Part shown: positions 1 through 64,000 of the stretch, piece after piece
How the letters are laid out: every line of letters begins with the position of its first letter
Numbering within the stretch: the first letter of the stretch is position 1
NCBI GenBank assembly: GCA_025353765.1
Contig: JANXOD010000015.1
Coordinates: 62,001 to 126,000, forward strand
Reading direction: 5' to 3'
DNA from: Sphingobacteriales bacterium
Lineage (GTDB): Bacteria; Bacteroidota; Bacteroidia; Sphingobacteriales; Sphingobacteriaceae
Length of the DNA stretch: 64,000 bases
Program-made: the position numbers and the translations under genes
The notes under the pieces: generated by a model
What the model was told of the DNA's origin: nothing
Database searches by the model: none
What the model saw: only the letters and a program-made list of their open reading frames with translations

Positions 1-422
1 GTTTAATTGATGAGCGTTATCCGGATTATGAGGCAGTTATTCCTACAAATAATCCCAATAAATTAATTATTGACCGGAGCTTATTTTTAAACTGTTTAAG
101 ACGTGTAGTTATTTTTGCTAATAAAACTACGCATCAGGTTCGGTTAAAAATTACCGGAAGTGAATTAAATATATCATCAGAAGATATTGATTTTGCAAAT
201 GAAGCGCATGAGCGTTTAAGTTGCCAGTATGAAGGTGAAGATATGGAGATTGGTTTTAATGCTAAATTTTTAATTGAAATGTTAAATAATTTGGGTGGTG
301 AGGAAGTATTGCTGGAAATGAGTACTCCTAATCGTGCCGGTTTATTAATGCCACAAACACATGACGAACAGGAAGAAGTGCTTATGCTAGTGATGCCTGT
401 TATGTTAAATACTTACGCTTAA
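1..422 (+). CDS. dnaN: DNA polymerase III beta sliding clamp, C-terminal part
   Basis: The 5' end lies outside the window; reading begins at base 3 and gives about 139 residues up to a TAA stop. The sliding clamp tethers the replicative polymerase to DNA as a dimeric ring. The visible part is the third clamp domain: it starts in the family stretch around LIDERYPDYEAVIP and ends in the conserved MLVMPVMLNTYA tail, where family members end in a variant of the P-M-R-L motif that forms part of the peptide-binding pocket. A strong hairpin follows 41 bases after the stop. No dnaA is in view. The identification is secure; completeness cannot be judged. Confidence 0.93.
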   Translation, partial: LIDERYPDYEAVIPTNNPNKLIIDRSLFLNCLRRVVIFANKTTHQVRLKITGSELNISSEDIDFANEAHERLSCQYEGEDMEIGFNAKFLIEMLNNLGGEEVLLEMSTPNRAGLLMPQTHDEQEEVLMLVMPVMLNTYA

Positions 423-463
423 TAGAATAGTATATTAATTAGATATAATTCTTTATTTGAATC

Positions 464-498
464 AAAGTCCGGCTTTTAAAATAGTCGGGCTTTCTTAT
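464..498 (+). terminator. Intrinsic terminator after dnaN
   Basis: A 10-bp stem (AAAGTCCGGC with GTCGGGCTTT, two G-U pairs, 10-base loop) is followed by a T-rich run. It lies between the dnaN stop and the DedA gene, so the two are probably separate transcription units. Confidence 0.8.
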
Positions 499-517
499 TT
501 TTACTTCCATATTAAAA

Positions 518-1183
518 TTGAATATTTTGGAAATCATCCACAACATTATAGACTTTATTTTACATATAGATAATCATTTAGTTGAAATTATAAAAGATTA
601 TCAAACCTGGGCTTATCTGATTATCTTCCTCATCATTTTCGCTGAAACGGGCTTAGTTGTAACCCCTTTTTTACCAGGGGATTCTCTTTTATTTGCAGCT
701 GCTGCACTAATAGCTAAAGGCAATACCGGCTTGGATATATTTCTGATGACTATCTTATTATGTATTGCCGCTGTGCTTGGTAATACTGTAAATTATTATC
801 TGGGTCGATATTTTGGTCCGAGAGTATTCAAGCCTCAAAACCGTATTTTGAAATTGGATTATTACCTAAAAACGCAGAATTTCTTTCTTAGACACGGAGG
901 TAAAGCCGTTATTTTTAGTCGGTTTTTACCTATTTTCCGTACTATAGCACCTTTTGTTGCCGGTGTTGGTGGTATGCCGATTAGTCGTTATACAGTATAT
1001 AATATTGTTGGCGGAGTAAGTTGGGTTATCAGTTTTTTATGTTTAGGATATATATTTGGGAATATTCCGGTTATTAAGCAAAACTTTTCCATAGTAGTAA
1101 TTGCAATTATATTATTATCTGTTTTGCCTGCAATTTATACTGCAATAAAATCCGCATTGAAAAAAAAAGATAACAAACTTTAA
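518..1183 (+). CDS. DedA family (SNARE-associated) membrane protein
   Basis: A 221-residue multi-pass inner-membrane protein of the DedA/VTT family; members are implicated in lipid carrier (undecaprenyl phosphate or phosphatidylethanolamine) translocation and proton-motive-force homeostasis. Family signatures are visible: an acidic-glycine segment with a PFLPGDSLLF motif near residues 52-60, and the FSRFLPIFRTIAPFVAG motif near residues 133-149 carrying the two conserved arginines. No in-frame ATG exists upstream of the homologous region, so a TTG start (518) is the likeliest; a second TTG lies 4 codons later. The gene is monocistronic, between the dnaN terminator and a convergent gene. Its exact substrate cannot be inferred. 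Confidence 0.85.
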   Translation: MNILEIIHNIIDFILHIDNHLVEIIKDYQTWAYLIIFLIIFAETGLVVTPFLPGDSLLFAAAALIAKGNTGLDIFLMTILLCIAAVLGNTVNYYLGRYFGPRVFKPQNRILKLDYYLKTQNFFLRHGGKAVIFSRFLPIFRTIAPFVAGVGGMPISRYTVYNIVGGVSWVISFLCLGYIFGNIPVIKQNFSIVVIAIILLSVLPAIYTAIKSALKKKDNKL

Positions 1184-1233
1184 GGAATTAAATTTTAGAA
1201 TAGCAATTTAATTTTTTTGCCCCGGTATCCATG

Positions 1234-1887
1234 CTATACCCATAATGCAGGGCCAATAAGGAAATAAGTAAAGCCAGACAATCCTGCTAAATTAATAGGC
1301 AAACTAATTGCTATAATGCATGACAAAACACCTATGCATGAATTAATCAAATAACCGTACCCTATGGTTTTTGTATGATAAAGCTCTTTGTCAGTTAGAT
1401 CAATTTCTTGGCTGTATTTAATGGCATTGTTATACATTAAAAAGAAAAGAAAGAAGATTGTAAAATACCCTCCACCATAAATTAACATGAGAGAAGATGT
1501 TTGAGTACGATCAATAGTTATGTCGCTGTTAAAGACCAAATTAAATAAAAATTTTAAGGGATAAACATAAAATAAAACTACAAAAAGTAGTATTGCATTT
1601 AGTGCCATTGTGTAGCTATCTTTCAAGCCAAATCTTCTGAAAAATGTATTTTGAATATTCCAAATATTGAAGAGCATAAAAAAGCAAACCGCAAAGCTTG
1701 CAAAGCCGTTCATTATTTCATGGAGTTCATTGAAAGATTTTGGCACTTCCAGTGAAACTATAACCAGTGTTACAGCAAAAGCAAATACCGCATCACTAAA
1801 GGTTTCGAGGCGTGAAGGTTCATGACTTCGCCATTTTATGATATGATTATTTTGCTTTGTTGTTTTTGTCACTGCTCCTTTTACCAT
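1234..1887 (-). CDS. TMEM175 family (DUF1211) potassium-channel-like protein
   Basis: 217 residues with about six hydrophobic helices. The first helix carries the TMEM175 hallmark RxxxFSDAVFAFAVTL (FSD at residues 30-32), the motif that forms the pore-lining helix of lysosomal and bacterial TMEM175 K+ channels. Bacterial members are single-repeat subunits that assemble as tetramers, and this length fits. It is the second gene after the zinc-dependent hydrolase (11 bases apart), so probably co-transcribed. About 20 polar residues precede the motif, so a start slightly downstream is possible. The family call is secure; ion selectivity is inferred. Confidence 0.82.
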   Translation of the reverse strand: MVKGAVTKTTKQNNHIIKWRSHEPSRLETFSDAVFAFAVTLVIVSLEVPKSFNELHEIMNGFASFAVCFFMLFNIWNIQNTFFRRFGLKDSYTMALNAILLFVVLFYVYPLKFLFNLVFNSDITIDRTQTSSLMLIYGGGYFTIFFLFFLMYNNAIKYSQEIDLTDKELYHTKTIGYGYLINSCIGVLSCIIAISLPINLAGLSGFTYFLIGPALWV

Positions 1888-1898
1888 ATCAGTAACGT

Positions 1899-2864
1899 TT
1901 AATTTTCTTCTCTTCCGATAATTTTCCCCTGCTTATACTGTTGTTCTTCTTTTTCAATTTCTTTTTTCTCTTCATCGGTTACATCTTTTCTTTGAAGATT
2001 TTTCAGATCAGGCTGACCGGCATCTACCCAAGCAGAATACCAAAAACTACCTACATCTAATATAGACGAGCGCATTTGCCGTTCAACCATGCCATTCAGA
2101 GCATCATGGTAGGCTTTTGAATATTCTTCCGAATATTGTTTTTGAACTTTTCCTTTATTGTTGCTGTAGCTATATTTTCTGTCTGATGGAAAATTTTTGC
2201 TTAAGCGGGCTTCAATAAGTAAGGTAGAATCCTTGTATTGATAGGTATTCCGAAGTATTTTAAAGGCTTCTTTTAGTGGATTTTCAATGTATTTAGCACG
2301 GCCAACAAAAAAGTCATATTGATTATAAAATAGCTCTGGTAATCTGCTTTCCCAAAAACCGTGAATGCCTACTTGATTAGTCATTTGCCCGTTATAGTTT
2401 TCACTGGTGTGTAATGGTACATGGGCATCACCTACATAATGACCCAAATCAGAAGATAATCTCAATATTCGTGAAGAATCCCGAGCTTGGAAAGCTTTTA
2501 CTAATGAATTGTAAGTTCGTTCTATTTGCCATGGGACAATGCCATTTTCCTTTAATTTCTTTTCAGAATATTTAGCAACAGCATCTTTCCATTTTTCCGG
2601 GATACTATCAAATGGATGATCTCCATATCTGTCGGCATCTATAAAATGTCGGGGTGCCTCTGCCGAGTCGGCATAACGCCGTTTATCGGGGTCAACAGCA
2701 TGTTCTGTTATATAGGCGATATTGCTTTTATAAAATTTAATCATACCCCTTGGTAAAGTGAAAACAGCCAAACGGTTAATGTGCTGATGACCAAAAAATC
2801 CCCAGGATGAACAAAGAATGGAAATAGCAAGGATCGAAAAAAAGAATACTGTTTTTTTTATCAT
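1899..2864 (-). CDS. Secreted zinc-dependent phospholipase C / S1-P1 nuclease-like protein
   Basis: 321 residues with a signal peptide (hydrophobic residues 5-20) after which the mature protein would begin at the Trp of WGFFGHQHIN. An N-terminal Trp followed by a Gly-x-x-Gly-His segment is characteristic of the P1 nuclease/phospholipase C superfamily, whose N-terminal Trp and several His/Asp residues bind three zinc ions. Further candidate ligands are H in PRHFIDADRYG, the HYVGDAHVPLHTSENY segment and the IHGFWE segment, all in family order. It likely cleaves phosphodiesters in the periplasm or outside; whether the substrate is phospholipid or nucleic acid cannot be told. The C-terminus is charged (E/K/Q-rich). 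First gene of a two-gene unit with the TMEM175-like channel. Confidence 0.8.
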   Translation of the reverse strand: MIKKTVFFFSILAISILCSSWGFFGHQHINRLAVFTLPRGMIKFYKSNIAYITEHAVDPDKRRYADSAEAPRHFIDADRYGDHPFDSIPEKWKDAVAKYSEKKLKENGIVPWQIERTYNSLVKAFQARDSSRILRLSSDLGHYVGDAHVPLHTSENYNGQMTNQVGIHGFWESRLPELFYNQYDFFVGRAKYIENPLKEAFKILRNTYQYKDSTLLIEARLSKNFPSDRKYSYSNNKGKVQKQYSEEYSKAYHDALNGMVERQMRSSILDVGSFWYSAWVDAGQPDLKNLQRKDVTDEEKKEIEKEEQQYKQGKIIGREEN

Positions 2865-2956
2865 TTTTTAAAATATAAAGAGCTTTGTATGGTTTATTCT
2901 ACTAATTATTTATATGAGGATTATTCTGATTGTTAACGAGAATAGTAAATTAAAAA

Positions 2957-3003
2957 TGTTTCAAGTAATATTCCAAATGTTTCTTGAAACCTAATTCGAA
3001 ACA
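2957..3003. promoter_or_regulatory. Cluster of GTTTC/GAAAC half-sites in the gap upstream of tyrS
   Basis: The roughly 300-base gap between the divergent phospholipase-like gene and tyrS holds no gene. Within it, TGTTTCAAG, TGTTTCTTGAAAC (a perfect GTTTC-TT-GAAAC dyad at about 2979-2990) and TTCGAAACA occur within 47 bases. This looks like an operator cluster for a dimeric regulator, but no regulator is identified and the region is AT-rich, so chance is possible. Confidence 0.25.
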
Positions 3004-3136
3004 ATGTCAGAAGTTTTATAGACATTACCAAATCTGTTTTCAATCTTATTCAAATTAGAGGATTTATGCTTTTCTTACTGATCTTCTTTTTCCTTTCTTT
3101 ATTAACAGGCAAGCAGATGAATTTTATCAAATCTTA

Positions 3137-3144
3137 TATCTTTG
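3137..3144 (+). promoter_or_regulatory. -7 element TATCTTTG of the tyrS promoter
   Basis: Perfect match to the Bacteroidota -7 consensus TAnnTTTG, 27 bases before the tyrS ATG. No clear -33 TTTG is seen at the usual spacing. The element shows that the TTG inside it (3142) cannot be the start codon. Confidence 0.7.
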
Positions 3145-3171
3145 CAATCCTGTAGAGAAAATAAATTGATC

Positions 3172-4581
3172 ATGAATTTTGTAGAAGAATTACGCTGGCG
3201 TGGAATGTTGCATGATATCATGCCCGGAACCGAAGAACAACTGAATAGCAATATCACGTCTGGCTATATCGGTTTTGATCCTACAGCAGATTCTTTGCAT
3301 GTAGGGCATCTTACTCAAATCATGACTTTAATCCACTTTCAACGTGCGGGGCATAAGCCATTTGCTTTAGTTGGTGGCGCTACAGGTATGGTTGGCGATC
3401 CTTCCGGGAAATCTGCTGAACGTAATTTGTTATCAGAAAATGTCTTAAATCATAATGTAAAATGTATTGAAACCCAATTAAAAAAGTTTTTAGATTTTGA
3501 TAGTGATGCTGCTAATCATGCTGAAATGGTTAATAACTATGATTGGTTTAAAAACTTCAGTTTTCTTGATTTTATTCGTGATGTAGGAAAACATTTAACT
3601 GTGAACTACATGATGGCTAAAGATTCTGTAAAAAAACGTTTGGAAGGTGAAACAGGGATGTCTTTTACAGAGTTCAGTTATCAATTAGTACAAGGTTATG
3701 ATTTTTATTATCTCTGGAAAGAAAAGAACTGCCAGGTTCAAATGGGAGGATCTGACCAGTGGGGTAATATAGTAACCGGAACAGAATTAATTCGCCGTAA
3801 AGGTTCGGGCTCGGCTTTTGCGATAACTACACAATTAATTAAAAAGGCTGATGGAACAAAATTTGGCAAAACAGAAGATGGTGCTATTTGGTTGGATGAA
3901 AAGAGAACCAAGCCATTTGATTTTTATAAATTTTGGTACAATACAAGTGATGAAGATGCTAAAGCATTTATTCGCATATTCACATTACTAGATCGTAAAA
4001 CTATTGAAGATTTAGAGTCGAGGCATATTAATGAGCCGCATTTGCGACTATTGCAAAACACCTTAGCAGAAGATATAACTACACGAGTACATGGGCAGGA
4101 AGCCTATAAAATGATTACAATCACCAATAAATTCACATATGATCCTAATTATAAATGGGAAGAGTTATTAAATCTAACGGAAAAACAGTTTTTAGATATA
4201 TTCATTAAAACAAATATCTTCCTTATTTCCAAAAGGACATTCTCTGATCTTTCTCTTTCTGAGGATAATATTTTAGAATTTTTATTTGACTTACGTGTTT
4301 TTGATATTGAAGATGATTCTGATGATAAAAATAATGTTGATAAGGGTGGCGAATCAAAAAAAATGTTTGAATCTAAAAATGAAGCAAAAAAGCTGATACT
4401 AAACGGTGGGGTTTATATCAATAAGATTAAAATAAGCTTAGAGAATAAATTATCTCAATTTAAATTGAAGGATGACAAATATTTATTTGTGCAAAAAGGT
4501 AAGAAAAATTCAGCTCTTATAGTTGTTGGTGATGATATTTCTTTCGAAATGCAAAGAATTAGAGAACTTTTAAATAGATAG
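3172..4581 (+). CDS. tyrS: Tyrosyl-tRNA synthetase
   Basis: 469 residues from the ATG of MNFVEELRWRG. Charges tRNA-Tyr with tyrosine in two steps (tyrosyl-adenylate, then transfer). The class I signatures are present: HVGH at residues 43-46 and KFGKT at 230-234, with the GSDQWGN tyrosine-site motif near 193-199. The C-terminal 70 or so residues form an S4-like RNA-binding domain ending in QKGKKNSALIVV. The protein is about 40 residues longer than typical bacterial TyrRS; the extra length includes an acidic, low-complexity linker (around DDSDDKNNVDKGGES) before the S4 domain. A longer reading from TTG at 3142 is rejected because that codon lies inside the promoter. Cytoplasmic; probably transcribed alone. 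Confidence 0.95.
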   Translation: MNFVEELRWRGMLHDIMPGTEEQLNSNITSGYIGFDPTADSLHVGHLTQIMTLIHFQRAGHKPFALVGGATGMVGDPSGKSAERNLLSENVLNHNVKCIETQLKKFLDFDSDAANHAEMVNNYDWFKNFSFLDFIRDVGKHLTVNYMMAKDSVKKRLEGETGMSFTEFSYQLVQGYDFYYLWKEKNCQVQMGGSDQWGNIVTGTELIRRKGSGSAFAITTQLIKKADGTKFGKTEDGAIWLDEKRTKPFDFYKFWYNTSDEDAKAFIRIFTLLDRKTIEDLESRHINEPHLRLLQNTLAEDITTRVHGQEAYKMITITNKFTYDPNYKWEELLNLTEKQFLDIFIKTNIFLISKRTFSDLSLSEDNILEFLFDLRVFDIEDDSDDKNNVDKGGESKKMFESKNEAKKLILNGGVYINKIKISLENKLSQFKLKDDKYLFVQKGKKNSALIVVGDDISFEMQRIRELLNR

Positions 4582-4621
4582 TTACATGAGGAAACCAAGA
4601 TTAATTTAGATCACTTTTGAT

Positions 4622-4629
4622 TATCTTTG
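4622..4629 (+). promoter_or_regulatory. -7 element TATCTTTG abutting a start codon
   Basis: Perfect TAnnTTTG, only 3 bases before the ATG at 4633. Transcription would start at or within the start codon, implying a leaderless mRNA. No -33 element is recognisable. Confidence 0.5.
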
Positions 4630-4632
4630 ATT

Positions 4633-4908
4633 ATGCAAGTTTCAGAAATTCAGTTATTCCAAATCTTAAAGGAGAAGCTAGGCGAAAAAGAAGCCCAAAC
4701 TTTAGTAGAGTATGTTGAAACTAAAGTCGAAAGAGGTTTTGAAGTAAAAAAAGATGTCTTAGCTACTAAAGAAGATATTTCCCGGCTTGAGATACTTATT
4801 GAAAGGTCAAGTAAGGAAAATATAAAATGGATGATAATCTTCTTTATCCCGCTTTATTTAACTCTTTTAGGGTTTATTCTCACTAATATTGATAAAATTA
4901 TTAAATAA
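4633..4908 (+). CDS. Small membrane-anchored coiled-coil protein
   Basis: 91 residues. The N-terminal two thirds are charged and helical (EKLGEKEAQTLVEYVETKVE, then KKDVLATKEDISRLEILIER), a heptad-like pattern typical of CCDC90/DUF1640-like coiled coils. A single C-terminal hydrophobic helix (about residues 62-82, MIIFFIPLYLTLLGFIL) would anchor it in the inner membrane. The function is not known; oligomerising membrane adaptors of this shape are common in Bacteroidota. A TTG two codons upstream opens the same frame but overlaps the -7 element, so the ATG is preferred. Converges on the LuxE-like gene with a 5-base gap. Confidence 0.7.
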   Translation: MQVSEIQLFQILKEKLGEKEAQTLVEYVETKVERGFEVKKDVLATKEDISRLEILIERSSKENIKWMIIFFIPLYLTLLGFILTNIDKIIK

Positions 4909-4913
4909 ACTAT

Positions 4914-5900
4914 TTATTGAACCAGCAGATTGCAACCACGAATATCGCTGTTATCAAAACGGCCTAATACTTCAAAACTTCCATCAGCATAGACTTTACC
5001 TAAATCCTGAGTTGCAATAAATGAGCAGGAATTTATATTAGCCAGATCAATCACATTAATGCCTCCAGTTTGATTATAGCTTAATAGTTCAAGTGGATCA
5101 TTTGTATCACGTATACTTATTTTCATCCATGGCGGACAATGGAATAATCCTGCACCTTTGGAATAAGCTTGTGATAATAATTCTGTCATGCCATATTCTG
5201 AATGAATTGTTGGAACTCCAAAGCCCGCACATAAAACTTCGTGTAATTCTTCTCTAAGCATTTCTCGGCGTTTCCCTTTCATGCCACCCGTTTCCATGAC
5301 TATGAGTTCAGGAAATTCCAACGAATGGCTTTCAGCAAAATCCAGCAGGGCATAAGTGACGCCAATAAGTAAGGTTGGAGTATTCGTTTTTTTGAGATAT
5401 TCTAATGTTTCATATAGTTCGGCATGATTGTATAAAAAATAACCACTTTTTGTATTCTGGCTTTCATGGATTAAGTCATCAACCATATAAATTAAAGAGG
5501 AACCTTCACGTTCCAAATAAGATGGAAGTAAAGCGAGAACAGCATATTTTTTAATATCACCATAAAACTTTTCAAACGCTTTTTTGAAGCTATTTTTATA
5601 GACTGAAATATCCTTCACGGGATGTTTACTTTGAACCATCCCGCTGGTGCCCGAACTTGTAAAAATCTGGTCAGGTTTACCAGATCCACAAATAACCTCA
5701 TGGGTTTTGAAGAATTCTATAGGAAGATAGGGGATTTGGCTAATATGTTTAATCTGATCTACTTTTATCCCTAAATTTTTAATGAATATGCCATAGACTT
5801 CACAATGCTCAACCTGATGATTGAATATTTCAATTGTTAATTTCTCAAAATCCAGAGAATTTTGAATAGAAAAAATACGATCTGCTGTGTTTTGTTGCAC
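4914..5900 (-). CDS. LuxE-like acyl-activating enzyme (acyl-protein synthetase family)
   Basis: 328 residues from a GTG start. Belongs to the LuxE/PaaK-like ANL superfamily, which activates a carboxylic acid with ATP. The nucleotide-loop motif FTSSGTSG is near residues 80-87, the SEYGMTELLSQAYS segment (the A5-like motif) near 235-248, and a GRFDNSDIRG tail follows; the usual C-terminal subdomain is missing, as in LuxE. Bacteroidota carry stand-alone homologues whose acid is unknown, so no substrate is proposed. A longer ORF begins with ATG at 5915, but its second to fourth codons are a perfect TATCTTTG promoter element, so the first usable in-frame start is GTG at 5900. Lies downstream of a small membrane protein and the penicillin acylase gene but appears to have its own promoter. 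Confidence 0.75.
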   Translation of the reverse strand: MQQNTADRIFSIQNSLDFEKLTIEIFNHQVEHCEVYGIFIKNLGIKVDQIKHISQIPYLPIEFFKTHEVICGSGKPDQIFTSSGTSGMVQSKHPVKDISVYKNSFKKAFEKFYGDIKKYAVLALLPSYLEREGSSLIYMVDDLIHESQNTKSGYFLYNHAELYETLEYLKKTNTPTLLIGVTYALLDFAESHSLEFPELIVMETGGMKGKRREMLREELHEVLCAGFGVPTIHSEYGMTELLSQAYSKGAGLFHCPPWMKISIRDTNDPLELLSYNQTGGINVIDLANINSCSFIATQDLGKVYADGSFEVLGRFDNSDIRGCNLLVQ

Positions 5901-5904
5901 ATCG

Positions 5905-5912
5905 CAAAGATA
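5905..5912 (-). promoter_or_regulatory. -7 element TATCTTTG before the LuxE-like gene
   Basis: Perfect TAnnTTTG on the minus strand, followed by 4 bases and an in-frame GTG. The same spacing (TATCTTTG-N4-start) occurs before the DEAD-box gene at 31552. Confidence 0.6.
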
Positions 5913-5933
5913 CATCGAACAGATTAAAATCTA

Positions 5934-6296
5934 TTAAACAGTAGGAGGGGTTTTAGAAATTGCCTGCTGGCTATAAAATCCTGCTAAAGCAGATAATCCC
6001 GCTGCAAGGCCTCCAATTATTCCGGTTATAAGCATTACGATAATCCAGTTGTAAGATAAATCGGGCAACATAAGCATCTGGCCAACCCGGTTTGCCAATA
6101 GGTTTTCATTAGGAATACTATGTATTAATGCCATAATAATCCACAATAGAAATATAGCACTGAAACCTGCACCAAAAGCATGACCGGCACTTTTAGATTT
6201 CCAAAACGCCATAACAAATGCAACAAGAGCAATTATCCACCAGGGTAAAAAGAATTGTAAAATCAAACAAATTATAGCAATGAGCAGGATTAGCAT
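5934..6296 (-). CDS. Small four-helix membrane protein of unknown function
   Basis: 120 residues, almost entirely hydrophobic, with roughly four membrane helices (starting at residues 2, 20, 43 and 82). A GxxGGLAAGLSALAG glycine-rich stretch in the last helix suggests tight helix packing. I do not recognise a family with a known role; similar short proteins are common in Bacteroidota. It lies 41 bases after the penicillin acylase gene on the same strand and probably shares its transcript. Confidence 0.7.
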   Translation of the reverse strand: MLILLIAIICLILQFFLPWWIIALVAFVMAFWKSKSAGHAFGAGFSAIFLLWIIMALIHSIPNENLLANRVGQMLMLPDLSYNWIIVMLITGIIGGLAAGLSALAGFYSQQAISKTPPTV

Positions 6297-6337
6297 AATT
6301 ATGAATTTAAAATAAAGTGTGTTTTTATATTTTCCAG

Positions 6338-8782
6338 TTACTTCTTATTTAGATCCCATTTAGAAATTATTCTTCGGGATATTTCATCTTTTGATTGGAG
6401 GTATAATAACTCATTCAGTTTGCCATCGCTCCAGGTATTGATCATATCATCATAATAAAAGCTACCCGGATTGCCAGATTCGCCGCCAGGATAAACACCA
6501 TAAGCTTTTACATTTTTACCTAAAGCTACAATCATTCGCCAGGAAGGGCCATTGGTTTCACTTAAGGCATTAATGGATGTTTTGGAACCACCATTATTTA
6601 AAAACTTAGATCCGAATCCAGCAATTTTGGCTAGATGTGGCACATGGGTATGTTTTACATTTCCCCATTTCCAATCTTTATTAATCGGTCCGTATTTGCG
6701 TTGCAAACTATCAACGGCAAATTTAAACGCAGCCTGTAATATATCATCACGTGTTTCTTGTTGTGGGGTATTCACATTGTCAAACCATTTGGCATTGGGC
6801 TCATGTAATATCATTTCTACAGTCCGGTCTCGTGATGGATATCTCATAGGTGCTTTTTCATCCCCAAATTCATCATTCCATATTTTGTTTCCAATATCTT
6901 TTTGCCAGATCTCAAAAATACTTGCCCCAATCTCATCAGCATTAAAAAACTTGTCCCATTTACTTACAATATCAAAACATTCCCGTTGTGTTGCGTTTAA
7001 TTTATCCGTATTAATTGATTTAATAAGGATGGGCAAAATATTTTCAGCCAGGATGCTGTAATTATCATTCTGTATGCTTCTTAAACTATCTACATTTGCC
7101 TGGGTCATTACCGTAAGTCTGTTATTGATACGATGAGCACGTTCATAACCCGCAAATTCCCAATCGATGTAATAAGGATAAGTTTGGTCTGTAGAAGATT
7201 GATTGGCAGAACTTACAAAGTTTCTGGGAGGGTTTTTAACTGTTGGATTTTGCTCTGCCGGAATACGCCCGTGCCAGTCATTTGCAGGTTCACTTCCATC
7301 CATCAAAAACTTACCCTGATCTTTCCATTTTAATGGGAAATAGCCATTGGGCGTAATAGCTATATCATTTTCAGAACTTGCAAACACAAAATTTTGAGCC
7401 GGTGCCGTATAATAGATAAGTGCTTTACGATAGTCTGTATAATTTTTGGCTCTATTAAGCATATAAAAAGTCCGGGTATCATTTGATGCATCATGCGCAA
7501 TCCAGCGTAAAGCATGTCCTGTTGGAATATTGGCAACCTTTGAAAATTTAGTAGGTTTTTGATCATCCAAATATACTACCGGGCCATGATGAGTATAATA
7601 AACTGTATCTGTAATAGTTTTTCCATTGCTTACTTTAATATTTTCAATGCGTATTTTAACAGGGTTCCATTTATTATTATACCAATATTCTTTATGAGTA
7701 TTGTCTTTAAATTTAATTTGATACCAATCTAAAACATCAGCTCCAACATTGGTAACCCCCCAGGCAACATCTTTATTAAATCCAATAATTACACCGGGAG
7801 CGCCGGGTATAGAAACTCCACACACATTCATATCATTTGAAACCAGTTGAACCTGGTACCAAATAGCAGGTAGAGTAAGGTCTAAATGTGGGTCATTAGC
7901 TAATAACGGATTTCCACTGGTTGTTTTATTCCCTGATACTGCCCAGTTATTACTTCCAATGCCTTCTTCTATTTCCTTAGTTTTAATGTTATAGGCTGTG
8001 CTTTTATCAGTTAATATAGACGGAGGTGCAGGTACAGATAAAGCTTTAAAATCCCATTTTGTTCCTTTTGGGATGATTGGGTCTTCTTTAAAAGGATAAT
8101 CAGGAAATAAATCTTTAACAACATCAGTGCCATACTTATTCAAAATATTGCTCATGTAAAATTCATTAGAGCCACCAGCCAATGTTGCTGACATTAATTT
8201 AAGTAGTAAGGCTGAATTAAGCGGTGTCCAGTCTTCTGGTTTGTAATTTAAAATTTTGAATTCTATCGGATAATCTCCCAGGTTTAATGAATGAATATAC
8301 TCATTCACACCAGCAGTATAGGCATCCATGGTTTCCTGGATTTGAGGATCAGCTTTCATCGCCTCTACCATCTTTTCTGCACCATAAGCCATTCCCATCC
8401 TGCGCTGGTATTTATCCAGCTCAATCGCTTTTGGTCCAACAACTTCAGATAATCTTCCGGAAGCAAAACGGGTTTGAAAATCCATTTGCCATAAACGATC
8501 TTTAGCCGTCATATAACCCTGGGTGAAATATAGGTCGTAATTGTTTTCTGCAAAAATATGAGGGATCATCCGGTCATCAAAACTAATGTGAACGTTCCCT
8601 TTTAATCCTTTTAAGACAATTTTATTTTCAATTCTCTGATCCCTGCTTTCCGCATTTTTCCAAAAGCCATGAAAGGGATCCATAAACTTTGCTAATGGCG
8701 GGGTATCACCCAGTTTAGTGTTCAAAATAATAATTAAACCTAATGCGATGATTAATGTGAAAACGGCTTTTAGAATTTTCAT
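6338..8782 (-). CDS. Penicillin acylase family protein (Ntn hydrolase)
   Basis: 814 residues. The family comprises self-processing N-terminal nucleophile amidases: the precursor is cleaved before a Ser that becomes the catalytic residue of the beta chain. That Ser is visible as Ser277 in EEGIGSNNWAVSGNKT, with the downstream NPLLANDPHL and GAPGVIIGFNKDVAWGVTN stretches in family order. The alpha-chain part (residues about 55-250) has the usual FTQGYMTAKDRLWQMD motif. An uncleaved signal or membrane anchor (residues 4-21) places it in the periplasm. The natural substrate may be an acyl-homoserine lactone, an N-acyl amino acid or another amide; sequence alone does not decide. First gene of a probable operon with the small membrane protein. 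Confidence 0.9.
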   Translation of the reverse strand: MKILKAVFTLIIALGLIIILNTKLGDTPPLAKFMDPFHGFWKNAESRDQRIENKIVLKGLKGNVHISFDDRMIPHIFAENNYDLYFTQGYMTAKDRLWQMDFQTRFASGRLSEVVGPKAIELDKYQRRMGMAYGAEKMVEAMKADPQIQETMDAYTAGVNEYIHSLNLGDYPIEFKILNYKPEDWTPLNSALLLKLMSATLAGGSNEFYMSNILNKYGTDVVKDLFPDYPFKEDPIIPKGTKWDFKALSVPAPPSILTDKSTAYNIKTKEIEEGIGSNNWAVSGNKTTSGNPLLANDPHLDLTLPAIWYQVQLVSNDMNVCGVSIPGAPGVIIGFNKDVAWGVTNVGADVLDWYQIKFKDNTHKEYWYNNKWNPVKIRIENIKVSNGKTITDTVYYTHHGPVVYLDDQKPTKFSKVANIPTGHALRWIAHDASNDTRTFYMLNRAKNYTDYRKALIYYTAPAQNFVFASSENDIAITPNGYFPLKWKDQGKFLMDGSEPANDWHGRIPAEQNPTVKNPPRNFVSSANQSSTDQTYPYYIDWEFAGYERAHRINNRLTVMTQANVDSLRSIQNDNYSILAENILPILIKSINTDKLNATQRECFDIVSKWDKFFNADEIGASIFEIWQKDIGNKIWNDEFGDEKAPMRYPSRDRTVEMILHEPNAKWFDNVNTPQQETRDDILQAAFKFAVDSLQRKYGPINKDWKWGNVKHTHVPHLAKIAGFGSKFLNNGGSKTSINALSETNGPSWRMIVALGKNVKAYGVYPGGESGNPGSFYYDDMINTWSDGKLNELLYLQSKDEISRRIISKWDLNKK

Positions 8783-8932
8783 CAGTAAATAATTTAATTT
8801 AAATATGGATAAATTTAAGATGTATGCGAAATTATATTTGTTAAATATATTCTATTTCCATAGTTAATATCTGAATTTAAAGAGATGCATTCTTATAATT
8901 TTACTATGCAAGCATAAAAATAAAAATTAGCT

Positions 8933-8963
8933 TTTGTTAAAGACAAAATAAATCCTATGTTTA
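8933..8963 (+). promoter_or_regulatory. Promoter of the stand-alone TonB-dependent receptor
   Basis: TTTG (8933-8936), 19 bases, then TATGTTTA (8956-8963; 7 of 8 to TAnnTTTG): a well-spaced Bacteroidota sigma-A promoter, about 45 bases before the receptor ATG. This is the best -33/-7 pair in the window. Confidence 0.75.
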
Positions 8964-9008
8964 TCCTAATAAAAAACAACTTAATCAATTATACTAACCT
9001 TAAAATTT

Positions 9009-11891
9009 ATGTGTAAAAATTTTACCCGATTAATCTGTATTCTGGCTTTGATAGTAGTAACAACTTCCATGGTATTTGCTCAAAGCACCACCATTTCAGG
9101 AATAGTTACAGACAAAATGACTAGTGAGCCTCTGGCAGGTGTAGCTATAACCGTTAAAGGCAAAGCTTTAGGTGTATCTACCAACGACAATGGAAAGTTT
9201 ACGTTAACCGTTTCAGGAAAGGTACCATTTACACTTGTAGTTACTTATATAGGCTACAAAACAGTAGAACAATCTGTAAATGGCTCAACTTCTACTTTTA
9301 ATGTGTCTTTAGAATCGCAGTCTATATTAGGGCAGGAAGTTGTAGTAGCGGCATCGCGTACACCAGAACGTATTTTAGAATCTCCGGTTTCTATTGAGCG
9401 TGTGGGTGCTGCAGCAATTCGTGAAACGGCGGCTCCATCTTTTTATGATGCACTTTCAAATTTAAAAGGGGTGGAATCCAGTGCACAAAGTTTAACGTTT
9501 AAATCCATAAATACCCGTGGTTTTAATGCCAATGGAAATACTCGTTTTAACCAATATGTAGATGGAATGGATAACCAGGCACCTGGTTTGAATTTTTCTG
9601 TAGGTAATATTGTAGGTATTTCTGAGTTGGATGTAGAAAGTGCAGAATTACTGCCTGGTGCATCATCTGCTTTGTATGGAGCAGGAGGAACCAATGGAAC
9701 CCTTTTATTAAATTCAAAAAATCCGTTTACCAACCAGGGTTTAAGTGCTAATTATAAAGCAGGCTTTAATCATGAAGATGGTTATGAACATGGCCGGGCT
9801 TTGTTCCAGGATATGGCTATCCGTTATGCTAAAGCCTGGAATAATAAATTCGCATTTAAAACTAATTTCTCTTATATAGAAGCTAAAGACTGGCATGCTC
9901 AGGATTATTCTAATTATGACCGTTTAAATAGTGTTGCAAAAGGTGGTGACCGAGCTTCTGATCCTAACTTTGATGGTGTGAATATTTATGGCGATGAGAT
10001 TAATGCCAATATGAAAACAGTAGCAAATGCTGTGGTTGCAGGAGGAACATCTGGTTTTGTTCAGGCTGCAACTGGTTTACCTTCAGCTCCTACGCCAGCT
10101 CAAATTGCTGCTTTTAAAGCTGTTCCTGCACAATTAGCTGCATTGAATGGTTTTTTAGCAAGTAATGCGACCACTAAACCTTTCTTTTTAGGTTTAGCCG
10201 GTGGAATAATTCCAAATCAATCAGTCTCCAGAACAGGATATGCAGAAAATGATTTAGTTGATTATGATACAAAGAGTTTTAAAACAAGCACCTCATTGAA
10301 TTATAAAATAACCGATAAAATTGAAGCGATTGCTCAGGGTAACTGGGGAACCGGTACATCTGTTTATACAGGTTCTGACAGATATTCACTTAGAAATTTT
10401 AGCATCGGGCAATATAAATTGGAATTAAAAGGCAGTAATTTCTTTTTAAGAGGCTATACCACACAGGAGAAATCTGGTGATGCCTATAATGCAACGGCAT
10501 TGGGTTCCTTATTAAATGAAAGTGCCAAGGTTAGTACCAAATGGTTTCCTGAATATATAGGAAATTATGTTGGGGCAATTTCAGGAGGCGCTTCTTCAAG
10601 TCAGGCTCATCAAATGGCCAGAGCTGCTGCAGATGCAGCTTCAGCTAATGGTGCTGCTCATTTTGTTCCGGGCACAGATCAATATAATGCTGCTAAAAAT
10701 GATATCACCTCTAAAACCATTGGTCCGGGTGGAGGTGCCAAGTTTAACGATAAATCAAATTTGTATCATTATGAAGGAATGTATAGCTTTTCTGATATAA
10801 AAGTGGTAGATATACTTGTTGGCGCATCTTACAGAACATATGATTTAAACTCCGGAGGCACTATTTTTGATGACGGAACTAACCCGATTAGTATTAATGA
10901 ATATGGCTCTTACGCACAAATTGGAAAGAAATTATTGGATGATAAAATTAAACTAACAGGATCTATTAGATATGATAAGAATGAGAATTTTAAAGGCCAA
11001 TTTACTCCACGTATATCAGGAGTATTCACCGTTGCACCCAATAATAATTTCCGTGTTTCTTATCAAACCGGTTTCCGTAATCCAACCACTCAAAATCAAT
11101 ATATAGATTTATTGGTACGGGCTAATACTAAATTAATAGGAGGTTTACCTCAAACTTTAAATAAATACAACCTGAATACCAATAAAGGATATACTCTGCA
11201 AAGCTTCCAACAATTTGCCGGAACAGGGAACCCGGCTTTATTAAAGGACTATACTTTTGGAGAGTTTAAGCCGGAAAGTGTACAAGCTTATGAAGTAGGT
11301 TATAAAGGGTTATTAACCTCTGATTTATTGGTTGATGCATTCTATTATTATAACAACTATAAGGATTTTATCTCCACATTGGTTTTAGTTCAAAATCCTA
11401 CTCCGGGTAATCCTGCCGGATTAGCATCGCCTAATATTTTTTCTACCGTAGTGAACAGTCCTTCTAAAGTTAAAACGAATGGTTGGGGCTTAGGCTTGGA
11501 TTATAGATTAAATGGATGGAATTTAACGGGTAACGTGACGTATAATAAATTGGTTAAGAAAAGAGACGATGGCTTACAGGATGAATATAATACACCTGAA
11601 TATCGTTTTAACTTAGGTGTTGCTCGGAAAGAAATCATTAAAAACGTAGGTTTTAACTTAAATTACCGTTGGCAGGATACATTTTTATGGCAATCTACTT
11701 TTGCTGTTGGCCAGGTTCCTGCATTTGGTACAGTCGATGGTCAGGTTAATTTGAAACTTCCTGCTTATAAAACAACAATAAAATTAGGCAGTTCTGATAT
11801 GTTTAATAAATATTACAGAACTTCTTTTGGTAATCCTCAAATTGGTGGTATGTACTACTTATCACTTACATTTGATCAGTTTTTGAAATAA
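9009..11891 (+). CDS. TonB-dependent outer-membrane receptor with carboxypeptidase-like domain
   Basis: 960 residues: a signal peptide (residues 1-25, ending in VFAQS), a carboxypeptidase-regulatory-like (CarbopepD_reg_2) domain at about 28-105 (ISGIVTDKMTSEPLAGVAIT), a TonB plug at about 115-240 (RTPERILESPVSIERV, then GASSALYGAGG), and a beta-barrel to a C-terminal aromatic-rich strand ending in YLSLTFDQFLK. It imports a ligand through the outer membrane using TonB energy. Unlike SusC proteins it has no SusD partner next to it and is shorter than the SusC at 17649, so the cargo is not indicated. Alanine-rich loops near residues 335-390 and 515-560 are unusually low in complexity. Own promoter and terminator: a single-gene unit. 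Confidence 0.9.
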   Translation: MCKNFTRLICILALIVVTTSMVFAQSTTISGIVTDKMTSEPLAGVAITVKGKALGVSTNDNGKFTLTVSGKVPFTLVVTYIGYKTVEQSVNGSTSTFNVSLESQSILGQEVVVAASRTPERILESPVSIERVGAAAIRETAAPSFYDALSNLKGVESSAQSLTFKSINTRGFNANGNTRFNQYVDGMDNQAPGLNFSVGNIVGISELDVESAELLPGASSALYGAGGTNGTLLLNSKNPFTNQGLSANYKAGFNHEDGYEHGRALFQDMAIRYAKAWNNKFAFKTNFSYIEAKDWHAQDYSNYDRLNSVAKGGDRASDPNFDGVNIYGDEINANMKTVANAVVAGGTSGFVQAATGLPSAPTPAQIAAFKAVPAQLAALNGFLASNATTKPFFLGLAGGIIPNQSVSRTGYAENDLVDYDTKSFKTSTSLNYKITDKIEAIAQGNWGTGTSVYTGSDRYSLRNFSIGQYKLELKGSNFFLRGYTTQEKSGDAYNATALGSLLNESAKVSTKWFPEYIGNYVGAISGGASSSQAHQMARAAADAASANGAAHFVPGTDQYNAAKNDITSKTIGPGGGAKFNDKSNLYHYEGMYSFSDIKVVDILVGASYRTYDLNSGGTIFDDGTNPISINEYGSYAQIGKKLLDDKIKLTGSIRYDKNENFKGQFTPRISGVFTVAPNNNFRVSYQTGFRNPTTQNQYIDLLVRANTKLIGGLPQTLNKYNLNTNKGYTLQSFQQFAGTGNPALLKDYTFGEFKPESVQAYEVGYKGLLTSDLLVDAFYYYNNYKDFISTLVLVQNPTPGNPAGLASPNIFSTVVNSPSKVKTNGWGLGLDYRLNGWNLTGNVTYNKLVKKRDDGLQDEYNTPEYRFNLGVARKEIIKNVGFNLNYRWQDTFLWQSTFAVGQVPAFGTVDGQVNLKLPAYKTTIKLGSSDMFNKYYRTSFGNPQIGGMYYLSLTFDQFLK

Positions 11892-11916
11892 GTCACTAAT
11901 TAAACAAGTAGTATCT

Positions 11917-11947
11917 AGTCCCGTTTCAATAGAAATGGGACTTTTTA
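11917..11947 (+). terminator. Intrinsic terminator after the TonB-dependent receptor
   Basis: An 11-bp stem (AGTCCCGTTTC with GAAATGGGACT, one G-U pair) with a 4-base loop AATA, followed by TTTTTATTT. The remaining gap to the next gene is AT-rich and shows nothing else. Confidence 0.88.
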
Positions 11948-12114
11948 TTTGCCTAAATTTTTCATTTAAGTATTTTTTACTTCAGATTGTTATTTTGCGC
12001 TGGCTGAATAAGAAAAAATTCATTTTTTAAGTAGAATCTCTTCTAATTATAAGCATACGGTCTATAATTTCTTAATTTTAGTACTTGTTCCTTAGTAACG
12101 GGTCGATATTTCCC

Positions 12115-12978
12115 TTATTTGTTTTTGGATGAAAATTGCAACATGTGATAATTTACCAAATCATCAATAGGGGAGCGGATGATTTTGCCAACTTCCATAC
12201 CATACTCCTTTACTGTTTCTTCCAGGACATTTCTAAAATTATAGCCTACAGAACCGATGCAGTTAAAGGTGTAATCTTTATAATTAGGATAATGGCTCAC
12301 TAAGTTCTCAAAAAAGGCCACAAATGATGTTTTAACTATATTTCTCGAATATTCGGCATGCACATTATTATCATAAATAAACTTACTGAAGCCTGCTAAA
12401 AAGCGGTTAGCTAAGGGTTTGGTATAAACGATATCCGTAATCTCTTCCGGACTTAATTTATAGGTTTCCCAAAATCGCTCTCTTACTACTTCGGGCATAT
12501 ATCCACGCATGTAATCAGCTACTATTTTTTTACCCATATAGCATCCGCTTCCTTCATCTCCAAGGATATAGGCTAAGGAATCAATATTATGTGTAATGGT
12601 TTTACCATCATAAACACAGGTATTTGTTCCGGTACCTAAAATAGCGGCAAAACCTTTAGTTGTACCCAATAAGGCACGTGCAGCAGCCAACAGATCATGG
12701 CCTATATTAATTTTAGCACTTGTAAAAACAGCTTTCATGGCATTTTCTACAATTTTTGCTTTTGCAGATGTAGAACATCCAGCACCATAATAATTTACTT
12801 CAAGTATGTTATCTAATTTCAGATCAGTAGGTAAGCCCTCTTTAAGAGATTTAATAATATAATCTGTACTTGAAAAATAAGGGTTATAACCTTCTGTATT
12901 AAAATAAATCTTTTGACCTGCCTCATTTAGTAAGCACCAGTTGGTCTTTGTTGATCCTCCATCTGCAATTATGATCAT
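12115..12978 (-). CDS. BadF/BadG-type ATPase, N-acetylglucosamine kinase-like
   Basis: 287 residues of the ASKHA (actin-like) ATPase fold. The phosphate-1 motif is MIIIADGGSTKTNW at the N-terminus, phosphate-2 is AILGTGTNTCVYDG near residues 112-125, and an adenosine-type glycine motif (FNCIGSVGYNF) lies near 240. Bacteroidota homologues are annotated as N-acetylglucosamine kinases, which make GlcNAc-6-phosphate in amino-sugar recycling. It lies next to the Sus-like locus and might serve sugar metabolism, but it has its own promoter-like element and is separated by a terminator. Substrate is inferred from family only. Confidence 0.78.
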   Translation of the reverse strand: MIIIADGGSTKTNWCLLNEAGQKIYFNTEGYNPYFSSTDYIIKSLKEGLPTDLKLDNILEVNYYGAGCSTSAKAKIVENAMKAVFTSAKINIGHDLLAAARALLGTTKGFAAILGTGTNTCVYDGKTITHNIDSLAYILGDEGSGCYMGKKIVADYMRGYMPEVVRERFWETYKLSPEEITDIVYTKPLANRFLAGFSKFIYDNNVHAEYSRNIVKTSFVAFFENLVSHYPNYKDYTFNCIGSVGYNFRNVLEETVKEYGMEVGKIIRSPIDDLVNYHMLQFSSKNK

Positions 12979-12996
12979 GTTTTTCTATATTTTTTC

Positions 12997-13004
12997 TAAA
13001 TGTA
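12997..13004 (-). promoter_or_regulatory. Probable -7 element of the kinase gene
   Basis: TACATTTA on the minus strand (7 of 8 to TAnnTTTG), 18 bases before the ATG at 12978. Confidence 0.4.
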
Positions 13005-13047
13005 AAGCTTTTTACTTGTTGTACAAATAACACTTACCTCTCTGGTA

Positions 13048-13082
13048 AAAAAAAATCCCGCTTTTTGAAGCGAGATTTTTTG
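13048..13082 (-). terminator. Terminator of the Sus-like operon
   Basis: A 10-bp stem with one mismatch (AATCTCGCTT/AAGCGGGATT read on the minus strand) and a 4-base loop, followed on the minus strand by a run of eight or more T. It lies 20 bases past the last gene of the operon. Confidence 0.85.
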
Positions 13083-13101
13083 AGGTATAAATCTTTTTTG
13101 A

Positions 13102-14889
13102 TTAATTTTGCGTAACTGTATAAGTTCCGGCAACTTCATCTAAAGTGATCGTATAGCTTCCATCCACTGGTATAGCAATATTGTCGCCTGTAATTAAGCC
13201 ATTCTTACCACCATAATTGTAATCCCAGCTACCTTTTTCTACAATAAATTTAACTTCTCCTGCTACTAAACCTGTAGTTGCAGTCCATTGTCCATTTCCC
13301 TGATAGGTCATTGGAGGGCGTTCCGTGTCATTTTGTGCGGCATCATTATTCCATCCACCCACAGTAGCACTACCAATTAAGTATACTGAAGCTTTAGTGA
13401 TAGAATATTTTAAATTTTTCACATCGGTGCCATCCCAGATTAAACGATAATCACCAGTAGCTGCAGGCGAATTAGAATTGCCTTCATTCGTTTCAAGCAT
13501 AGAACCAGCAGTAGCCCCTTTACCATAATCACGGGTTTGATTTACAGGCCCGCCACCATTTGGCCAGGAATCGTTATCAATAAACTTAAATTCATTTCCA
13601 CTTTGTAAATTAATAAAGCCTAGGAATTTGTTAGCACTTACATAAAATAAACCTTGAGTAGGGAATACATTGGGTGGATTCCAACCTCCAAGTGTTGCAC
13701 CACCTACAGCTCCCATTCGTCCTTTGCCAGATTCTACATAGTAGTTCAGATTTTTCTGATCAAATGTTACACGATAAACCCCTGTAGGACCATAACCTTC
13801 TATATTATCTTCATTCTGTTCCTGTGCAGTCCCGGGTGTGCTTGGTTTCATACCCCAGTCACTTGAATTAAGAGCTCCACCCGGCCATTCTTGTTGATTT
13901 ATAAATTTAAATCCACCATTACCATTAGTTAGCTTAACATAAGCAAAGAAAGTCCCAGGATTAGACTGATCAGCTATCATTTGAATAGCTTTATCAGGAT
14001 TCCATCCTATTGGTGTATCACCACCTACTAAAAACATTTTAACTTCCCTGGTAATATTTAACTGATTGGTATAATCAGAAAATTTGGTAAATGCGCCTGA
14101 TTTAGCTTCAACTGTCCATTGTAATTTTGCAGGAGTAGCCTGATCAGCCAAACCAGCAGTTGTTAATGCTACATCAATATCTTTATAGTTAACAGTGAAT
14201 GTCGAATCAGATCCGCTATTGTCTGAAGCGAATTCTATTAGAGGTGTATTAAAGCTTTCACCTTCTTTTACAAATTTTATGGTATAAGTAACCGGGTTGC
14301 CCACTTTTCCAGGAAATGACTTTTGCCACTTAAACTTAAATGATTCATTAGTTGAATTTGGATTAATTTCTATCACATTATTTGATGATAAAGGGCCATA
14401 TAATTTAAAATTCGAAACCCCATCACCAAAGCGTGTAACAGAAATATTAAAGGTTTGGCCTGCCCTTACTTTTACAGAACCATTATCTGCACTTACCGAC
14501 CATATTAAATCAGTTTTTATTCCTTCGGCTATACCTTTAGCTTTTAAAGCATCATCTAGTGCTTTTTGTGTTAAAGTAAGGGTAGTGCTTGCACCAGCAT
14601 TATCAGAAACTATCTCTAAATATGGAGTATCTAAATTACCTCCTTTTAAAGCGGCTATCCATTTATAGGTAGGCTTTGTTTCAACACCAGGCATTGCAGC
14701 AGTCCATTCCATTACAATAGAGGCAGTGGGAGTGGCCGAGTTAAGAACAAGTATAGTATTAGTAGAAGGACTTTTTAAGCTAAAGCCATTTAATGCTTCA
14801 CCTTTTGCATCCAGATCAAAATCTGTTTTTTTACAGCCTGAAATTGCGATTGTGGCAACTAGTAATAAGCTAAATATCTTTTTCATCAT
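13102..14889 (-). CDS. SusE/SusF-like surface glycan-binding lipoprotein
   Basis: 595 residues; lipoprotein signal with the lipobox ISGC (Cys19), so surface- or periplasm-anchored. Two N-terminal SusE-type Ig-like domains are seen as an internal repeat: residues about 28-150 and 155-280 each have a PxYxxKxV...TPLIEFASDN/TPYLEIVSDN pattern followed by an LxWxVxA segment. Three C-terminal starch-binding-type modules follow, each starting with a strand then a GGW/GW: MFLVGGDTPIGWNP (about 284), GAVGGATLGGWNPP (about 393), VYLIGSATVGGWNN (about 502). In Bacteroides SusE and SusF such modules bind starch at the cell surface. Last gene of the susC operon. The alpha-glucan preference is an inference from module type. 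Confidence 0.85.
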   Translation of the reverse strand: MMKKIFSLLLVATIAISGCKKTDFDLDAKGEALNGFSLKSPSTNTILVLNSATPTASIVMEWTAAMPGVETKPTYKWIAALKGGNLDTPYLEIVSDNAGASTTLTLTQKALDDALKAKGIAEGIKTDLIWSVSADNGSVKVRAGQTFNISVTRFGDGVSNFKLYGPLSSNNVIEINPNSTNESFKFKWQKSFPGKVGNPVTYTIKFVKEGESFNTPLIEFASDNSGSDSTFTVNYKDIDVALTTAGLADQATPAKLQWTVEAKSGAFTKFSDYTNQLNITREVKMFLVGGDTPIGWNPDKAIQMIADQSNPGTFFAYVKLTNGNGGFKFINQQEWPGGALNSSDWGMKPSTPGTAQEQNEDNIEGYGPTGVYRVTFDQKNLNYYVESGKGRMGAVGGATLGGWNPPNVFPTQGLFYVSANKFLGFINLQSGNEFKFIDNDSWPNGGGPVNQTRDYGKGATAGSMLETNEGNSNSPAATGDYRLIWDGTDVKNLKYSITKASVYLIGSATVGGWNNDAAQNDTERPPMTYQGNGQWTATTGLVAGEVKFIVEKGSWDYNYGGKNGLITGDNIAIPVDGSYTITLDEVAGTYTVTQN

Positions 14890-14894
14890 TTTAA

Positions 14895-15683
14895 TTATTT
14901 AAGATCAAGGAATATAACATCACCCGATTCAGAAGTGTATGGTATTGCGGCTCCATTACCATCTAGTGTAGTTCCCGAGAATGTAAAACTCACTTTACTT
15001 AGTTTTTTCCCATCCGGAACAGTGAATAATATGTTGGGTATAAAGGTATAACCATAAGAGCCATCAGCTTGCTTTACAACAGGTAAACCTGTCTTGTCTA
15101 TATCAACCTGCGTATTTGTATCATCAAATAGCTTCAGATTAATAGTAGTAGGAGTAAAGCGTTGAGTTTCCGGAGTAGTACCATATTGCTGATCTAGAAA
15201 GATTGAAACTGCATCATACTGGCTCAGTCTGATTGGAAAATTCCGGAATAGGGAAGGAACAAAGAGAACAGGAGAGAACTTTGCTGGTCTATAATCTTCA
15301 GATTGAATTGTTCCGTCCTTGGTTTTCACTAAAAATCCAAAAGGCTTATTTACTAGCTCTGAAGAAGCTTTATTAAAAAAGCTTGTGCCTGTAAATGTAT
15401 AGCGCCATTTATCTGGAGAAACAAGTGTAAATTTTGCCTCTTCAGGAGAATTGTTGAAGGCAGTATTTACTTTTGAATCTCCCACACCATCCACAAAGGC
15501 CCAAATATAAATTTCTTTGCCAGATAGTGTAGTTCCAGCTACATCTACTTCTAATATTACTTCATCTTCAGGAGTAAAAACTCCGGGGATTAAAGTTGAT
15601 TTGACTTGTGCTTTTTGAGCCGAGGCATGTATCGATATCATGCAAAAAGCTGCAAAAACGAATAATTTATATACTTTTTTCAT
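14895..15683 (-). CDS. Secreted protein of unknown function in the Sus-like operon
   Basis: 262 residues with a classical signal peptide (MKKVYKLFVFAAFCMISIHASAQ, cleavage likely after SAQ at about residue 23); no lipobox. The mature part looks all-beta, beginning STLIPGVFTPEDEVILEVDV, reminiscent of Ig-like or carbohydrate-binding folds, and tryptophans occur near residues 62 and 93. It sits 5 bases before the SusE-like gene and 5 bases after a lipoprotein gene, so it belongs to the operon and probably helps recognise the same glycan. I do not recognise a family with a defined activity. Confidence 0.75.
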   Translation of the reverse strand: MKKVYKLFVFAAFCMISIHASAQKAQVKSTLIPGVFTPEDEVILEVDVAGTTLSGKEIYIWAFVDGVGDSKVNTAFNNSPEEAKFTLVSPDKWRYTFTGTSFFNKASSELVNKPFGFLVKTKDGTIQSEDYRPAKFSPVLFVPSLFRNFPIRLSQYDAVSIFLDQQYGTTPETQRFTPTTINLKLFDDTNTQVDIDKTGLPVVKQADGSYGYTFIPNILFTVPDGKKLSKVSFTFSGTTLDGNGAAIPYTSESGDVIFLDLK

Positions 15684-15688
15684 GATAT

Positions 15689-16198
15689 TTATTTTTTGAA
15701 ATAATAATTGTTGGATAAAACTAATTTGGAGTTGCCTTTGCTATCTACCTGGTATCTTTTTACAACTAATTGCAGTTGATTCAGATCAAAATTAGCATAA
15801 TTCCCAATGCTGATTTCATCTGTGGAAGCACCACTGGTAAAAGTAATTTTAGAAGGTGCATCCAAATTATTTACAGTCCAGTTGCCGGATAATACTTTAA
15901 TGAATTTAGGTGAATTACCATATACAATACTAAAAGTAGTAGGCTGATTACTTTCATTAATATTAAACGTTATCTTCATATCCTTATAGGCATAAAGATT
16001 AGTCAGATCAAGCGTTTTATAAGGAAATAATTGTGCTTTAGCAAATTCATCCACTTGTTGTACAGTAGTTAAACTCCAGGTCCCTGCCATACTTTTAATG
16101 ACCTGTCTTGCTTCTCCTATATCTTTAATTTCATTAGGCTTACAGGAAGCCAATATTATAATTAGAGAGAGAAAGTAGAAATATGTTAATTTTTTCAT
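15689..16198 (-). CDS. Small lipoprotein of the Sus-like operon (DUF5004-like)
   Basis: 169 residues with a lipobox LASC (Cys19). The rest reads as a small beta-barrel: GTWSLTTVQQVDE near residue 40, LSGNWTVNN near 104, and a C-terminal VLSNNYYFKK strand, a lipocalin-like pattern common in DUF5004-type Bacteroidota lipoproteins. Located between susD and the secreted operon protein with an 18-base gap to susD, so co-transcribed. Its role is unknown; ligand binding at the surface is a guess from context. Confidence 0.7.
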   Translation of the reverse strand: MKKLTYFYFLSLIIILASCKPNEIKDIGEARQVIKSMAGTWSLTTVQQVDEFAKAQLFPYKTLDLTNLYAYKDMKITFNINESNQPTTFSIVYGNSPKFIKVLSGNWTVNNLDAPSKITFTSGASTDEISIGNYANFDLNQLQLVVKRYQVDSKGNSKLVLSNNYYFKK

Positions 16199-16216
16199 AA
16201 TGATTAAAATTTAGGA

Positions 16217-17632
16217 TTAATTACAACCACCTTCCGGATTTTTTACGAAAGCAGGATTTAAATTTATTTCTGAACCAGGAAACTGAAGAATCATACCATT
16301 GCAATTCCAGGGCGCTCCTCTGGAGAAAGAAGATTCACCTTTAGCACCTATTCTTTTTATTTGTTGATCTCTGTCACCTTCGCCAATTAATTCTTTTTCA
16401 CGCTCTGATCTTACCTCATCACGAATAAGAGTTGCAGAGGCATTTCCTGGAACCAATACAGCAGTTACACCATAAGCTCTGGTCTTTATATCATTAATGT
16501 CTGAAACCGCTACATTTAAATTTTGATTAAGTTCTGCTGCTGCTTCTGCACGTATTAATTTCATTTCTGTAAAATGAATTACCGGAGTTCTAAATCCTTG
16601 CACATCAAATTTCTTTAATAATTTAAAATCTGTTGAAGTGCCTGCACTATACCATATAGTCCCTCTGTTATCATTTACATTAGTGGTATTAGCAATGAAA
16701 ATACTATTTGCTAATTTCATTTCAGGGCTTCCACCTGTGGAGAGATAACGATTTCTATAATCATCAGATCTTGCTCCAAGATTCAGCTCATTAGCTATTT
16801 CAAATATGCTTTCTTCTGAACCGGCTACAGAGAAACGATCTACATAAGACAAATTGGTAAAGTCAATTTGCGAAAAAGTTTTTCCTTTGGTGCTTTTCCC
16901 ATTAGTTAATACATCATTAGCATAAGTATAGGCTTCCTGAAATTTATTCATTTGAAAATAAACACGTGCTAACAATGCTTTTGCAGCCCATTTGGTAGGG
17001 TATACGCCGTTTGCATCAGGAAGTTTTGCTTCTGCATCTTTTAAGTCAGCAATAACTTGGTCATAAACTTGTTGCACTGTAGCTCTTGGAGCAGAACTTT
17101 CTGTACTGGTAGTAGTTCTTAGCACAATGCCGGGATGCGAATTATTTGCAGTAAAACCATAAGGTTGTGCAAATAATTTTACCAGGTCAAAATGTCCTAA
17201 AGCTCTTAATAGTTTGGCCTGCCCTTCTGCATTATTTCTAAAAGCATCAGAAATAATAGCCAAATTTTCTAATACCTGATTGGCACGTTGTATACCAATG
17301 TAGGGTTGTTTATGAAAGTTTCCAATATCACTATTAAATATACTGGTATTTCTGTTAAAAATTTCTCCCTTAGTAGAACCCAGTTGCTGTCCAAAAAATT
17401 CATCACCCAAAAGGTCATTAAATTGTTGTACTTGCCCACTATACCAGGTAGAAGCTCCTAAAACAGTATATATGGAATTCAATAAAGACTTAACATTAGC
17501 CTCACTTTTGAAAACACTATCCTTTGCTATACCACCAATTGGATCATAATTCAGTACTTTTTCACAACTTTGTGTGAGTAGGAATGTACCAACTGCAATG
17601 ACAGGGAAAATATATTTTTTTATTTTTTTCAT
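16217..17632 (-). CDS. susD: SusD/RagB family nutrient-binding outer-membrane lipoprotein
   Basis: 471 residues with a lipobox TQSC (Cys23). SusD proteins cap the SusC barrel and deliver glycan to it. The N-terminal LNYDPIGGIAKDSVFKSEANV segment, the tetratricopeptide-like helices around GQAKLLRALGHFDLVKLFAQPYG (conserved R-A-L-x-Y/H-F), the AKALLARVYFQMNKFQEAY repeat, and the C-terminal IRDEVRSEREKELIGEGDRDQQIKR motif are all diagnostic. It follows susC by 16 bases. Name used in the family sense; substrate specificity is not conserved between SusD homologues. Confidence 0.93.
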   Translation of the reverse strand: MKKIKKYIFPVIAVGTFLLTQSCEKVLNYDPIGGIAKDSVFKSEANVKSLLNSIYTVLGASTWYSGQVQQFNDLLGDEFFGQQLGSTKGEIFNRNTSIFNSDIGNFHKQPYIGIQRANQVLENLAIISDAFRNNAEGQAKLLRALGHFDLVKLFAQPYGFTANNSHPGIVLRTTTSTESSAPRATVQQVYDQVIADLKDAEAKLPDANGVYPTKWAAKALLARVYFQMNKFQEAYTYANDVLTNGKSTKGKTFSQIDFTNLSYVDRFSVAGSEESIFEIANELNLGARSDDYRNRYLSTGGSPEMKLANSIFIANTTNVNDNRGTIWYSAGTSTDFKLLKKFDVQGFRTPVIHFTEMKLIRAEAAAELNQNLNVAVSDINDIKTRAYGVTAVLVPGNASATLIRDEVRSEREKELIGEGDRDQQIKRIGAKGESSFSRGAPWNCNGMILQFPGSEINLNPAFVKNPEGGCN

Positions 17633-17648
17633 GTTGATATCTTCTAAA

Positions 17649-20600
17649 TTAGAAAGTAAGATTTACACCAAGTACAAATGATCTTTGCTGAGGAGGTGTT
17701 AAATAAGTAACGTTAGGGCTAAGATTACGATCGGTCGCATTTTCATAATCTCTGGCAACTTCCGGATCACCGCCTGGATATTTAGTAAACGTTAATAAAT
17801 TTATACCTGTTAAGAAGAACCTGGCATTACTTATTTTAAGTTTTTGTAAATATTCACCTGATAAATTATAGGCTAGAGTTGTCTCTTTAAGTTTGATATA
17901 AGAACCATCATATAAAAACATAGTAGAGTTAAATAGGTAACTGGCAGTAACACCAGGATATGAATTTGCAGAACTGTAATAAAGCCGAGGATAAGCAGCT
18001 ATATCGCCCGGCTTTCTCCATCGGTCTAATAAATCTTTTCTAACTACCCAATTTTGACCTGCTGAAGCTCCTTGGAATTGAAATTTAGCAGAATTATCCC
18101 AGAGGCTTACACCCTGTACAAAAGTGAATAATGTAGAAAGTTCAAATCCTTTGAATTTAAAAGTATTAGTTAGACCTCCGGAAAAATCAGGAGTTACTTT
18201 CCCTACGGCTACACGATTATCTATGCTATAATTTTTGGTTTTATTGCCCTCTTTATCTAACCAGATAGGATTACCATCGGCAGGATCAACGCCATAATAA
18301 CGGACTAAGAAATTTGTTCCTACGGGGTAGCCAACAATAACGCGGGTATCATTTGTTCCACCTGCAATTGCTTCTGAAGGCAAATTATTAACGTCAAGAA
18401 TTTTGTTCACATTGCTGGTAATATTAAAGTTAGTAGTCCAGCTAAAATCTTTGCTTATAACATTGCGTGTATTTAAAGTAAATTCCAATCCTTTATTACT
18501 GATTTTACCCAAATTCCTTATTTGGTCAGCAAAGCCAGTATGATCAGGCAATGTAATGTTTAGTAAAGCATCTGTTGTTTGTTTATCATAGTAAGATATT
18601 TCACCACTTATTCTATCCTTGAAAAAACCAAATTCTAAGGCTAAATCAACACTACGTATATCTTCCCATTTTAAATCAGGATTTTCTAGTTGGGTTGGAT
18701 ATATAATTGAACTACCACCATAAGTTCCTTGACCAGATTTGTAATAAGATCGCCATCTGTCTGAAGGAATATTTGCATTTCCTGTTATTCCATAACTGGC
18801 CCTAAGTTTTAATGCAGATATCCATGATATATCTTTGATGAATGATTCTTCACTCGCTAACCAGGCTGCAGAAACTGCCGGAAAAAACCCATATTTATTA
18901 TTAGGTCCAAAGCGTGAGGAACCATCTGTACGTGCTAATGCCTGTAATACATATTTGTCATTAAATGTATAGTTTAATCTACCAAAAACAGAAGCAAATG
19001 ACCATCTGCCATCCGGGTTAGTTAAACGGTCATCACCAGTAAGATCAGGATTCGGGAAATATATTTTTGTATTTGGATTGCTTAGTAAAGATGGATCATT
19101 ATAAAATGAATTTGTTGCATCTGCTCCAAATAGCGTAATAGAATTATATAGCTTTGTTTTTGATTGTTGATATTCAACACCTGCTAAAGCTGTAAACTTA
19201 TGCTTTTCAGTAAATTTAAAATTATACGTTGCAGTTGCATTTGTATTATAATTGCTTACCCAAACAGGCCATCTTAGTACTTCACCATTTGTTGGATTCG
19301 CTTGGTCTATTATAAATTTACTCTGATACCTATCTTGTAAAACATCATTATAATCATACCCTCCTCCAAGTCTAAGAGTCAAGTCTTTTACTGGAGAATA
19401 GTTTAAATATAAATTAGTAATGCTCCTGGTATCTAATGTTCTCCAATCTGTGTTATCATTAGTTCTTACCGGATTTGCACCCTTAAAAAAGTAAGGATTA
19501 CCACTATTTGTAGCAGGATCAACCTTAACGGGATAAATAGGTAATGCACCAGACATAGCATCACCAATACCACCAGACCAGGCAGCAAATACCCGGTTAT
19601 TAGTTCCCTGAGCCCAGCTCGAGGATAAATTTACACTTAACTTATTAGAGAAAGAATAATCAAAGTTTCCACGAAAACTTAAACGGTCATAACTGTTTTT
19701 AACAACATAGGTAGGATTATTACTATATGAAGTGCTAAGGAAGGTTTTTAGTTTCTTTCCGCCGGTTGATACAGAAAAATTATATTCTTGTGTTATAGCA
19801 GTACGAGTTGTCAAGTCCCACCAATCTGTATTGGTTGATTGTGCCTGATCCCATGTTATATTAGCAGGTAATGGGGCTAAGCCTGTATTTCCATCATTTT
19901 CCCATGCTTCCTGTCTGAGTTGCAACCACTCTGAACTATTAGTTACTTTAGGTTTATAAGCCGCATTTGCTATACCTACTTTAGTTGAGAAATTAAATAG
20001 AGGTTTACCAGACTTTCCTTTTTTAGTAGTAATTAAAATAACACCATTAGCTCCTCTAGATCCATAAATACCTGCTGCCCCTGCGTCTTTTAAGATATCA
20101 GCAGATTCGATATCATTGGGATTTAATGTAGCCAAAGGGTTTTGGTTAAACCCAGAGCGAACTCTATAGTCAGAATTTGCGCCAGCTCCAGAAAAAATAT
20201 CTGATGTCATTGGAATGCCATCAATAACATATAATGGTTCGCCACCACCGGATATAGAACCGATACCTCTAATTCTTATTTGAGCTGAAGAACCGGCTAA
20301 TCCTGATCCAGTTGTTACCTGAACTCCTGCAGCTTTTCCAGCTAAAGCGGATTCAAAAGAAGGGGAAGGGGTTCCTGCAATTTTACTGCCATCTACTTTA
20401 GTAATAGCACCTGTTATTTCCCTGCGTTTTTGAGTGCCATAACCGACAACCACCACTTCATCTAAATTAGATGCAGATGGTCTTAATTCGAAATCTACAT
20501 TCGCAGATGTTCCATTAAAAGTGATAGTTTTTCTCTGATTAGCATATCCAATAAATTTAATAACAATGCTGATATTACCAGCGCTAATATTTGTTAAGGT

Positions 20601-20789
20601 GAATTTCCCATTAATATCAGTTTGAGTTGCTTTATTGGTGCCTTCAATAGATACACTCGCACCCGGTAATGGCTGGTTGGTTTCATCCAGCACCCGTCCA
20701 CTAATACTACCTGTTTGTGCTGATGCGGCATAAGAAGCCATCAGAAAAAAACAAAGAAGTCTCAGTTTAATTAGGTAATTTTTTTTCAT
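17649..20789 (-). CDS. susC: SusC/RagA family TonB-linked outer-membrane protein
   Basis: 1046 residues: signal peptide (to about residue 24, ASAQ), a carboxypeptidase-like domain (GSISGRVLDETNQPLPGASVSIEGT), the SusC signature before the plug (LDEVVVVGYGTQKRREITGAI, about 110-130), a plug with LYVIDGIPM and DAGAAGIYGSRGANGVILITTKKGK (about 234-258), and a long barrel ending in RSFVLGVNLTF. It imports oligosaccharides across the outer membrane together with SusD. First gene of a five-gene operon (susC, susD, lipoprotein, secreted protein, SusE-like). No SusR, hybrid two-component or ECF/anti-sigma regulator gene is adjacent. Confidence 0.95.
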   Translation of the reverse strand: MKKNYLIKLRLLCFFLMASYAASAQTGSISGRVLDETNQPLPGASVSIEGTNKATQTDINGKFTLTNISAGNISIVIKFIGYANQRKTITFNGTSANVDFELRPSASNLDEVVVVGYGTQKRREITGAITKVDGSKIAGTPSPSFESALAGKAAGVQVTTGSGLAGSSAQIRIRGIGSISGGGEPLYVIDGIPMTSDIFSGAGANSDYRVRSGFNQNPLATLNPNDIESADILKDAGAAGIYGSRGANGVILITTKKGKSGKPLFNFSTKVGIANAAYKPKVTNSSEWLQLRQEAWENDGNTGLAPLPANITWDQAQSTNTDWWDLTTRTAITQEYNFSVSTGGKKLKTFLSTSYSNNPTYVVKNSYDRLSFRGNFDYSFSNKLSVNLSSSWAQGTNNRVFAAWSGGIGDAMSGALPIYPVKVDPATNSGNPYFFKGANPVRTNDNTDWRTLDTRSITNLYLNYSPVKDLTLRLGGGYDYNDVLQDRYQSKFIIDQANPTNGEVLRWPVWVSNYNTNATATYNFKFTEKHKFTALAGVEYQQSKTKLYNSITLFGADATNSFYNDPSLLSNPNTKIYFPNPDLTGDDRLTNPDGRWSFASVFGRLNYTFNDKYVLQALARTDGSSRFGPNNKYGFFPAVSAAWLASEESFIKDISWISALKLRASYGITGNANIPSDRWRSYYKSGQGTYGGSSIIYPTQLENPDLKWEDIRSVDLALEFGFFKDRISGEISYYDKQTTDALLNITLPDHTGFADQIRNLGKISNKGLEFTLNTRNVISKDFSWTTNFNITSNVNKILDVNNLPSEAIAGGTNDTRVIVGYPVGTNFLVRYYGVDPADGNPIWLDKEGNKTKNYSIDNRVAVGKVTPDFSGGLTNTFKFKGFELSTLFTFVQGVSLWDNSAKFQFQGASAGQNWVVRKDLLDRWRKPGDIAAYPRLYYSSANSYPGVTASYLFNSTMFLYDGSYIKLKETTLAYNLSGEYLQKLKISNARFFLTGINLLTFTKYPGGDPEVARDYENATDRNLSPNVTYLTPPQQRSFVLGVNLTF

Positions 20790-21153
20790 GAAATTTTGGT
20801 TAGTTTAATGATTAATTGCTTAGAATTAATTTTTGTTAAAATATCAACGTTAAAATTACTCTTAATCAATAGAATTCCAAATTTTATATTAAGTAATTTT
20901 AGAGAAGATATTACTTAGTTTGTTTTTTAAGTTTTAACTTATGTATTGTTCGGAAATACAATAAAAATATTCTTTTAGTTATACTAATTTTATTCCATAA
21001 AATACTGTAAACCAATTTTTTGGAAATTAATTTAAATAACTAAGTACAATTTTAAACTGACTATATTTAGAGATGTATATTCTACATTTAATCTTATTTT
21101 TTTAACAAAAACAGAACATGTGTATAAAATACATACGAGTTAAAATTTAACCC
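20790..21153. other. Divergent intergenic region between susC and the esterase gene
   Basis: 364 bases, very AT-rich, with no plausible gene. On the minus strand TAACGTTG (20845-20852, 7 of 8 to TAnnTTTG) is a possible susC -7 element, though no -33 element fits. On the plus side a small dyad TGTAT-AAA-ATACA lies about 30 bases before the esterase ATG. Both divergent genes concern glycans, so this is the likely control region, but I see no convincing operator. Confidence 0.4.
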
Positions 21154-22299
21154 ATGAAAAATTGTTCAGTCTTCTTCTTAATTATAGTTGTTTTATTCCC
21201 TTTTATTATAAAAGGACAGATTAAAAAAATATGTTTAGAAGTTAATGCTCAAGAATCTTTAATGCCAGCTAAAGCATCTCTTTTTTTTGTAGGCAGTCTA
21301 AACAACTGGAATCCATCTGATGATAATTTTCACTTTAAACAAATTTCTCCAGGTAAGTATGTATTAAATATCCAGGCTAATGCTGGTATATATGAATTTA
21401 AAGTTACACGCGGTAGTTGGGAAACCGTGGAAAGCACAATAAATGGAAAGCCTGTTGCTAATCATACTATTGTGCTTAAGAATGATACTCTTATCACACT
21501 TAATATATCGCAATGGCAGGATAATTTTAAACCTCAACCTAGAACTCATACAGCAAGTAAACAAGTTAAAATAATTGATACTGCATTTTATATGCCTCAA
21601 CTTGACCGAAAACGTAGAGTGTGGATTTATTTACCACAAGGCTATGAAAACTCAAAAAAATACTATCCAGTTATTTATATGCATGATGGCCAAAACCTAT
21701 TTGATAGTTATACTTCCGGATATGGAGAATGGGGGGTAGATGAAATATTGGATAGTCTGGCAAACTTAAAAAAACCGATGGTTATTATAGTAGGGGTAGA
21801 TCATGGGGATCAATACCGTTTAACGGAATACAATCCTTATAAGAATGAAAAATTTGGTAAAGGCCGCGGTGATGATTATGTAGATTTTTTGGCTAACACG
21901 CTAAAACCGCATATTGATGCACACTATCGAACTAAAGCAGATGCAAAAAATACAACTATTGCAGGAAGCTCTATGGGAGGCATCATTTCTTTATATGCTT
22001 TAGCTAAATACCCAAAAATATTTGGTAATGTAGGAATTTTTTCACCAGCATTATGGATAACTCCCGAACTAATGAATTACATCTCATCTAAAAAATTATC
22101 CTCCTCACGAATATATTTTGTGGCCGGAAGTTTAGAAGGCGACACTATGATACCAGATATGAAATGTATGTATGAAATTTTACTTCAAAAAAGGATAAGC
22201 AAAGAAAATCTGTATTATAAGGTATCGGAGGATGGCAAACACAGTGAATGGTTCTGGCATCGTGAATTTCCTAATTTTTATAAGTGGATATTTAAATAG
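21154..22299 (+). CDS. Secreted esterase-D-like alpha/beta hydrolase with N-terminal starch-binding-type domain
   Basis: 381 residues. A signal peptide (residues 1-21) is followed by a CBM20/48-like beta domain (about 24-118): [17 protein letters not shown] and [17 protein letters not shown] are typical of alpha-glucan-binding modules. Residues about 135-381 are a putative-esterase (Esterase D/Fes-type) alpha/beta hydrolase: [12 protein letters not shown] gives the oxyanion region, Ser273 in GSSMGG is the nucleophile, and His363 in GKHSEW the catalytic base. It probably deacylates a glycan bound by the N-terminal domain. Divergent from the Sus-like operon, which suggests a shared substrate. 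No glycoside hydrolase lies nearby. Confidence 0.82.
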
Positions 22300-22342
22300 T
22301 GCTAGTAAAAACAATTATTTTAGCAAAATAAATAAAGAAAAA

Positions 22343-23362
22343 ATGATTATTGATCTGCGTAGCGATACCGTAAGCAAGCCAACTGCAGGAATGCTTGAGG
22401 CTATGATGAATGCAAAAGTGGGTGATGATGTATTTGGTGAAGACGAAACAGTGAATGCTCTTGAAGAAAAAACTGCTCATCTATTTGGGATGGAAGCTGG
22501 CATATTTTGTCCCTCCGGAACCATGACTAACCAGATTGCTATTAAATGCTTCACTCAACCAATGGATGAAGTGATGTGTGATGAAACCGCACATGTTTAT
22601 CGCTACGAAGGAGGTGGAATTGCTTTTAATTCTATGGCTTCTGTACGTTTATTATATGGTGACCGAGGAAGATTAACTCCAGAATTGATCGAACCGAATA
22701 TCAATCCGGATAACGTTCATTATCCCAAAACCAGTTTGGTTGTTTTAGAAAATACGGTAAATCGCGGAGGTGGAAGCTATTATACATTAGAACAAATAGA
22801 GCCTATTTATCATGTATGCAAATTAAAGAACCTTAAACTTCATTTAGATGGCGCTCGTATTTTTAATGCATTGGCAGAAACAGGAGATTATGCTAAAGAT
22901 TACGGGCACTTATTTGATGGAATTTCTATTTGCTTATCCAAAGGATTAGGAGCACCCGTTGGATCTGTTTTATTAGGGAGCAGAGAAACAATTTTGCAAG
23001 CAAAACGCATTCGCAAAGTATTAGGCGGAGGAATGCGCCAGGCAGGATTTTTAGCGGCAGCAGGAATATATGCTTTAGATCATCATGTTCATCGTTTAAA
23101 GGAAGATCATCAGCTTGCTAAAGCATTAGGTGCAGCTTTACAGGAACAGTATTATGTGAAAAGCATCATGCCGGTTGATACCAATATTGTGATTTTTGAA
23201 CTGGATACAAAGCATAATCCTGAAGAATTTGTTGAAAAGCTAAATCATATGGGAGTGAAGTGTAATACATTTGGAAAGCAGATGATCCGGTTTGTAACTC
23301 ATCTGGATATTAATTCAGAAATGGTTGATTATGGCATAGAAGTTCTAAAGAAAGTGCATTAA
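22343..23362 (+). CDS. ltaE: Low-specificity L-threonine aldolase
   Basis: 339 residues. Cleaves L-threonine or L-allo-threonine to glycine and acetaldehyde, using PLP. The N-terminus [15 protein letters not shown] with [15 protein letters not shown] is the family signature, and the PLP lysine is Lys200 in [15 protein letters not shown]. An upstream-extended reading overlaps the esterase gene; the ATG at 22343 begins exactly at the family N-terminus. Its stop overlaps the next start (TAATG), so it is translationally coupled to the GNAT gene. Confidence 0.92.
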
Positions 23363-23928
23363 TGATACATGATATACCTAAAAGTATTATTTTAGAAACC
23401 CAGCGACTGTGGTTAAAGGAAATTAATCCTGATATATTAAATTCTCTTTTTTCGTCTGCTAATGACGAAGAAATTATAGAGTTTTTAGGTCTTTCATCTT
23501 TTGATGAACTGGAAACTGAAAGAGCAAAATATACCGAGGGCTTAACAGGATTTAAGAGATCTTTCAAATATTTTCAATTAATTGATAAGTTAAATGATAA
23601 AATTATAGGACGGTGCGGTTATCATAACTGGATGCTTATACATTATAGAGCTGAAATGGGATATAACCTTTTAGAGGGAAAGTTTAAAAGGCAGGGCTTC
23701 ATGACTGAAGTAATTAAACCAATACTCGCATTTGGGTTTGAACAAATGAACTTAAACAGGGTTGAAGCATTAATTAGCCCCCAAAATGAGCCATCTTTAA
23801 AACTGGTTAAGGGGTTAGGATTTATGGAAGAAGGAACATTAAGGCAGCACTATTATACAGATAATAAATACGAAGACTCTATTATATTCTCCATACTTAA
23901 AGATGAATATATAAAAAGAAATATCTAA
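23362..23928 (+). CDS. GNAT family N-acetyltransferase (RimJ/RimL type)
   Basis: 188 residues with the arrangement of ribosomal-protein or small-molecule N-acetyltransferases: N-terminal IILETQRLWLKEI, a central IGRCGYHNWMLIHYRAEMGYNL strand, the acetyl-CoA loop (LLEGKFKRQGFMTEV, replacing the usual Q/R-x-x-G-x-G/A), and a C-terminal LGFMEEGTLRQHYYTDNKYEDSIIFS segment. Acceptor unknown. It starts one base inside the threonine aldolase stop, so the two are made from one mRNA. Confidence 0.85.
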   Translation: MIHDIPKSIILETQRLWLKEINPDILNSLFSSANDEEIIEFLGLSSFDELETERAKYTEGLTGFKRSFKYFQLIDKLNDKIIGRCGYHNWMLIHYRAEMGYNLLEGKFKRQGFMTEVIKPILAFGFEQMNLNRVEALISPQNEPSLKLVKGLGFMEEGTLRQHYYTDNKYEDSIIFSILKDEYIKRNI

Positions 23929-23938
23929 ATCAGAATCT

Positions 23939-24376
23939 TTAAATTATCTGTTTTTGAAATTTAGCTTTCCGCTGATTAATGCGATATGCAATTAAAGTCC
24001 CTAATAACAATATAGATCCTATAATAGTAGATGTGAATGCGGCAATTAAATCATAAATACCACCTAATGTTGCATAACCAGGATTGTTAGGATCAATATA
24101 AAGTGAAACCTTCTCACCAACTCTAAAAGCAGAAGGATTTAAGTAAGTAATGGAGTGATGGGTATATTGTTTTCCATTTTGGTAATAGGATATAACAGGT
24201 GAAAATGCTCCTTCTGCATCTTGTTCCAATTCAGTAACAATACCTATAACCTGCTTACCTTTAGATTTTAGCTGATAATTCCAACATAATAAGCCTAATC
24301 CAATAAGCAAAAGGATACTTCCTATCCCTGTAAAAAGACTATAATCACTTAAATGGAATTTTTTATTCATCTTCAT
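23939..24376 (-). CDS. DUF3592 domain membrane protein
   Basis: 145 residues with two membrane helices (about 16-33 and 112-132) flanking an extracytoplasmic beta domain. The domain has the DUF3592 pattern GIVTELEQDAEGAFSPVISYYQNGKQYTHHS ... VGEKVSLYIDPNNPGYATL. The function of this family is not known. Converges on the GNAT gene with a 10-base gap; it may start at the second Met (two codons in). Confidence 0.78.
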   Translation of the reverse strand: MKMNKKFHLSDYSLFTGIGSILLLIGLGLLCWNYQLKSKGKQVIGIVTELEQDAEGAFSPVISYYQNGKQYTHHSITYLNPSAFRVGEKVSLYIDPNNPGYATLGGIYDLIAAFTSTIIGSILLLGTLIAYRINQRKAKFQKQII

Positions 24377-24429
24377 GCAAATATAATAATGATAAATTAT
24401 CCTATCTCTTTATTAAGATTAGGATATTC

Positions 24430-24460
24430 TGTGCCTAATTATCAGAAACCATTACATTTG
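24430..24460 (+). promoter_or_regulatory. Promoter of the biotin carboxylase gene, adjoining its start codon
   Basis: TGTG (24430-24433), 19 bases, then a perfect TACATTTG (24453-24460), then CATCA and the ATG. The spacing equals that between the rnpB -7 element and the rnpB 5' end, so the A of ATG is the predicted first transcribed base. Confidence 0.65.
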
Positions 24461-24465
24461 CATCA

Positions 24466-25950
24466 ATGAAGAAAATCCTCATAGCTAATCGCGGAGAAAT
24501 TGCTTTGCGAGTCATGCGTTCGGCCCGTGAAATGGGCATTAAAACAGTGGCTGTTTATTCTGAAGCTGATCGTAATGCCTTACATGTTCGATACGCAGAT
24601 GAAGCAATTTGTATTGGCCCGGCACCGTCTAACCAATCTTATCTCGTTATTGATAAAATTATTAATGCCTGCAAACAAACAGGTGCAGATGCTATTCATC
24701 CCGGTTACGGATTTTTATCTGAAAATGCCGCTTTTGCCCGGCAGGTTAAAGAAGCTGGTATTATATTGATCGGCCCCTCACCGGAAGCCATGGAAGTTAT
24801 GGGTAATAAGCTGTCCGCGAAAGCTGCTGCATTAAAATATAATATCCCAATGGTTCCGGGTACGGAAGAGGCTATCACAAACATCGCAGAAGCAAAACTA
24901 AGAGCTGTGGAAGTAGGTTTTCCAATTCTGATTAAAGCTGCTGCCGGTGGCGGAGGTAAAGGGATGCGCATTGTTGAAAAAGTAGAGGATTTTGAGGAGC
25001 AAATGGATTTAGCTGTCTCAGAAGCTACATCTGCTTTTGGCGATGGTTCAGTTTTTATAGAACGCTATGTTTCTTCTCCGCGACATATTGAAATACAGGT
25101 TTTAGGAGATACGCATGGTAATATTGTGCATTTATTTGAGCGGGATTGTTCTGTTCAGCGCCGGCATCAAAAAGTAATTGAAGAAGCGCCATCTTCTATA
25201 TTAACTCCGGAAATAAGACAGAAAATGGGAGAATGTGCTGTAGATGTAGCACGTTCCTGCAATTATACAGGTGCCGGTACGGTAGAATTTATACTGGATG
25301 AGAACCTTGATTTTTTCTTTCTGGAAATGAACACCCGTTTGCAGGTGGAGCATCCGGTAACAGAAATGATAACAGGTATTGATCTGGTAAAAGAGCAAAT
25401 TCGTGTTGCACGTGGTGAAAAATTAAGCTTTAATCAGGAGAATCTTAAAATTACAGGACATGCCATTGAAGTTCGGATTTATGCGGAAGATCCGGCAACT
25501 AATTTCCTGCCGGATATTGGCATGTTGCAAACATACAGAACACCAAAAGGCCCTGGAGTGCGGGTGGATGATGGTTTTGAAGAAGGTATGGAGATTCCAA
25601 TCTATTATGATCCAATGATTGCCAAACTAATTACCTATGGCAAAGACCGCAAAGAGGCCATTGAAAGAATGATACGTGCTATTGATGAATACCAGATCAC
25701 CGGAATTGAAACAACTTTGGGTTTTGGAAAATTTGTGATGCAGCATGAAGCCTTTGTATCCGGCAATTTTGATACTCACTTTGTAGCCAAGCATTTCACT
25801 GCAAACTTATTAAATGAGGGGAGTGAAGAGGAAGCGATGATTGCGGCTTTTGTAGGGGCATCTCTAATACAGAAAAAATCTAATACTAATCCTGTTACTT
25901 CTGCGGATATGGCTGCATCAAACTGGAAAAAGAATAGGAAAGAATATTAG
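24466..25950 (+). CDS. accC: Acetyl-/propionyl-CoA carboxylase, biotin carboxylase subunit
   Basis: 494 residues. Carboxylates biotin on its carrier protein with ATP and bicarbonate. Three regions are in order: the N-terminal KKILIANRGEIALRVMR, the ATP-grasp domain with the glycine loop KAAAGGGGKGMRIV near residue 160-173 and the FFLEMNTRLQVEHPVTEMITG active-site motif near 284-304, and the C-terminal EVRIYAEDP domain. It is about 45 residues longer than E. coli AccC, like Bacteroidota subunits that work with separate biotin-carrier and carboxyltransferase genes, so a propionyl- or methylmalonyl-type acyl-CoA carboxylase is possible. No biotin-carrier gene is next to it. Followed 44 bases later by ribE. 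Confidence 0.9.
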   Translation: MKKILIANRGEIALRVMRSAREMGIKTVAVYSEADRNALHVRYADEAICIGPAPSNQSYLVIDKIINACKQTGADAIHPGYGFLSENAAFARQVKEAGIILIGPSPEAMEVMGNKLSAKAAALKYNIPMVPGTEEAITNIAEAKLRAVEVGFPILIKAAAGGGGKGMRIVEKVEDFEEQMDLAVSEATSAFGDGSVFIERYVSSPRHIEIQVLGDTHGNIVHLFERDCSVQRRHQKVIEEAPSSILTPEIRQKMGECAVDVARSCNYTGAGTVEFILDENLDFFFLEMNTRLQVEHPVTEMITGIDLVKEQIRVARGEKLSFNQENLKITGHAIEVRIYAEDPATNFLPDIGMLQTYRTPKGPGVRVDDGFEEGMEIPIYYDPMIAKLITYGKDRKEAIERMIRAIDEYQITGIETTLGFGKFVMQHEAFVSGNFDTHFVAKHFTANLLNEGSEEEAMIAAFVGASLIQKKSNTNPVTSADMAASNWKKNRKEY

Positions 25951-25966
25951 ATTTATGAATATCTTG

Positions 25967-25990
25967 ATACTATATACTAAATATTATTTT
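25967..25990. repeat. Short TTGATACTATATACTAAAT-type intergenic repeat
   Basis: A tract built from ATACT-type words between accC and ribE. Near-identical words occur at 30080-30105, 39670-39737 and 62544-62631. Confidence 0.5.
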
Positions 25991-25994
25991 AAAA

Positions 25995-26579
25995 ATGTTC
26001 ACCGGAATAATAGAAACTTTAGGTCAGGTTATTGATCTTCAAAAAGATCAGGGAAATCTTCATTTAACCATTGCTTCAGGAATTTCTGATGAGTTGAAAA
26101 TAGACCAATCTGTAGCTCATAATGGAGTTTGTTTAACTGTTGTGGCTTTAGCCGATGGAAAACATACGGTGACGGCTATTGCCGAAACACTTACCAAAAC
26201 CAATCTTGGGCAACTAAAAATAGGTGATCTGGTTAACCTGGAACGTTGTCTGCAAATGAATGGGCGTTTAGATGGCCATATTGTTCAGGGCCATGTAGAT
26301 CAAACCGCTAAATGTACCACTTTTAAAGAATTAGCCGGAAGCTGGAAATACACCTTTGAATATGATCCTTCCATAGGAAACATAACGGTAGAAAAAGGAT
26401 CTGTGTGTATAAATGGCGTTAGTTTAACTGTAGTTAACTCTTTAGATAATAGCTTTTCTGTGGCTATTATTCCTTATACTTTTAGACATACCAACTTTCA
26501 ACAACTATATATAGGGTCTACCGTAAATCTGGAGTTTGATATTATTGGAAAGTATGTGGCCAAGCTCTTAAAACATTAA
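25995..26579 (+). CDS. ribE: Riboflavin synthase alpha chain
   Basis: 194 residues. Dismutates two 6,7-dimethyl-8-ribityllumazines to riboflavin. The two lumazine-binding half-repeats are obvious: MFTGIIETLGQV to about residue 90 (with NGVCLTVV) and NGRLDGHIVQGHVDQTA to the end (with NGVSLTVVN), each ending in a TxxxTNxxxL/FRHTNFQQL segment. Slightly shorter than the E. coli enzyme. No FMN riboswitch is present in the 44-base gap upstream. Probably co-transcribed with accC. Confidence 0.94.
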   Translation: MFTGIIETLGQVIDLQKDQGNLHLTIASGISDELKIDQSVAHNGVCLTVVALADGKHTVTAIAETLTKTNLGQLKIGDLVNLERCLQMNGRLDGHIVQGHVDQTAKCTTFKELAGSWKYTFEYDPSIGNITVEKGSVCINGVSLTVVNSLDNSFSVAIIPYTFRHTNFQQLYIGSTVNLEFDIIGKYVAKLLKH

Positions 26580-26677
26580 ATTCCTTCTATATTATTATCT
26601 ATTTTAACTTATGAACTCCTACTGGCCGAGTAATTGTTATGCTTCATGTATAAGTATATTAATTTAAAGCAAATAGC

Positions 26678-26986
26678 ATGGATAAGTTAAAAAAATTCGA
26701 CTTGATGGAAAAGATAACCCACGAGCTTGAAGATCTAAAGAATAGTCAAACGGGCATAGTTCAAAAAATTGGAAAGATAGAAGTTGATAATATTGAATTA
26801 GGCAATAAAACGCTGGATCGTATTTTACCTGAAATGCATCAAAATGTAGCAGATAATCTAGATAAGATTGCAGAGATATTAGCCTCTTTCGAAGAAGCAA
26901 AAGATACTTATGGAAAGAAAAATAATATCGATGCCTTGCGTGAAGAAGAAACTATTCGCGAAGCGATGGAAGGCAGAGAAAAATAA
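26678..26986 (+). CDS. Small charged helical protein of unknown function
   Basis: 102 residues, highly charged and almost wholly helical: EKITHELEDLKNSQTGIVQKIGKIE followed by a second helical half (NVADNLDKIAEILASFEEAKDTYGKK), consistent with a coiled-coil dimer. No signal, membrane segment or metal motif. I do not recognise the family. It ends at a large palindrome shared with the convergent Hsp70 gene, and codon use matches the neighbours. Confidence 0.6.
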   Translation: MDKLKKFDLMEKITHELEDLKNSQTGIVQKIGKIEVDNIELGNKTLDRILPEMHQNVADNLDKIAEILASFEEAKDTYGKKNNIDALREEETIREAMEGREK

Positions 26987-26996
26987 TTAATGATTG

Positions 26997-27036
26997 TAAT
27001 TTGTGGGGATAATTCATGAATTATCCCCACAAATTA
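26997..27036. terminator. 40-bp perfect palindrome, bidirectional terminator
   Basis: Every base from 26997 pairs with its mirror to 27036; the centre is GGGGATAATTCATGAATTAT followed by CCCC. It lies 11 bases past the upstream stop codon and directly abuts the stop of the convergent Hsp70 gene. The stem is far longer than needed for termination, lacks a proper loop, and shares its core with a palindrome inside the Hsp70 gene (28105-28124). Confidence 0.8.
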
Positions 27037-28902
27037 TTATTCTATTGCTTTACCTTTCATTGCGGTAGAAATAGCCTGATCCATTAAGCGTTCTGCAAAG
27101 GGGCGGGTAAATTCATTTAACTCATCAATTCGTCTTAGGATCTGATCCTTATTACCCGAAGTTAAAGTTGTTTTTAATGTTTCAATGAGCTTTAGGGTAT
27201 TCGTAATTTCCGGGGTAGAAAAGTATTCCTTATTCTTTTCAATAAATCTTTCTGCTGTATAAACCATTTGTTCGCCTTCGGTACGGGCTTCGATTAGCAT
27301 TCGCTGGCTCACATCTTCTTTCGCATTTTGAATGCTATCCATCAACATTTTTTCAACTTCATTATCGGTTAAACCATAGGTTGGTTTTACTTCCACCTCT
27401 TGTTTTATGCCAGATCTTAATTCCACAGCCTGGACTGTTAAAATGCCATCAGCGTTCAGTAAAAAGTTAATATCCACTTTTGGAAACCCGGCAGGCATAG
27501 GAGGGATACCTTTGAGATCAAACTCAGCAAGTTTTCTATTTTCTTTTACTAAATCCCGTTCTCCCTGATAAACAGCAATTTTCATATTCACCTGGCCATC
27601 AATAGAAGTAGTATATTGTTTTCCGGCCTTAGTTGGTATTTTTGAGTTTCTTGGGATGATTATTTCCATCAAACCTCCCATGGTTTCAATTCCTAAAGAG
27701 AGCGGGGTAACATCCAATAATAGAATATCGGTACGATTACCAGCTAAAATATCAGATTGAATGGCTGCACCTAAAGCAACCACTTCATCCGGGTTTATTT
27801 GATCGTGAACCGGTTTTTGGAAGAATTCTGAAACCTGTTGCTTTACAAGCGGAGTCCGGGTAGAACCTCCAACCATTACTACTTCCTGGATATCCTGAAT
27901 GGTTAAACCTGCATCCTGTAAAGCATTTTTACAACAGGTGATGGTTTGCTGAACTTTATCAGATATTAATTCTTCAAACTTTATTCTAGTGATAGCACAA
28001 GGGATTTCACCAACAAAACCATTGAATATATTTTGGGTGCTTAGTGCTTTTTTAGCTTCTTCGGCTTTTAAACGTAGTGCCTGTTGTAAGGATGATTGAT
28101 GTAAGGATGATTCATGAATCATCCCAACTAAGTTATTTTGTCCCATCCAATAGTTTACTATGGCCTGGTCAAAATCATCGCCACCTAAAAAGGTATTACC
28201 ATTGGTGGATAATACTTCAAAAATCCCATTTTGAATTTTTAAGATAGATACATCAAATGTTCCACCACCCAAATCATAGACTGCTATGATTTTCTCTTCA
28301 TTCGGATTCAAACCTATACCATAAGCTAAACTTGCAGCTGTGGGTTCATTTACAATTCGTAAAACATCCAAACCGGCAAGTTTCCCGGCATCGCGGGTAG
28401 CCTGGCGCTGACTATCATTGAAATAAGCCGGAACGGTGATTACAGCCCTGTTAACCGAAGTTTTTAGTGCATGTTCAGCCCGATCTTTTAATTCTTTTAA
28501 GATCATTCCGGAAAGTTCAATGGGCGTGTAAAATTTATCACCCACTTTTATCTTTACGAGACTTTCTGTATCGTCATCAATGATTTTGTATGAAAAAAGA
28601 TCTTTATGATTTTCAATATCATTGAAAGAACGGCCAAGCAATCGTTTTACTGAAAAAATAGTGTTTTGAGGATCAGAAATTAAATACTCCTTAGCTTCAT
28701 TACCTACAATGACACTTCCATCCGGATGAAAATGAACGATTGAAGGAACGAGTATACCTTTTCCCATATCATTTATCACCTGCGGATTTCCTTCCGGATT
28801 AATAAAAGCAACTAAGCTATTGGTTGTTCCCAGATCTATTCCTACAATTATCTCTTCTTTCTGGACAGAACCAGTTGCAATATTGATTGATACTTTGGCC
28901 AT
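27037..28902 (-). CDS. hscA: Hsp70 chaperone, HscA-like (iron-sulfur assembly type)
   Basis: 621 residues, close to HscA length and shorter than DnaK. ATPase domain: EIIVGIDLGTTNSLVAF (about 17-33), VPAYFNDSQRQATRDAG (about 157-173), VYDLGGGTFDVSIL (208-221), GGSTRTPLVKQQV; substrate domain follows with DVTPLSLGIETMGG and no EEVD/GGA-rich tail. The N-terminal extension MAKVSINIATGSVQKE is typical of Bacteroidota HscA-like proteins that help transfer Fe-S clusters. No hscB, iscU or fdx gene is adjacent, so DnaK-like general function is not excluded. Residues about 257-275 differ from relatives by a short SSLHQ/SSLQQ repeat encoded by a palindromic insertion-like tract. Confidence 0.88.
   Translation of the reverse strand: MAKVSINIATGSVQKEEIIVGIDLGTTNSLVAFINPEGNPQVINDMGKGILVPSIVHFHPDGSVIVGNEAKEYLISDPQNTIFSVKRLLGRSFNDIENHKDLFSYKIIDDDTESLVKIKVGDKFYTPIELSGMILKELKDRAEHALKTSVNRAVITVPAYFNDSQRQATRDAGKLAGLDVLRIVNEPTAASLAYGIGLNPNEEKIIAVYDLGGGTFDVSILKIQNGIFEVLSTNGNTFLGGDDFDQAIVNYWMGQNNLVGMIHESSLHQSSLQQALRLKAEEAKKALSTQNIFNGFVGEIPCAITRIKFEELISDKVQQTITCCKNALQDAGLTIQDIQEVVMVGGSTRTPLVKQQVSEFFQKPVHDQINPDEVVALGAAIQSDILAGNRTDILLLDVTPLSLGIETMGGLMEIIIPRNSKIPTKAGKQYTTSIDGQVNMKIAVYQGERDLVKENRKLAEFDLKGIPPMPAGFPKVDINFLLNADGILTVQAVELRSGIKQEVEVKPTYGLTDNEVEKMLMDSIQNAKEDVSQRMLIEARTEGEQMVYTAERFIEKNKEYFSTPEITNTLKLIETLKTTLTSGNKDQILRRIDELNEFTRPFAERLMDQAISTAMKGKAIE
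28086..28124. repeat. Palindrome plus 15-bp tandem duplication inside the Hsp70 gene
   Basis: GTAAGGATGATT occurs at 28086 and again at 28101 (period 15), and the second copy runs into a perfect 20-bp palindrome GGATGATTCATGAATCATCC (28105-28124). It encodes the in-frame SSLHQSSLQQ stretch. The core matches the 40-bp palindrome after the gene's stop codon. Confidence 0.7.
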
Positions 28903-28922
28903 AACACTTCTTCAACAAGAGG

Positions 28923-28930
28923 CAAATGTA
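28923..28930 (-). promoter_or_regulatory. -7 element of the Hsp70 gene
   Basis: Perfect TACATTTG on the minus strand, 20 bases before the ATG; TTTC stands 19 bases further upstream as a weak -33 element. Confidence 0.6.
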
Positions 28931-29015
28931 CTTAGTTTAGAATCATTCTGAAATAAAACTGTTTGTATTAACCCAGGTATGACAATTTTTTGCTGTAAGA
29001 ATAATAGAATACCAT

Positions 29016-29091
29016 ACTGCATTGCCTACCTTCCAAAGTCGGAAGTACTGTGCTGCACACTGCATTGCCTATGTTCCAATTTGGTAAATAA
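29016..29091. repeat. Imperfect direct repeat in the Hsp70-lipoprotein gap
   Basis: The 373-base gap holds no gene. ACTGCATTGCCTA occurs at 29016-29028 and 29059-29071 (period 43). Each copy is followed within three bases by TTCCAA and a small inverted repeat (TTCC..GGAA; CCAATTTGG). Function unknown. Confidence 0.55.
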
Positions 29092-29170
29092 TATTGTGGT
29101 ATACTCATTAACAATTCGACAGATACAGGTAAATAAATAATACCTGGCCTTTTATAAACAGTAAATCCGT

Positions 29171-29195
29171 TACATTTGTGAGTTACTTAAGTAAC
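29171..29195 (+). promoter_or_regulatory. -7 element with a 14-bp palindromic operator candidate
   Basis: Perfect TACATTTG (29171-29178), followed 3 bases later by the perfect palindrome GTTACTTAAGTAAC (29182-29195), which would cover the transcription start. The lipoprotein gene starts about 80 bases downstream. The geometry suggests repression by a dimeric regulator, but no -33 element is clear. Confidence 0.45.
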
Positions 29196-29275
29196 CTGTT
29201 TTAATGCCCCTATTTAATATATTAAAAACGTGTATACATTAAAAATAACTATATTAACTTAATCACTTAAACTGT

Positions 29276-29932
29276 ATGACAATTTTAAAGCAAACCATTT
29301 TAAGTTTATCTTCTATCCTGATGTTATCTTGTACTAATAGCCAGGCTACAAAGGAGAAAAGAGATACAGTAAATTCTGTAGATCAAAACCAGCCGAATAA
29401 GGAACATACTCAAGTGAAAAATTATTTAACAACTTCAAACTCTTTTGATTTTAATGGAAAAGAGTATTCATTAGCATGGAGCTCACACCCAAGTGATACT
29501 TACTATAAGCAAGAGTATATAACAGCAAATGAAGATGTTGAAAAATATCACGAAATGGTGATATTAGAAGTTGTGGTAGGAGATCTTTCAGCTAAAGATG
29601 CATTATCAGCTAAGGTTAAAGAATTAGAAGCAAGAAAAGCCAGCGACTCTCTGGTTAATTATGAAAGCATTGAGAATAAAAAAACAGGAGAATATATGCT
29701 GGATTTTGTATTGAGCGAAGGTACAATTACAGAATGGAATGTATATCGTTATCAAATGCAACAGTTATCTACAGGCAAAAAGTGTTTAGTGTTAACCACA
29801 TTTAGCAAAAGAGTTTATGAAGGTGCGAAGCCTTCTACAAAAGAATTTTTAACAGCTTTAGCTAGTGATAGAAAAGTGTTGATAAATGCAATGAGCAAAA
29901 CAGCAATTCCCAAAATTGAAATACAAAAATAA
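29276..29932 (+). CDS. Putative lipoprotein of unknown function
   Basis: 218 residues. The signal ends in the lipobox MLSC (Cys19), followed by a polar linker (TNSQATKEKRDTVNSVDQNQ). The folded part begins near residue 55 (SFDFNGKEYSLAWSSHPSDTYYKQEY) and looks like an alpha/beta fold with a central E/K-rich helix (DALSAKVKELEARKASDSL). No family recognised. It stands alone, after a palindromic site overlapping its promoter. Confidence 0.72.
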   Translation: MTILKQTILSLSSILMLSCTNSQATKEKRDTVNSVDQNQPNKEHTQVKNYLTTSNSFDFNGKEYSLAWSSHPSDTYYKQEYITANEDVEKYHEMVILEVVVGDLSAKDALSAKVKELEARKASDSLVNYESIENKKTGEYMLDFVLSEGTITEWNVYRYQMQQLSTGKKCLVLTTFSKRVYEGAKPSTKEFLTALASDRKVLINAMSKTAIPKIEIQK

Positions 29933-30079
29933 ATTAGTTTAAAATATAATCGCCACAGAGAACGATCAAAATTCCATTCTGTGGTTAATGTCCTCACCAA
30001 TGAATTTGACAAATATGGCCGAATAGTGTTGGGTGTTCACACCAACACTTAATAAGATTCTCTAGAGTGTCAGTCTTGA

Positions 30080-30105
30080 TACCTGATACTATATACTTTA
30101 TACAT
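30080..30105. repeat. TTGATACCTGATACTATATACT-type intergenic repeat
   Basis: An AT-rich tract of TGATAC/ATACT words just downstream of, and slightly into, the dihydroorotase 3' end; related to tracts at 25967, 39670 and 62544. Confidence 0.5.
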
Positions 30106-31438
30106 CTCTTCCGAATCGCAATCGCATTCCCGGATTTTGATTTATAAAAGAACCCTTCATCCAAACATGGTTCCCGGATACAATGGTATGTTCAATAGTA
30201 GATTTAAATTGATGTCCTTCAAACGGACTCCAACCACATTTTGATAATATATTTTTAGAATTTACTGGTTGAGATTTGTTCAGATCAATCAATACCAGAT
30301 CTGCCCAATAACCCTCACGAATAAAACCCCGCTTTTCGACCTGAAAGCAAATAGCGGGGTTGTGAGCCATTTTTTCTGCAATCTTTTCTAACGTAATCTT
30401 TCCCTGATGATAAAAATCCAGCATCGCTAATAAAGCATGTTGTACTAATGGTCCGCCGGATGGCGATTGTAAATACGGTTGTGATTTTTCTTCGATAGTA
30501 TGTGGCGCATGATCTGTTGCAATTACATCAATATGATCATCTAAAACTGCCTGAAATATGGCATCCCGATCCTGCGCTGATTTTATTGCCGGATTCCATT
30601 TAATCCAGTTTCCTTTTTCTGCATAATCTGCATCCGAAAACCAAAGATGATGAATACAGGCTTCGGAAGTAATTCTTTTTTGCGAAAGAGGAATAGTATT
30701 ATTGAAGAGCCCTGTTTCAATAGCGGTAGAAATATGTAAAATATGCAATCTTGAATTATGCTTTTTAGCCAGGTTAACTGCAAAGGATGAAGATTTATAA
30801 CACGCTTCGGCACTTCGTATCAGCGGATGCATTTCTGGTGTTATACGATCTTTATATTTATTTTTAAAACGTTTCAAGTTTGCCTTAATGGTTGTTTCAT
30901 CTTCGCAATGTGTGGCAATAAGCATAGGCGTATTCGAGAAAATCTCTTCCAGCGTGTTTTCATTATCTACCAGCATATTTCCGGTAGATGATCCCATAAA
31001 AATTTTTATACCACATACATTTTGCGCATCTGTTTTTAGTACTTCTTCCAGATTATCATTCCCGGCTCCCATGTAAAAAGAATAATTCGAAAGAGATTTT
31101 TGAGAAGCAATTTCATACTTATCTGACAGCAATTTTTGTGTCAGTACATTTGGAATAGTGTTTGGCATTTCCATAAACGAGGTAATTCCACCAGCTACTG
31201 CAGCTCTGCTCTCAGTAAAAATATCTGCTTTATGTGTTAATCCTGGCTCACGAAAATGCACTTGGTCATCAATGCATCCCGGCAGGAGATACAATCCTTC
31301 TGCATTAATTTCTTTATCTGCTTTTATATTTATTTGCGAAGCAATACGATCAATAAATCCATCTTTAATAAATACATCGCCAACAAATTGACGGGCTTCG
31401 TTTATTATTGTAGCTGCTTTAATCAGGATTGAGGGCAT
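30098..31438 (-). CDS. pyrC: Dihydroorotase
   Basis: 446 residues of the amidohydrolase superfamily; interconverts carbamoyl aspartate and dihydroorotate in pyrimidine synthesis. Motifs in order: PGCIDDQVHFREPGLTHK near residue 53-70, the MEMPNTIPN segment near 90-98, ATHCED near 175-180, HILHIST near 230-236, and the catalytic VIATDHAPHT near 304-313. The first metal motif reads DQVH rather than the usual DxHxH (Gln in place of the first His); this form is frequent in Bacteroidota dihydroorotases. Class I-type length. Single gene facing the DEAD-box helicase. Confidence 0.9.
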   Translation of the reverse strand: MPSILIKAATIINEARQFVGDVFIKDGFIDRIASQINIKADKEINAEGLYLLPGCIDDQVHFREPGLTHKADIFTESRAAVAGGITSFMEMPNTIPNVLTQKLLSDKYEIASQKSLSNYSFYMGAGNDNLEEVLKTDAQNVCGIKIFMGSSTGNMLVDNENTLEEIFSNTPMLIATHCEDETTIKANLKRFKNKYKDRITPEMHPLIRSAEACYKSSSFAVNLAKKHNSRLHILHISTAIETGLFNNTIPLSQKRITSEACIHHLWFSDADYAEKGNWIKWNPAIKSAQDRDAIFQAVLDDHIDVIATDHAPHTIEEKSQPYLQSPSGGPLVQHALLAMLDFYHQGKITLEKIAEKMAHNPAICFQVEKRGFIREGYWADLVLIDLNKSQPVNSKNILSKCGWSPFEGHQFKSTIEHTIVSGNHVWMKGSFINQNPGMRLRFGRDV

Positions 31439-31440
31439 CG

Positions 31441-31448
31441 GAAATTTA
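31441..31448 (-). promoter_or_regulatory. Possible -7 element of pyrC, adjoining its start codon
   Basis: TAAATTTC on the minus strand (7 of 8 to consensus) only 2 bases before the ATG; plausible as another leaderless start but weak. Confidence 0.3.
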
Positions 31449-31539
31449 GATTTTGCTTTTAAATTGCTGCAATTTCGGTATTAAAATGTTAAATTTTATA
31501 GTCAAGATTCTAAATTTCTTACTCCAAACCTGAAAACCT

Positions 31540-31547
31540 TATCTTTG
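31540..31547 (+). promoter_or_regulatory. -7 element TATCTTTG adjoining the helicase start codon
   Basis: Perfect TAnnTTTG, then CCCC, then the ATG at 31552. Predicts an mRNA that begins at or within the start codon. Confidence 0.6.
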
Positions 31548-31551
31548 CCCC

Positions 31552-32955
31552 ATGCCACAATCTTTTGAAGACTTTAAGCTGAACCGACAGATATTAAATG
31601 GTGTTGCGGATGCGGGTTATACCATGCCAACACCTATTCAGCAAAAAGCAATTATGCCAATTTTATCCGGACAGGATATTATGGGCGTTGCTCAAACCGG
31701 AACCGGAAAAACTGCAGCATTCGTATTACCCATGCTGATGAAGCTTAAATATGCTCAAGGGCTTGATGCAAGGGCATTAATTATTGCACCAACCCGTGAA
31801 CTGGCTATGCAAATTGAAGAAAACGTTCGCACTTTTGCTAAATATACCGACTTGCGTACCGTTGTTTTATATGGAGGTTTAGGTCCTAAAACCCAAATTG
31901 CTGAATTGAAAAAAGGAGTGGATATTATTATTTCTACACCCGGCCGCTTTTTGGATCTTTATCTTGCCGGTAATATTAACACGCAGTACTTGCAATTTTT
32001 AGTGATGGATGAGGCTGACAAAATGATGGATATGGGTTTTATTGGTTCAATCCACCGGATTTTAGAGGTTGTTCCACGAAAGCGCCAGAACTTATTATTT
32101 TCGGCTACCATGAGCGAACTGGTTCATAAAATATCAGGCGATTTTCTTAAACATCCTACAGTTATTGAAGTTGCTGCTCAGGCAACTCCTCCCGAAACGG
32201 TAAGTCAGGTACTATATAAAGTTCCCAATCTTAAAACTAAATTAAATTTACTACAACATCTTTTAAAAATTAATGAAGATGTAACCCGTTTAATCATTTT
32301 TTGTAAGACTAAAGTTGTAGCTGACAATATTTTTCATTTTCTTGAACGCCGTTATGGTGCTGAACATGTACGTGTAATACATGCTAATAAAGGGCAAAAT
32401 ACACGCATCAATTCCATTAATTCATTTAAAGAAGGCGATGTTCGTATTTTGGTTGCAACCGATGTCGCTTCCCGCGGATTAGATGTAACGAATGTAAGTC
32501 ATGTGATCAATTTTGATGTACCGATCATTATTGAGGATTATGTTCATCGGATAGGTAGAACGGGCAGAGCATTACAAACAGGAGATGCCATTACATTTTG
32601 TACCGAAGGCGAAGAATACTACGTTAAAAAAATAGAAAAACTTATTCGTCAGCAAATTCCTGTGTTAGATATTCCGGAAGGTGTATTTATTGATGATACT
32701 CCATACGAAGAGCGCCAGGTAATTGCAAAAAATATTGATCTGCAAAAGCGTAAGGATGATCCGGACTTTAAAGGCGCTTTCCATGAAAAGAAGGCAAAAA
32801 ACATAGGAAATAGTAAAGTTGCAAAGACGGGGAGTCCGAAAGGCGGGAAATCTGAAAGTCCAAAAGTTAAAAGAGATAATAAGCCCGGAGTTGCACGGAG
32901 AAAAAAAAGCATAAAATTTGATGCTGTTCCTAAAAAGGACAGGAAGAAAAAATGA
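31552..32955 (+). CDS. DEAD-box ATP-dependent RNA helicase (RhlE-like)
   Basis: 467 residues. All superfamily 2 motifs are present: Q motif (MPTPIQQKAI, residues 24-33), Walker A AQTGTGKTAAF (about 48-58), PTRELAMQI, STPGRFLD, DEADKMMDMGF (motif II), SATM (III), IFCKTKVVADNIF (IV), VATDVASRGLD (V) and HRIGRTGRA (VI). The last 80 residues are a Lys-rich disordered tail ending in PKKDRKKK that probably binds RNA. Such helicases assist ribosome assembly, RNA turnover and cold adaptation. Overlaps the next gene by 4 bases (ATGA). Confidence 0.93.
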   Translation: MPQSFEDFKLNRQILNGVADAGYTMPTPIQQKAIMPILSGQDIMGVAQTGTGKTAAFVLPMLMKLKYAQGLDARALIIAPTRELAMQIEENVRTFAKYTDLRTVVLYGGLGPKTQIAELKKGVDIIISTPGRFLDLYLAGNINTQYLQFLVMDEADKMMDMGFIGSIHRILEVVPRKRQNLLFSATMSELVHKISGDFLKHPTVIEVAAQATPPETVSQVLYKVPNLKTKLNLLQHLLKINEDVTRLIIFCKTKVVADNIFHFLERRYGAEHVRVIHANKGQNTRINSINSFKEGDVRILVATDVASRGLDVTNVSHVINFDVPIIIEDYVHRIGRTGRALQTGDAITFCTEGEEYYVKKIEKLIRQQIPVLDIPEGVFIDDTPYEERQVIAKNIDLQKRKDDPDFKGAFHEKKAKNIGNSKVAKTGSPKGGKSESPKVKRDNKPGVARRKKSIKFDAVPKKDRKKK

Positions 32956-33224
32956 AGATTAGATTAACGCCCTTAAATATAGTATCAGCTATTTTATTGG
33001 CAAGGGTTGGATATTTGTTAATTATTGAACATAATGAATGGCAATTATTAGTTGAAATCCCTTTACTAGTTTTAACCATTATTGTAAATTTTATTGCTGA
33101 TTTAATCTTCCGCAGATTTCTCTCAGACATCAAACGTATTTGGATAATAGAACTCCTATTTATCATCTTTGCAGCAACATTAATCATTCTATTTAAGGGT
33201 AGGATTAATAATTTTTTTTACTAA
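32952..33224 (+). CDS. Small three-helix membrane protein
   Basis: 90 residues with three hydrophobic helices (about 8-22, 33-50, 66-83) and a basic loop RRFLSDIKR. It overlaps the helicase stop (ATGA), so it is translated from the same mRNA. No recognised family. Confidence 0.65.
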   Translation: MKIRLTPLNIVSAILLARVGYLLIIEHNEWQLLVEIPLLVLTIIVNFIADLIFRRFLSDIKRIWIIELLFIIFAATLIILFKGRINNFFY

Positions 33225-33256
33225 AATTTGGATCAGAATAAATTCAATACTAAAAA

Positions 33257-33616
33257 ATGAAGAAAGCAGAAATAAAGCTAACCATAGAATTAGATGATAA
33301 AAACATCCCTGAAAACATACTTTGGGAATCTACAGATGCAAAAAATAAAGAGGCTTTGCCTGTAAAATCTATGATGCTGGCTTTATGGGATCATAACTAT
33401 AAAAATTCTTTGCGCATTGATCTTTGGACTAAAGATATGCCGGTGGATGAAATGAAACGTTTCTTTTATGAAACCTTGCAAACTATGGGAGATAGTTTTT
33501 TACGTGCAACCGGAGAAGAAGCTATAGTGGAAGATTTACGCGATTATTGCGCTCATTTTGCAGAGAAAATGGAACTGATAGAAGGTAATTCTCCGCAATC
33601 TGCATTGAAAGGATAA
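33257..33616 (+). CDS. gldC: Gliding motility protein GldC
   Basis: 119 residues. The sequence follows GldC closely: KKAEIKLTIELDDKNIPENILWESTDA at the N-terminus, then MMLALWDHNYKNSLRIDLWTKDMPVDEMKRFFYETLQTMGDSF. GldC was found through gliding mutants in Flavobacterium johnsoniae, but it occurs widely in Bacteroidota including non-gliding species, and its biochemical role is unclear. No other gld or spr gene is in the window, and no signal peptide is seen, so it acts in the cytoplasm. Follows the small membrane protein gene by 32 bases. Confidence 0.9.
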   Translation: MKKAEIKLTIELDDKNIPENILWESTDAKNKEALPVKSMMLALWDHNYKNSLRIDLWTKDMPVDEMKRFFYETLQTMGDSFLRATGEEAIVEDLRDYCAHFAEKMELIEGNSPQSALKG

Positions 33617-33623
33617 AAACTAC

Positions 33624-34064
33624 ATGATCCTGAAAAATTATATCGGCATTTTGGGTGTTCTTTCGGTTATAGCCGGAGGAATGAGCCCGATGCTTCATAT
33701 TCCAATTATTGGTAACTGGAACTACTGGAAAATAGATATGGTTTTGGCTTCTATCGTTTTCACACTAGCCGCAATGGGTTTACTAGCTGCTATTCTTAAA
33801 AAACCAGGATTACTCCGATTTACCGGATGGGCTATTTTAATTACCGTGGGCTTTACCTTATTTGCTGTTTATTTTAAAGTGAATAACTATTTCAGTTTTA
33901 TTCCACTTAAAAAACTAGCCAAAGTTACAAGCGGAATTATTCATTATCGTTGGTTAGGATGGTGCATGCTTTTTGCAGGAGCTATAATAATGATAATTTC
34001 TTCCAGAATTTCACAGAGAGCGATATTAAAATCTAAAATGGCTAAATTAAATCAGGATTCTTAA
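33624..34064 (+). CDS. Four-helix membrane protein of unknown function
   Basis: 146 residues with about four transmembrane helices (starting near 6, 38, 68 and 112). The LRFTGWAILITVGFTLFAVYFKVNNYFSF and HYRWLGWCMLFAGAIIMIIS segments contain conserved-looking aromatic residues. Starts 8 bases after gldC, so co-transcribed. Function not recognised. Its stop codon lies inside a terminator hairpin. Confidence 0.7.
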   Translation: MILKNYIGILGVLSVIAGGMSPMLHIPIIGNWNYWKIDMVLASIVFTLAAMGLLAAILKKPGLLRFTGWAILITVGFTLFAVYFKVNNYFSFIPLKKLAKVTSGIIHYRWLGWCMLFAGAIIMIISSRISQRAILKSKMAKLNQDS

Positions 34065-34087
34065 AATTGATACTTTAAGAATCTTTT
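34056..34087. terminator. Bidirectional terminator overlapping a stop codon
   Basis: A perfect 10-bp stem (GATTCTTAAA with TTTAAGAATC), 8-base loop, followed by TTTTAA on the plus strand. It contains the stop codon of the upstream gene and ends at the stop codon of the convergent one. Confidence 0.7.
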
Positions 34088-34370
34088 AATTCACTCTTCC
34101 ATTCCCAAAGAAAAATAATGATGCATAGAAAAGATAAAAAAGACTTGGAATGGTAAGAACTAATAATAAGCAGATTGAGAGGACCAGATGATTATGTGAT
34201 TTTAACCAAATACTACCAAGCATAATAACTGCTAATCCCAGAAATATGATTAACCAATAAATTATAGTAGAGGGATTAACACTTCCATCTCCTATCCCAA
34301 TAAAAAGGTAATATATAAGGATAGTTATTGGAATGACATTAAGGCCCCATAATATTTTGAATAAAAGCAT
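34086..34370 (-). CDS. Small three-helix membrane protein
   Basis: 94 residues with three hydrophobic helices (about 5-25, 35-58, 64-88). No motif is recognised. It is last in a same-strand run behind the YetF-like and ogt genes (22-base gap), so probably co-transcribed with them. Confidence 0.6.
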   Translation of the reverse strand: MLLFKILWGLNVIPITILIYYLFIGIGDGSVNPSTIIYWLIIFLGLAVIMLGSIWLKSHNHLVLSICLLLVLTIPSLFYLFYASLFFFGNGRVN

Positions 34371-34392
34371 ATTTATAATAAATTTTACTGAT

Positions 34393-34917
34393 TTAACTAA
34401 TTCTGACCAAAGTTTTATGTTTGCGGCGGGATTTATACTGTGTTTGTTTCAATTTATGATCTTCTCCTGATATAATACTGATATTGCCATCAACCTCTAA
34501 AATGGCCAATTTTACCAGCTTATAGGTTTCAACACCATGTTCGCGTACCGCTTCTTCCAATTCATCCATCACAATTTTTACTTTGTGCATATTATCGATA
34601 TCTATCTTTCCATCATGAATCAGAATAACAGGTTTATCTTCAATTAATTCTCTAATTACCTTCGACCGATACATGGTTAATTTCAACACATAATTTAAGC
34701 TGAATAATATGGTAGCTGCTAATACTCCTCCGCCTAAGGATGTATCTGAACCTACCATTGCATTCTGTACGGCGTTACTAATTAATATAATAAAAACCAG
34801 GTCTGTAGTAGAAAGTTGGGATAATTCCTTCTTCCCAAAAATGCGAATAGCTGCAACCATAAAGAGGTAAACAGTGGCGCTTCGTAAAATAATTTCCAAA
34901 TAAGGGTTTAGATGCAT
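34393..34917 (-). CDS. DUF421 / YetF-like membrane protein
   Basis: 174 residues: two or three N-terminal helices including FGKKELSQLSTTDLVFIILISNAVQNAMVGSD, the YetF/DUF421 signature, then a cytoplasmic or peripheral domain with KPVILIHDGKIDIDNMHK and LAILEVDGNISII. Family members are linked to membrane homeostasis and spore proteins in Bacillus; biochemical role unknown. Follows ogt by 3 bases. Confidence 0.85.
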   Translation of the reverse strand: MHLNPYLEIILRSATVYLFMVAAIRIFGKKELSQLSTTDLVFIILISNAVQNAMVGSDTSLGGGVLAATILFSLNYVLKLTMYRSKVIRELIEDKPVILIHDGKIDIDNMHKVKIVMDELEEAVREHGVETYKLVKLAILEVDGNISIISGEDHKLKQTQYKSRRKHKTLVRIS

Positions 34918-34920
34918 GGG

Positions 34921-35400
34921 TTAAAAAGCTAAAGTAGATTGACCGATTCCTATCATTTTTGTTTCATGCTCAAGCAGCCATTTCTTGCGCCAAAGTCCGC
35001 CACCAAAGCCTACCAGATCGCCATTACTTCCAATTACCCGGTGGCATGGTACCGCAATCATTAAATTATTTTTTCCATTGGCAGAGGCAATAGCCCGAAT
35101 TGCCAATGGATTATTCATTTTTCTCGATAAAGCAGCATAACTTATAGGTTTACCCGCTTCAATGTTTATAAGCTCCTTCCAAACCTGTTGTCGAAAATCA
35201 GTTCCTGGTTGTGCCATCGGGAAATTGAAACGATATCGCTTGCCATCAAAGTATTCCTGAAATTGTAGTAAAACCTGTTCTGTAATTAAATTAGATGGAT
35301 TAGTGGGTATATCTTCCGGAAATCCAATAAAAAACACCTCAGTATCATTAGCTCTTATGACTAATTGTCCTATTGGAGTAGAAAGGTTAGAGGAATACAT
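34921..35400 (-). CDS. ogt: Methylated-DNA--protein-cysteine methyltransferase
   Basis: 159 residues. Removes methyl groups from O6-methylguanine by irreversible transfer to Cys119 in the invariant IAVPCHRVIG motif. The helix-turn-helix DNA-binding part (YAALSRKMNNPLAIRAIASANGKN) precedes it, and the GGLWRKKWLLEHE segment follows. No AdaA regulatory domain, so Ogt type. Its -7 element lies 7 bases before the start. First gene of a three-gene unit with the YetF-like protein. Confidence 0.92.
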   Translation of the reverse strand: MYSSNLSTPIGQLVIRANDTEVFFIGFPEDIPTNPSNLITEQVLLQFQEYFDGKRYRFNFPMAQPGTDFRQQVWKELINIEAGKPISYAALSRKMNNPLAIRAIASANGKNNLMIAVPCHRVIGSNGDLVGFGGGLWRKKWLLEHETKMIGIGQSTLAF

Positions 35401-35407
35401 AGTAGTT

Positions 35408-35415
35408 CAAATATA
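35408..35415 (-). promoter_or_regulatory. -7 element TATATTTG of ogt
   Basis: Perfect TAnnTTTG on the minus strand, 7 bases before the ogt ATG; a near-leaderless start. An identical element for the divergent ccmB lies 52 bases away. Confidence 0.55.
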
Positions 35416-35467
35416 TATAAATATCGACTAAAAATTCTTGAAGGTTATAACTCCCAACTCCAAATTA

Positions 35468-35475
35468 TATATTTG
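35468..35475 (+). promoter_or_regulatory. -7 element TATATTTG of ccmB
   Basis: Perfect TAnnTTTG, 6 bases before the ccmB ATG (35482). No clear -33 element. Confidence 0.55.
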
Positions 35476-35481
35476 TTGCAA

Positions 35482-36141
35482 ATGAGTTTATTTAATCAGG
35501 TAAAATTTTTGATCCACAAAGAGATTCTGCTGGAATGGCGATCTAAATATGCATTTAATGGTATATTGCTCTATGTGGTTTCGACAGTTTTTGTTTGCTA
35601 TCTTGCTTTTCGTGAGATAAGCCCCATTACCTGGAATGCTTTATTCTGGATTATTATGTTGTTTGCCTCTGTTAACGCAATTACAAAAAGTTTTGTCCAA
35701 GAGAATCGCGGCCGACAGTTGTATTATTATACCATTGCAAGTCCGCAGGCAATAATTATTTCCAAAATAATTTACAATGTAATGCTCATGCTATTGCTTT
35801 GTATTATTGCTTTGGGATTTTACATGCTTGTTTTTAAAAACCCTTTAGGCGATCCTTTATTCTATTTTTTAGCTGTTTTGTTGGGAAGTATCAGCTTTGC
35901 TTCAGTTTTCACGATGATTTCAGGTATTGCATCAAAGGCTAATAATAGTGGTGCGTTAATGGCTATATTAAGTTTCCCGGTGATTATTCCCTTGCTAATT
36001 GTGCTGATTAAACTATCTAAAAATGCAATGGATGGCTTAGACCGCACAGTTTCATTTGATGAAATAGCAGTATTAGCAGCGATAAATGTGATTGTAATTG
36101 CTGTTTCTTTATTATTATTTCCTTATTTGTGGAGGGATTGA
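35482..36141 (+). CDS. ccmB: Heme exporter protein B
   Basis: 219 residues and six hydrophobic helices, the CcmB fold. CcmB is the permease partner of the CcmA ATPase in system I cytochrome c maturation. Family features: an N-terminal cytoplasmic LIHKEILLEWRSKYAFNG segment, SFVQENRGRQLYYYTIASPQAIIISKIIYN near 74-103, and the glycine-rich SISFASVFTMISGIASKANNSGALMAILSFPVIIPLLIV. The ATG at 35482 is chosen because the preceding in-frame codons overlap the promoter and do not resemble the family. No ccmA, ccmC or ccmE is adjacent, so it is isolated here. Confidence 0.88.
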   Translation: MSLFNQVKFLIHKEILLEWRSKYAFNGILLYVVSTVFVCYLAFREISPITWNALFWIIMLFASVNAITKSFVQENRGRQLYYYTIASPQAIIISKIIYNVMLMLLLCIIALGFYMLVFKNPLGDPLFYFLAVLLGSISFASVFTMISGIASKANNSGALMAILSFPVIIPLLIVLIKLSKNAMDGLDRTVSFDEIAVLAAINVIVIAVSLLLFPYLWRD

Positions 36142-36182
36142 AAGGGAATGAGGGTAGTTATATACGTGTTGGGATAAGGGGG

Positions 36183-36533
36183 CTATTTGGGTTCCCAAAA
36201 TGTAATAATCAAGCCTCCGACAACAACAAAAATACCTCCAACTATAATAGGCAAGGAAGGTATAGATTTAAAAGTGATATAAGTAATTATTTGCCAAACT
36301 ATAAACAAAGTTGCTATATAAAGACCAACAACTTTCCCAAACTCTACGGGAGCTAAATTGAGAAGGAAACCGTAACCGAACAATAGTAGTGCCCCAATTA
36401 GAGCAAATCCTATCCTTGCTATGCCGGTATGAGTATAGATACATTTCCTGATTATTGCATCCCCACTAACTTCAAGTACAGTTGCAATTATGAGAAAAAT
36501 AATTGGGTGTATGTTTTGAATAATTTTCATCAT
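36183..36533 (-). CDS. SMR/EamA-like small membrane transporter
   Basis: 116 residues with four hydrophobic helices, the size of small multidrug resistance proteins. A buried Glu sits in helix 1 (IATVLEVSGDAIIRKC), like the essential Glu14 of EmrE, and the helix-3 region has GKVVGLYIATLFIVWQIITY. It would act as a dual-topology dimer exchanging a cation or small polar solute for protons. Cargo unknown. Stands alone between ccmB and the CLC gene. Confidence 0.65.
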   Translation of the reverse strand: MMKIIQNIHPIIFLIIATVLEVSGDAIIRKCIYTHTGIARIGFALIGALLLFGYGFLLNLAPVEFGKVVGLYIATLFIVWQIITYITFKSIPSLPIIVGGIFVVVGGLIITFWEPK

Positions 36534-36671
36534 TGATTTGCGTTTTGAATTATCTGCTAAGCTACAATTCCTAAACAGAAAAGCATAAATCCCAAGTAAA
36601 ATTTGAAGGCTCTTTTGAAGATATGGTTAAAATATCTACAGCTGGCCCAGGTGTGAAAACTAAAAACCAAC

Positions 36672-36703
36672 CAAAAAATCAAAAGCGCCCTTTCGAGTGC
36701 TTA
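36672..36703 (-). terminator. Terminator of the CLC gene
   Basis: On the minus strand AAGCAC pairs with GCGCTT (one G-U pair) around an 8-base loop, followed by TTGATTTTTTGG. It lies about 70 bases past the CLC stop; nothing else is seen in this 238-base gap. Confidence 0.6.
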
Positions 36704-36771
36704 AGTATATTTTTAACTCCCTTGTCCCAACTCAACTCGTATATAGTTACCATAGTTATAATTTAATTGCC

Positions 36772-38133
36772 TTACGATCCTAGTTGTATTTCAGTATAAT
36801 GTACCTCACTAATGTACTGAATTTTAAGATGATCATAAAAGGAATGTTTGCTTATTAAATTGGCAATTGAATTGGCAAATAGAGCCGTTAACATAATGTA
36901 AAAAATAATGGTATGGCTGTTTGTCATTTCTATTACAAGTATAGAAGATGTAAAAGGGCTTCTGGTAATACCTGTAAAAAAACCAGTCATTCCACATAAA
37001 ATAATAAGATTGGTAGCCGTGTCAGATAAATGCAGCCAGCCTGATATAACAGCTCCAATACTTGCTCCGGCACTAAGGGAGGGAGCAAAAATGCCGCCTG
37101 AAACCCCGGTTGAAAAAGAGATTATCGGGCCAATAATTCTTAACAAGGGTACATACCATTCCAAGTGTTTATTGTTAGTAAACAAAGTTGTAATCATAAT
37201 TTCTTTACCCGAGCCAAATGTTGTACTATCAATAAAAATGGCAAGCAAAGCTATTGTTAAACCACAAATAATTACATAAATTGATTTTTGAATATTATTT
37301 TTTAGAATATTTTTCTTTTGAAAGAGGAACAGAATGGCTTTGCCCATTCCACTACTTAAAATACCTGTAATAATGGCAATCACAAGAACTATAAGGATGA
37401 TCCATACAGGAATATTATCTAGTTTAGGGTATCCTAAATAAAGATATGGGCCCAATAAATTTAAAGCGGTAAGGCCTGCTATAATTACCCCGGTAAGAAG
37501 TGCTGACTTGAAAAAGCTCAAATGTGTTTTTGTAAGTTCTTCAATGGCAAAAACAATACCTCCCAATGGCGTATTAAATGCAGATGCAAGACCTGCTGCT
37601 GCACCAGTAACAATCATGTTTTGTTTAGATATTTTAGGATACCACGAGGGTAATAGATCATTAATTTTTTTAAATATGGAAGCAGAAATTTGTATGGTAG
37701 GCCCTTCTCTACCAATTACTCCGCCGCCAAAAATCATCAATAAGCTTGATAGTATTTTTATGATAGTTACTCTAATGCTAAGCAATTTATCTACTTTATG
37801 ATAATGTTTTGGATTTGATAATTCAATGGCTGCACTAACCTGCGGAATACCGCTGCCACGTGCAAAAGGAGAATATTTTATAACCAGCCACCAAGCTAGA
37901 AGAAAAGACAAGGGAGTAATTACAAGGAATAACCAGCTTGACTGGTTAAAAATATATTTAGTTCCTAATTCTGCCCAAGAGAAAAATTTAGCATATACAA
38001 CAGAAATAAGTCCGGTAATAAATGCCCCGACCCAAAAGGGTAATGCATTTAAAAAGTTCTTCTTAAAGTTTTTATTATAAATAGAATCATAGTTTGATTT
38101 TAATTTCTGTCTAATTATATTTAAAATACTCAT
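36772..38133 (-). CDS. CLC family chloride transporter
   Basis: 453 residues. The three anion-binding signatures of CLC proteins are present: GSGIP (near residue 92), GREGPT (near 143) with the gating glutamate, and GGIFAPSLSAGA (near 350). The FAIEEL motif keeps a glutamate at the inner proton-glutamate position of E. coli ClcA, so H+/Cl- antiport is more likely than a channel. No CBS domains. A TTG-initiated longer reading (38139) is rejected because that TTG is the end of the -7 element; the ATG of MSILNIIRQK is 3 bases downstream of it. Monocistronic. Confidence 0.9.
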   Translation of the reverse strand: MSILNIIRQKLKSNYDSIYNKNFKKNFLNALPFWVGAFITGLISVVYAKFFSWAELGTKYIFNQSSWLFLVITPLSFLLAWWLVIKYSPFARGSGIPQVSAAIELSNPKHYHKVDKLLSIRVTIIKILSSLLMIFGGGVIGREGPTIQISASIFKKINDLLPSWYPKISKQNMIVTGAAAGLASAFNTPLGGIVFAIEELTKTHLSFFKSALLTGVIIAGLTALNLLGPYLYLGYPKLDNIPVWIILIVLVIAIITGILSSGMGKAILFLFQKKNILKNNIQKSIYVIICGLTIALLAIFIDSTTFGSGKEIMITTLFTNNKHLEWYVPLLRIIGPIISFSTGVSGGIFAPSLSAGASIGAVISGWLHLSDTATNLIILCGMTGFFTGITRSPFTSSILVIEMTNSHTIIFYIMLTALFANSIANLISKHSFYDHLKIQYISEVHYTEIQLGS

Positions 38134-38136
38134 TGG

Positions 38137-38145
38137 CAAAAAATA
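38137..38145 (-). promoter_or_regulatory. -7-like element TATTTTTTG adjoining the CLC start codon
   Basis: On the minus strand TA-N3-TTTG (one base longer than consensus) followed by CCA and the ATG. Consistent with leaderless transcription. Confidence 0.4.
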
Positions 38146-38302
38146 TGGATGTATCTAAAGGTTGCTAACCTCACAAAAATAGAGGTTTATTATGCAAATA
38201 TCTTTTGAGGACTACAAATCTTGATCAGTAAGAGAAATCAAGTTTCTTAAGTTAGATGGAAGAGATTAGTCAGAATTTTTACTAAAAAAATTCAATATGA
38301 AT

Positions 38303-38779
38303 TTATATCTTCTTTACAGCTTGCCGGTTTAATAATTGCCATTTTTTATCTTCCATTACCCACGTTTCAAGCACTTTAAGGTTAATCTCGAATTCCTTTC
38401 CTTGAACCGCTCCCCTAACCTTTAATTGCCTTCTTACACTGGCTGTGCTAGTTACTAATTGGACTTCGTCAGATCCCTGTTCTTCTATAGCATTATATTT
38501 TAAGTATCCACTGTGCAAATGTTGTAATAACTCTTTCTTGTTTTCAATTAAGCCGTTAGAATGTCCCAAGCTTAGTTTATCATGTAATAATACTTTTAAT
38601 ATTGTGGTATCAGCCTTCATTAAGGCATTATCTAAGGTATGGCATGATTGCAAGATTGCTAATTCCTTTTGCTCTTCTCTTTTAGTTTGATGGGCTTTTA
38701 CCTGCGCAAATGATGTATTGCTAAACACTATGTACAGGAATATTAAAAGTGTTAGTTTAGCGAATCTTCCCTTAATCAT
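38303..38779 (-). CDS. Secreted NTF2-like (DUF4440/SnoaL-type) protein
   Basis: 158 residues. A signal peptide (about residues 1-25, ending NTSFAQ) precedes an NTF2-like fold: [39 protein letters not shown], then strands with [44 protein letters not shown], the typical DUF4440 layout. Whether it is an enzyme or a ligand-binding protein is unknown. It overlaps the folD stop by 4 bases and is expressed with it. Confidence 0.75.
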
Positions 38780-39657
38780 GGATAAATCTCTTTTTTAGCA
38801 GAACCCAACGTGTTCTTTAGTAATCCTATAATAGTCATTAAGCCTACACCACCCGGAACCGGAGTTATCCATAAAGCTTTGGGAGCCACATTTTCAAAAT
38901 CTACATCCCCATATAATTTATAGCCGGACTTTGTTTTAGTTGAAGTTTCTCGATTCATACCCACATCAATGATAACAACACCATCTTTTACCATATCTGC
39001 TGTAATGAAGTTTTTCTTTCCAATGGCAACAATTAATATATCTGCATCTAGGGTAAATTTCTTAATATCAGGAGTTCTGCTATGGCAAACAGTTACGGTA
39101 CAATTCCCCGGATTAGCATTGCGAGCCATCAGTATGCTCATCGGCGAACCCACAATATTACTTCGGCCAACCACCACACAATGTTTACCTGCTGTTTCAA
39201 TACCATATTCAGATAACATCAATAAAATCCCGTAAGGCGTGGCTGGCAAAAAGGAGGGGAGATTGCGCTGCATCCGACCTAAATTAACAGGATGAAAACC
39301 ATCTACATCCTTTTCATGAGATATTTTTTCACTCACCTTATCAGCTGAAATATGACCGGGAAGTGGAAGTTGAACAATTAATCCATCAACAGTAGTATCA
39401 ACATTAATTTCTTCAATCTTTTTGAGCAACTCGGCTTCTGTAATGATAGTTTCGTATCGGTAAAGCGTAGATTTAAAACCAACCTCTTCGCAGTTTTTCA
39501 TCTTGCTGGCTACGTAGGTTTCGCTTCCGCCATCATGTCCTACTAAAATGGCAACTAAATGAGGTTTCCGACCTATTTCATGGAATGCTTCAGCAGCCTC
39601 AACAGCTATTTGTTGTTTGAATTTTTCTGATACAAATTTTCCGTCGAGTAATTGCAT
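38776..39657 (-). CDS. folD: Bifunctional methylenetetrahydrofolate dehydrogenase/cyclohydrolase
   Basis: 293 residues. Interconverts 5,10-methylene-, methenyl- and 10-formyl-tetrahydrofolate. Signatures: [13 protein letters not shown] (catalytic Tyr and Lys) near residue 50-62, [12 protein letters not shown] near 95-106, [14 protein letters not shown] near 119-132, NADP-binding [17 protein letters not shown] near 165-181, and [11 protein letters not shown] near 265-275. ATG 39657 is preferred over a 7-codon upstream Met because the family starts at MQLLDGK. Co-transcribed with the NTF2-like gene. Confidence 0.93.
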
Positions 39658-39669
39658 TTTTTCAGTATT

Positions 39670-39737
39670 TAGTATCAAGTATTTAGTATAAAGATAGACG
39701 CTTGGCCTTGATACTTTATACTAAATACTTGATACTA
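39670..39737. repeat. 24-bp inverted repeat of the TTGATACT/TAAATACT type
   Basis: AGTATCAAGTATTTAGTATA (plus AAG) from 39671 is perfectly complementary to CTTTATACTAAATACTTGAT (plus ACT) ending at 39736, with a 20-base spacer. Lies between the lepA stop (3 bases away) and folD, so it could act as terminator or RNA-stability element for lepA. A TATCTTTA element for folD (39689-39696) overlaps its left arm. Confidence 0.75.
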
Positions 39738-39739
39738 TT

Positions 39740-41527
39740 TTAATCTAACTTCAAAACCGCCATAAACGCCGATTGCGGGATCTCTACATTTCCCACCTGG
39801 CGCATACGTTTTTTACCTTTTTTCTGCTTTTCTAATAGTTTACGCTTACGCGAAATATCACCACCATAACATTTTGCAGTTACATCTTTACGCAAAGCTT
39901 TTACCGTTTCACGGGCTATAATTTTAGCTCCGATCGATGCTTGTATAATAATTTCAAATTGCTGACGAGGAATTAATTCTCTCAGTTTTTCGCAAATCTT
40001 CTTACCAAAATCGTATGAATTACTTCTATGAATTAAAGAAGACAAAGCATCAACAGGTTCTCCGTTTAAGCGGATATCCAATCGAACCAAATCAGATTGA
40101 CGATAACCGATCTGATGGTAATCGAAGGATGCATAACCCTTAGAAATTGTTTTTAAACGATCATAAAAATCAAACACAATTTCACCCATGGGTATTTCAA
40201 AAACCAGCTCCACACGATCTGAAGTAAGATAGGATTGGTTAATAATTGCTCCCCGTTTTTGAATACATAAAGACATCACCGGTCCCACGAACTCTGATTT
40301 TGTGATGATGTTAGCTTTAATATAAGGTTCTTCTACATATTCTAATTTGCTTGGATCTGGCAAATCGGAAGGATTGTTAACGTTGATCTCATCACCTTTG
40401 GTTGTGAATGCTTTATAAGAAACATTGGGAACGGTAGTAATTACCGTCATATCAAATTCACGTTCCAAACGCTCCTGAATAATTTCCATATGGAGCATCC
40501 CCAAAAATCCGCAACGGAAACCGAAGCCTAAAGCAGCTGATGATTCGGGCTCAAAAACAATGGAAGCATCATTTAATTGAAGCTTATGCATGGCTTCACG
40601 CAACTCTTCATATTCATCGGTATCTACCGGATAAATACCGGCAAAAACCATGGGTTTTACTTCTTCAAATCCTTTAATGGGTTCGCTGCTTGGCCTGTCT
40701 TTATGTGTAATGGTATCCCCAACTTTAACTTCCCTGGCTTCTTTTATACCGGAAATGATATAACCTACATCACCTGTTTTAATAACGTCTTTAGGTAATT
40801 GTTTCAGTTTAAGAGTTCCAACTTCTTCGGCAATGTATTCTTTATCAGTAGCAACAAATTTTACTTTGTCTTTTTTCCTGATTTCGCCATTCAGAACTTT
40901 AAAATAGGCAACTATCCCACGGAAAGAATCGAAAACAGAATCGAAAATTAAAGCCTGCAGTTCGCCATCCGGATTTCCTTTAGGCGCAGGAACACGCTCC
41001 ACAATAGCCCGCAAAATATCATGAACACCCATGCCGGTTTTGCCGGATGCGGGAATAATTTCTTCGCGTTTGCAACCAATCAATTCAATGATCTGGTCTT
41101 TTACTTCCTCTGGCATAGCGCCCGGAAGATCCATTTTATTTAAGATCGGGATAATTTCGAGATCATTTTCTAAAGCAAGATATAGGTTTGAAATAGTTTG
41201 AGCCTGGATACCTTGTGAAGCATCTACAATCAGCAGTGCACCCTCACAGGCTGCAATAGAACGGGAAACCTCGTATGAAAAATCTACGTGTCCCGGAGTA
41301 TCAATCAGATTTAAAATATAAGGTTGCCCATCCTGAATGTAATCCATCTGTATAGCATGGCTTTTTATAGTGATGCCGCGTTCCCGCTCCAAATCCATAT
41401 CATCCAATAATTGAGCCTGAGCTTCCCTTTGGGTGATGGTATTGGTATATTCTAATAATCGATCAGCTAATGTGCTCTTTCCGTGATCGATATGTGCAAT
41501 TATGCAAAAGTTACGTATATGCTTCAT
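39740..41527 (-). CDS. lepA: Elongation factor 4 (LepA), back-translocating GTPase
   Basis: 595 residues. Ribosome-binding GTPase related to EF-G. G1 is [13 protein letters not shown] near residue 10-22, G3 is [12 protein letters not shown] near 76-87, G4 is NKMDLPGA near 130-137; the C-terminal LepA-specific domain carries [39 protein letters not shown]. Starts at [17 protein letters not shown] reading four codons longer begins at a TTG that is the end of the TATCTTTG promoter element and is rejected. Followed by a 24-bp inverted repeat. Confidence 0.96.
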
Positions 41528-41536
41528 TTTGAAGCG

Positions 41537-41544
41537 CAAAGATA
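41537..41544 (-). promoter_or_regulatory. -7 element TATCTTTG of lepA
   Basis: Perfect TAnnTTTG on the minus strand, 9 bases before the lepA ATG, implying a leader of only about four bases. Confidence 0.6.
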
Positions 41545-41716
41545 GCTTTTTGAGAGGAATGTTAAGAAGCTAATTTGCTAATGTGTTAATTTGAAAATTT
41601 GAAATGAGCTAATTCGAAAAGAGTTTTAAAATTTCCTCTCTTCAAGCCGGGTGAGGTTAAACAAATAAACAACTCCACAAAAACAAATAATATCTTTACT
41701 TCAAACTCACTATACA

Positions 41717-41932
41717 TTGAACCCTGAACTACTGCTTGAACTGGTTAAAATGAGAATGCCTTATGGGAAATATAAGGGTAGTCTAATTTGTAATTTACCC
41801 GAATTTTATTTGGTTTGGTATCACTCTAAGGGTTTCCCAGAAGGTAAAGTAGGAATGCTATTATCTACTATGTATGAAATTAAGTTAAATGGATTGGAAT
41901 ATTTGCTTGCTCCTTTAAAAAGGAATGTCTGA
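41717..41932 (+). CDS. DUF3820 family protein
   Basis: 71 residues from a TTG start. The family pattern is clear: LVKMRMPYGKYKGSLICNLPEFYLVWYHSKGFPEGK, then TMYEIKLNGLEYLLAPL. The homologous region begins at NPELLLELV, so the TTG is preferred over the ATG 11 codons on. DUF3820 resembles a domain found in exonuclease and quorum-sensing-type fusions, but stand-alone members have no assigned role. A TATCTTTA (7 of 8 to -7 consensus) lies 18 bases upstream (41691-41698). Confidence 0.75.
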   Translation: MNPELLLELVKMRMPYGKYKGSLICNLPEFYLVWYHSKGFPEGKVGMLLSTMYEIKLNGLEYLLAPLKRNV

Positions 41933-41948
41933 ATATTTACAGTTAGCC

Positions 41949-42004
41949 ATGCCCGGATTACAAATCCTTTGTTATGGCATCGGGATTATAAATCCCGACG
42001 AGCG
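41949..42004. repeat. REP-like palindromic element
   Basis: Two hairpins with the same core: GGATT-ACA-AATCC (41955-41967) and CGGGATT-ATA-AATCCCG (41981-41997), inside an outer ATGCC/GGCAT inverted repeat. The GGGATTAYAAATCCC core resembles REP-type repeats of Bacteroidota. No REP-associated transposase gene is in the window. It may also terminate the DUF3820 transcript. Confidence 0.6.
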
Positions 42005-42041
42005 GACTTCTTTTAAAAATAGAAATCTGTTAATTCCAGTA

Positions 42042-42665
42042 TCATCCCACCTTCACCAAACCCTTCACTAAACATTTCCATTGGTTTTTTGAAAACCCCA
42101 GCATGGCACCCAAGGCTATAAAAGCATTTCGAATTTTATCCCAAATAGTTGCATTATCTGTATTGGGTTTTTCATTTCTTCCATGCACTTCGGCTATAAC
42201 TCTGGTTTTTATGCGTTTCACTACAAAATTACTGGTGGCCTCATCTTTAAAAAAATGAGCTGTTTCTTCTTTGGGATGAGTAGGATTTTTAGCCGGTCTT
42301 ACTCTCATAGATATCCATTCTTCATCCTTCACTTCATCATGCTTTTCTTCTATAGATTCTATCTGCACCCAATCATATCCATTACCGGCATTGGTGCCGG
42401 GTGCAGGAATATTGATTTTTAAAAAATAGCCGTTTTTAGCTAAACCCTTAACTCCATTTCCCCTATAATTTGTTAACTGAAATGTTGCAGAAACAGCATT
42501 TCCACATAGTTTATGCCAGTTAGAAACCTCAAGTAACCTATTTTTTGAAATTTCAAACTGCTTTTTAGCTCTCTCTACTGATTTGAGCTTTATCGAATGA
42601 CAGGTATCTGTATGAGCGCCGCTTTGCTGTATGGGCAAATTTTTTATAGGTTGTTTAGAATTCAT
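42042..42665 (-). CDS. Hypothetical protein
   Basis: 207 residues, basic, no signal peptide. A helical N-terminus (KSVERAKKQFEISKNRLLEVSNWHKLCGNAVSATF) leads into a beta-rich middle with LAKNGYFLKINIPAPGTNAGNGYDWVQIESI and WISMRVRPAKNPT, and ends with a short, partly hydrophobic WDKIRNAFIALGAMLGF segment. I recognise no family. Coding use and context look normal for a real gene, but no promoter is visible. Confidence 0.6.
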   Translation of the reverse strand: MNSKQPIKNLPIQQSGAHTDTCHSIKLKSVERAKKQFEISKNRLLEVSNWHKLCGNAVSATFQLTNYRGNGVKGLAKNGYFLKINIPAPGTNAGNGYDWVQIESIEEKHDEVKDEEWISMRVRPAKNPTHPKEETAHFFKDEATSNFVVKRIKTRVIAEVHGRNEKPNTDNATIWDKIRNAFIALGAMLGFSKNQWKCLVKGLVKVG

Positions 42666-42803
42666 ATCAATATTAATCTGTTGTTTTTAATATTAAGTTC
42701 TATGAGCTTAAAAAGTTTATAATAATTACAGATATGTATTAGTTTATTAAAACAAAGCGGATGCCTTTATGTATTTAGATAATAGTAAGGTCTACTAAAA
42801 TCT

Positions 42804-42998
42804 ATGAAATTTATTAAAAGAGAATGCTTGGCTGATGATGAGATTTGCGATATATATGAAGGGATTCAGCAAATATCAAAAGTTAAGGTAAAAGCACTAA
42901 AACAAGTTTTCCAAACTATAATCAGAACTGACGCTGAAGAACAAGAAGCAGACTCGCTTTTCTATAGTAGGCAATGCATGGGCCATTCTGAAGAATAA
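42804..42998 (+). CDS. Small hypothetical protein
   Basis: 64 residues, charged and helical (ADDEICDIYEGIQQISKVKVKALKQVFQ). No family, promoter or partner gene supports it; it is the only reasonable reading in a 400-base gap between two minus-strand genes. It may be real, a remnant, or chance. Confidence 0.35.
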   Translation: MKFIKRECLADDEICDIYEGIQQISKVKVKALKQVFQTIIRTDAEEQEADSLFYSRQCMGHSEE

Positions 42999-43071
42999 TT
43001 TTCAGGTTATATTCCTGCTATTTTGTGTGTTTCTTAATATTTAAAAGTCTATTGATGAGAAATTATTGAAT

Positions 43072-43653
43072 TTATAAAATATGATGAAGCCTGATATATT
43101 GAAGTAACATAATTGTTTTGGCATCTTTTATTTCACCTGTATCAATCATCTGAAAAGCATTATCCACATTCAATTCTAATACTTCAATTTCTTCCTGTTC
43201 ATTTTCAAGACCGCCGCCATCATTAATTTTCATGGCTTTAGAGTATTCGGCAATAAAGAAATACAGAATTTCTGTTATTGAGCCAGGGGACATATAAGCT
43301 TCAAAAATTTTTTGAACATCCGAAATTTTATACCCTGTTTCTTCTTCGACCTCTCTTTTAATGCAATCTTCCGGGCTGTCTTTGTCTAAAAGTCCGGCAC
43401 AGGTTTCAATTAACATTCCTGTTTCATTGCCATTTACAAAAGAAGGCAAACGAAATTGCCTGGTTAAAATAACTGTTTTTAAATCTTTATTATAAAGCAA
43501 AATTGCAGCACCGTTACCTCTGTCGTATACTTCTCTGCTTTGTTGCTGAATTGTTCCATCTTTCTTTAAATACTCATAGCTTATTTTTTTAAGCGTATAC
43601 CAATTGTCAGAAAGTATTTCTGTCTTAAGGATTTTTACTTTTTTATTTTGCAT
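43072..43653 (-). CDS. nudK: GDP-mannose pyrophosphatase NudK-type NUDIX hydrolase
   Basis: 193 residues, colinear with E. coli NudK (191 residues): KTEILSDNWYTLKKISYEY, SREVYDRGNGAAILLYN, VILTRQFRLPSFVNGNE and YMSPGSITEILYFFIAEYS are all matched. The NUDIX box (GLLDKDSPEDCIKREVEEETGY) lies near residue 87-108 and binds the catalytic magnesium. Hydrolyses GDP-mannose to GMP and mannose-1-phosphate in the E. coli enzyme. Stands alone. Confidence 0.88.
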   Translation of the reverse strand: MQNKKVKILKTEILSDNWYTLKKISYEYLKKDGTIQQQSREVYDRGNGAAILLYNKDLKTVILTRQFRLPSFVNGNETGMLIETCAGLLDKDSPEDCIKREVEEETGYKISDVQKIFEAYMSPGSITEILYFFIAEYSKAMKINDGGGLENEQEEIEVLELNVDNAFQMIDTGEIKDAKTIMLLQYIRLHHIL

Positions 43654-43714
43654 GAGTATATTTCATGAGTAGGGCTTGTTTATTGCTAACAGAAACCCCA
43701 ACAATCAATTAAAG

Positions 43715-45022
43715 TTATTTTGCACATGGATCTTCTGTCATAGATTTTCGGTCGAATTTGCGGATGATTAAACGGATACCTCTGTCATAACTAAAATAGC
43801 TCCAAACCCAGTTTACAAAAGTAACTACCTTGTTCCTAAAACCTACCAAAGACATTAGATGAACAAACATCCATACAAACCAGGCAAAAATTCCTTGAAA
43901 ACGAATTTTTCCAATATCAACTACCGCACGATTACGCCCAACAGTAGCCATAGAACCCTGATCGAAGTATTTAAAAGGTTCTAACTTCTCCTTTTTTATT
44001 AAATGAATAATATTCTTTGCTAATTGTTTTCCTTGCTGGATAGCTACCGGAGCTACACCTGGAAGTCCGTTTGGTTTTTCATCAGTAATAACCGCAGCGA
44101 CATCACCTATCGCAAAAATATGATCAAATCCGGGTACACGGTTAAATTCATCGGCCAATACGCGGCCTCCACGGGCAATTGCTTCTTTGGGTAAGCCGTC
44201 TAATAATGCACCTTTAACTCCGGCAGACCATAATACATTTTGGGTATTGATAGCTTGACTATTAGAAAGAGCAAGTACTTTCCCATCATAAGTTTCCACC
44301 CGTACATCTGTAAGTACTTTAACACCCATTTCTTCTAAAAATTCTTTAGATTTTTTAGAAGATTGCTCAGACATTACACCCAATAATTTAGGAGAACCTT
44401 CCACTAAATAAATAGTTACCTGGTTCATGTCCAGCTCCGGGTAATCTTGCGGTAAAACGTGTTTCTTGAGTTCGGCCAAAGCACCCGATAATTCCACACC
44501 CGTAGGCCCACCGCCAACAACCACAAAATTTAATAAAGATTCCTTCTTTACAGGATCTATTTCGATTAAAGCTTCCTCTAAATTCTGCAAGATCATACTT
44601 CGCAAATTCAATGCTTCGGGAATACTTTTCATCGGCATAGAATAATGCTCTATTTCTTTTTGTCCGAAAAAGTTGGTGTCAGAACCGGTAGCTATAATTA
44701 AATAATCGTATTTAATAGGACCTATAGAAGTTTCTAGGATATTTTGTTCCGGAACAATTTTGGTTACTTCGGTTACCCGGAAGATGAAGTTCTTTTGCTT
44801 CTTAAATATTTTCCGTAAAGGAAAAGCAATAGAATCAGCTTCAAGTCCGCCTGTGGCAACCTGATAAAGTAAAGGCTGGAAGGTATGATAATTATGCCTG
44901 TCGAGCATGACGATTTCAACTTCTTTATTTTTAAGCCTTTTAGCTAATTCTACACCACCAAAACCACCACCAACTATTACTATTCTTGGAAGCTTACCTG
45001 AAGTTGTTGCCAGATCTGTCAT
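43715..45022 (-). CDS. ndh: Type II NADH dehydrogenase (NDH-2)
   Basis: 435 residues. Transfers electrons from NADH through FAD to quinone without pumping protons. The FAD site RIVIVGGGFGGVELAKRL is at the N-terminus; the NADH site FVVVGGGPTGVELSGALAEL lies near 163-182; the second FAD motif HIFAIGDVAAV near 303-313, and the quinone-site AIQQGKQLAKNI stretch follows. A C-terminal amphipathic and hydrophobic region (WFVWMFVHLMSLVGFRNK) attaches it to the inner membrane. Downstream of the ferredoxin gene (41-base gap), but its product joins a different pathway. Confidence 0.9.
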   Translation of the reverse strand: MTDLATTSGKLPRIVIVGGGFGGVELAKRLKNKEVEIVMLDRHNYHTFQPLLYQVATGGLEADSIAFPLRKIFKKQKNFIFRVTEVTKIVPEQNILETSIGPIKYDYLIIATGSDTNFFGQKEIEHYSMPMKSIPEALNLRSMILQNLEEALIEIDPVKKESLLNFVVVGGGPTGVELSGALAELKKHVLPQDYPELDMNQVTIYLVEGSPKLLGVMSEQSSKKSKEFLEEMGVKVLTDVRVETYDGKVLALSNSQAINTQNVLWSAGVKGALLDGLPKEAIARGGRVLADEFNRVPGFDHIFAIGDVAAVITDEKPNGLPGVAPVAIQQGKQLAKNIIHLIKKEKLEPFKYFDQGSMATVGRNRAVVDIGKIRFQGIFAWFVWMFVHLMSLVGFRNKVVTFVNWVWSYFSYDRGIRLIIRKFDRKSMTEDPCAK

Positions 45023-45063
45023 TTTAGGATTTATTATATAAACAGTAAAGCAATGAATTTGAT

Positions 45064-45384
45064 TTACTGCTCGTCACCCCTAATGCGAAAAACCATGCCG
45101 TTTAAATTTTCATTCATACGTATCTGGCAGGCTAAGCGACTGTCAAATCCGGCATCAGGTAAGGTATCCAGCATATCCATTTCTTCATCGCCGGGAGGAG
45201 GAAGTTTATCTAAACCCTCTAAAACCTGTACATGACAGGTAGCGCATAAAGCCATGCCGCCGCAAGTTGCCAATATATTATAATCTGAAGCTTTTAACAC
45301 TTCCATTAAGCTTAAACTGATCTCTTCCGGAATCTCAACAGGCTGTTGCTCGCCATTACGGTCTTCAACTATGATATTTATCAT
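45064..45384 (-). CDS. 2Fe-2S ferredoxin
   Basis: 106 residues of the adrenodoxin/ISC type. The cluster is held by the Cys of TCGGMALCATC (spacing C-x5-C-x2-C near residue 41-50) and a distal Cys in RLACQIRM near residue 86. Acidic overall. Its start follows the ferredoxin reductase stop by 2 bases, so it is the natural electron partner of that enzyme. Confidence 0.9.
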   Translation of the reverse strand: MINIIVEDRNGEQQPVEIPEEISLSLMEVLKASDYNILATCGGMALCATCHVQVLEGLDKLPPPGDEEMDMLDTLPDAGFDSRLACQIRMNENLNGMVFRIRGDEQ

Positions 45385-45386
45385 TT

Positions 45387-46391
45387 TTAGAACGCGTTAA
45401 CTCCGTAAACCGTAGTATATTTAAAACTTAATTTCTGATCTGGATATACATGTTTAAAAGCGCTTTGAACCATTAATGCCGCTTCATGGAATCCACATAA
45501 TATTAATTTCAACTTCCCGGGATAGGTGTTTATATCACCAATAGCATAAATGCGATCTACGTTTGTAGAATAGTCAAAGGTATTTACGTGTATGGCAGAT
45601 TTATCAATATTTAATCCCCAGTTTGCTATCGGGCCAAGTTTAGGGCTCAAGCCAAAAAGTGGAATTAAATAATCTGTTTTAAGGCTTGTATTTACTTTAT
45701 CACGACCAGTAAAGGTTACCTCCTGCAGGTTTCCATTACCGGATACGCTTAAGAGGTTTGATTGTAATATTAAATCAATACGGCCCTCGTTAGCTAATTC
45801 ATGGACTTTTTCGGCAGAATCCGGAGCTCCTCTAAAGGTATCACCACGGTGAATTAAGGTTACTCGTTCTGCAATATCTGCTAAAAATATGGTCCAGTCT
45901 AGAGCAGAATCTCCGCCACCGGCTAAAACTACTTTCTTATTTCTAAAATGCTCCGGATTTTTCACCATGTATTCCACACCTCTGCCTTCAAAGCCTGCTA
46001 AACCTTCAATATCTGGTTTACGGGGTTCAAAACAACCTAAACCACCAGCAATAACGATCACTTTAGCATGTACCATCGTTCCATCGTTTGTGCCGATCAA
46101 ATAGGAGCCATCATCTTCTTTTACCAAAGTTTCTACACGTTCGCCTAAGGTAAAACCGGGATTAAAAGGAGCAATTTGCTCCATCAAACGGTCTACCAGT
46201 TCCTGTGCTTTAATATCAGGGTAACCGGGAATATCATAAATAGGTTTATATGGATATATTTCGGATAGTTGTCCGCCAACTTGTGGTAAAGTATCAATTA
46301 AATGGCAACGCATTTTTAAAAGGCCGGCTTCAAACACTGAAAATAAACCCACCGGGCCGGCTCCTATAATGCATATATCTGTTGTAATCAT
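45387..46391 (-). CDS. Thioredoxin-reductase-type ferredoxin--NADP reductase
   Basis: 334 residues. FAD motif DICIIGAGPVGLFSVFEA at the N-terminus, NADPH motif KVVLAGGGDSALDWTIFLA near 153-171 and the second FAD motif RIYAIGDINTYPGKLKLI near 271-288. There is no CxxC redox pair between the domains, which separates TrxR-like ferredoxin reductases from true thioredoxin reductases. Supplies or draws electrons for the adjacent ferredoxin. First gene of the two-gene unit. Confidence 0.88.
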   Translation of the reverse strand: MITTDICIIGAGPVGLFSVFEAGLLKMRCHLIDTLPQVGGQLSEIYPYKPIYDIPGYPDIKAQELVDRLMEQIAPFNPGFTLGERVETLVKEDDGSYLIGTNDGTMVHAKVIVIAGGLGCFEPRKPDIEGLAGFEGRGVEYMVKNPEHFRNKKVVLAGGGDSALDWTIFLADIAERVTLIHRGDTFRGAPDSAEKVHELANEGRIDLILQSNLLSVSGNGNLQEVTFTGRDKVNTSLKTDYLIPLFGLSPKLGPIANWGLNIDKSAIHVNTFDYSTNVDRIYAIGDINTYPGKLKLILCGFHEAALMVQSAFKHVYPDQKLSFKYTTVYGVNAF

Positions 46392-46409
46392 CTTTTTTTA
46401 TTAGAGTTG

Positions 46410-46417
46410 CAAAAATA
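46410..46417 (-). promoter_or_regulatory. -7 element TATTTTTG of the ferredoxin reductase operon
   Basis: Perfect TAnnTTTG on the minus strand, 18 bases before the ATG. The rest of the 338-base gap to secDF shows no gene; only the secDF terminator is recognised at its far end. Confidence 0.55.
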
Positions 46418-46677
46418 TTTATTTTAATTCATTAATGAATTAATAATGCAAATTTAATTACTAAACTGACATAGTTTAATGAACGCTCTCAATTCTCCCT
46501 AAAAATGGAAGGGTCAGATTTTGCAAAGTACTTCGCAGGTTTGAGAAGGGCATGGTAAAATTTCGCACAGTAATTCCTAGTTTAGAAATAGCGGATTATA
46601 TTTTTAATCTATGGAATCCTTGCGGAACTTTATATTAGAATTTTTGCAATAATGTTACAAAGTGAAAATGGTCATTA

Positions 46678-46711
46678 ATAATAAAAGCTCCCTTTCAGGA
46701 GCTTTTATTAT
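46678..46711 (-). terminator. Intrinsic terminator of secDF
   Basis: A perfect 14-bp stem (ATAATAAAAGCTCC with its complement), 6-base loop; the stem's own T-rich arm supplies the U-tract on the minus strand. Ends 18 bases past the secDF stop. Confidence 0.85.
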
Positions 46712-46729
46712 CGTAAAAGGGTATGGAAT

Positions 46730-49684
46730 TTATTTTAAATCTTTCTTTCCAAAGTCAATAATAACTGGTGTTGCGATACAAATAGATGAATAGGTACCAA
46801 ATACCACACCGATAAGTAATGCAAAGGAGAAACCTCTGATTACTTCACCACCAAATATAAACAGTATGACCAATACAAAGAATACGGTCAATGCGGTGAT
46901 GATTGTCCGGCTTAGTGTGCTGTTAATAGCTGCGTTAATTACTTCTTTAGGATCATCTGCTTTAGAATGGTGTAAATTCAGGAATTCACGTATCCTGTCA
47001 AATACCACCACGGTATCATTAATAGAATAACCGATGACTGTTAATATAGCGGCTATAAACGCCTGGTCGATATCTAATGAGAAGGGTAGTAATCCATTAA
47101 ATAGAGAGAAGAATGATAATACCAGCAAAGCATCATGTGCCGTAGCTACCATAGCCCCTATACTAAATTGCCACTTACGGAATCGGATGAAAATGTAAAG
47201 TGAAATGATGAGAATGGCAAATATTACCGACTTTATTGCAGATACTTTAATATCATTTGCAATAGTAGGCCCGACTTTTTGAGAACTTAATATCTCATTT
47301 TTGCTATTTAGCTTACTTAAACCATCTTCTAATTTATTTTTAACATTTTGATCTGCTTTATCATCTGTTGCGTCTATTAAATAGGTAGTAGTTACTTTAT
47401 ATTGATTGTTATTAAAACCAAAGGTTTTCACCTCAGTAGTTGTACCAAATACGCCATTTAAATTATCACGTAGTTTTTCAATATCAACAGGTTTTTCAAA
47501 TTTTACAACGTAAGTACGTCCGCCTTTAAAATCTACACCTAAACTAAAACCACGTGTAAACATGGATATTAAACCTGCCAAAATAAATAAGCCGGAAAAT
47601 GTGTAGAATTTAAAACGATTCTTTACAAAGGCATAATTGGCATTTTTAAAGGTATGAGAGCTCCAAGGATTAGAAACTTTAATGTCCCAGCCTTTTTCAA
47701 GCATCCATTCAAATATTAATCTGGAAATTAATATAGAACAGAATAATGAGGTTATAATACCAATCATTAAGGTAGTTGCAAAGCCTAATATCGGGCCTGA
47801 ACCAAACACATATAAGATTACTCCGGTTAAAAACGTAGAGATGTTAGAATCCAGAATAGAGGATAAGGCATGTTTGTAACCATCAGCTACAGCAATACGA
47901 ATAGATTTGCCATGTCCTAATTCTTCCCGTATCCGTTCATATATCAGTACGTTAGCATCTACTGCCATACCCATCGTTAACACGATACCGGCAATACCCG
48001 GTAATGTTAATACTGCTCCTAAAGATGCTAATACACCCATCAGGAAGAAGATATTCACGAAAACTGCTACATTAGCTACGGTACCGGCACGGTTATAATA
48101 GAACACCATGAAGATTAATACGACAACAAATCCTACCACTGCAGATATTAAACCGGCGCTTATAGCCGCTTCACCCAATGATGGGCCAACAATAGCTTCT
48201 TCCACAATATGAGCGGGAGCCGGTAATCTACCTGCTTTAAGTACGTTGGCTAAATCTTTGGTGTCTTCAATTTTAAAATTTCCACTGATAGAGGAAATAC
48301 CGTTTGGAATTTCGCCTTGTACAGTAGGGGCAGAGTAAACCAAATTATCTAATACAATGGCTACACTTTTTTTGTTGTTAGCATCTGCAGAAGCAGCCGC
48401 AGTTAAAGTACGCCAGGCTCTGGCACCATCAGAATTCATGATCATGACCACCTCAGCATTGCCACGCTGATCGTAATCAGATCGGGCATCAGCAATTACA
48501 TCACCTTCAAGTGCAGGTGCGTTTCCTAACTTGCTTGATTTTAATGCATATAATTCAAATACCTTAGAATCTTCGGAAACTGGTTTTACACTCCATGATA
48601 ATCTTATGTTTTGCGGAATAATGGAACGTGCAGCAGCAGAAGTTAAATATTGATTAACCTTTGCTGTATCTTTTTGAGCTGAATAGCCAACAACCGGGCC
48701 CGGACGTAAATTGGTCTTGCCATCTTTATCCTGGTAAGTAGCAGGGCCTAAAACAGCAAATAAAGGATTTTGCTTTGCCTGTTCCAACTGGCTTTTGTTT
48801 GCTGATGTGTCTTTTTTAGTAAGGTCTTTCTTACCTAATGAAGCAAGCTTACTGTTAGTGGTATCCTTTTTTGTTTCAGTTGCTGAAACTTTTTTAGTTG
48901 TATCTGCAGATTTATTTGTGGCAGCTATGGCTTTATTAAGGTTATCAAGTAAAGGGAATACTTCCGAGTTATCAAACGTTTCCCAGAATTCTAATTTTGC
49001 AGATCCTTGTAATAATTTACGAACACGTTCCGGCTCAGAAATGCCAGGTAATTCAATAAGTATCCGGTTTGTACCTTCCTGTAATTGTATGTTAGGAGAG
49101 GTTACGCCAAACTTATCAATACGGGTGCGTAATATATTAAATGAACGCTCGATAGCACTTTTGGCTTCTTTATGTAAAAAAGTAAGTACGTCAGCATTAC
49201 TTGCTGTTATTTTAATATTGGATGAATTCTCTTTAGTAGAAAATAAAGGGGCTAATTTTCCATCCGGACTTAATTTTTCATACTCCTCGCCAAAAAGAGA
49301 TATAAAATCTTTCTGACTGGTTTTCATTCTGATCTCTGCATTGCGTAAAGCAGTATTGAAATTTGAATCGGTACTATTATTGGCAAGGTTATGAACCATT
49401 TCACCTAAGAAAATTTCCATGGTTACATTCATACCACCTTTTAAATCCAGTCCGAGGGGAATTTCACGCTCTTTAGCGTATTTATAAGTGATGTACTTAA
49501 AAGCTCCAAAAACGGGCAATGAAGCTACTGAATCTAAATATCCTTTTTCTTTTGTGAGATTCCCTTTTGCAAATTCTTTTGCATTATGTTCTACATGTTT
49601 AGCAATCCATGTGAATGAAAGTGAATATAAACACGCAATTGTTAGTGCTATTGCGGCGAATTTAACTAGTCCTTTACCTTGCAT
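46730..49684 (-). CDS. secDF: Protein translocase fused subunits SecD-SecF
   Basis: 984 residues with about twelve membrane helices in two blocks. It uses proton-motive force to finish export through SecYEG. The SecD half has IPLGLDLKGGMNVTMEIFL near 76-94, LRTRIDKFGVTSPNIQLQEG near 185-204, GDVIADARSDYD and MGMAVDANVLIYERIREE; the SecF half begins near 660 with FILAGLISMFTRGFSLGVDFKGGRTYVVKF and has ILTVIGYSINDTVVVFDRIRE. A Lys/Thr/Ser-rich low-complexity insert at residues about 251-303 lies in the periplasmic P1 region. Fusion is usual in Bacteroidota. Confidence 0.95.
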   Translation of the reverse strand: MQGKGLVKFAAIALTIACLYSLSFTWIAKHVEHNAKEFAKGNLTKEKGYLDSVASLPVFGAFKYITYKYAKEREIPLGLDLKGGMNVTMEIFLGEMVHNLANNSTDSNFNTALRNAEIRMKTSQKDFISLFGEEYEKLSPDGKLAPLFSTKENSSNIKITASNADVLTFLHKEAKSAIERSFNILRTRIDKFGVTSPNIQLQEGTNRILIELPGISEPERVRKLLQGSAKLEFWETFDNSEVFPLLDNLNKAIAATNKSADTTKKVSATETKKDTTNSKLASLGKKDLTKKDTSANKSQLEQAKQNPLFAVLGPATYQDKDGKTNLRPGPVVGYSAQKDTAKVNQYLTSAAARSIIPQNIRLSWSVKPVSEDSKVFELYALKSSKLGNAPALEGDVIADARSDYDQRGNAEVVMIMNSDGARAWRTLTAAASADANNKKSVAIVLDNLVYSAPTVQGEIPNGISSISGNFKIEDTKDLANVLKAGRLPAPAHIVEEAIVGPSLGEAAISAGLISAVVGFVVVLIFMVFYYNRAGTVANVAVFVNIFFLMGVLASLGAVLTLPGIAGIVLTMGMAVDANVLIYERIREELGHGKSIRIAVADGYKHALSSILDSNISTFLTGVILYVFGSGPILGFATTLMIGIITSLFCSILISRLIFEWMLEKGWDIKVSNPWSSHTFKNANYAFVKNRFKFYTFSGLFILAGLISMFTRGFSLGVDFKGGRTYVVKFEKPVDIEKLRDNLNGVFGTTTEVKTFGFNNNQYKVTTTYLIDATDDKADQNVKNKLEDGLSKLNSKNEILSSQKVGPTIANDIKVSAIKSVIFAILIISLYIFIRFRKWQFSIGAMVATAHDALLVLSFFSLFNGLLPFSLDIDQAFIAAILTVIGYSINDTVVVFDRIREFLNLHHSKADDPKEVINAAINSTLSRTIITALTVFFVLVILFIFGGEVIRGFSFALLIGVVFGTYSSICIATPVIIDFGKKDLK

Positions 49685-49737
49685 TTTTAATTTAATTCTG
49701 AAATAATGTTGTTTTAAGCCTATTTTGGTTAAGAGGG

Positions 49738-49745
49738 CAAATCTA
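49738..49745 (-). promoter_or_regulatory. -7 element TAGATTTG of secDF
   Basis: Perfect TAnnTTTG on the minus strand, 53 bases before the secDF ATG. No certain -33 element. Confidence 0.45.
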
Positions 49746-49802
49746 ATTAAATTTTCTATTTATAGAATTCTTTAACACAGAAATATACTTCATTGTTATG
49801 AA

Positions 49803-50285
49803 TTAGCGTTTGCGATAAGTAATGAAAGTATAGGCAAACGAATTTTTTTCATCGGCTGGATGATGCTCCGTTTCCACTTCCTCCCAGGTTTCTTTATCTA
49901 TTTGGGGAAAGAAAGTATCTGCATCAAAAGTATGGTGTAAACGGGTTAAATAGAGTGTATCGACCAAATTCATAGATTGTTCAAAGATGCTTGCTCCGCC
50001 AATTATTGCAACTTTTTCTTCCCCATGACATAAATCAATTGCTTCATCTATAGAATGGGCTATTTCACATCCTTCAATTTCTATATTTTTTGTGGTAACA
50101 ATAATATTTCTTCTTTGAACTAAGGGTTTTCCCACAGATTCGAACGTTTTTCGTCCCATGATAACCGGATGTCCGATAGTAAGTTGTTTAAAATGCTTTA
50201 AATCCGCAGGCATATGGCACAATAGCTGATTGTTTTTTCCAATCCCGTTTTTTTCGTCTACTATAACTACCATTGAAATCATCAT
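49803..50285 (-). CDS. folA: Dihydrofolate reductase
   Basis: 160 residues. Reduces dihydrofolate with NADPH. Motifs: [32 protein letters not shown] (substrate and Met20-loop region), [17 protein letters not shown], and [14 protein letters not shown] for NADPH. The catalytic acid (Asp27 in E. coli) corresponds to D28 of PADLKHF. It overlaps thyA by 4 bases; the pair regenerates the folate consumed by thymidylate synthase. Confidence 0.94.
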
Positions 50286-51076
50286 ATAGCTACTGGTGCT
50301 TTAATATGGGGATGCGGATCATAGTTTTCCAGAGTGAAATCTTCAAATTTAAAATCAAAGATATTTTGCACTTGGGGATTAAGTTTCATTGTAGGTAAAG
50401 GTTTAGGTACGCGACTTAATTGCAAATGTGTTTGCTCGATATGGTTATTATATAGATGAGCATCACCAAGAGTATGTATAAAATCGCCGGGTTGCAAATC
50501 ACAAACCTGTGCCATCATTAGCGTAAGCAAGGCATAAGAAGCAATATTAAAGGGAACTCCCAAAAAGATATCTGCACTGCGCTGGTAAAGTTGGCAACTT
50601 AACCTTCCATCGGCTACGTAAAACTGGAAAAAACTATGACAAGGCGGAAGCGCCATATTTTCAATCTCTGCTACATTCCACGCAGATACAATTATGCGTC
50701 TTGAATCAGGATTGTTTTTTATTTGTTTAACAACTTCAGTGATCTGATCTATATGCTTTCCATTTGCCGTAGGCCATGATCTCCATTGAGAACCATATAC
50801 CGGGCCTAATTCTCCGTTTTCATTGGCCCATTCATCCCATATACTAACTCCGTTATCTTTGAGGTATTTTATATTGGTATCACCCTTTAAAAACCAGATT
50901 AATTCATGAATAATGGAACGTAAATGAACTTTTTTTGTGGTAACAAGCGGAAATCCTTCCTGCAAATTAAATCGCATCTGGTAACCAAATACGCTAATAG
51001 TTCCGGTGCCGGTACGGTCATGTTTCTGAGTGCCTTTGTCCAGCACATGTTGCATTAAATCAAGGTATTGTTTCAT
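50282..51076 (-). CDS. thyA: Thymidylate synthase
   Basis: 264 residues, the same length as the E. coli enzyme. Methylates dUMP using methylenetetrahydrofolate. The nucleophile is Cys146 in [29 protein letters not shown], the dUMP-binding [23 protein letters not shown] and the C-terminal [10 protein letters not shown] are typical. It precedes folA with an ATGA overlap and diverges from ispE. Confidence 0.96.
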
Positions 51077-51084
51077 ATATTCTA

Positions 51085-51092
51085 CAAAGAAA
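51085..51092 (-). promoter_or_regulatory. Probable -7 element TTTCTTTG of thyA-folA
   Basis: 7 of 8 to TAnnTTTG on the minus strand, 8 bases before the thyA ATG. Confidence 0.35.
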
Positions 51093-51099
51093 ATAAATG

Positions 51100-51107
51100 T
51101 ATTTTTG
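51100..51107 (+). promoter_or_regulatory. -7 element TATTTTTG of ispE
   Basis: Perfect TAnnTTTG, 42 bases before the ispE ATG; it lies back-to-back with the putative thyA element. Confidence 0.45.
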
Positions 51108-51149
51108 ACATCCTATTTATTGTGCATAAAACCACATGATGTTTACAAT

Positions 51150-51953
51150 ATGATCACTTTCCCAAACGCAAAAATTAATATTGGTTTAAATATCATTAAT
51201 CGCCGAAGCGATGGTTATCATAATTTAGAAACCATTTTTTATCCTGTCGGGATTAAAGACGCTCTGGAAGTTATTGAAGCAGATCAATTGAAATTTACCT
51301 CATCGGGATTGTCTATTCCCGGAAACGCAGATGAAAACCTTTGCCTGAAAGCTTATCGCTTAATTTATAGAGATTTTGATAGACCACCCATTCATATTCA
51401 TTTGCATAAGCATATACCTATTGGAGCAGGTTTAGGTGGTGGTTCTGCCGATGCTGCTTATTGTATCAAATTAATAAATGATAAGTTCAGCTTAGAATTA
51501 AACACAGAGCAAATGGAAGCCTATGCCAGACAATTGGGAGCAGATTGTGCTTTTTTTATTCGCAATCAACCTGTTTTTGCATTGGAGAAGGGAGACATTT
51601 TTAAACCACTTGATCTGGATCTTAGTTCATATTATATAATAGTGGTTATGCCACCAGTTCAGGTTTCCACTTCTAAAGCTTATCAGCATATTAAACTTCA
51701 TATTCCAAAACAATCGCTTGAAGAATTAATAAAACTACCTGTTGAAAATTGGAAATATTTAATTGAAAACGATTTCGAATTACCTGTATTTGAAAGCCAG
51801 CCATCTATTGCCCATATTAAAATAGCTCTGTATGAAGCCGGTGCATTATATGCCTCAATGAGTGGGAGCGGATCATCAGTTTACGGTATTTTTAAAGAAA
51901 AAATTGCATTGCCTGATTTAGAGAAAGAAAATCAGGTATTTTACGGAGTTTGA
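51150..51953 (+). CDS. ispE: 4-diphosphocytidyl-2-C-methyl-D-erythritol kinase
   Basis: 267 residues of the GHMP kinase superfamily; phosphorylates an intermediate of the MEP isoprenoid pathway. The substrate Lys is in PNAKINIGLNIINRR at the N-terminus, the ATP loop is PIGAGLGGGSADAAYCIK near 91-108, and the third motif is ASMSGSGSSVYGIF near 233-246. A longer open frame runs upstream into the thyA promoter region, but the family begins at MITFPNAKIN. Confidence 0.92.
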   Translation: MITFPNAKINIGLNIINRRSDGYHNLETIFYPVGIKDALEVIEADQLKFTSSGLSIPGNADENLCLKAYRLIYRDFDRPPIHIHLHKHIPIGAGLGGGSADAAYCIKLINDKFSLELNTEQMEAYARQLGADCAFFIRNQPVFALEKGDIFKPLDLDLSSYYIIVVMPPVQVSTSKAYQHIKLHIPKQSLEELIKLPVENWKYLIENDFELPVFESQPSIAHIKIALYEAGALYASMSGSGSSVYGIFKEKIALPDLEKENQVFYGV

Positions 51954-51961
51954 AATATACC

Positions 51962-52032
51962 CGACCATAGTTGATGGATGATAGATCATGGAATAATCTC
52001 CAATTATCAAATCAACCATGGACTATTAACCA
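51962..52032. repeat. Intergenic tract of ATGGTTGAT/CATGGACTAT-type words
   Basis: In the gap between convergent genes, ATAGTTGAT (51967-51975) and ATCAACCAT (52011-52019) form an imperfect inverted repeat flanked by ATCATGG and CCATGGACTATT words. Similar in style to the TTGATACT tracts; may serve as a bidirectional terminator. Confidence 0.4.
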
Positions 52033-52043
52033 TGAGCAAAAGG

Positions 52044-53426
52044 TTACTCTGCCCGTTTTAAGCTATACTTTTCTATTTTACTATATAAATGACTCCTTTG
52101 AATATCAATATCATCGGCTGTTTTTGATACATTCCAGTTGTTTTTTTCAAGCTTATATTTTATATATTCACGTTCAGCAAAATCTTTGTATTCCTGAAAA
52201 TTATTGAATTGATCAAAATCTGCATAATATGCACCAACTCCATTTAATAAGGGAGATTGTGCTGATGCAGATGGATTTGCAAAAGTTCTAACATCATTAT
52301 CTGTAATGGTTTTATCACTCAATATGATTAGTCGTTCTACCATATTTCTCAATTCACGAATGTTACCTGTCCATGGCATTGATTTTAAAACACTCATTGC
52401 AGAATCAGCAATTTTTTTAACAGGAATGCCATAATCGCTGCAAATTTCTTCACAAAAACTTTGAGCTATAAGTGGAATATCATCTTTACGTTCTGTTAAA
52501 TGAGGAACATGAATTAAGATCACGCTCAGACGATGATATAAATCCATGCGGAAGTTCCCATCTTCAATTTCCTTTTGCAAATCTTTATTAGTTGCAGCAA
52601 TAACTCTTACATCTACTTCAATCTCTTTCTCGCCACCAACGCGGGTTATTTTATTTTCCTGCAAAGCCCGCAAAACTTTAGCCTGTGCTGAAAGACTCAT
52701 GTCGCCAATTTCATCCAAAAATAAAGTGCCGCCATTTGCCGATTCAAATTTACCGATGCGTTGTTTTATAGCAGAAGTAAATGACCCTTTTTCATGCCCG
52801 AATAATTCACTTTCAATTAATTCTGAGGGTATAGCTGCACAATTTACTTCAATAAGAGGTGAATTAGAGCGGTTAGATTTTTCATGTAACCAACGTGCAA
52901 CCAATTCTTTACCACTGCCATTTGCTCCTGTTATTAATACTCTGGCATCGGTTGGAGCAACACGTTCAATCGTATCTTTAATTCTGGCAATTGCTTGTGA
53001 TTGGCCAAGCATTTCCCGAGTTTTACTAACGCGGCGCTTTAAAACTTTAGTTTCTGTAACCAGGTTTCCACGTTCAAGAGCATTTCTTACGGTAATAAGA
53101 AGACGGTTAATATCTGGTGGTTTTGATATAAAATCAAATGCACCTTTCTTGCTTGCCTCAACTGCAGTTTCAATAGTGCCATGGCCAGAAATCATGATGA
53201 ATGGCAAATCTGGTTGAATGGAAAGGCCTTCTGAAAGAACTTCCATACCATCCATCTTATTCATTTTAATGTCGCACAATACCAGATCGTACTCATTTTT
53301 TTTAATAAGTGCCAGGCCTTCAATTCCGTTATCAACATCATCTACCTGATAATCTTCATACTCGAAAATTTCCCGCAAAGTGCTACGGATAGCCCGCTCA
53401 TCATCAATAATTAAAATTTTTGCCAT
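52044..53426 (-). CDS. Sigma-54-dependent response regulator (NtrC/AtoC type)
   Basis: 460 residues: receiver domain (1-120) with phospho-acceptor Asp52 in LVLCDIKMNKMDG; AAA+ domain (about 140-380) with Walker A ITGANGSGKELVARWL (165-180), the sigma-54 contact loop at 214-219, Walker B GGTLFLDEIGDM and sensor R-finger region; C-terminal Fis-type helix-turn-helix (NNWNVSKTADDIDIQRSHLYSKIEKY). The contact loop reads GSFTSA instead of the canonical GAFTGA; the Phe and Thr essential for sigma-54 contact remain. No sensor kinase is adjacent, so the signal is unknown. Confidence 0.9.
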   Translation of the reverse strand: MAKILIIDDERAIRSTLREIFEYEDYQVDDVDNGIEGLALIKKNEYDLVLCDIKMNKMDGMEVLSEGLSIQPDLPFIMISGHGTIETAVEASKKGAFDFISKPPDINRLLITVRNALERGNLVTETKVLKRRVSKTREMLGQSQAIARIKDTIERVAPTDARVLITGANGSGKELVARWLHEKSNRSNSPLIEVNCAAIPSELIESELFGHEKGSFTSAIKQRIGKFESANGGTLFLDEIGDMSLSAQAKVLRALQENKITRVGGEKEIEVDVRVIAATNKDLQKEIEDGNFRMDLYHRLSVILIHVPHLTERKDDIPLIAQSFCEEICSDYGIPVKKIADSAMSVLKSMPWTGNIRELRNMVERLIILSDKTITDNDVRTFANPSASAQSPLLNGVGAYYADFDQFNNFQEYKDFAEREYIKYKLEKNNWNVSKTADDIDIQRSHLYSKIEKYSLKRAE

Positions 53427-53520
53427 AAAGTCTCTTCAGATCTCCAGTGTAGTAAAGTTTTGAGATTTTCGCTGCTAATATAAGGATTGTTTCAGGATAT
53501 GAAAATCGTTTTTAGTAAAT

Positions 53521-53548
53521 GAAAAAGCCCTCTCTCATAGAAAGGGGC
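53521..53548 (-). terminator. Probable terminator of rnpB
   Basis: On the minus strand GCCC(C)TTTC pairs with GAGAGGGC (one bulged base, one G-U) and is followed by TTTTTC. Located about 20 bases beyond the rnpB 3' end. Confidence 0.65.
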
Positions 53549-53566
53549 CTTATGCATAATAAAAAA

Positions 53567-53920
53567 GCAAGCCTGTAAGCCGGGTTCTGTTTCCCCGAAA
53601 ACCGGGAGTTCTATCATTTATCTGGCCATGCTATTGCTAACGTGATCTAACGACCTACCCACTGACATCGGACGAGCAGCCCTACATACGTCAGCCTATT
53701 TGGTCTTTCAACTCCTGGGGTTTACCGCAAGCTACATCACTATAACTTACCGTGAGCTCTTACCTCACATTTTCACCTTTTCCCAAATTTGCATCTGGGT
53801 AGTTTATTTTCTGTGGCACTTTCCGGCTCATATGAATGATCCTTCCCGTTAGGAAGCAAGATGCTCTGTGTTGCCCGGACTTTCCTCTCCGATATACACC
53901 GGAGCGATAGAACAGCTTGC
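53567..53920 (-). ncRNA. rnpB: RNase P RNA (class A)
   Basis: About 354 nt, the catalytic RNA that trims tRNA 5' ends. On the minus strand the 5' side contains GAGGAAAGTCCGGGC (the P4-proximal conserved region, 53873-53887) and the 3' side contains ACAGAACCCGGCTTA (53577-53590), both universal signatures. The ends are set by helix P1: GCAAGC at the 5' end pairs with GCTTGC at 53567-53572, and a run of T follows. An open reading frame antisense to its 5' half is spurious. The 5' end lies 5 bases after a perfect -7 element. Confidence 0.95.
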
Positions 53921-53925
53921 AGGTG

Positions 53926-53933
53926 CAAATGTA
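53926..53933 (-). promoter_or_regulatory. -7 element TACATTTG of rnpB
   Basis: Perfect TAnnTTTG on the minus strand with 5 bases (CACCT) to the predicted first base of the RNA. It gives an internal calibration for element-to-start distance in this genome. Confidence 0.7.
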
Positions 53934-54047
53934 ATTATTTTTAGGCAATGAACTTCCTGTTGAGGATTGATTTAAGTACACTACCAGAGTTGAATGAGGT
54001 GATGGAAGGAGAGAGGGCTCTTATTATGACGAGTTGAGAGTAAACTG

Positions 54048-54171
54048 TCAAGCGAATATAAAAAACACTTAAGTTTGATACTTAAAGACTCAAGCGAATA
54101 TAAAACTACTCAACGTTGATATAAAAATACTCGAGCGAGTATAAAAAGACTCAACGTTGATACTAAAAGAT
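54048..54171. repeat. Six-unit 20-21 bp tandem repeat
   Basis: Units start at 54048, 54069, 54090, 54110, 54131 and 54151. They alternate between an A type (TCAAGCGAATATAAAA...AC) and a B type (TCAACGTTGATATAAAA...AC), giving a 41-42 bp higher-order period. B units contain the palindrome CAACGTTG. Fills most of the gap between rnpB and the SpmAB-like gene; no coding sense and no spacers. Confidence 0.85.
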
Positions 54172-54201
54172 GCAACGATTATGCTTTTACTGCCAGGCTA
54201 T

Positions 54202-55440
54202 TTATCCAAAAAATAAATAGGCCACAAAAATTGCTGCAATCACACCTGCCAGATCCGCAATTAAACCGGCTGGAATTGCATATCTCGTTTTTTTAATCCC
54301 TACTGAACCAAAATATAGAGCCACAATATAAAAGGTAGTATCTGCAGAGCCTTGAAATACGCAGGATAATCTTCCTACAAAAGAATCAGGCCCAAATGTT
54401 TTCATAGAGTCAAGCATCATCGCCCGAGATCCTGATCCGCTTAAAGGTTTCATAAACGCTACCGGAAGTGCATCTGTAAAGCGGGTATCTGTACCAATAT
54501 GTATAAATGCCCATTTAAAGCCATCTACTAAATAGCTTAAGGCTCCTGAGTTTCTAAACACAGAAATAGCAGCAAGCATAGCAACTAGGTAAGGAATTAT
54601 TTTCACGGATGTTTCAAAACCAGATTTAGCGCCTTCTACAAAAACTTCGAAAACATTTACTTTCTTACGCAAGGCTCCCAAAATAAAAACTACTGGGATG
54701 GAAAAAAGAATGGTATTACTGACTACTTTAGAAACCTCACTAATCTGTCCCTTACTTAAATAAGCTGTAAAATACCAAACTATAAGGGTGATAAAAGCCG
54801 TCAAACCTACCATCCATGAAATGATAACACGGTCCCATAAATTTATTTTTTGCCAGATTGCTACAATAATCATCCCGACAAGGGTAGCTACATAAGTTGC
54901 AATAATACAGGGTATAAATATGTCTGTAGGATCTTTAGCGCCTAAAATAGCCCGTTGTGCAATAATACTGATGGGAAGTAGGGTTAAACCCGATGTATGT
55001 AAAACCAAAAACATAATTTGCGCATTGGACGCTGTTTCTTTACTTGGATTTAATTCCTGTAAGCTACCCATAGCTTTTAGTCCGAGGGGTGTTGCTGCAT
55101 TATCTAACCCCAAAAGATTGGCAGAAAAATTCATCATCATTTGGCCGGTAGCCGGATGATTTTTTGGAACTTCAGGAAATAAACGGTTAAAAAACGGACC
55201 TACAATACGTGATAGAAAATTAATAGCGCCTGCTTTTTCGCCTACATTCATGATCCCCAGCCAAAAAGCCATAGTGCCAATTAAGGGGAGTGCAATATCC
55301 ATTACAGATGATTTTGTAGAATCAAATAGTCCGTCAATAAGTAGTTTAAAAATTTCGGTATCTCCGAAAAAGATAAGTTTAATAAAAGCGATAAAAAATG
55401 CAATGATAAAAAAGGATACCCAAATGTAATTTAAAGCCAT
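54202..55440 (-). CDS. Nucleoside-recognition domain membrane protein (SpmA-SpmB fusion)
   Basis: 412 residues with about eleven helices. The N-terminal half resembles SpmA (SSVMDIALPLIGTMAFWLGIMNVGEKAGAINFL; NHPATGQMMMNFSANLLGLDNAATPLGLKAM), the C-terminal half SpmB (AKSGFETSVKIIPYLVAMLAAISVFRNSGAL; PLSGSGSRAMMLD; FQGSADTTFYI). The two are separate spore-maturation proteins in Bacillus; fusion is common in Bacteroidota, which do not sporulate. Likely a transporter of unknown substrate. A possible -7 element (TACTTTCG, 7 of 8) is about 25 bases upstream. Confidence 0.87.
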   Translation of the reverse strand: MALNYIWVSFFIIAFFIAFIKLIFFGDTEIFKLLIDGLFDSTKSSVMDIALPLIGTMAFWLGIMNVGEKAGAINFLSRIVGPFFNRLFPEVPKNHPATGQMMMNFSANLLGLDNAATPLGLKAMGSLQELNPSKETASNAQIMFLVLHTSGLTLLPISIIAQRAILGAKDPTDIFIPCIIATYVATLVGMIIVAIWQKINLWDRVIISWMVGLTAFITLIVWYFTAYLSKGQISEVSKVVSNTILFSIPVVFILGALRKKVNVFEVFVEGAKSGFETSVKIIPYLVAMLAAISVFRNSGALSYLVDGFKWAFIHIGTDTRFTDALPVAFMKPLSGSGSRAMMLDSMKTFGPDSFVGRLSCVFQGSADTTFYIVALYFGSVGIKKTRYAIPAGLIADLAGVIAAIFVAYLFFG

Positions 55441-55497
55441 ACTGATTTGTATTTAAGTACAGTAAACGAAAGTATTGTAATTGCTAAACTAACAAAA

Positions 55498-55527
55498 AAA
55501 GCGCTTCATTTTTAAATGAAGCGCTTT
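55498..55527 (-). terminator. Terminator of the DUF1566 lipoprotein pair
   Basis: Perfect 14-bp inverted repeat (AAAGCGCTTCATTT and its complement) with a 2-base centre, followed on the minus strand by a T run. Twenty-one bases past the lipoprotein stop. Confidence 0.85.
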
Positions 55528-55548
55528 GATTTTGCTTTCAATTTGATT

Positions 55549-56103
55549 TTAGAAGGCCCGAACTGCACGAACATGGTACTGATTGCTTTTATAAGAATCA
55601 CTAGCTGTGGGTGCCGCGATAACATCTGTTGTAAAAAAGGAAAAAAAAGCGACTTTTGTGCTCATTTGTGTAGAACTCCAATATTTGTTTGAATAGAGAT
55701 TGCCAATATTTTTTAAGTATAGATTGTTATACATTAGATTTACCTCATCTTTACTTGGTAAAAACCAATCGGTATAACCACCTAAGTTTAGGTCATCACA
55801 AATATTTGCAGCAGTACCAACTTCGCTACAACCTTTAATAATTGCTGTAGTATTCGCCTGTCCTGTTCCTACTGCGATTCCGGCAGCGGCAGGAATATCG
55901 GTTCCAAAACAACCCCATATTGCAGATAAACTTTGGTCCATTGGTGAAGCAAGAAGTCCATGTTGCCCGGTAGCATCTACATAAAATATAATACCACCTT
56001 GGTAGGTTTGGCCAATAATTTTTGCAGGGGTTGCAATCTTTTTGTCTTTTTTACATGCACTAATTGTTAATGTTAAGCATGCTAATAAGATTAAATTTTT
56101 CAT
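55549..56103 (-). CDS. DUF1566 domain lipoprotein, paralogue 2
   Basis: 184 residues. Lipobox ISAC (Cys17), short KKDKK linker, then QTYQGGIIFYVDATGQHGLLASP and a DUF1566 core with LNLGGYTDWFLPSKDEVNLMYNNLYLKN, KYWSSTQ and a C-terminal YHVRAVRAF. DUF1566 is a C-type-lectin-like fold seen in surface proteins. It is a close paralogue of the next gene upstream and follows it by 75 bases, so tandem duplication is likely. Ligand unknown. Confidence 0.82.
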   Translation of the reverse strand: MKNLILLACLTLTISACKKDKKIATPAKIIGQTYQGGIIFYVDATGQHGLLASPMDQSLSAIWGCFGTDIPAAAGIAVGTGQANTTAIIKGCSEVGTAANICDDLNLGGYTDWFLPSKDEVNLMYNNLYLKNIGNLYSNKYWSSTQMSTKVAFFSFFTTDVIAAPTASDSYKSNQYHVRAVRAF

Positions 56104-56178
56104 GAGTTTTTTAATTTAAAATAAAGCGATATAATAATTTTTGATCTTACCATTTTCGGTCGGTTCAATTGATTTTGC

Positions 56179-56766
56179 TTAGAAAGCCCGAACTGCACGG
56201 ACTCTTAAAAAAGGAGCATCTGCAATGCCATTAAACGAAACGTCACTCTTATATTGTACTAATTGTTTCTGTATAGCACTATCTTTTGTAAAACTCTGCA
56301 CCCATGCATTGTCATCATCTTTCTCTGTAGAACTCCAGTAACAGGCCTCAGTAAAAGTCCCAAGATCCTTTAAAAATAAATTGGTATACATTAGATTTAG
56401 TTCATTTTTACTAGGCAAAAACCAATCTTGATAGCCTTCTAAATTTAATTTTACACATATTTTAGCAGCAGTTCCTGTTTCACCACAGTCTGCAAGTATC
56501 GCTATGGTATTTTTCAGGCCTGTTCCCACTTCTTCTTTTTCTGCACCAGTAATATAGGCTCCTACACAACCCCATTTATTACCAAAACCTGTATTAACAT
56601 CGGCTTTTGCAGCAATTAGTCCATGTTGGCCTGTGCCATCTACATAAAATATAATACCACCTTGATAAGTATCACCAATGACTTTTGCAGGAGCTGCAAC
56701 TTTTTTGTCTTTTTTGCATGAACTAATTATAAATGCGAGGCATGCTAATAAAATTACTTTTTTCAT
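56179..56766 (-). CDS. DUF1566 domain lipoprotein, paralogue 1
   Basis: 195 residues with the lipobox ISSC (Cys17). Shares the signal, the GDTYQGGIIFYVDGTGQHGLIA block, WFLPSKNELNLMYTNLFLKDLG and the LRVRAVRAF end with its neighbour. The two diverge in the middle (GCVGAYITGAEKEEVGTGLK against GCFGTDIPAAAGIAVGTGQ), so the binding face may have changed after duplication. First gene of the pair; a perfect TACCTTTG lies 23 bases upstream. Confidence 0.82.
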   Translation of the reverse strand: MKKVILLACLAFIISSCKKDKKVAAPAKVIGDTYQGGIIFYVDGTGQHGLIAAKADVNTGFGNKWGCVGAYITGAEKEEVGTGLKNTIAILADCGETGTAAKICVKLNLEGYQDWFLPSKNELNLMYTNLFLKDLGTFTEACYWSSTEKDDDNAWVQSFTKDSAIQKQLVQYKSDVSFNGIADAPFLRVRAVRAF

Positions 56767-56789
56767 AATGTTTTAATTTAAGGTAAACT

Positions 56790-56797
56790 CAAAGGTA
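56790..56797 (-). promoter_or_regulatory. -7 element TACCTTTG of the DUF1566 pair
   Basis: Perfect TAnnTTTG on the minus strand, 23 bases before the ATG at 56766. Confidence 0.55.
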
Positions 56798-56846
56798 AGA
56801 ATTTTCTAATAATATGTATTTCTTGCTGTTTTCGTAACACTAGTAT

Positions 56847-57686
56847 TTATAGCTCAGAAATTTTTAATATTTCCCCAACACGAATACCTTTTTCTGTTTG
56901 TTGTACTGTACAGCATTCGTTTATTGGATCATGTTCCAGATATAATATATAATTATTTTGAACAGCTTCTTGTAAAAACGATTTCTTTTCTTTCAGCGTT
57001 TGTAGCGGAAACATATCATAAGCCATGACATAAGGCAAAGGGATATGTCCGGTTGAAGGCAAAAGGTCTGCCATGTAAAGTATAGTTGTGTCTTTATATG
57101 AAATTTGCGGAAGCATCATGGCATCGGTATGGCCATAAGCAAAACGTATTTTTATATGTTCAGAAAAAACAACCCCGTCATTAGTTTCAACAAACTCTAA
57201 CTGTCCGCTTTCCTGGATGGGTAAAATATTATCTTTTAAAAAAGACGCTTTTTCGCGATCATTCGGATTTACAGCCCAATCCCAGTGTTTTTCATTGCTC
57301 CAATAGGTTGCATTATTAAAAGCTGGTCGTAATTTTTCGCCTTCGCGGATGATAGAACCACCACAATGATCGAAGTGCAGGTGGGTTAAGAATACATCCG
57401 TAATATCATCTTTTGAAAATCCATGTTTTGCAAGTGACTTATCTAAGGTATCATCACCATGCAAATAATAATGACTAAAGAATTTATCATCCTGTTTATT
57501 ACCAATTCCGTTGTCAATTAAAATGAGGCGATCACCATCTTCAACTAATAAACAACGCATAGCCCAGGTACACATATTATTTGCATCAGGAGGGTTGAGG
57601 TTTTGCCATATCATTTTGGGAACTACGCCAAACATGGCACCGCCATCTAATTTAAATAAACCGGTATCAATAGTATATAAATTCAT
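56847..57686 (-). CDS. MBL-fold metallo-hydrolase
   Basis: 279 residues with the metallo-beta-lactamase zinc site: HLHFDHCGG near residue 106-114, then FAYGHTDAMMLP with the third His near 193, and the bridging D in YMADLLPSTGH near 214. Resembles the quorum-quenching lactonase/flavin-independent branch (IGNKQDDKFFSHYYLHGDDTL), substrate not determined. Overlaps the Kir channel stop by 4 bases, so translated with it. Confidence 0.85.
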   Translation of the reverse strand: MNLYTIDTGLFKLDGGAMFGVVPKMIWQNLNPPDANNMCTWAMRCLLVEDGDRLILIDNGIGNKQDDKFFSHYYLHGDDTLDKSLAKHGFSKDDITDVFLTHLHFDHCGGSIIREGEKLRPAFNNATYWSNEKHWDWAVNPNDREKASFLKDNILPIQESGQLEFVETNDGVVFSEHIKIRFAYGHTDAMMLPQISYKDTTILYMADLLPSTGHIPLPYVMAYDMFPLQTLKEKKSFLQEAVQNNYILYLEHDPINECCTVQQTEKGIRVGEILKISEL

Positions 57687-58633
57687 GTTGCTTCATTAAT
57701 TAATTCAAAGTCGTTTATTTTTGACATATCCAATGTCAGTATTCCATCCTCATCTGTTTCTATAACTGGTTTAAACTTCGCATCCCAAACTACCTCTTCG
57801 TATTGATAGGAGGTTCTGGAATGTACGGTTTGCGAAAATGTATCATCGAAGGCTTTTAACATGACTAGAAATTCTGCATCCCCCTTATCCAAATCTTCAT
57901 GCTTTAATCCATTGAGGGGGCTTTCTTCATTAATGGGATGTACAACTGTCCAGCTCAAAGTCAATAAGCTGATTTTTTTTCGTTCTAATTCCAAAGGGAA
58001 AAACCGCCGAATAACTTTTCCTTTATCATCCTCATTTATGGACAGTAAAAGCTGTGCTTCAATTTCAATTAGCTGACTGCTTCTGTAGTTTGCCAATCGG
58101 AACATTAAACCCTTCCCATCCTGAAAAGGAGCTACAATTATATTTCCACTATATTTTATTTTAGCCGAAGGACGGGAAAAACGCCCATACAGTAAACCGG
58201 TTGCTAATGCAAAGGCTAGTAATCCAAGCATAGATTCAAATGCAGCTACAGAGCTTGTCATCATGCCTTTCGGACTGATATGGCCATATCCTACAGTAGA
58301 AATAGTTTGAGCTGAGAAAAAGAATGCATCAAAAAACTGATCTACTTTATTAATGCTATTTGCGCCGGCTAAATTTTGTATCCCTATATAAACATAAAAC
58401 CAGGCAAATAAAGTATTGATAATCAGATAAGCTATTAAAATGAGTAACATGAACTTACCCCAATTCATGGTTATTAAGGTGTTATAGGTATCTGAAGTTC
58501 TAAAAAAAGATAGTCCTTTACGCCTGATGTTTGACGTTCCATCTTGTTTAAGTAATCTTTGATTATTTACTGTCGCTTTATTTCCAAAGCCTAAATCATT
58601 ACCAGAAATATCTTTTTTTCTTTTTATACTCAT
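57683..58633 (-). CDS. Inward-rectifier potassium channel (KirBac type)
   Basis: 316 residues. A basic N-terminal cytoplasmic segment leads to helix 1 (FMLLILIAYLIINTLFAWFY), a pore helix and filter STVGYGHISPKG (TVGYG at 113-117), helix 2 (MLGLLAFALATGLLYGRFSRP), then a cytoplasmic beta-sandwich (about 155-310) with ERKKISLLTLSWTVVHPINEESPLNG, the IRK C-terminal signature. It passes K+ as a tetramer. Expressed ahead of the MBL hydrolase through a 4-base overlap. Confidence 0.92.
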   Translation of the reverse strand: MSIKRKKDISGNDLGFGNKATVNNQRLLKQDGTSNIRRKGLSFFRTSDTYNTLITMNWGKFMLLILIAYLIINTLFAWFYVYIGIQNLAGANSINKVDQFFDAFFFSAQTISTVGYGHISPKGMMTSSVAAFESMLGLLAFALATGLLYGRFSRPSAKIKYSGNIIVAPFQDGKGLMFRLANYRSSQLIEIEAQLLLSINEDDKGKVIRRFFPLELERKKISLLTLSWTVVHPINEESPLNGLKHEDLDKGDAEFLVMLKAFDDTFSQTVHSRTSYQYEEVVWDAKFKPVIETDEDGILTLDMSKINDFELINEAT

Positions 58634-58636
58634 ATT

Positions 58637-59523
58637 TTAATGCAGTGGTCTGCGTTTAATGATACCACCTTTTATTTCATTAATAGCACTCATAACCATA
58701 AATGCTTTTCTATCTATCTGCTCAACTTCTTCTTTTAGTTTTTGAACTTCAAGCCTTGTAACCACGGTAAAGATAATGTCGATATCTTTATTTTTAAATT
58801 GAGATTCTATTGATCCACGTTCTCCTTTATAAATAGTGACACTTCTGTTTAAATTTTTTATAATGGCCTCACGTATTTGTTTGCTTTTTGAGGATACAAT
58901 GGTCACACCTGTATATTCTTCAATTCCCTGGATGATGAAATCTACTGTTTTTGATGCTGATAAATAAGTCAATATGGAATATAAGGAAGTTTCGATATTT
59001 AATACAAAAGCAGCAGCCAAAAAAATGACGACATTAATGAGCAGAATAATATCACCCATAGTTAAAAAACTTTTACGGTTAATATAAACGGCCAAAATTC
59101 AGTTCCATCAATTACGCAGCCACCTCTAATAGCAAGGCCAATACCTGCTCCAAGAAAGAAACCACCAAAAATAGATATCAGGAGTTTATCATTAGTAATT
59201 ACAGGGAAATCAACAAAATATATAATGGCGGCAAGAGCAACAATGGCTAAAGATGTGCTAATGGCAAAATTTTTTCCGATTTGTTTGACTCCCAAAAATA
59301 TGAAAGGAATATTGAATACAATAAGCCAGATAGAAACTGGTACACCCGTTAATTGATTAGTAAGAAGTGATATTCCGGTAATTCCGCCATCTATAAAATG
59401 ATTAGGAACTAAAAAACCTTTTAAACCAAATGCAGCCAAAAGGATACCTAAAAGCACCAAACCTGCTCGGCCTAATTTTATTTTAAGCCTGAAAATATCG
59501 CTGGACCGCCTATTTGCCTTCAT
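58637..59523 (-). pseudogene. YitT family membrane protein, frameshifted
   Basis: Two overlapping frames together make one YitT protein. The first (59523 to 59062) has the five-helix membrane part: FGLKGFLVPNHFIDGGITGISLL and GAGIGLAIRGGCVIDGTE. The second (from 59095 to 58637) continues with AVYINRKSFLTMGDIILLINVVIF and the cytosolic DUF2179 domain (SIESQFKNKDIDIIFTVVTRLEVQKL). The junction is at a T run on the minus strand (59094-59097): one more T, or a -1 slip, would join GTE-F-L-AVYINRK. Either a real one-base deletion, a sequencing error or ribosomal frameshifting; the rest of both parts is intact. Confidence 0.8.
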
Positions 59524-59544
59524 GCCCTAAAATTACTTAAAAGG

Positions 59545-59576
59545 TTTGCAGCTAAACAAAAGATTATTCATATTTG
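59545..59576 (+). promoter_or_regulatory. Promoter of the trp leader and operon
   Basis: TTTG (59545-59548), 20 bases, then CATATTTG (59569-59576; 7 of 8 to TAnnTTTG). The predicted RNA start is about 59582, seven bases before the leader peptide ATG. Confidence 0.65.
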
Positions 59577-59588
59577 CTACTATATAAA

Positions 59589-59663
59589 ATGAGAAAAAAT
59601 AACGTAAATACAGCATGGTGGTGCCAAACAATTACTCGTTTGGCAATCAGGAAAAGTATGTAG
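59589..59663 (+). CDS. trpL: Tryptophan operon leader peptide
   Basis: A 24-codon open frame (ATG 59589, TAG 59661) beginning MRKNNVNTAWWCQ and ending RLAIRKSM. Codons 10 and 11 (59616-59621) are tandem UGG Trp codons, and they directly abut the first hairpin strand. Its role would be to measure charged tRNA-Trp: a ribosome stalled at the Trp codons exposes strand 2 of the leader, one that reaches the stop codon covers it. No Shine-Dalgarno sequence, as usual in this phylum. Short length means it is missed by normal gene finders. The evidence is structural agreement with the attenuator, not homology. Confidence 0.82.
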   Translation: MRKNNVNTAWWCQTITRLAIRKSM

Positions 59664-59717
59664 CGTTCAAAATAAAAGAAACTAAATATAAGGGTTGCCA
59701 CAAGCAGCCCTTTTTTT
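59622..59717 (+). promoter_or_regulatory. trp attenuator (1:2, 2:3 and 3:4 stems)
   Basis: Stem 1:2 is TGCCAAAC (59622-59629) with GTTTGGCA (59638-59645), 8 perfect pairs, starting right after the Trp codons. Antiterminator 2:3 is TGGCAATC (59641-59648) with GGTTGCCA (59693-59700), 8 pairs with one G-U. Terminator 3:4 is AAGGGTTGC (59690-59698) with GCAGCCCTT (59704-59712), 9 pairs with one G-U, loop CACAA, then seven T. Stems 2:3 and 3:4 are mutually exclusive. A ribosome stalled at codons 10-11 would cover strand 1 and favour 2:3, allowing read-through to trpD, whose ATG is 24 bases after the T run. Low charged tRNA-Trp therefore raises expression. Confidence 0.85.
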
Positions 59718-59741
59718 ATATCTAATTGCCAAGGAAAGCTT

Positions 59742-60728
59742 ATGAAACATATATTAACCCATTTATTTGAACAGAAATCTTTAGGACGTTTAGAGGCTAA
59801 AGAAATTCTGATAAACATAGCATTAGGAAAGTATAATCACTCTCAAATGGCAGCTTTTATGGCCGTTTATTGTATGCGTAATATTACAATAAATGAGTTA
59901 GAAGGCTTTCGTGATGCAATGCTTGAATTGTGCTTAAGAACAGAGTTAGAAGATTATGATTTAATCGACCTTTGTGGCACAGGTGGTGATGGGAAAGATA
60001 CATTTAATATATCAACACTTGCTTCTTTTATTGTAGCCGGTGCCGGTTACAAAGTTGCTAAGCATGGTAATTATGGTGTTTCTTCTAGCTGTGGCTCGTC
60101 TAGTGTAATGGAATATATGGATTATAAATTCAGCAATAATTCTGATCAATTGAGAACAGATTTAGATCAGGCAGGGATTTGCTTTTTACATGCACCCTTA
60201 TTTCATCCGGCAATGAAAACCGTAGCTCCCATTCGTAAAGAATTAGGGATAAAAACTTTCTTTAATATGCTGGGGCCAATGGTTAATCCGGCGCAGCCGA
60301 AACATCAGTTAGTTGGGGTATTTAGCTTAGAACTAGCCCGTTTATATGCTTATCTCTATCAAAAAACGGATAAAAAATATACCATTTTACATGCGTTAGA
60401 AGGTTACGATGAAGTATCATTAACCTGCGATTTTAAAACTTTCTCTAATTCTGGAGAGCATATTCATTCTATTGCGGATTTAGGCTTTGAAAAGATTAAT
60501 CCTAAAACAATTACAGGCGGAAGTTCAGTTCAGGAATCGGCAGCAATTTTTAAGTCTGTGCTAAAAGGTGCAGGAACTACAGAACAAAATAATGTGGTAT
60601 TATGCAATGCGGCCATAGCCATTCACACTATAAAACCTGAGAATTCATTTGCAGATTGCTTTTATGAAGCCGAAGAATCCTTATTAAGTAAACGAGCTTT
60701 AACAAGCTTTAAGAGGCTGGTATCATGA
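59742..60728 (+). CDS. trpD: Anthranilate phosphoribosyltransferase
   Basis: 328 residues. Transfers phosphoribose from PRPP to anthranilate. The PRPP loop is DLCGTGGDGKDTFNIST near residue 77-93, followed by KVAKHGNYGVSSSCGSSSVME and the anthranilate-site FHPAMKTVAPIRKELGIKTFFNMLGPMVNPAQPKHQ. First gene of the operon, directly behind an attenuator. trpE and trpG, which usually precede it, are not upstream. Overlaps trpF by 4 bases. Confidence 0.95.
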   Translation: MKHILTHLFEQKSLGRLEAKEILINIALGKYNHSQMAAFMAVYCMRNITINELEGFRDAMLELCLRTELEDYDLIDLCGTGGDGKDTFNISTLASFIVAGAGYKVAKHGNYGVSSSCGSSSVMEYMDYKFSNNSDQLRTDLDQAGICFLHAPLFHPAMKTVAPIRKELGIKTFFNMLGPMVNPAQPKHQLVGVFSLELARLYAYLYQKTDKKYTILHALEGYDEVSLTCDFKTFSNSGEHIHSIADLGFEKINPKTITGGSSVQESAAIFKSVLKGAGTTEQNNVVLCNAAIAIHTIKPENSFADCFYEAEESLLSKRALTSFKRLVS

Positions 60729-61351
60729 AGATTAAGGTCTGTGGTATGAGAGAGCCGAAGAACATCCGGCTAGTATCTTCACTTGAACCTGATTACATGG
60801 GCTTTATATTTTATAAAAATTCAAAAAGATATGTAGGAAAAAACTTTATTACCCCTGAAATTTCAAAATCTGTTGAAAAGGTGGGGGTTTTTGTTAATCA
60901 GAAATTTCAACAGGTCATTGATCTGGCAGGAATTTATCAAATCGGAACTCTCCAATTGCATGGTGATGAATCACCACAGTTATGTGATAATCTTCGTGAA
61001 CAGTTCACCATCATCAAAGCATTTAGCATGGATGAGAATTTTGATTTTAAAATCCTGGATAAATATCAAAATGTAGTTGATTATTTCTTGTTTGATGCAA
61101 AAGGATTAGGCTATGGAGGAAACGGAACCAGCTTTGACTGGAATCTTTTAGAAGCGTACGATAATGAAATTCCATTAATACTAAGCGGAGGTATTGGTTT
61201 ACATAATTTAAATAACCTACTGGAATTCATCAAAAAAACTAGTCTGAATGTTGCAGCTATTGATGTAAACAGCAGTTTTGAAATCAGTCCGGGATTAAAA
61301 GATATTCAAAAAATAAAAACAGCAATCAACTTAATTAAAACAAATAAATGA
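60725..61351 (+). CDS. trpF: Phosphoribosylanthranilate isomerase
   Basis: 208 residues, a single (beta/alpha)8 barrel. The catalytic Cys7 is in [12 protein letters not shown] and the catalytic Asp is in [19 protein letters not shown] near residue 118-136; the phosphate-binding [14 protein letters not shown] and [14 protein letters not shown] segments close the barrel. Not fused to trpC, and no trpC lies between it and trpD. Overlaps trpB by 4 bases. Confidence 0.93.
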
Positions 61352-62529
61352 ATTATCACGTAAATGAAAAAGGGTATTTCGGTGATTTTGGAGGTGCCTA
61401 TACTCCGGAAATGCTTTATCCTAATATTGAAAATCTGCGTAAGCAATATTTGGATATAATTTATGAACCTAAATTTCAGGAAGAGTTTCATCAATTATTA
61501 AAAGATTATGTAGGTCGGCCATCGCCTTTATTTTTAGCGGAGCGCTTATCTGCAAAATACGGCACTACCATTTATCTCAAACGCGAAGATTTGAACCATA
61601 CAGGTGCCCATAAAATTAATAATACCGTAGGACAAATATTATTAGCATCCCGTTTAGGAAAAAAACGGATCATTGCCGAAACTGGTGCTGGTCAGCATGG
61701 TGTAGCAACTGCTACTGTTTGTGCCTTAAAAGGCTTAGAATGCATTGTTTATATGGGCGAAGTCGATATTAAGCGGCAGGCACCCAATGTAGCCCGTATG
61801 AAAATGATGGGAGCAAAGGTTATTCCAGCAACTTCGGGCAGCAAAACATTAAAAGATGCAACAAATGAAGCCATGCGTGACTGGATAAATAATCCTGTTG
61901 ATACGCATTATATTATCGGATCTGTCGTAGGCCCGCATCCTTATCCGGATATGGTTGCCCGATTTCAATCTGTTATTTCTGAGGAAACAAAAAAACAGTT
62001 AAAAGAAAAAACCGGAATTGAAACGCCAGATTATGTACTGGCCTGTGTAGGTGGAGGAAGTAATGCGATGGGCATATTTTATCATTTTTTGGATGATGAA
62101 GATGTAAAACTTATTGCTATTGAAGCCGCAGGCAAAGGAGTTTACAGTGGCAAATCGGCAGCTACCACGTTTTTAGGTAAAGAAGGAGTTTTACATGGAA
62201 GCAAATCCATTTTAATGCAAACAGAAGACGGACAAGTTATTGAACCTTATTCTATTTCCGCAGGCTTAGATTATCCAGGAATTGGCCCTCAGCATGCTCA
62301 CTTGTTTAAAGTAAACCGGGCTAAATATGTAAGCATTACAGATGATGAAGCTATACAGGCTGGCAAACTATGTGCAGAGTTAGAAGGTATAATTCCTGCA
62401 ATTGAAACGGCTCATGCGCTTGCTTATTTGGAGGAAATGACGTTTGCGGGAAATAAAACTGTAGTGATTTGCTTGTCTGGCAGGGGTGATAAAGATTTGA
62501 ATACCTATATGAACTATTTTGATTTGTAA
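61348..62529 (+). CDS. trpB: Tryptophan synthase beta chain
   Basis: 393 residues. Condenses indole with serine using PLP. The PLP Lys lies in [18 protein letters not shown] near residue 76-93; [20 protein letters not shown] near 105-124 and the PLP-phosphate loop [12 protein letters not shown] near 226-237 follow. The N-terminal [15 protein letters not shown] is the TrpB1 type that pairs with TrpA. Third gene of the operon. Confidence 0.96.
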
Positions 62530-62543
62530 GAACTGGAAAGTAT

Positions 62544-62631
62544 GTAGTATTTAGTACAAAGTATTTAGATATTATATAAAAATTATAATGCGACAGAAAG
62601 CTAAATACTATATACCTGATACTAAATATTC
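62544..62631. repeat. TAGTATTTAG/CTAAATACT-type repeat between trpB and trpA
   Basis: GTAGTATTTAGTACAAAGTA... and GCTAAATACTATATACCTGA... form imperfect inverted copies of the same words seen at 25967, 30080 and 39670. It fills the 107-base trpB-trpA gap, an unusually long gap in an otherwise overlapping operon. Confidence 0.55.
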
Positions 62632-62636
62632 ATAAA

Positions 62637-63407
62637 ATGAACAGAATAAAACAACTTTTTGAACGAAAGAAAGAACGGGTACTTTCTATTTATTTTACTG
62701 CCGGTTACCCTGAATTGGATAGTGCACTGGATATTGCCGAAGCTCTTGAGAAAGCCGGAGCTAATTTTATTGAAATAGGATTTCCTTATTCAGATCCACT
62801 GGCAGATGGACCGGTTATTCAAAATAGTTCGCTTGTGGCATTAAACAACGGAATGACACTTGAAATACTGTTTAAGCAATTGAAAGACTTACGCAACCGG
62901 GTTTCCATTCCTCTTTTATTGATGGGATATTTTAATCCGGTATTGCAATATGGAGTAGAAAATTTTTGTAAAGCTTGTGCTGATATTGGTGTGGATGGAG
63001 TCATTATTCCAGATCTGCCGATGTATGAATACGAGGAAATGTATAAAGACTGCTTCCTTAAAAATAACATCAGTAATATTTTATTGGTCACTCCGCAAAC
63101 TTCTGATGAGCGCATACGGAAGATAGATGAATTAAGTAATGGATTTATATACCTGCTTTCATCCTCATCAACCACAGGCAAAAATCTTACTGTATCAGCT
63201 GAAACGGATGCTTATTTTTCAAGAATACAGAATATGCATCTTAAGAATCCAACAATGATTGGCTTCGGAATATCCGACAGAACAAGTTTTGACAAGGCAT
63301 CTCAATTTACTAGTGGTGCAATTGTTGGCAGTGCTTTTGTGAAGTTTTTAGATACCCCAAATGCTTTAGAGAATTTTCCGGGTTTTATAAAATCAATTCG
63401 TGCTTAA
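62637..63407 (+). CDS. trpA: Tryptophan synthase alpha chain
   Basis: 256 residues, TIM barrel. Splits indole-3-glycerol phosphate to indole. The catalytic Glu and Asp are in NFIEIGFPYSDPLADGPVIQ near residue 42-61; loop 6 is LLSSSSTTGKN and the phosphate site is GFGISDRTS and GAIVGSAFVKFL. Forms the tunnelled complex with the trpB product. Last biosynthetic gene of the operon; the next gene follows after 80 bases. Confidence 0.95.
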   Translation: MNRIKQLFERKKERVLSIYFTAGYPELDSALDIAEALEKAGANFIEIGFPYSDPLADGPVIQNSSLVALNNGMTLEILFKQLKDLRNRVSIPLLLMGYFNPVLQYGVENFCKACADIGVDGVIIPDLPMYEYEEMYKDCFLKNNISNILLVTPQTSDERIRKIDELSNGFIYLLSSSSTTGKNLTVSAETDAYFSRIQNMHLKNPTMIGFGISDRTSFDKASQFTSGAIVGSAFVKFLDTPNALENFPGFIKSIRA

Positions 63408-63487
63408 AATGAATATGAGTCATCTTAGTTTTAACTTTATGCCAAGTAAACTGAATTAAACCAATAAATTAGATTTATAAAAATATT

Positions 63488-64000
63488 ATGAATTCAAAGA
63501 GAATAATTTTTTTGCCATTACTTATCATCTTATTTTTTCTTTCTTTCTGCCAGTCTAACAAAAAAGATGGTGTGCCCACTGTAAGCTTTGTTGATGCATT
63601 TGAAGATGCTACTATAGCACAAGCCAAAATAGGTTTTACAGATGCATTAAAGAAAAACGGGTTTAGTGAAGATCAAAAGACTGTGCATATTATTTACCGC
63701 AATGCACAGGGTGATATTCCCACATTAACTCAAATCGTAAACTATTTTATTTCTGAAAAGGTAGATATCTTAGCCACAAATACGACACTTTCTACAATTA
63801 CTGCGGCACAAAAAACGAAGACTATTCCAATCTTCATGATGGTATCACCAACAGCTCAACTGATGAAGCTGGAAGATGCCTCGGGGAATGCTCCTGCTAA
63901 CTTATTTGGAGTAGAAGAAGACCTGGCTTATATTGATACCTCATTTTCTATAATTCCAAAATTGATCAAGCCAAAAGGAGATAAGCTGGTTATTGGAATG
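63488..64000 (+). CDS. ABC transporter substrate-binding lipoprotein (PF04392 / TrpX type), 5' part
   Basis: 171 residues, continuing past the window. A signal with a lipobox-like LSFC (Cys21) is followed by VPTVSFVDAFEDATIAQAKIGFTDALKKNGFSED, DIPTLTQIVNYFISEKVDILATNTTLST and IFMMVSPTAQL, the pattern of the ABC_sub_bind family. Members next to tryptophan genes in Firmicutes (TrpX) import tryptophan. Its position 80 bases behind trpA on the same strand suggests a tryptophan or precursor transporter under the same attenuator. Permease and ATPase genes would lie beyond the window. Confidence 0.78.
   Translation, partial: MNSKRIIFLPLLIILFFLSFCQSNKKDGVPTVSFVDAFEDATIAQAKIGFTDALKKNGFSEDQKTVHIIYRNAQGDIPTLTQIVNYFISEKVDILATNTTLSTITAAQKTKTIPIFMMVSPTAQLMKLEDASGNAPANLFGVEEDLAYIDTSFSIIPKLIKPKGDKLVIGM

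Follow-up and report, generated by a model that had tools for sequence, protein, structure and literature searches.

The trpDFBA locus and its leader

The window, here the whole 64,000-nucleotide stretch of Sphingobacteriales DNA that was analysed (genome G000), contains a trpDFBA operon headed by a short leader region (Table 1). A preliminary description of this DNA proposed a complete ribosome-mediated attenuator in this position. The promoter-like boxes, 24-codon leader, tandem UGG codons, hairpins, T run and trpD are all located where it placed them, and gene calls and gene order agree that the leader heads trpDFBA. The possibility that the terminator serves the upstream gene (59062–59523, minus strand) was ruled out, as that gene is divergent. 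Elsewhere in the window, a class A bacterial RNase P RNA was identified at 53560–53923 on the minus strand (250.5 bits).

Table 1. Features of the trp leader and operon (window coordinates unless another sequence is named)
Feature	Position	Strand	Basis or remark
-33 box TTTG, Bacteroidota-type promoter	59545..59548	+	T-T-(G/T) kept at the same spacing in 104 aligned upstream regions
-7 box CATATTTG (consensus TAnnTTTG)	59569..59576	+	TTTG in 104/105 loci
Leader peptide ORF MRKNNVNTAWWCQTITRLAIRKSM, 24 codons, ATG at 59589, stop at 59661-59663	59589..59663	+	Counterparts in 28/29 and 77/78 trpD loci
Tandem UGG, leader codons 10-11	59616..59621	+	2-3 Trp codons in all relatives except L009 (one) and L032 (no leader)
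1:2 hairpin (blocks antiterminator)	59601..59667	+	Folding and covariation
Outer stems of 1:2	59601-59605/59663-59667, 59608-59611/59656-59659	+	Folding
Inner stems of 1:2	59619-59629/59638-59649	+	Folding
Strand 2, TGGCAATC, partner of strand 3	59641..59648	+	Complementarity
Strand 3, GGTTGCCA, partner of strand 2 (antiterminator) or strand 4	59693..59700	+	Complementarity
3:4 intrinsic terminator with seven-T run	59690..59717	+	99-100% of alignment cells paired, with both-side changes
trpD (anthranilate phosphoribosyltransferase)	59742..60728	+	Named from sequence; ATG 24 bases past the terminator T run
trpF	60725..61351	+	Sequence, gene order
trpB	61348..62529	+	Sequence, gene order
trpA	62637..63407	+	Named from sequence and position
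Further trp attenuator, upstream of trpEGC	618-757 of L003 (G000, contig C16)		Leader MIREINILNYWWPVITTAPGTGILK, terminator ACCCGACG/CGTTGGGT

A -33/-7 promoter is typical of Bacteroidota. The TTTG motif ends 5–20 nt (median 10) 5' of the leader AUG in 104 of 105 loci, and a second T-rich box is situated about 25 nt further upstream. Read as a promoter of this type, the two boxes would place the 5' end of the RNA near the leader AUG. In the window, the position of the promoter would put the leader only some seven bases downstream of the RNA start, and the leader lacks a Shine–Dalgarno site. Translation initiation in Bacteroidota is not reliant on such sites.

The terminator in the window reads AAGGGTTGC-CACAA-GCAGCCCTT (59690–59712), with seven Ts at 59711–59717. 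The preliminary description placed the 1:2 hairpin directly after the Trp codons. An inverted repeat is indeed present there (GCCAAAC/GTTTGGC, 59623–59629/59638–59644), but the conserved 1:2 structure is longer, and takes in the Trp codons as well as an outer AUAC/GUAU stem. The Trp run in the window is UGG UGG UGC, in which UGC stands where most relatives have a third Trp codon and generates a perfect 7-bp GCCAAAC/GUUUGGC pairing; the replacement may be compensatory. In the 64-kb window no other short ORF combines tandem Trp codons with a terminator downstream, and none was found in 30 Markov sequences of 64 kb each. The 162-nt leader folds 2.2 sd below shuffled sequences.

As leads to further attenuators, HisG and IlvD were sought in the genome, which is reported to be 99.8% complete, and were not found; the same search was positive in 13–14 of 14 control genomes. 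From its gene content, the organism is probably a histidine and branched-chain amino acid auxotroph which retains regulated synthesis of tryptophan.

Conservation and pairing of the leader

Comparison was made with the nearest available genomes, giving a set of 60 including that of the window, 45 of which have trpD; 30 trpD loci were analysed. One of these (L030) ends at a contig edge and was left out. Of the 29 loci with enough upstream DNA, 28 have a leader ORF that contains Trp codons and, after it, a terminator. Most of these leaders have three Trp codons, and the terminator arms are GGGUUGC/GCAACCC or variants of this. The leader MFNKYANLCWQMRNHLAIT of G005 (L009) has a single Trp codon and is the weakest sensor of the set. 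Upstream of trpD in G021 (L032) the leader ORF is gone and the terminator (GGTTGCC/GCAACC) is kept, and this region is, judging from these remnants, a decayed attenuator. Matches to TGGTGGTGG numbered 65 in the genome of the window, against 61 in the control, a count that is uninformative.

Public genomes were also scanned, which yielded 80 named trpD loci, mostly from Pedobacter, Mucilaginibacter and Sphingobacterium. Within Sphingobacteriaceae the leader ORF is found at 77 of the 78 named loci where trpD heads its operon, although these loci, like those above, are kin and the counts are not independent. The lone exception (L157) ends at a contig edge, yet matches R1, a model made only from trpD leaders of Sphingobacteriaceae (including the window), for which E-values are rough. 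In the other two loci (L191 and L192, from Cyclobacteriaceae and Flammeovirgaceae), trpD lies inside a contiguous trpEGDCFB operon.

Across 28 leaders, 85% of alignment cells in 1:2 and 3:4 are paired, compared with 36–47% when the arms are slid; 15 pairs have changed on both sides, and none of 500 shuffles scored as high. In 79 further matches, 81% of cells are paired against 27–51% when slid, and cells changed on both sides number 120 (41 in shuffles); these figures lean towards the model since this alignment was fitted to it. The alignments indicate that 1:2 and 3:4 covary strongly. For 2:3, 95% of cells are paired (14–52% when slid), and complementarity is present in every leader, the weakest at -7.0 kcal/mol. 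The mean 2:3 duplex energy is -11.3 kcal/mol, compared with -5.9 kcal/mol for shuffled strand 2 and -3.7 and -2.1 kcal/mol for neighbouring stretches. The 2:3 arms are nearly invariant and almost without covariation (15/5000 in a swap test that ignores kinship), so covariation provides no test of this pairing. The preliminary description had looked to relatives for conserved UGG codons and for covariation in all three stems; this was borne out for the UGG codons, 1:2 and 3:4, but 2:3, although present, hardly varies.

A computed switch and alternative explanations

The effect of a ribosome was computed for 105 leaders by folding transcripts that end at strand 3 with a masked footprint, assumed to extend from -16 to +12 of the first A-site base (about 29 nt), in an equilibrium calculation. 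A ribosome with its A site at either of the first two Trp codons leads to 2:3 in every one of the 105. In the absence of a ribosome 1:2 forms in 95% of leaders and 2:3 in 25%, and with the ribosome at the stop codon 2:3 forms in 8%. When the stall is moved along the leader, codons -1 to +3 relative to the first Trp give 100% antiterminator, and from codon +6 onwards the figure does not exceed 21%. For the window leader, the antiterminator is produced by stalls at codons 9–14 and no others. The antiterminating stall thus maps to the conserved Trp codons, in agreement with the ribosome-mediated attenuation first proposed for this locus. When full-length transcripts are folded, 3:4 is lower in energy, also if a ribosome is stalled. 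This indicates that the switch must be kinetic, with the order of synthesis deciding the outcome.

With this footprint, a ribosome at the stop codon of the window leader covers about 59645–59673. It was previously suggested that it would cover strand 2 (then placed at 59638–59645), and this is not the case: strand 2 is not hidden, and 1:2 can re-form behind the ribosome. In seven of 28 leaders (L010, L025, L026, L027, L029, L031 and L033) the stop codon precedes the end of strand 2, which is more enteric-like, and the family thus includes both arrangements.

Attenuation is supported by conservation of the Trp codons, by covariation in both 1:2 and 3:4, by 2:3 complementarity in every leader and by the masking result, and trpDFBA is very probably controlled by a ribosome-mediated transcription attenuator. 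RNA polymerase would start a few bases 5' of the leader AUG, and a ribosome would start on the 24-codon peptide. A shortage of charged tRNA-Trp would make the ribosome stall at codons 10–11 and melt strand 1, including the Trp codons; the freed strand 2 could then pair with strand 3, preventing formation of the terminator and allowing read-through into trpD. With plentiful tryptophan, the ribosome would reach the stop codon beyond strand 2 and depart, 1:2 would re-form behind it, strand 3 would pair with strand 4, and transcription would end at the T run near 59717. Without translation, 1:2 should also form and transcription end.

The terminator is strong and close to trpD, and in G021 it has outlasted the leader ORF. 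Both observations would fit a constitutive leader, in which a fixed partial terminator is combined with an ORF that only shields or primes translation of trpD, with no sensing of tryptophan. This is very unlikely, given that nearly all relatives retain tandem or triple Trp codons in a fixed position relative to strand 1, that a mutually exclusive 2:3 pairing is kept in all leaders, and that trpE has the same design with other arms. TRAP-like proteins, T-boxes and riboswitch-type systems control trp genes in Bacillota, and a trans factor or ligand-binding RNA site of this sort could in principle act on the same terminator, the ORF being incidental. The conserved feature is, however, the coding of Trp, and an Rfam scan of this strand up to an E-value of 10 gave only Bacteroid-trp and low-scoring chance matches, so that sensing of this kind seems extremely improbable. 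An antisense match to preQ1-II (22.7 bits; cut-off 47) was also judged to be due to chance.

The leader may have a role in addition to attenuation. The leader peptide peTrpL of Sinorhizobium meliloti is reported to act in trans (PMC7298713), and a discrete RNA of approximately 135 nt would be expected here under Trp-rich conditions. In part of the genus the peptide is conserved past the Trp codons, but the RNA stems explain peptide conservation outside these codons, and an additional trans-acting role for the released RNA or peptide is considered improbable.

The trpE attenuator and relation to known systems

In Sphingobacteriaceae the trp pathway genes are split. All trpD loci analysed are trpD-F-B, or trpD-F where the contig ends, and the trpE loci are trpE-G-C, two of them ending early. 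In the genome of the window, trpEGC is preceded by an attenuator with the same architecture as that of trpD, but with different arms (strand 2 GCGCCCGGG, strand 3 ACCCGACGC). Each of the 30 trpE loci examined has a Trp-codon leader in front of it, with GTG as the start codon in two; strand 2 resembles GCGCCGGG and strand 3 CCCGACGC. Masking had a weaker effect than in the trpD leaders but in the same direction, strand 3 being paired in 93% with the ribosome at Trp, 47% with no ribosome and 43% with the ribosome at the stop codon. R1 gives weak matches at 21 of the 30 trpE loci, and at 20 of these the match spans the entire leader; the trpE leader of the window's own genome was not found by R1. 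These matches are consistent with, but do not prove, a remote common origin of both leaders.

It is a new detail that the two halves of the split trp operon, trpEGC and trpDFBA, are each headed by a separate attenuator and that the switch arms differ between them; a literature search that omitted most subscription journals turned up no earlier description of a split trp operon with such a pair of attenuators. This pairing would keep the split pathway under one signal. Somewhat more tentatively, and with slightly less than even confidence, the two attenuators may be copies of a single ancestor, the 2:3:4 arms of which are by now unrelated, both acting on transcripts that are nearly leaderless and lack Shine–Dalgarno sites; their strict conservation would then point to tight coupling between the ribosome and RNA polymerase in Bacteroidota. 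The trpD leader provides a natural reporter for the question of transcription–translation coupling in this phylum.

The preliminary description allowed that related trp leaders might already be catalogued for Bacteroidota, and this is so: Bacteroid-trp (RF01692) was described by Weinberg et al. (2010; PMC2864571) and is in Rfam. The switch is therefore not new in kind. Positions 1–131 of the 131-position RF01692 model align to 59569–59699, covering the AUG, UGG, hairpin and start of the terminator, although many model pairs are not kept and the score (29.0 bits; E 0.19 for 301 bases, 0.42 for the whole genome) is below the gathering cut-off of 49. Only one of the 60 genomes passes this cut-off. 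R1 retrieves loci in other families, upstream of trpE, and 15 of 18 retested exceed the RF01692 cut-off; the window's own R1 score is no evidence, as R1 was built with it. The end-to-end alignment and the recovery by R1, with a score below the cut-off, make the window leader a divergent relative of Bacteroid-trp which would work in the same way, with no claim to formal membership. Other-family trpE leaders L103, L105 and L109 (e.g. MKRNNVNNTAWWWHFRKLDVA) were also found by R1 and score too low for RF01692, so that the leaders missed by the Rfam model are not confined to Sphingobacteriaceae. The Sphingobacteriaceae leaders add to the catalogued Bacteroid-trp attenuators an entire family in which the reference model fails.

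The window leader lies upstream of trp biosynthesis genes in a member of Bacteroidota, the location given for RF01692, and shares with that family a leader ORF bearing UGG, a long hairpin across the Trp codons, the 5' arm of a terminator and trp genes downstream. It differs in its strands 2–4 (GGCAAUC with GGGUUGCC, against ..GGCUUGUC), and in heading the trpDFBA half of a split operon rather than trpE. Elsewhere in the phylum, attenuation of leader-peptide type has been inferred from transcriptomes for amino acid operons of Flavobacterium psychrophilum (PMC9723704), and Bacteroid-trp has been noted upstream of the trp operon of that species (PMC6414381); those predicted attenuators belong to another family and do not head trpDFBA. 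The literature search yielded nothing further on ribosome-mediated attenuation in Bacteroidetes. The enteric Trp_leader family (RF00513) is absent among Rfam matches to the window leader up to an E-value of 10. The enteric leader, as in Escherichia coli trpL, nevertheless follows the same logic: Trp codons in tandem, the three pairings 1:2, 2:3 and 3:4, and a T run. The window leader differs from it in having no Shine–Dalgarno site, in its AUG 12 nt after the -7 box, and in a stop codon placed beyond strand 2, such that 1:2 would re-form behind a ribosome at the stop.
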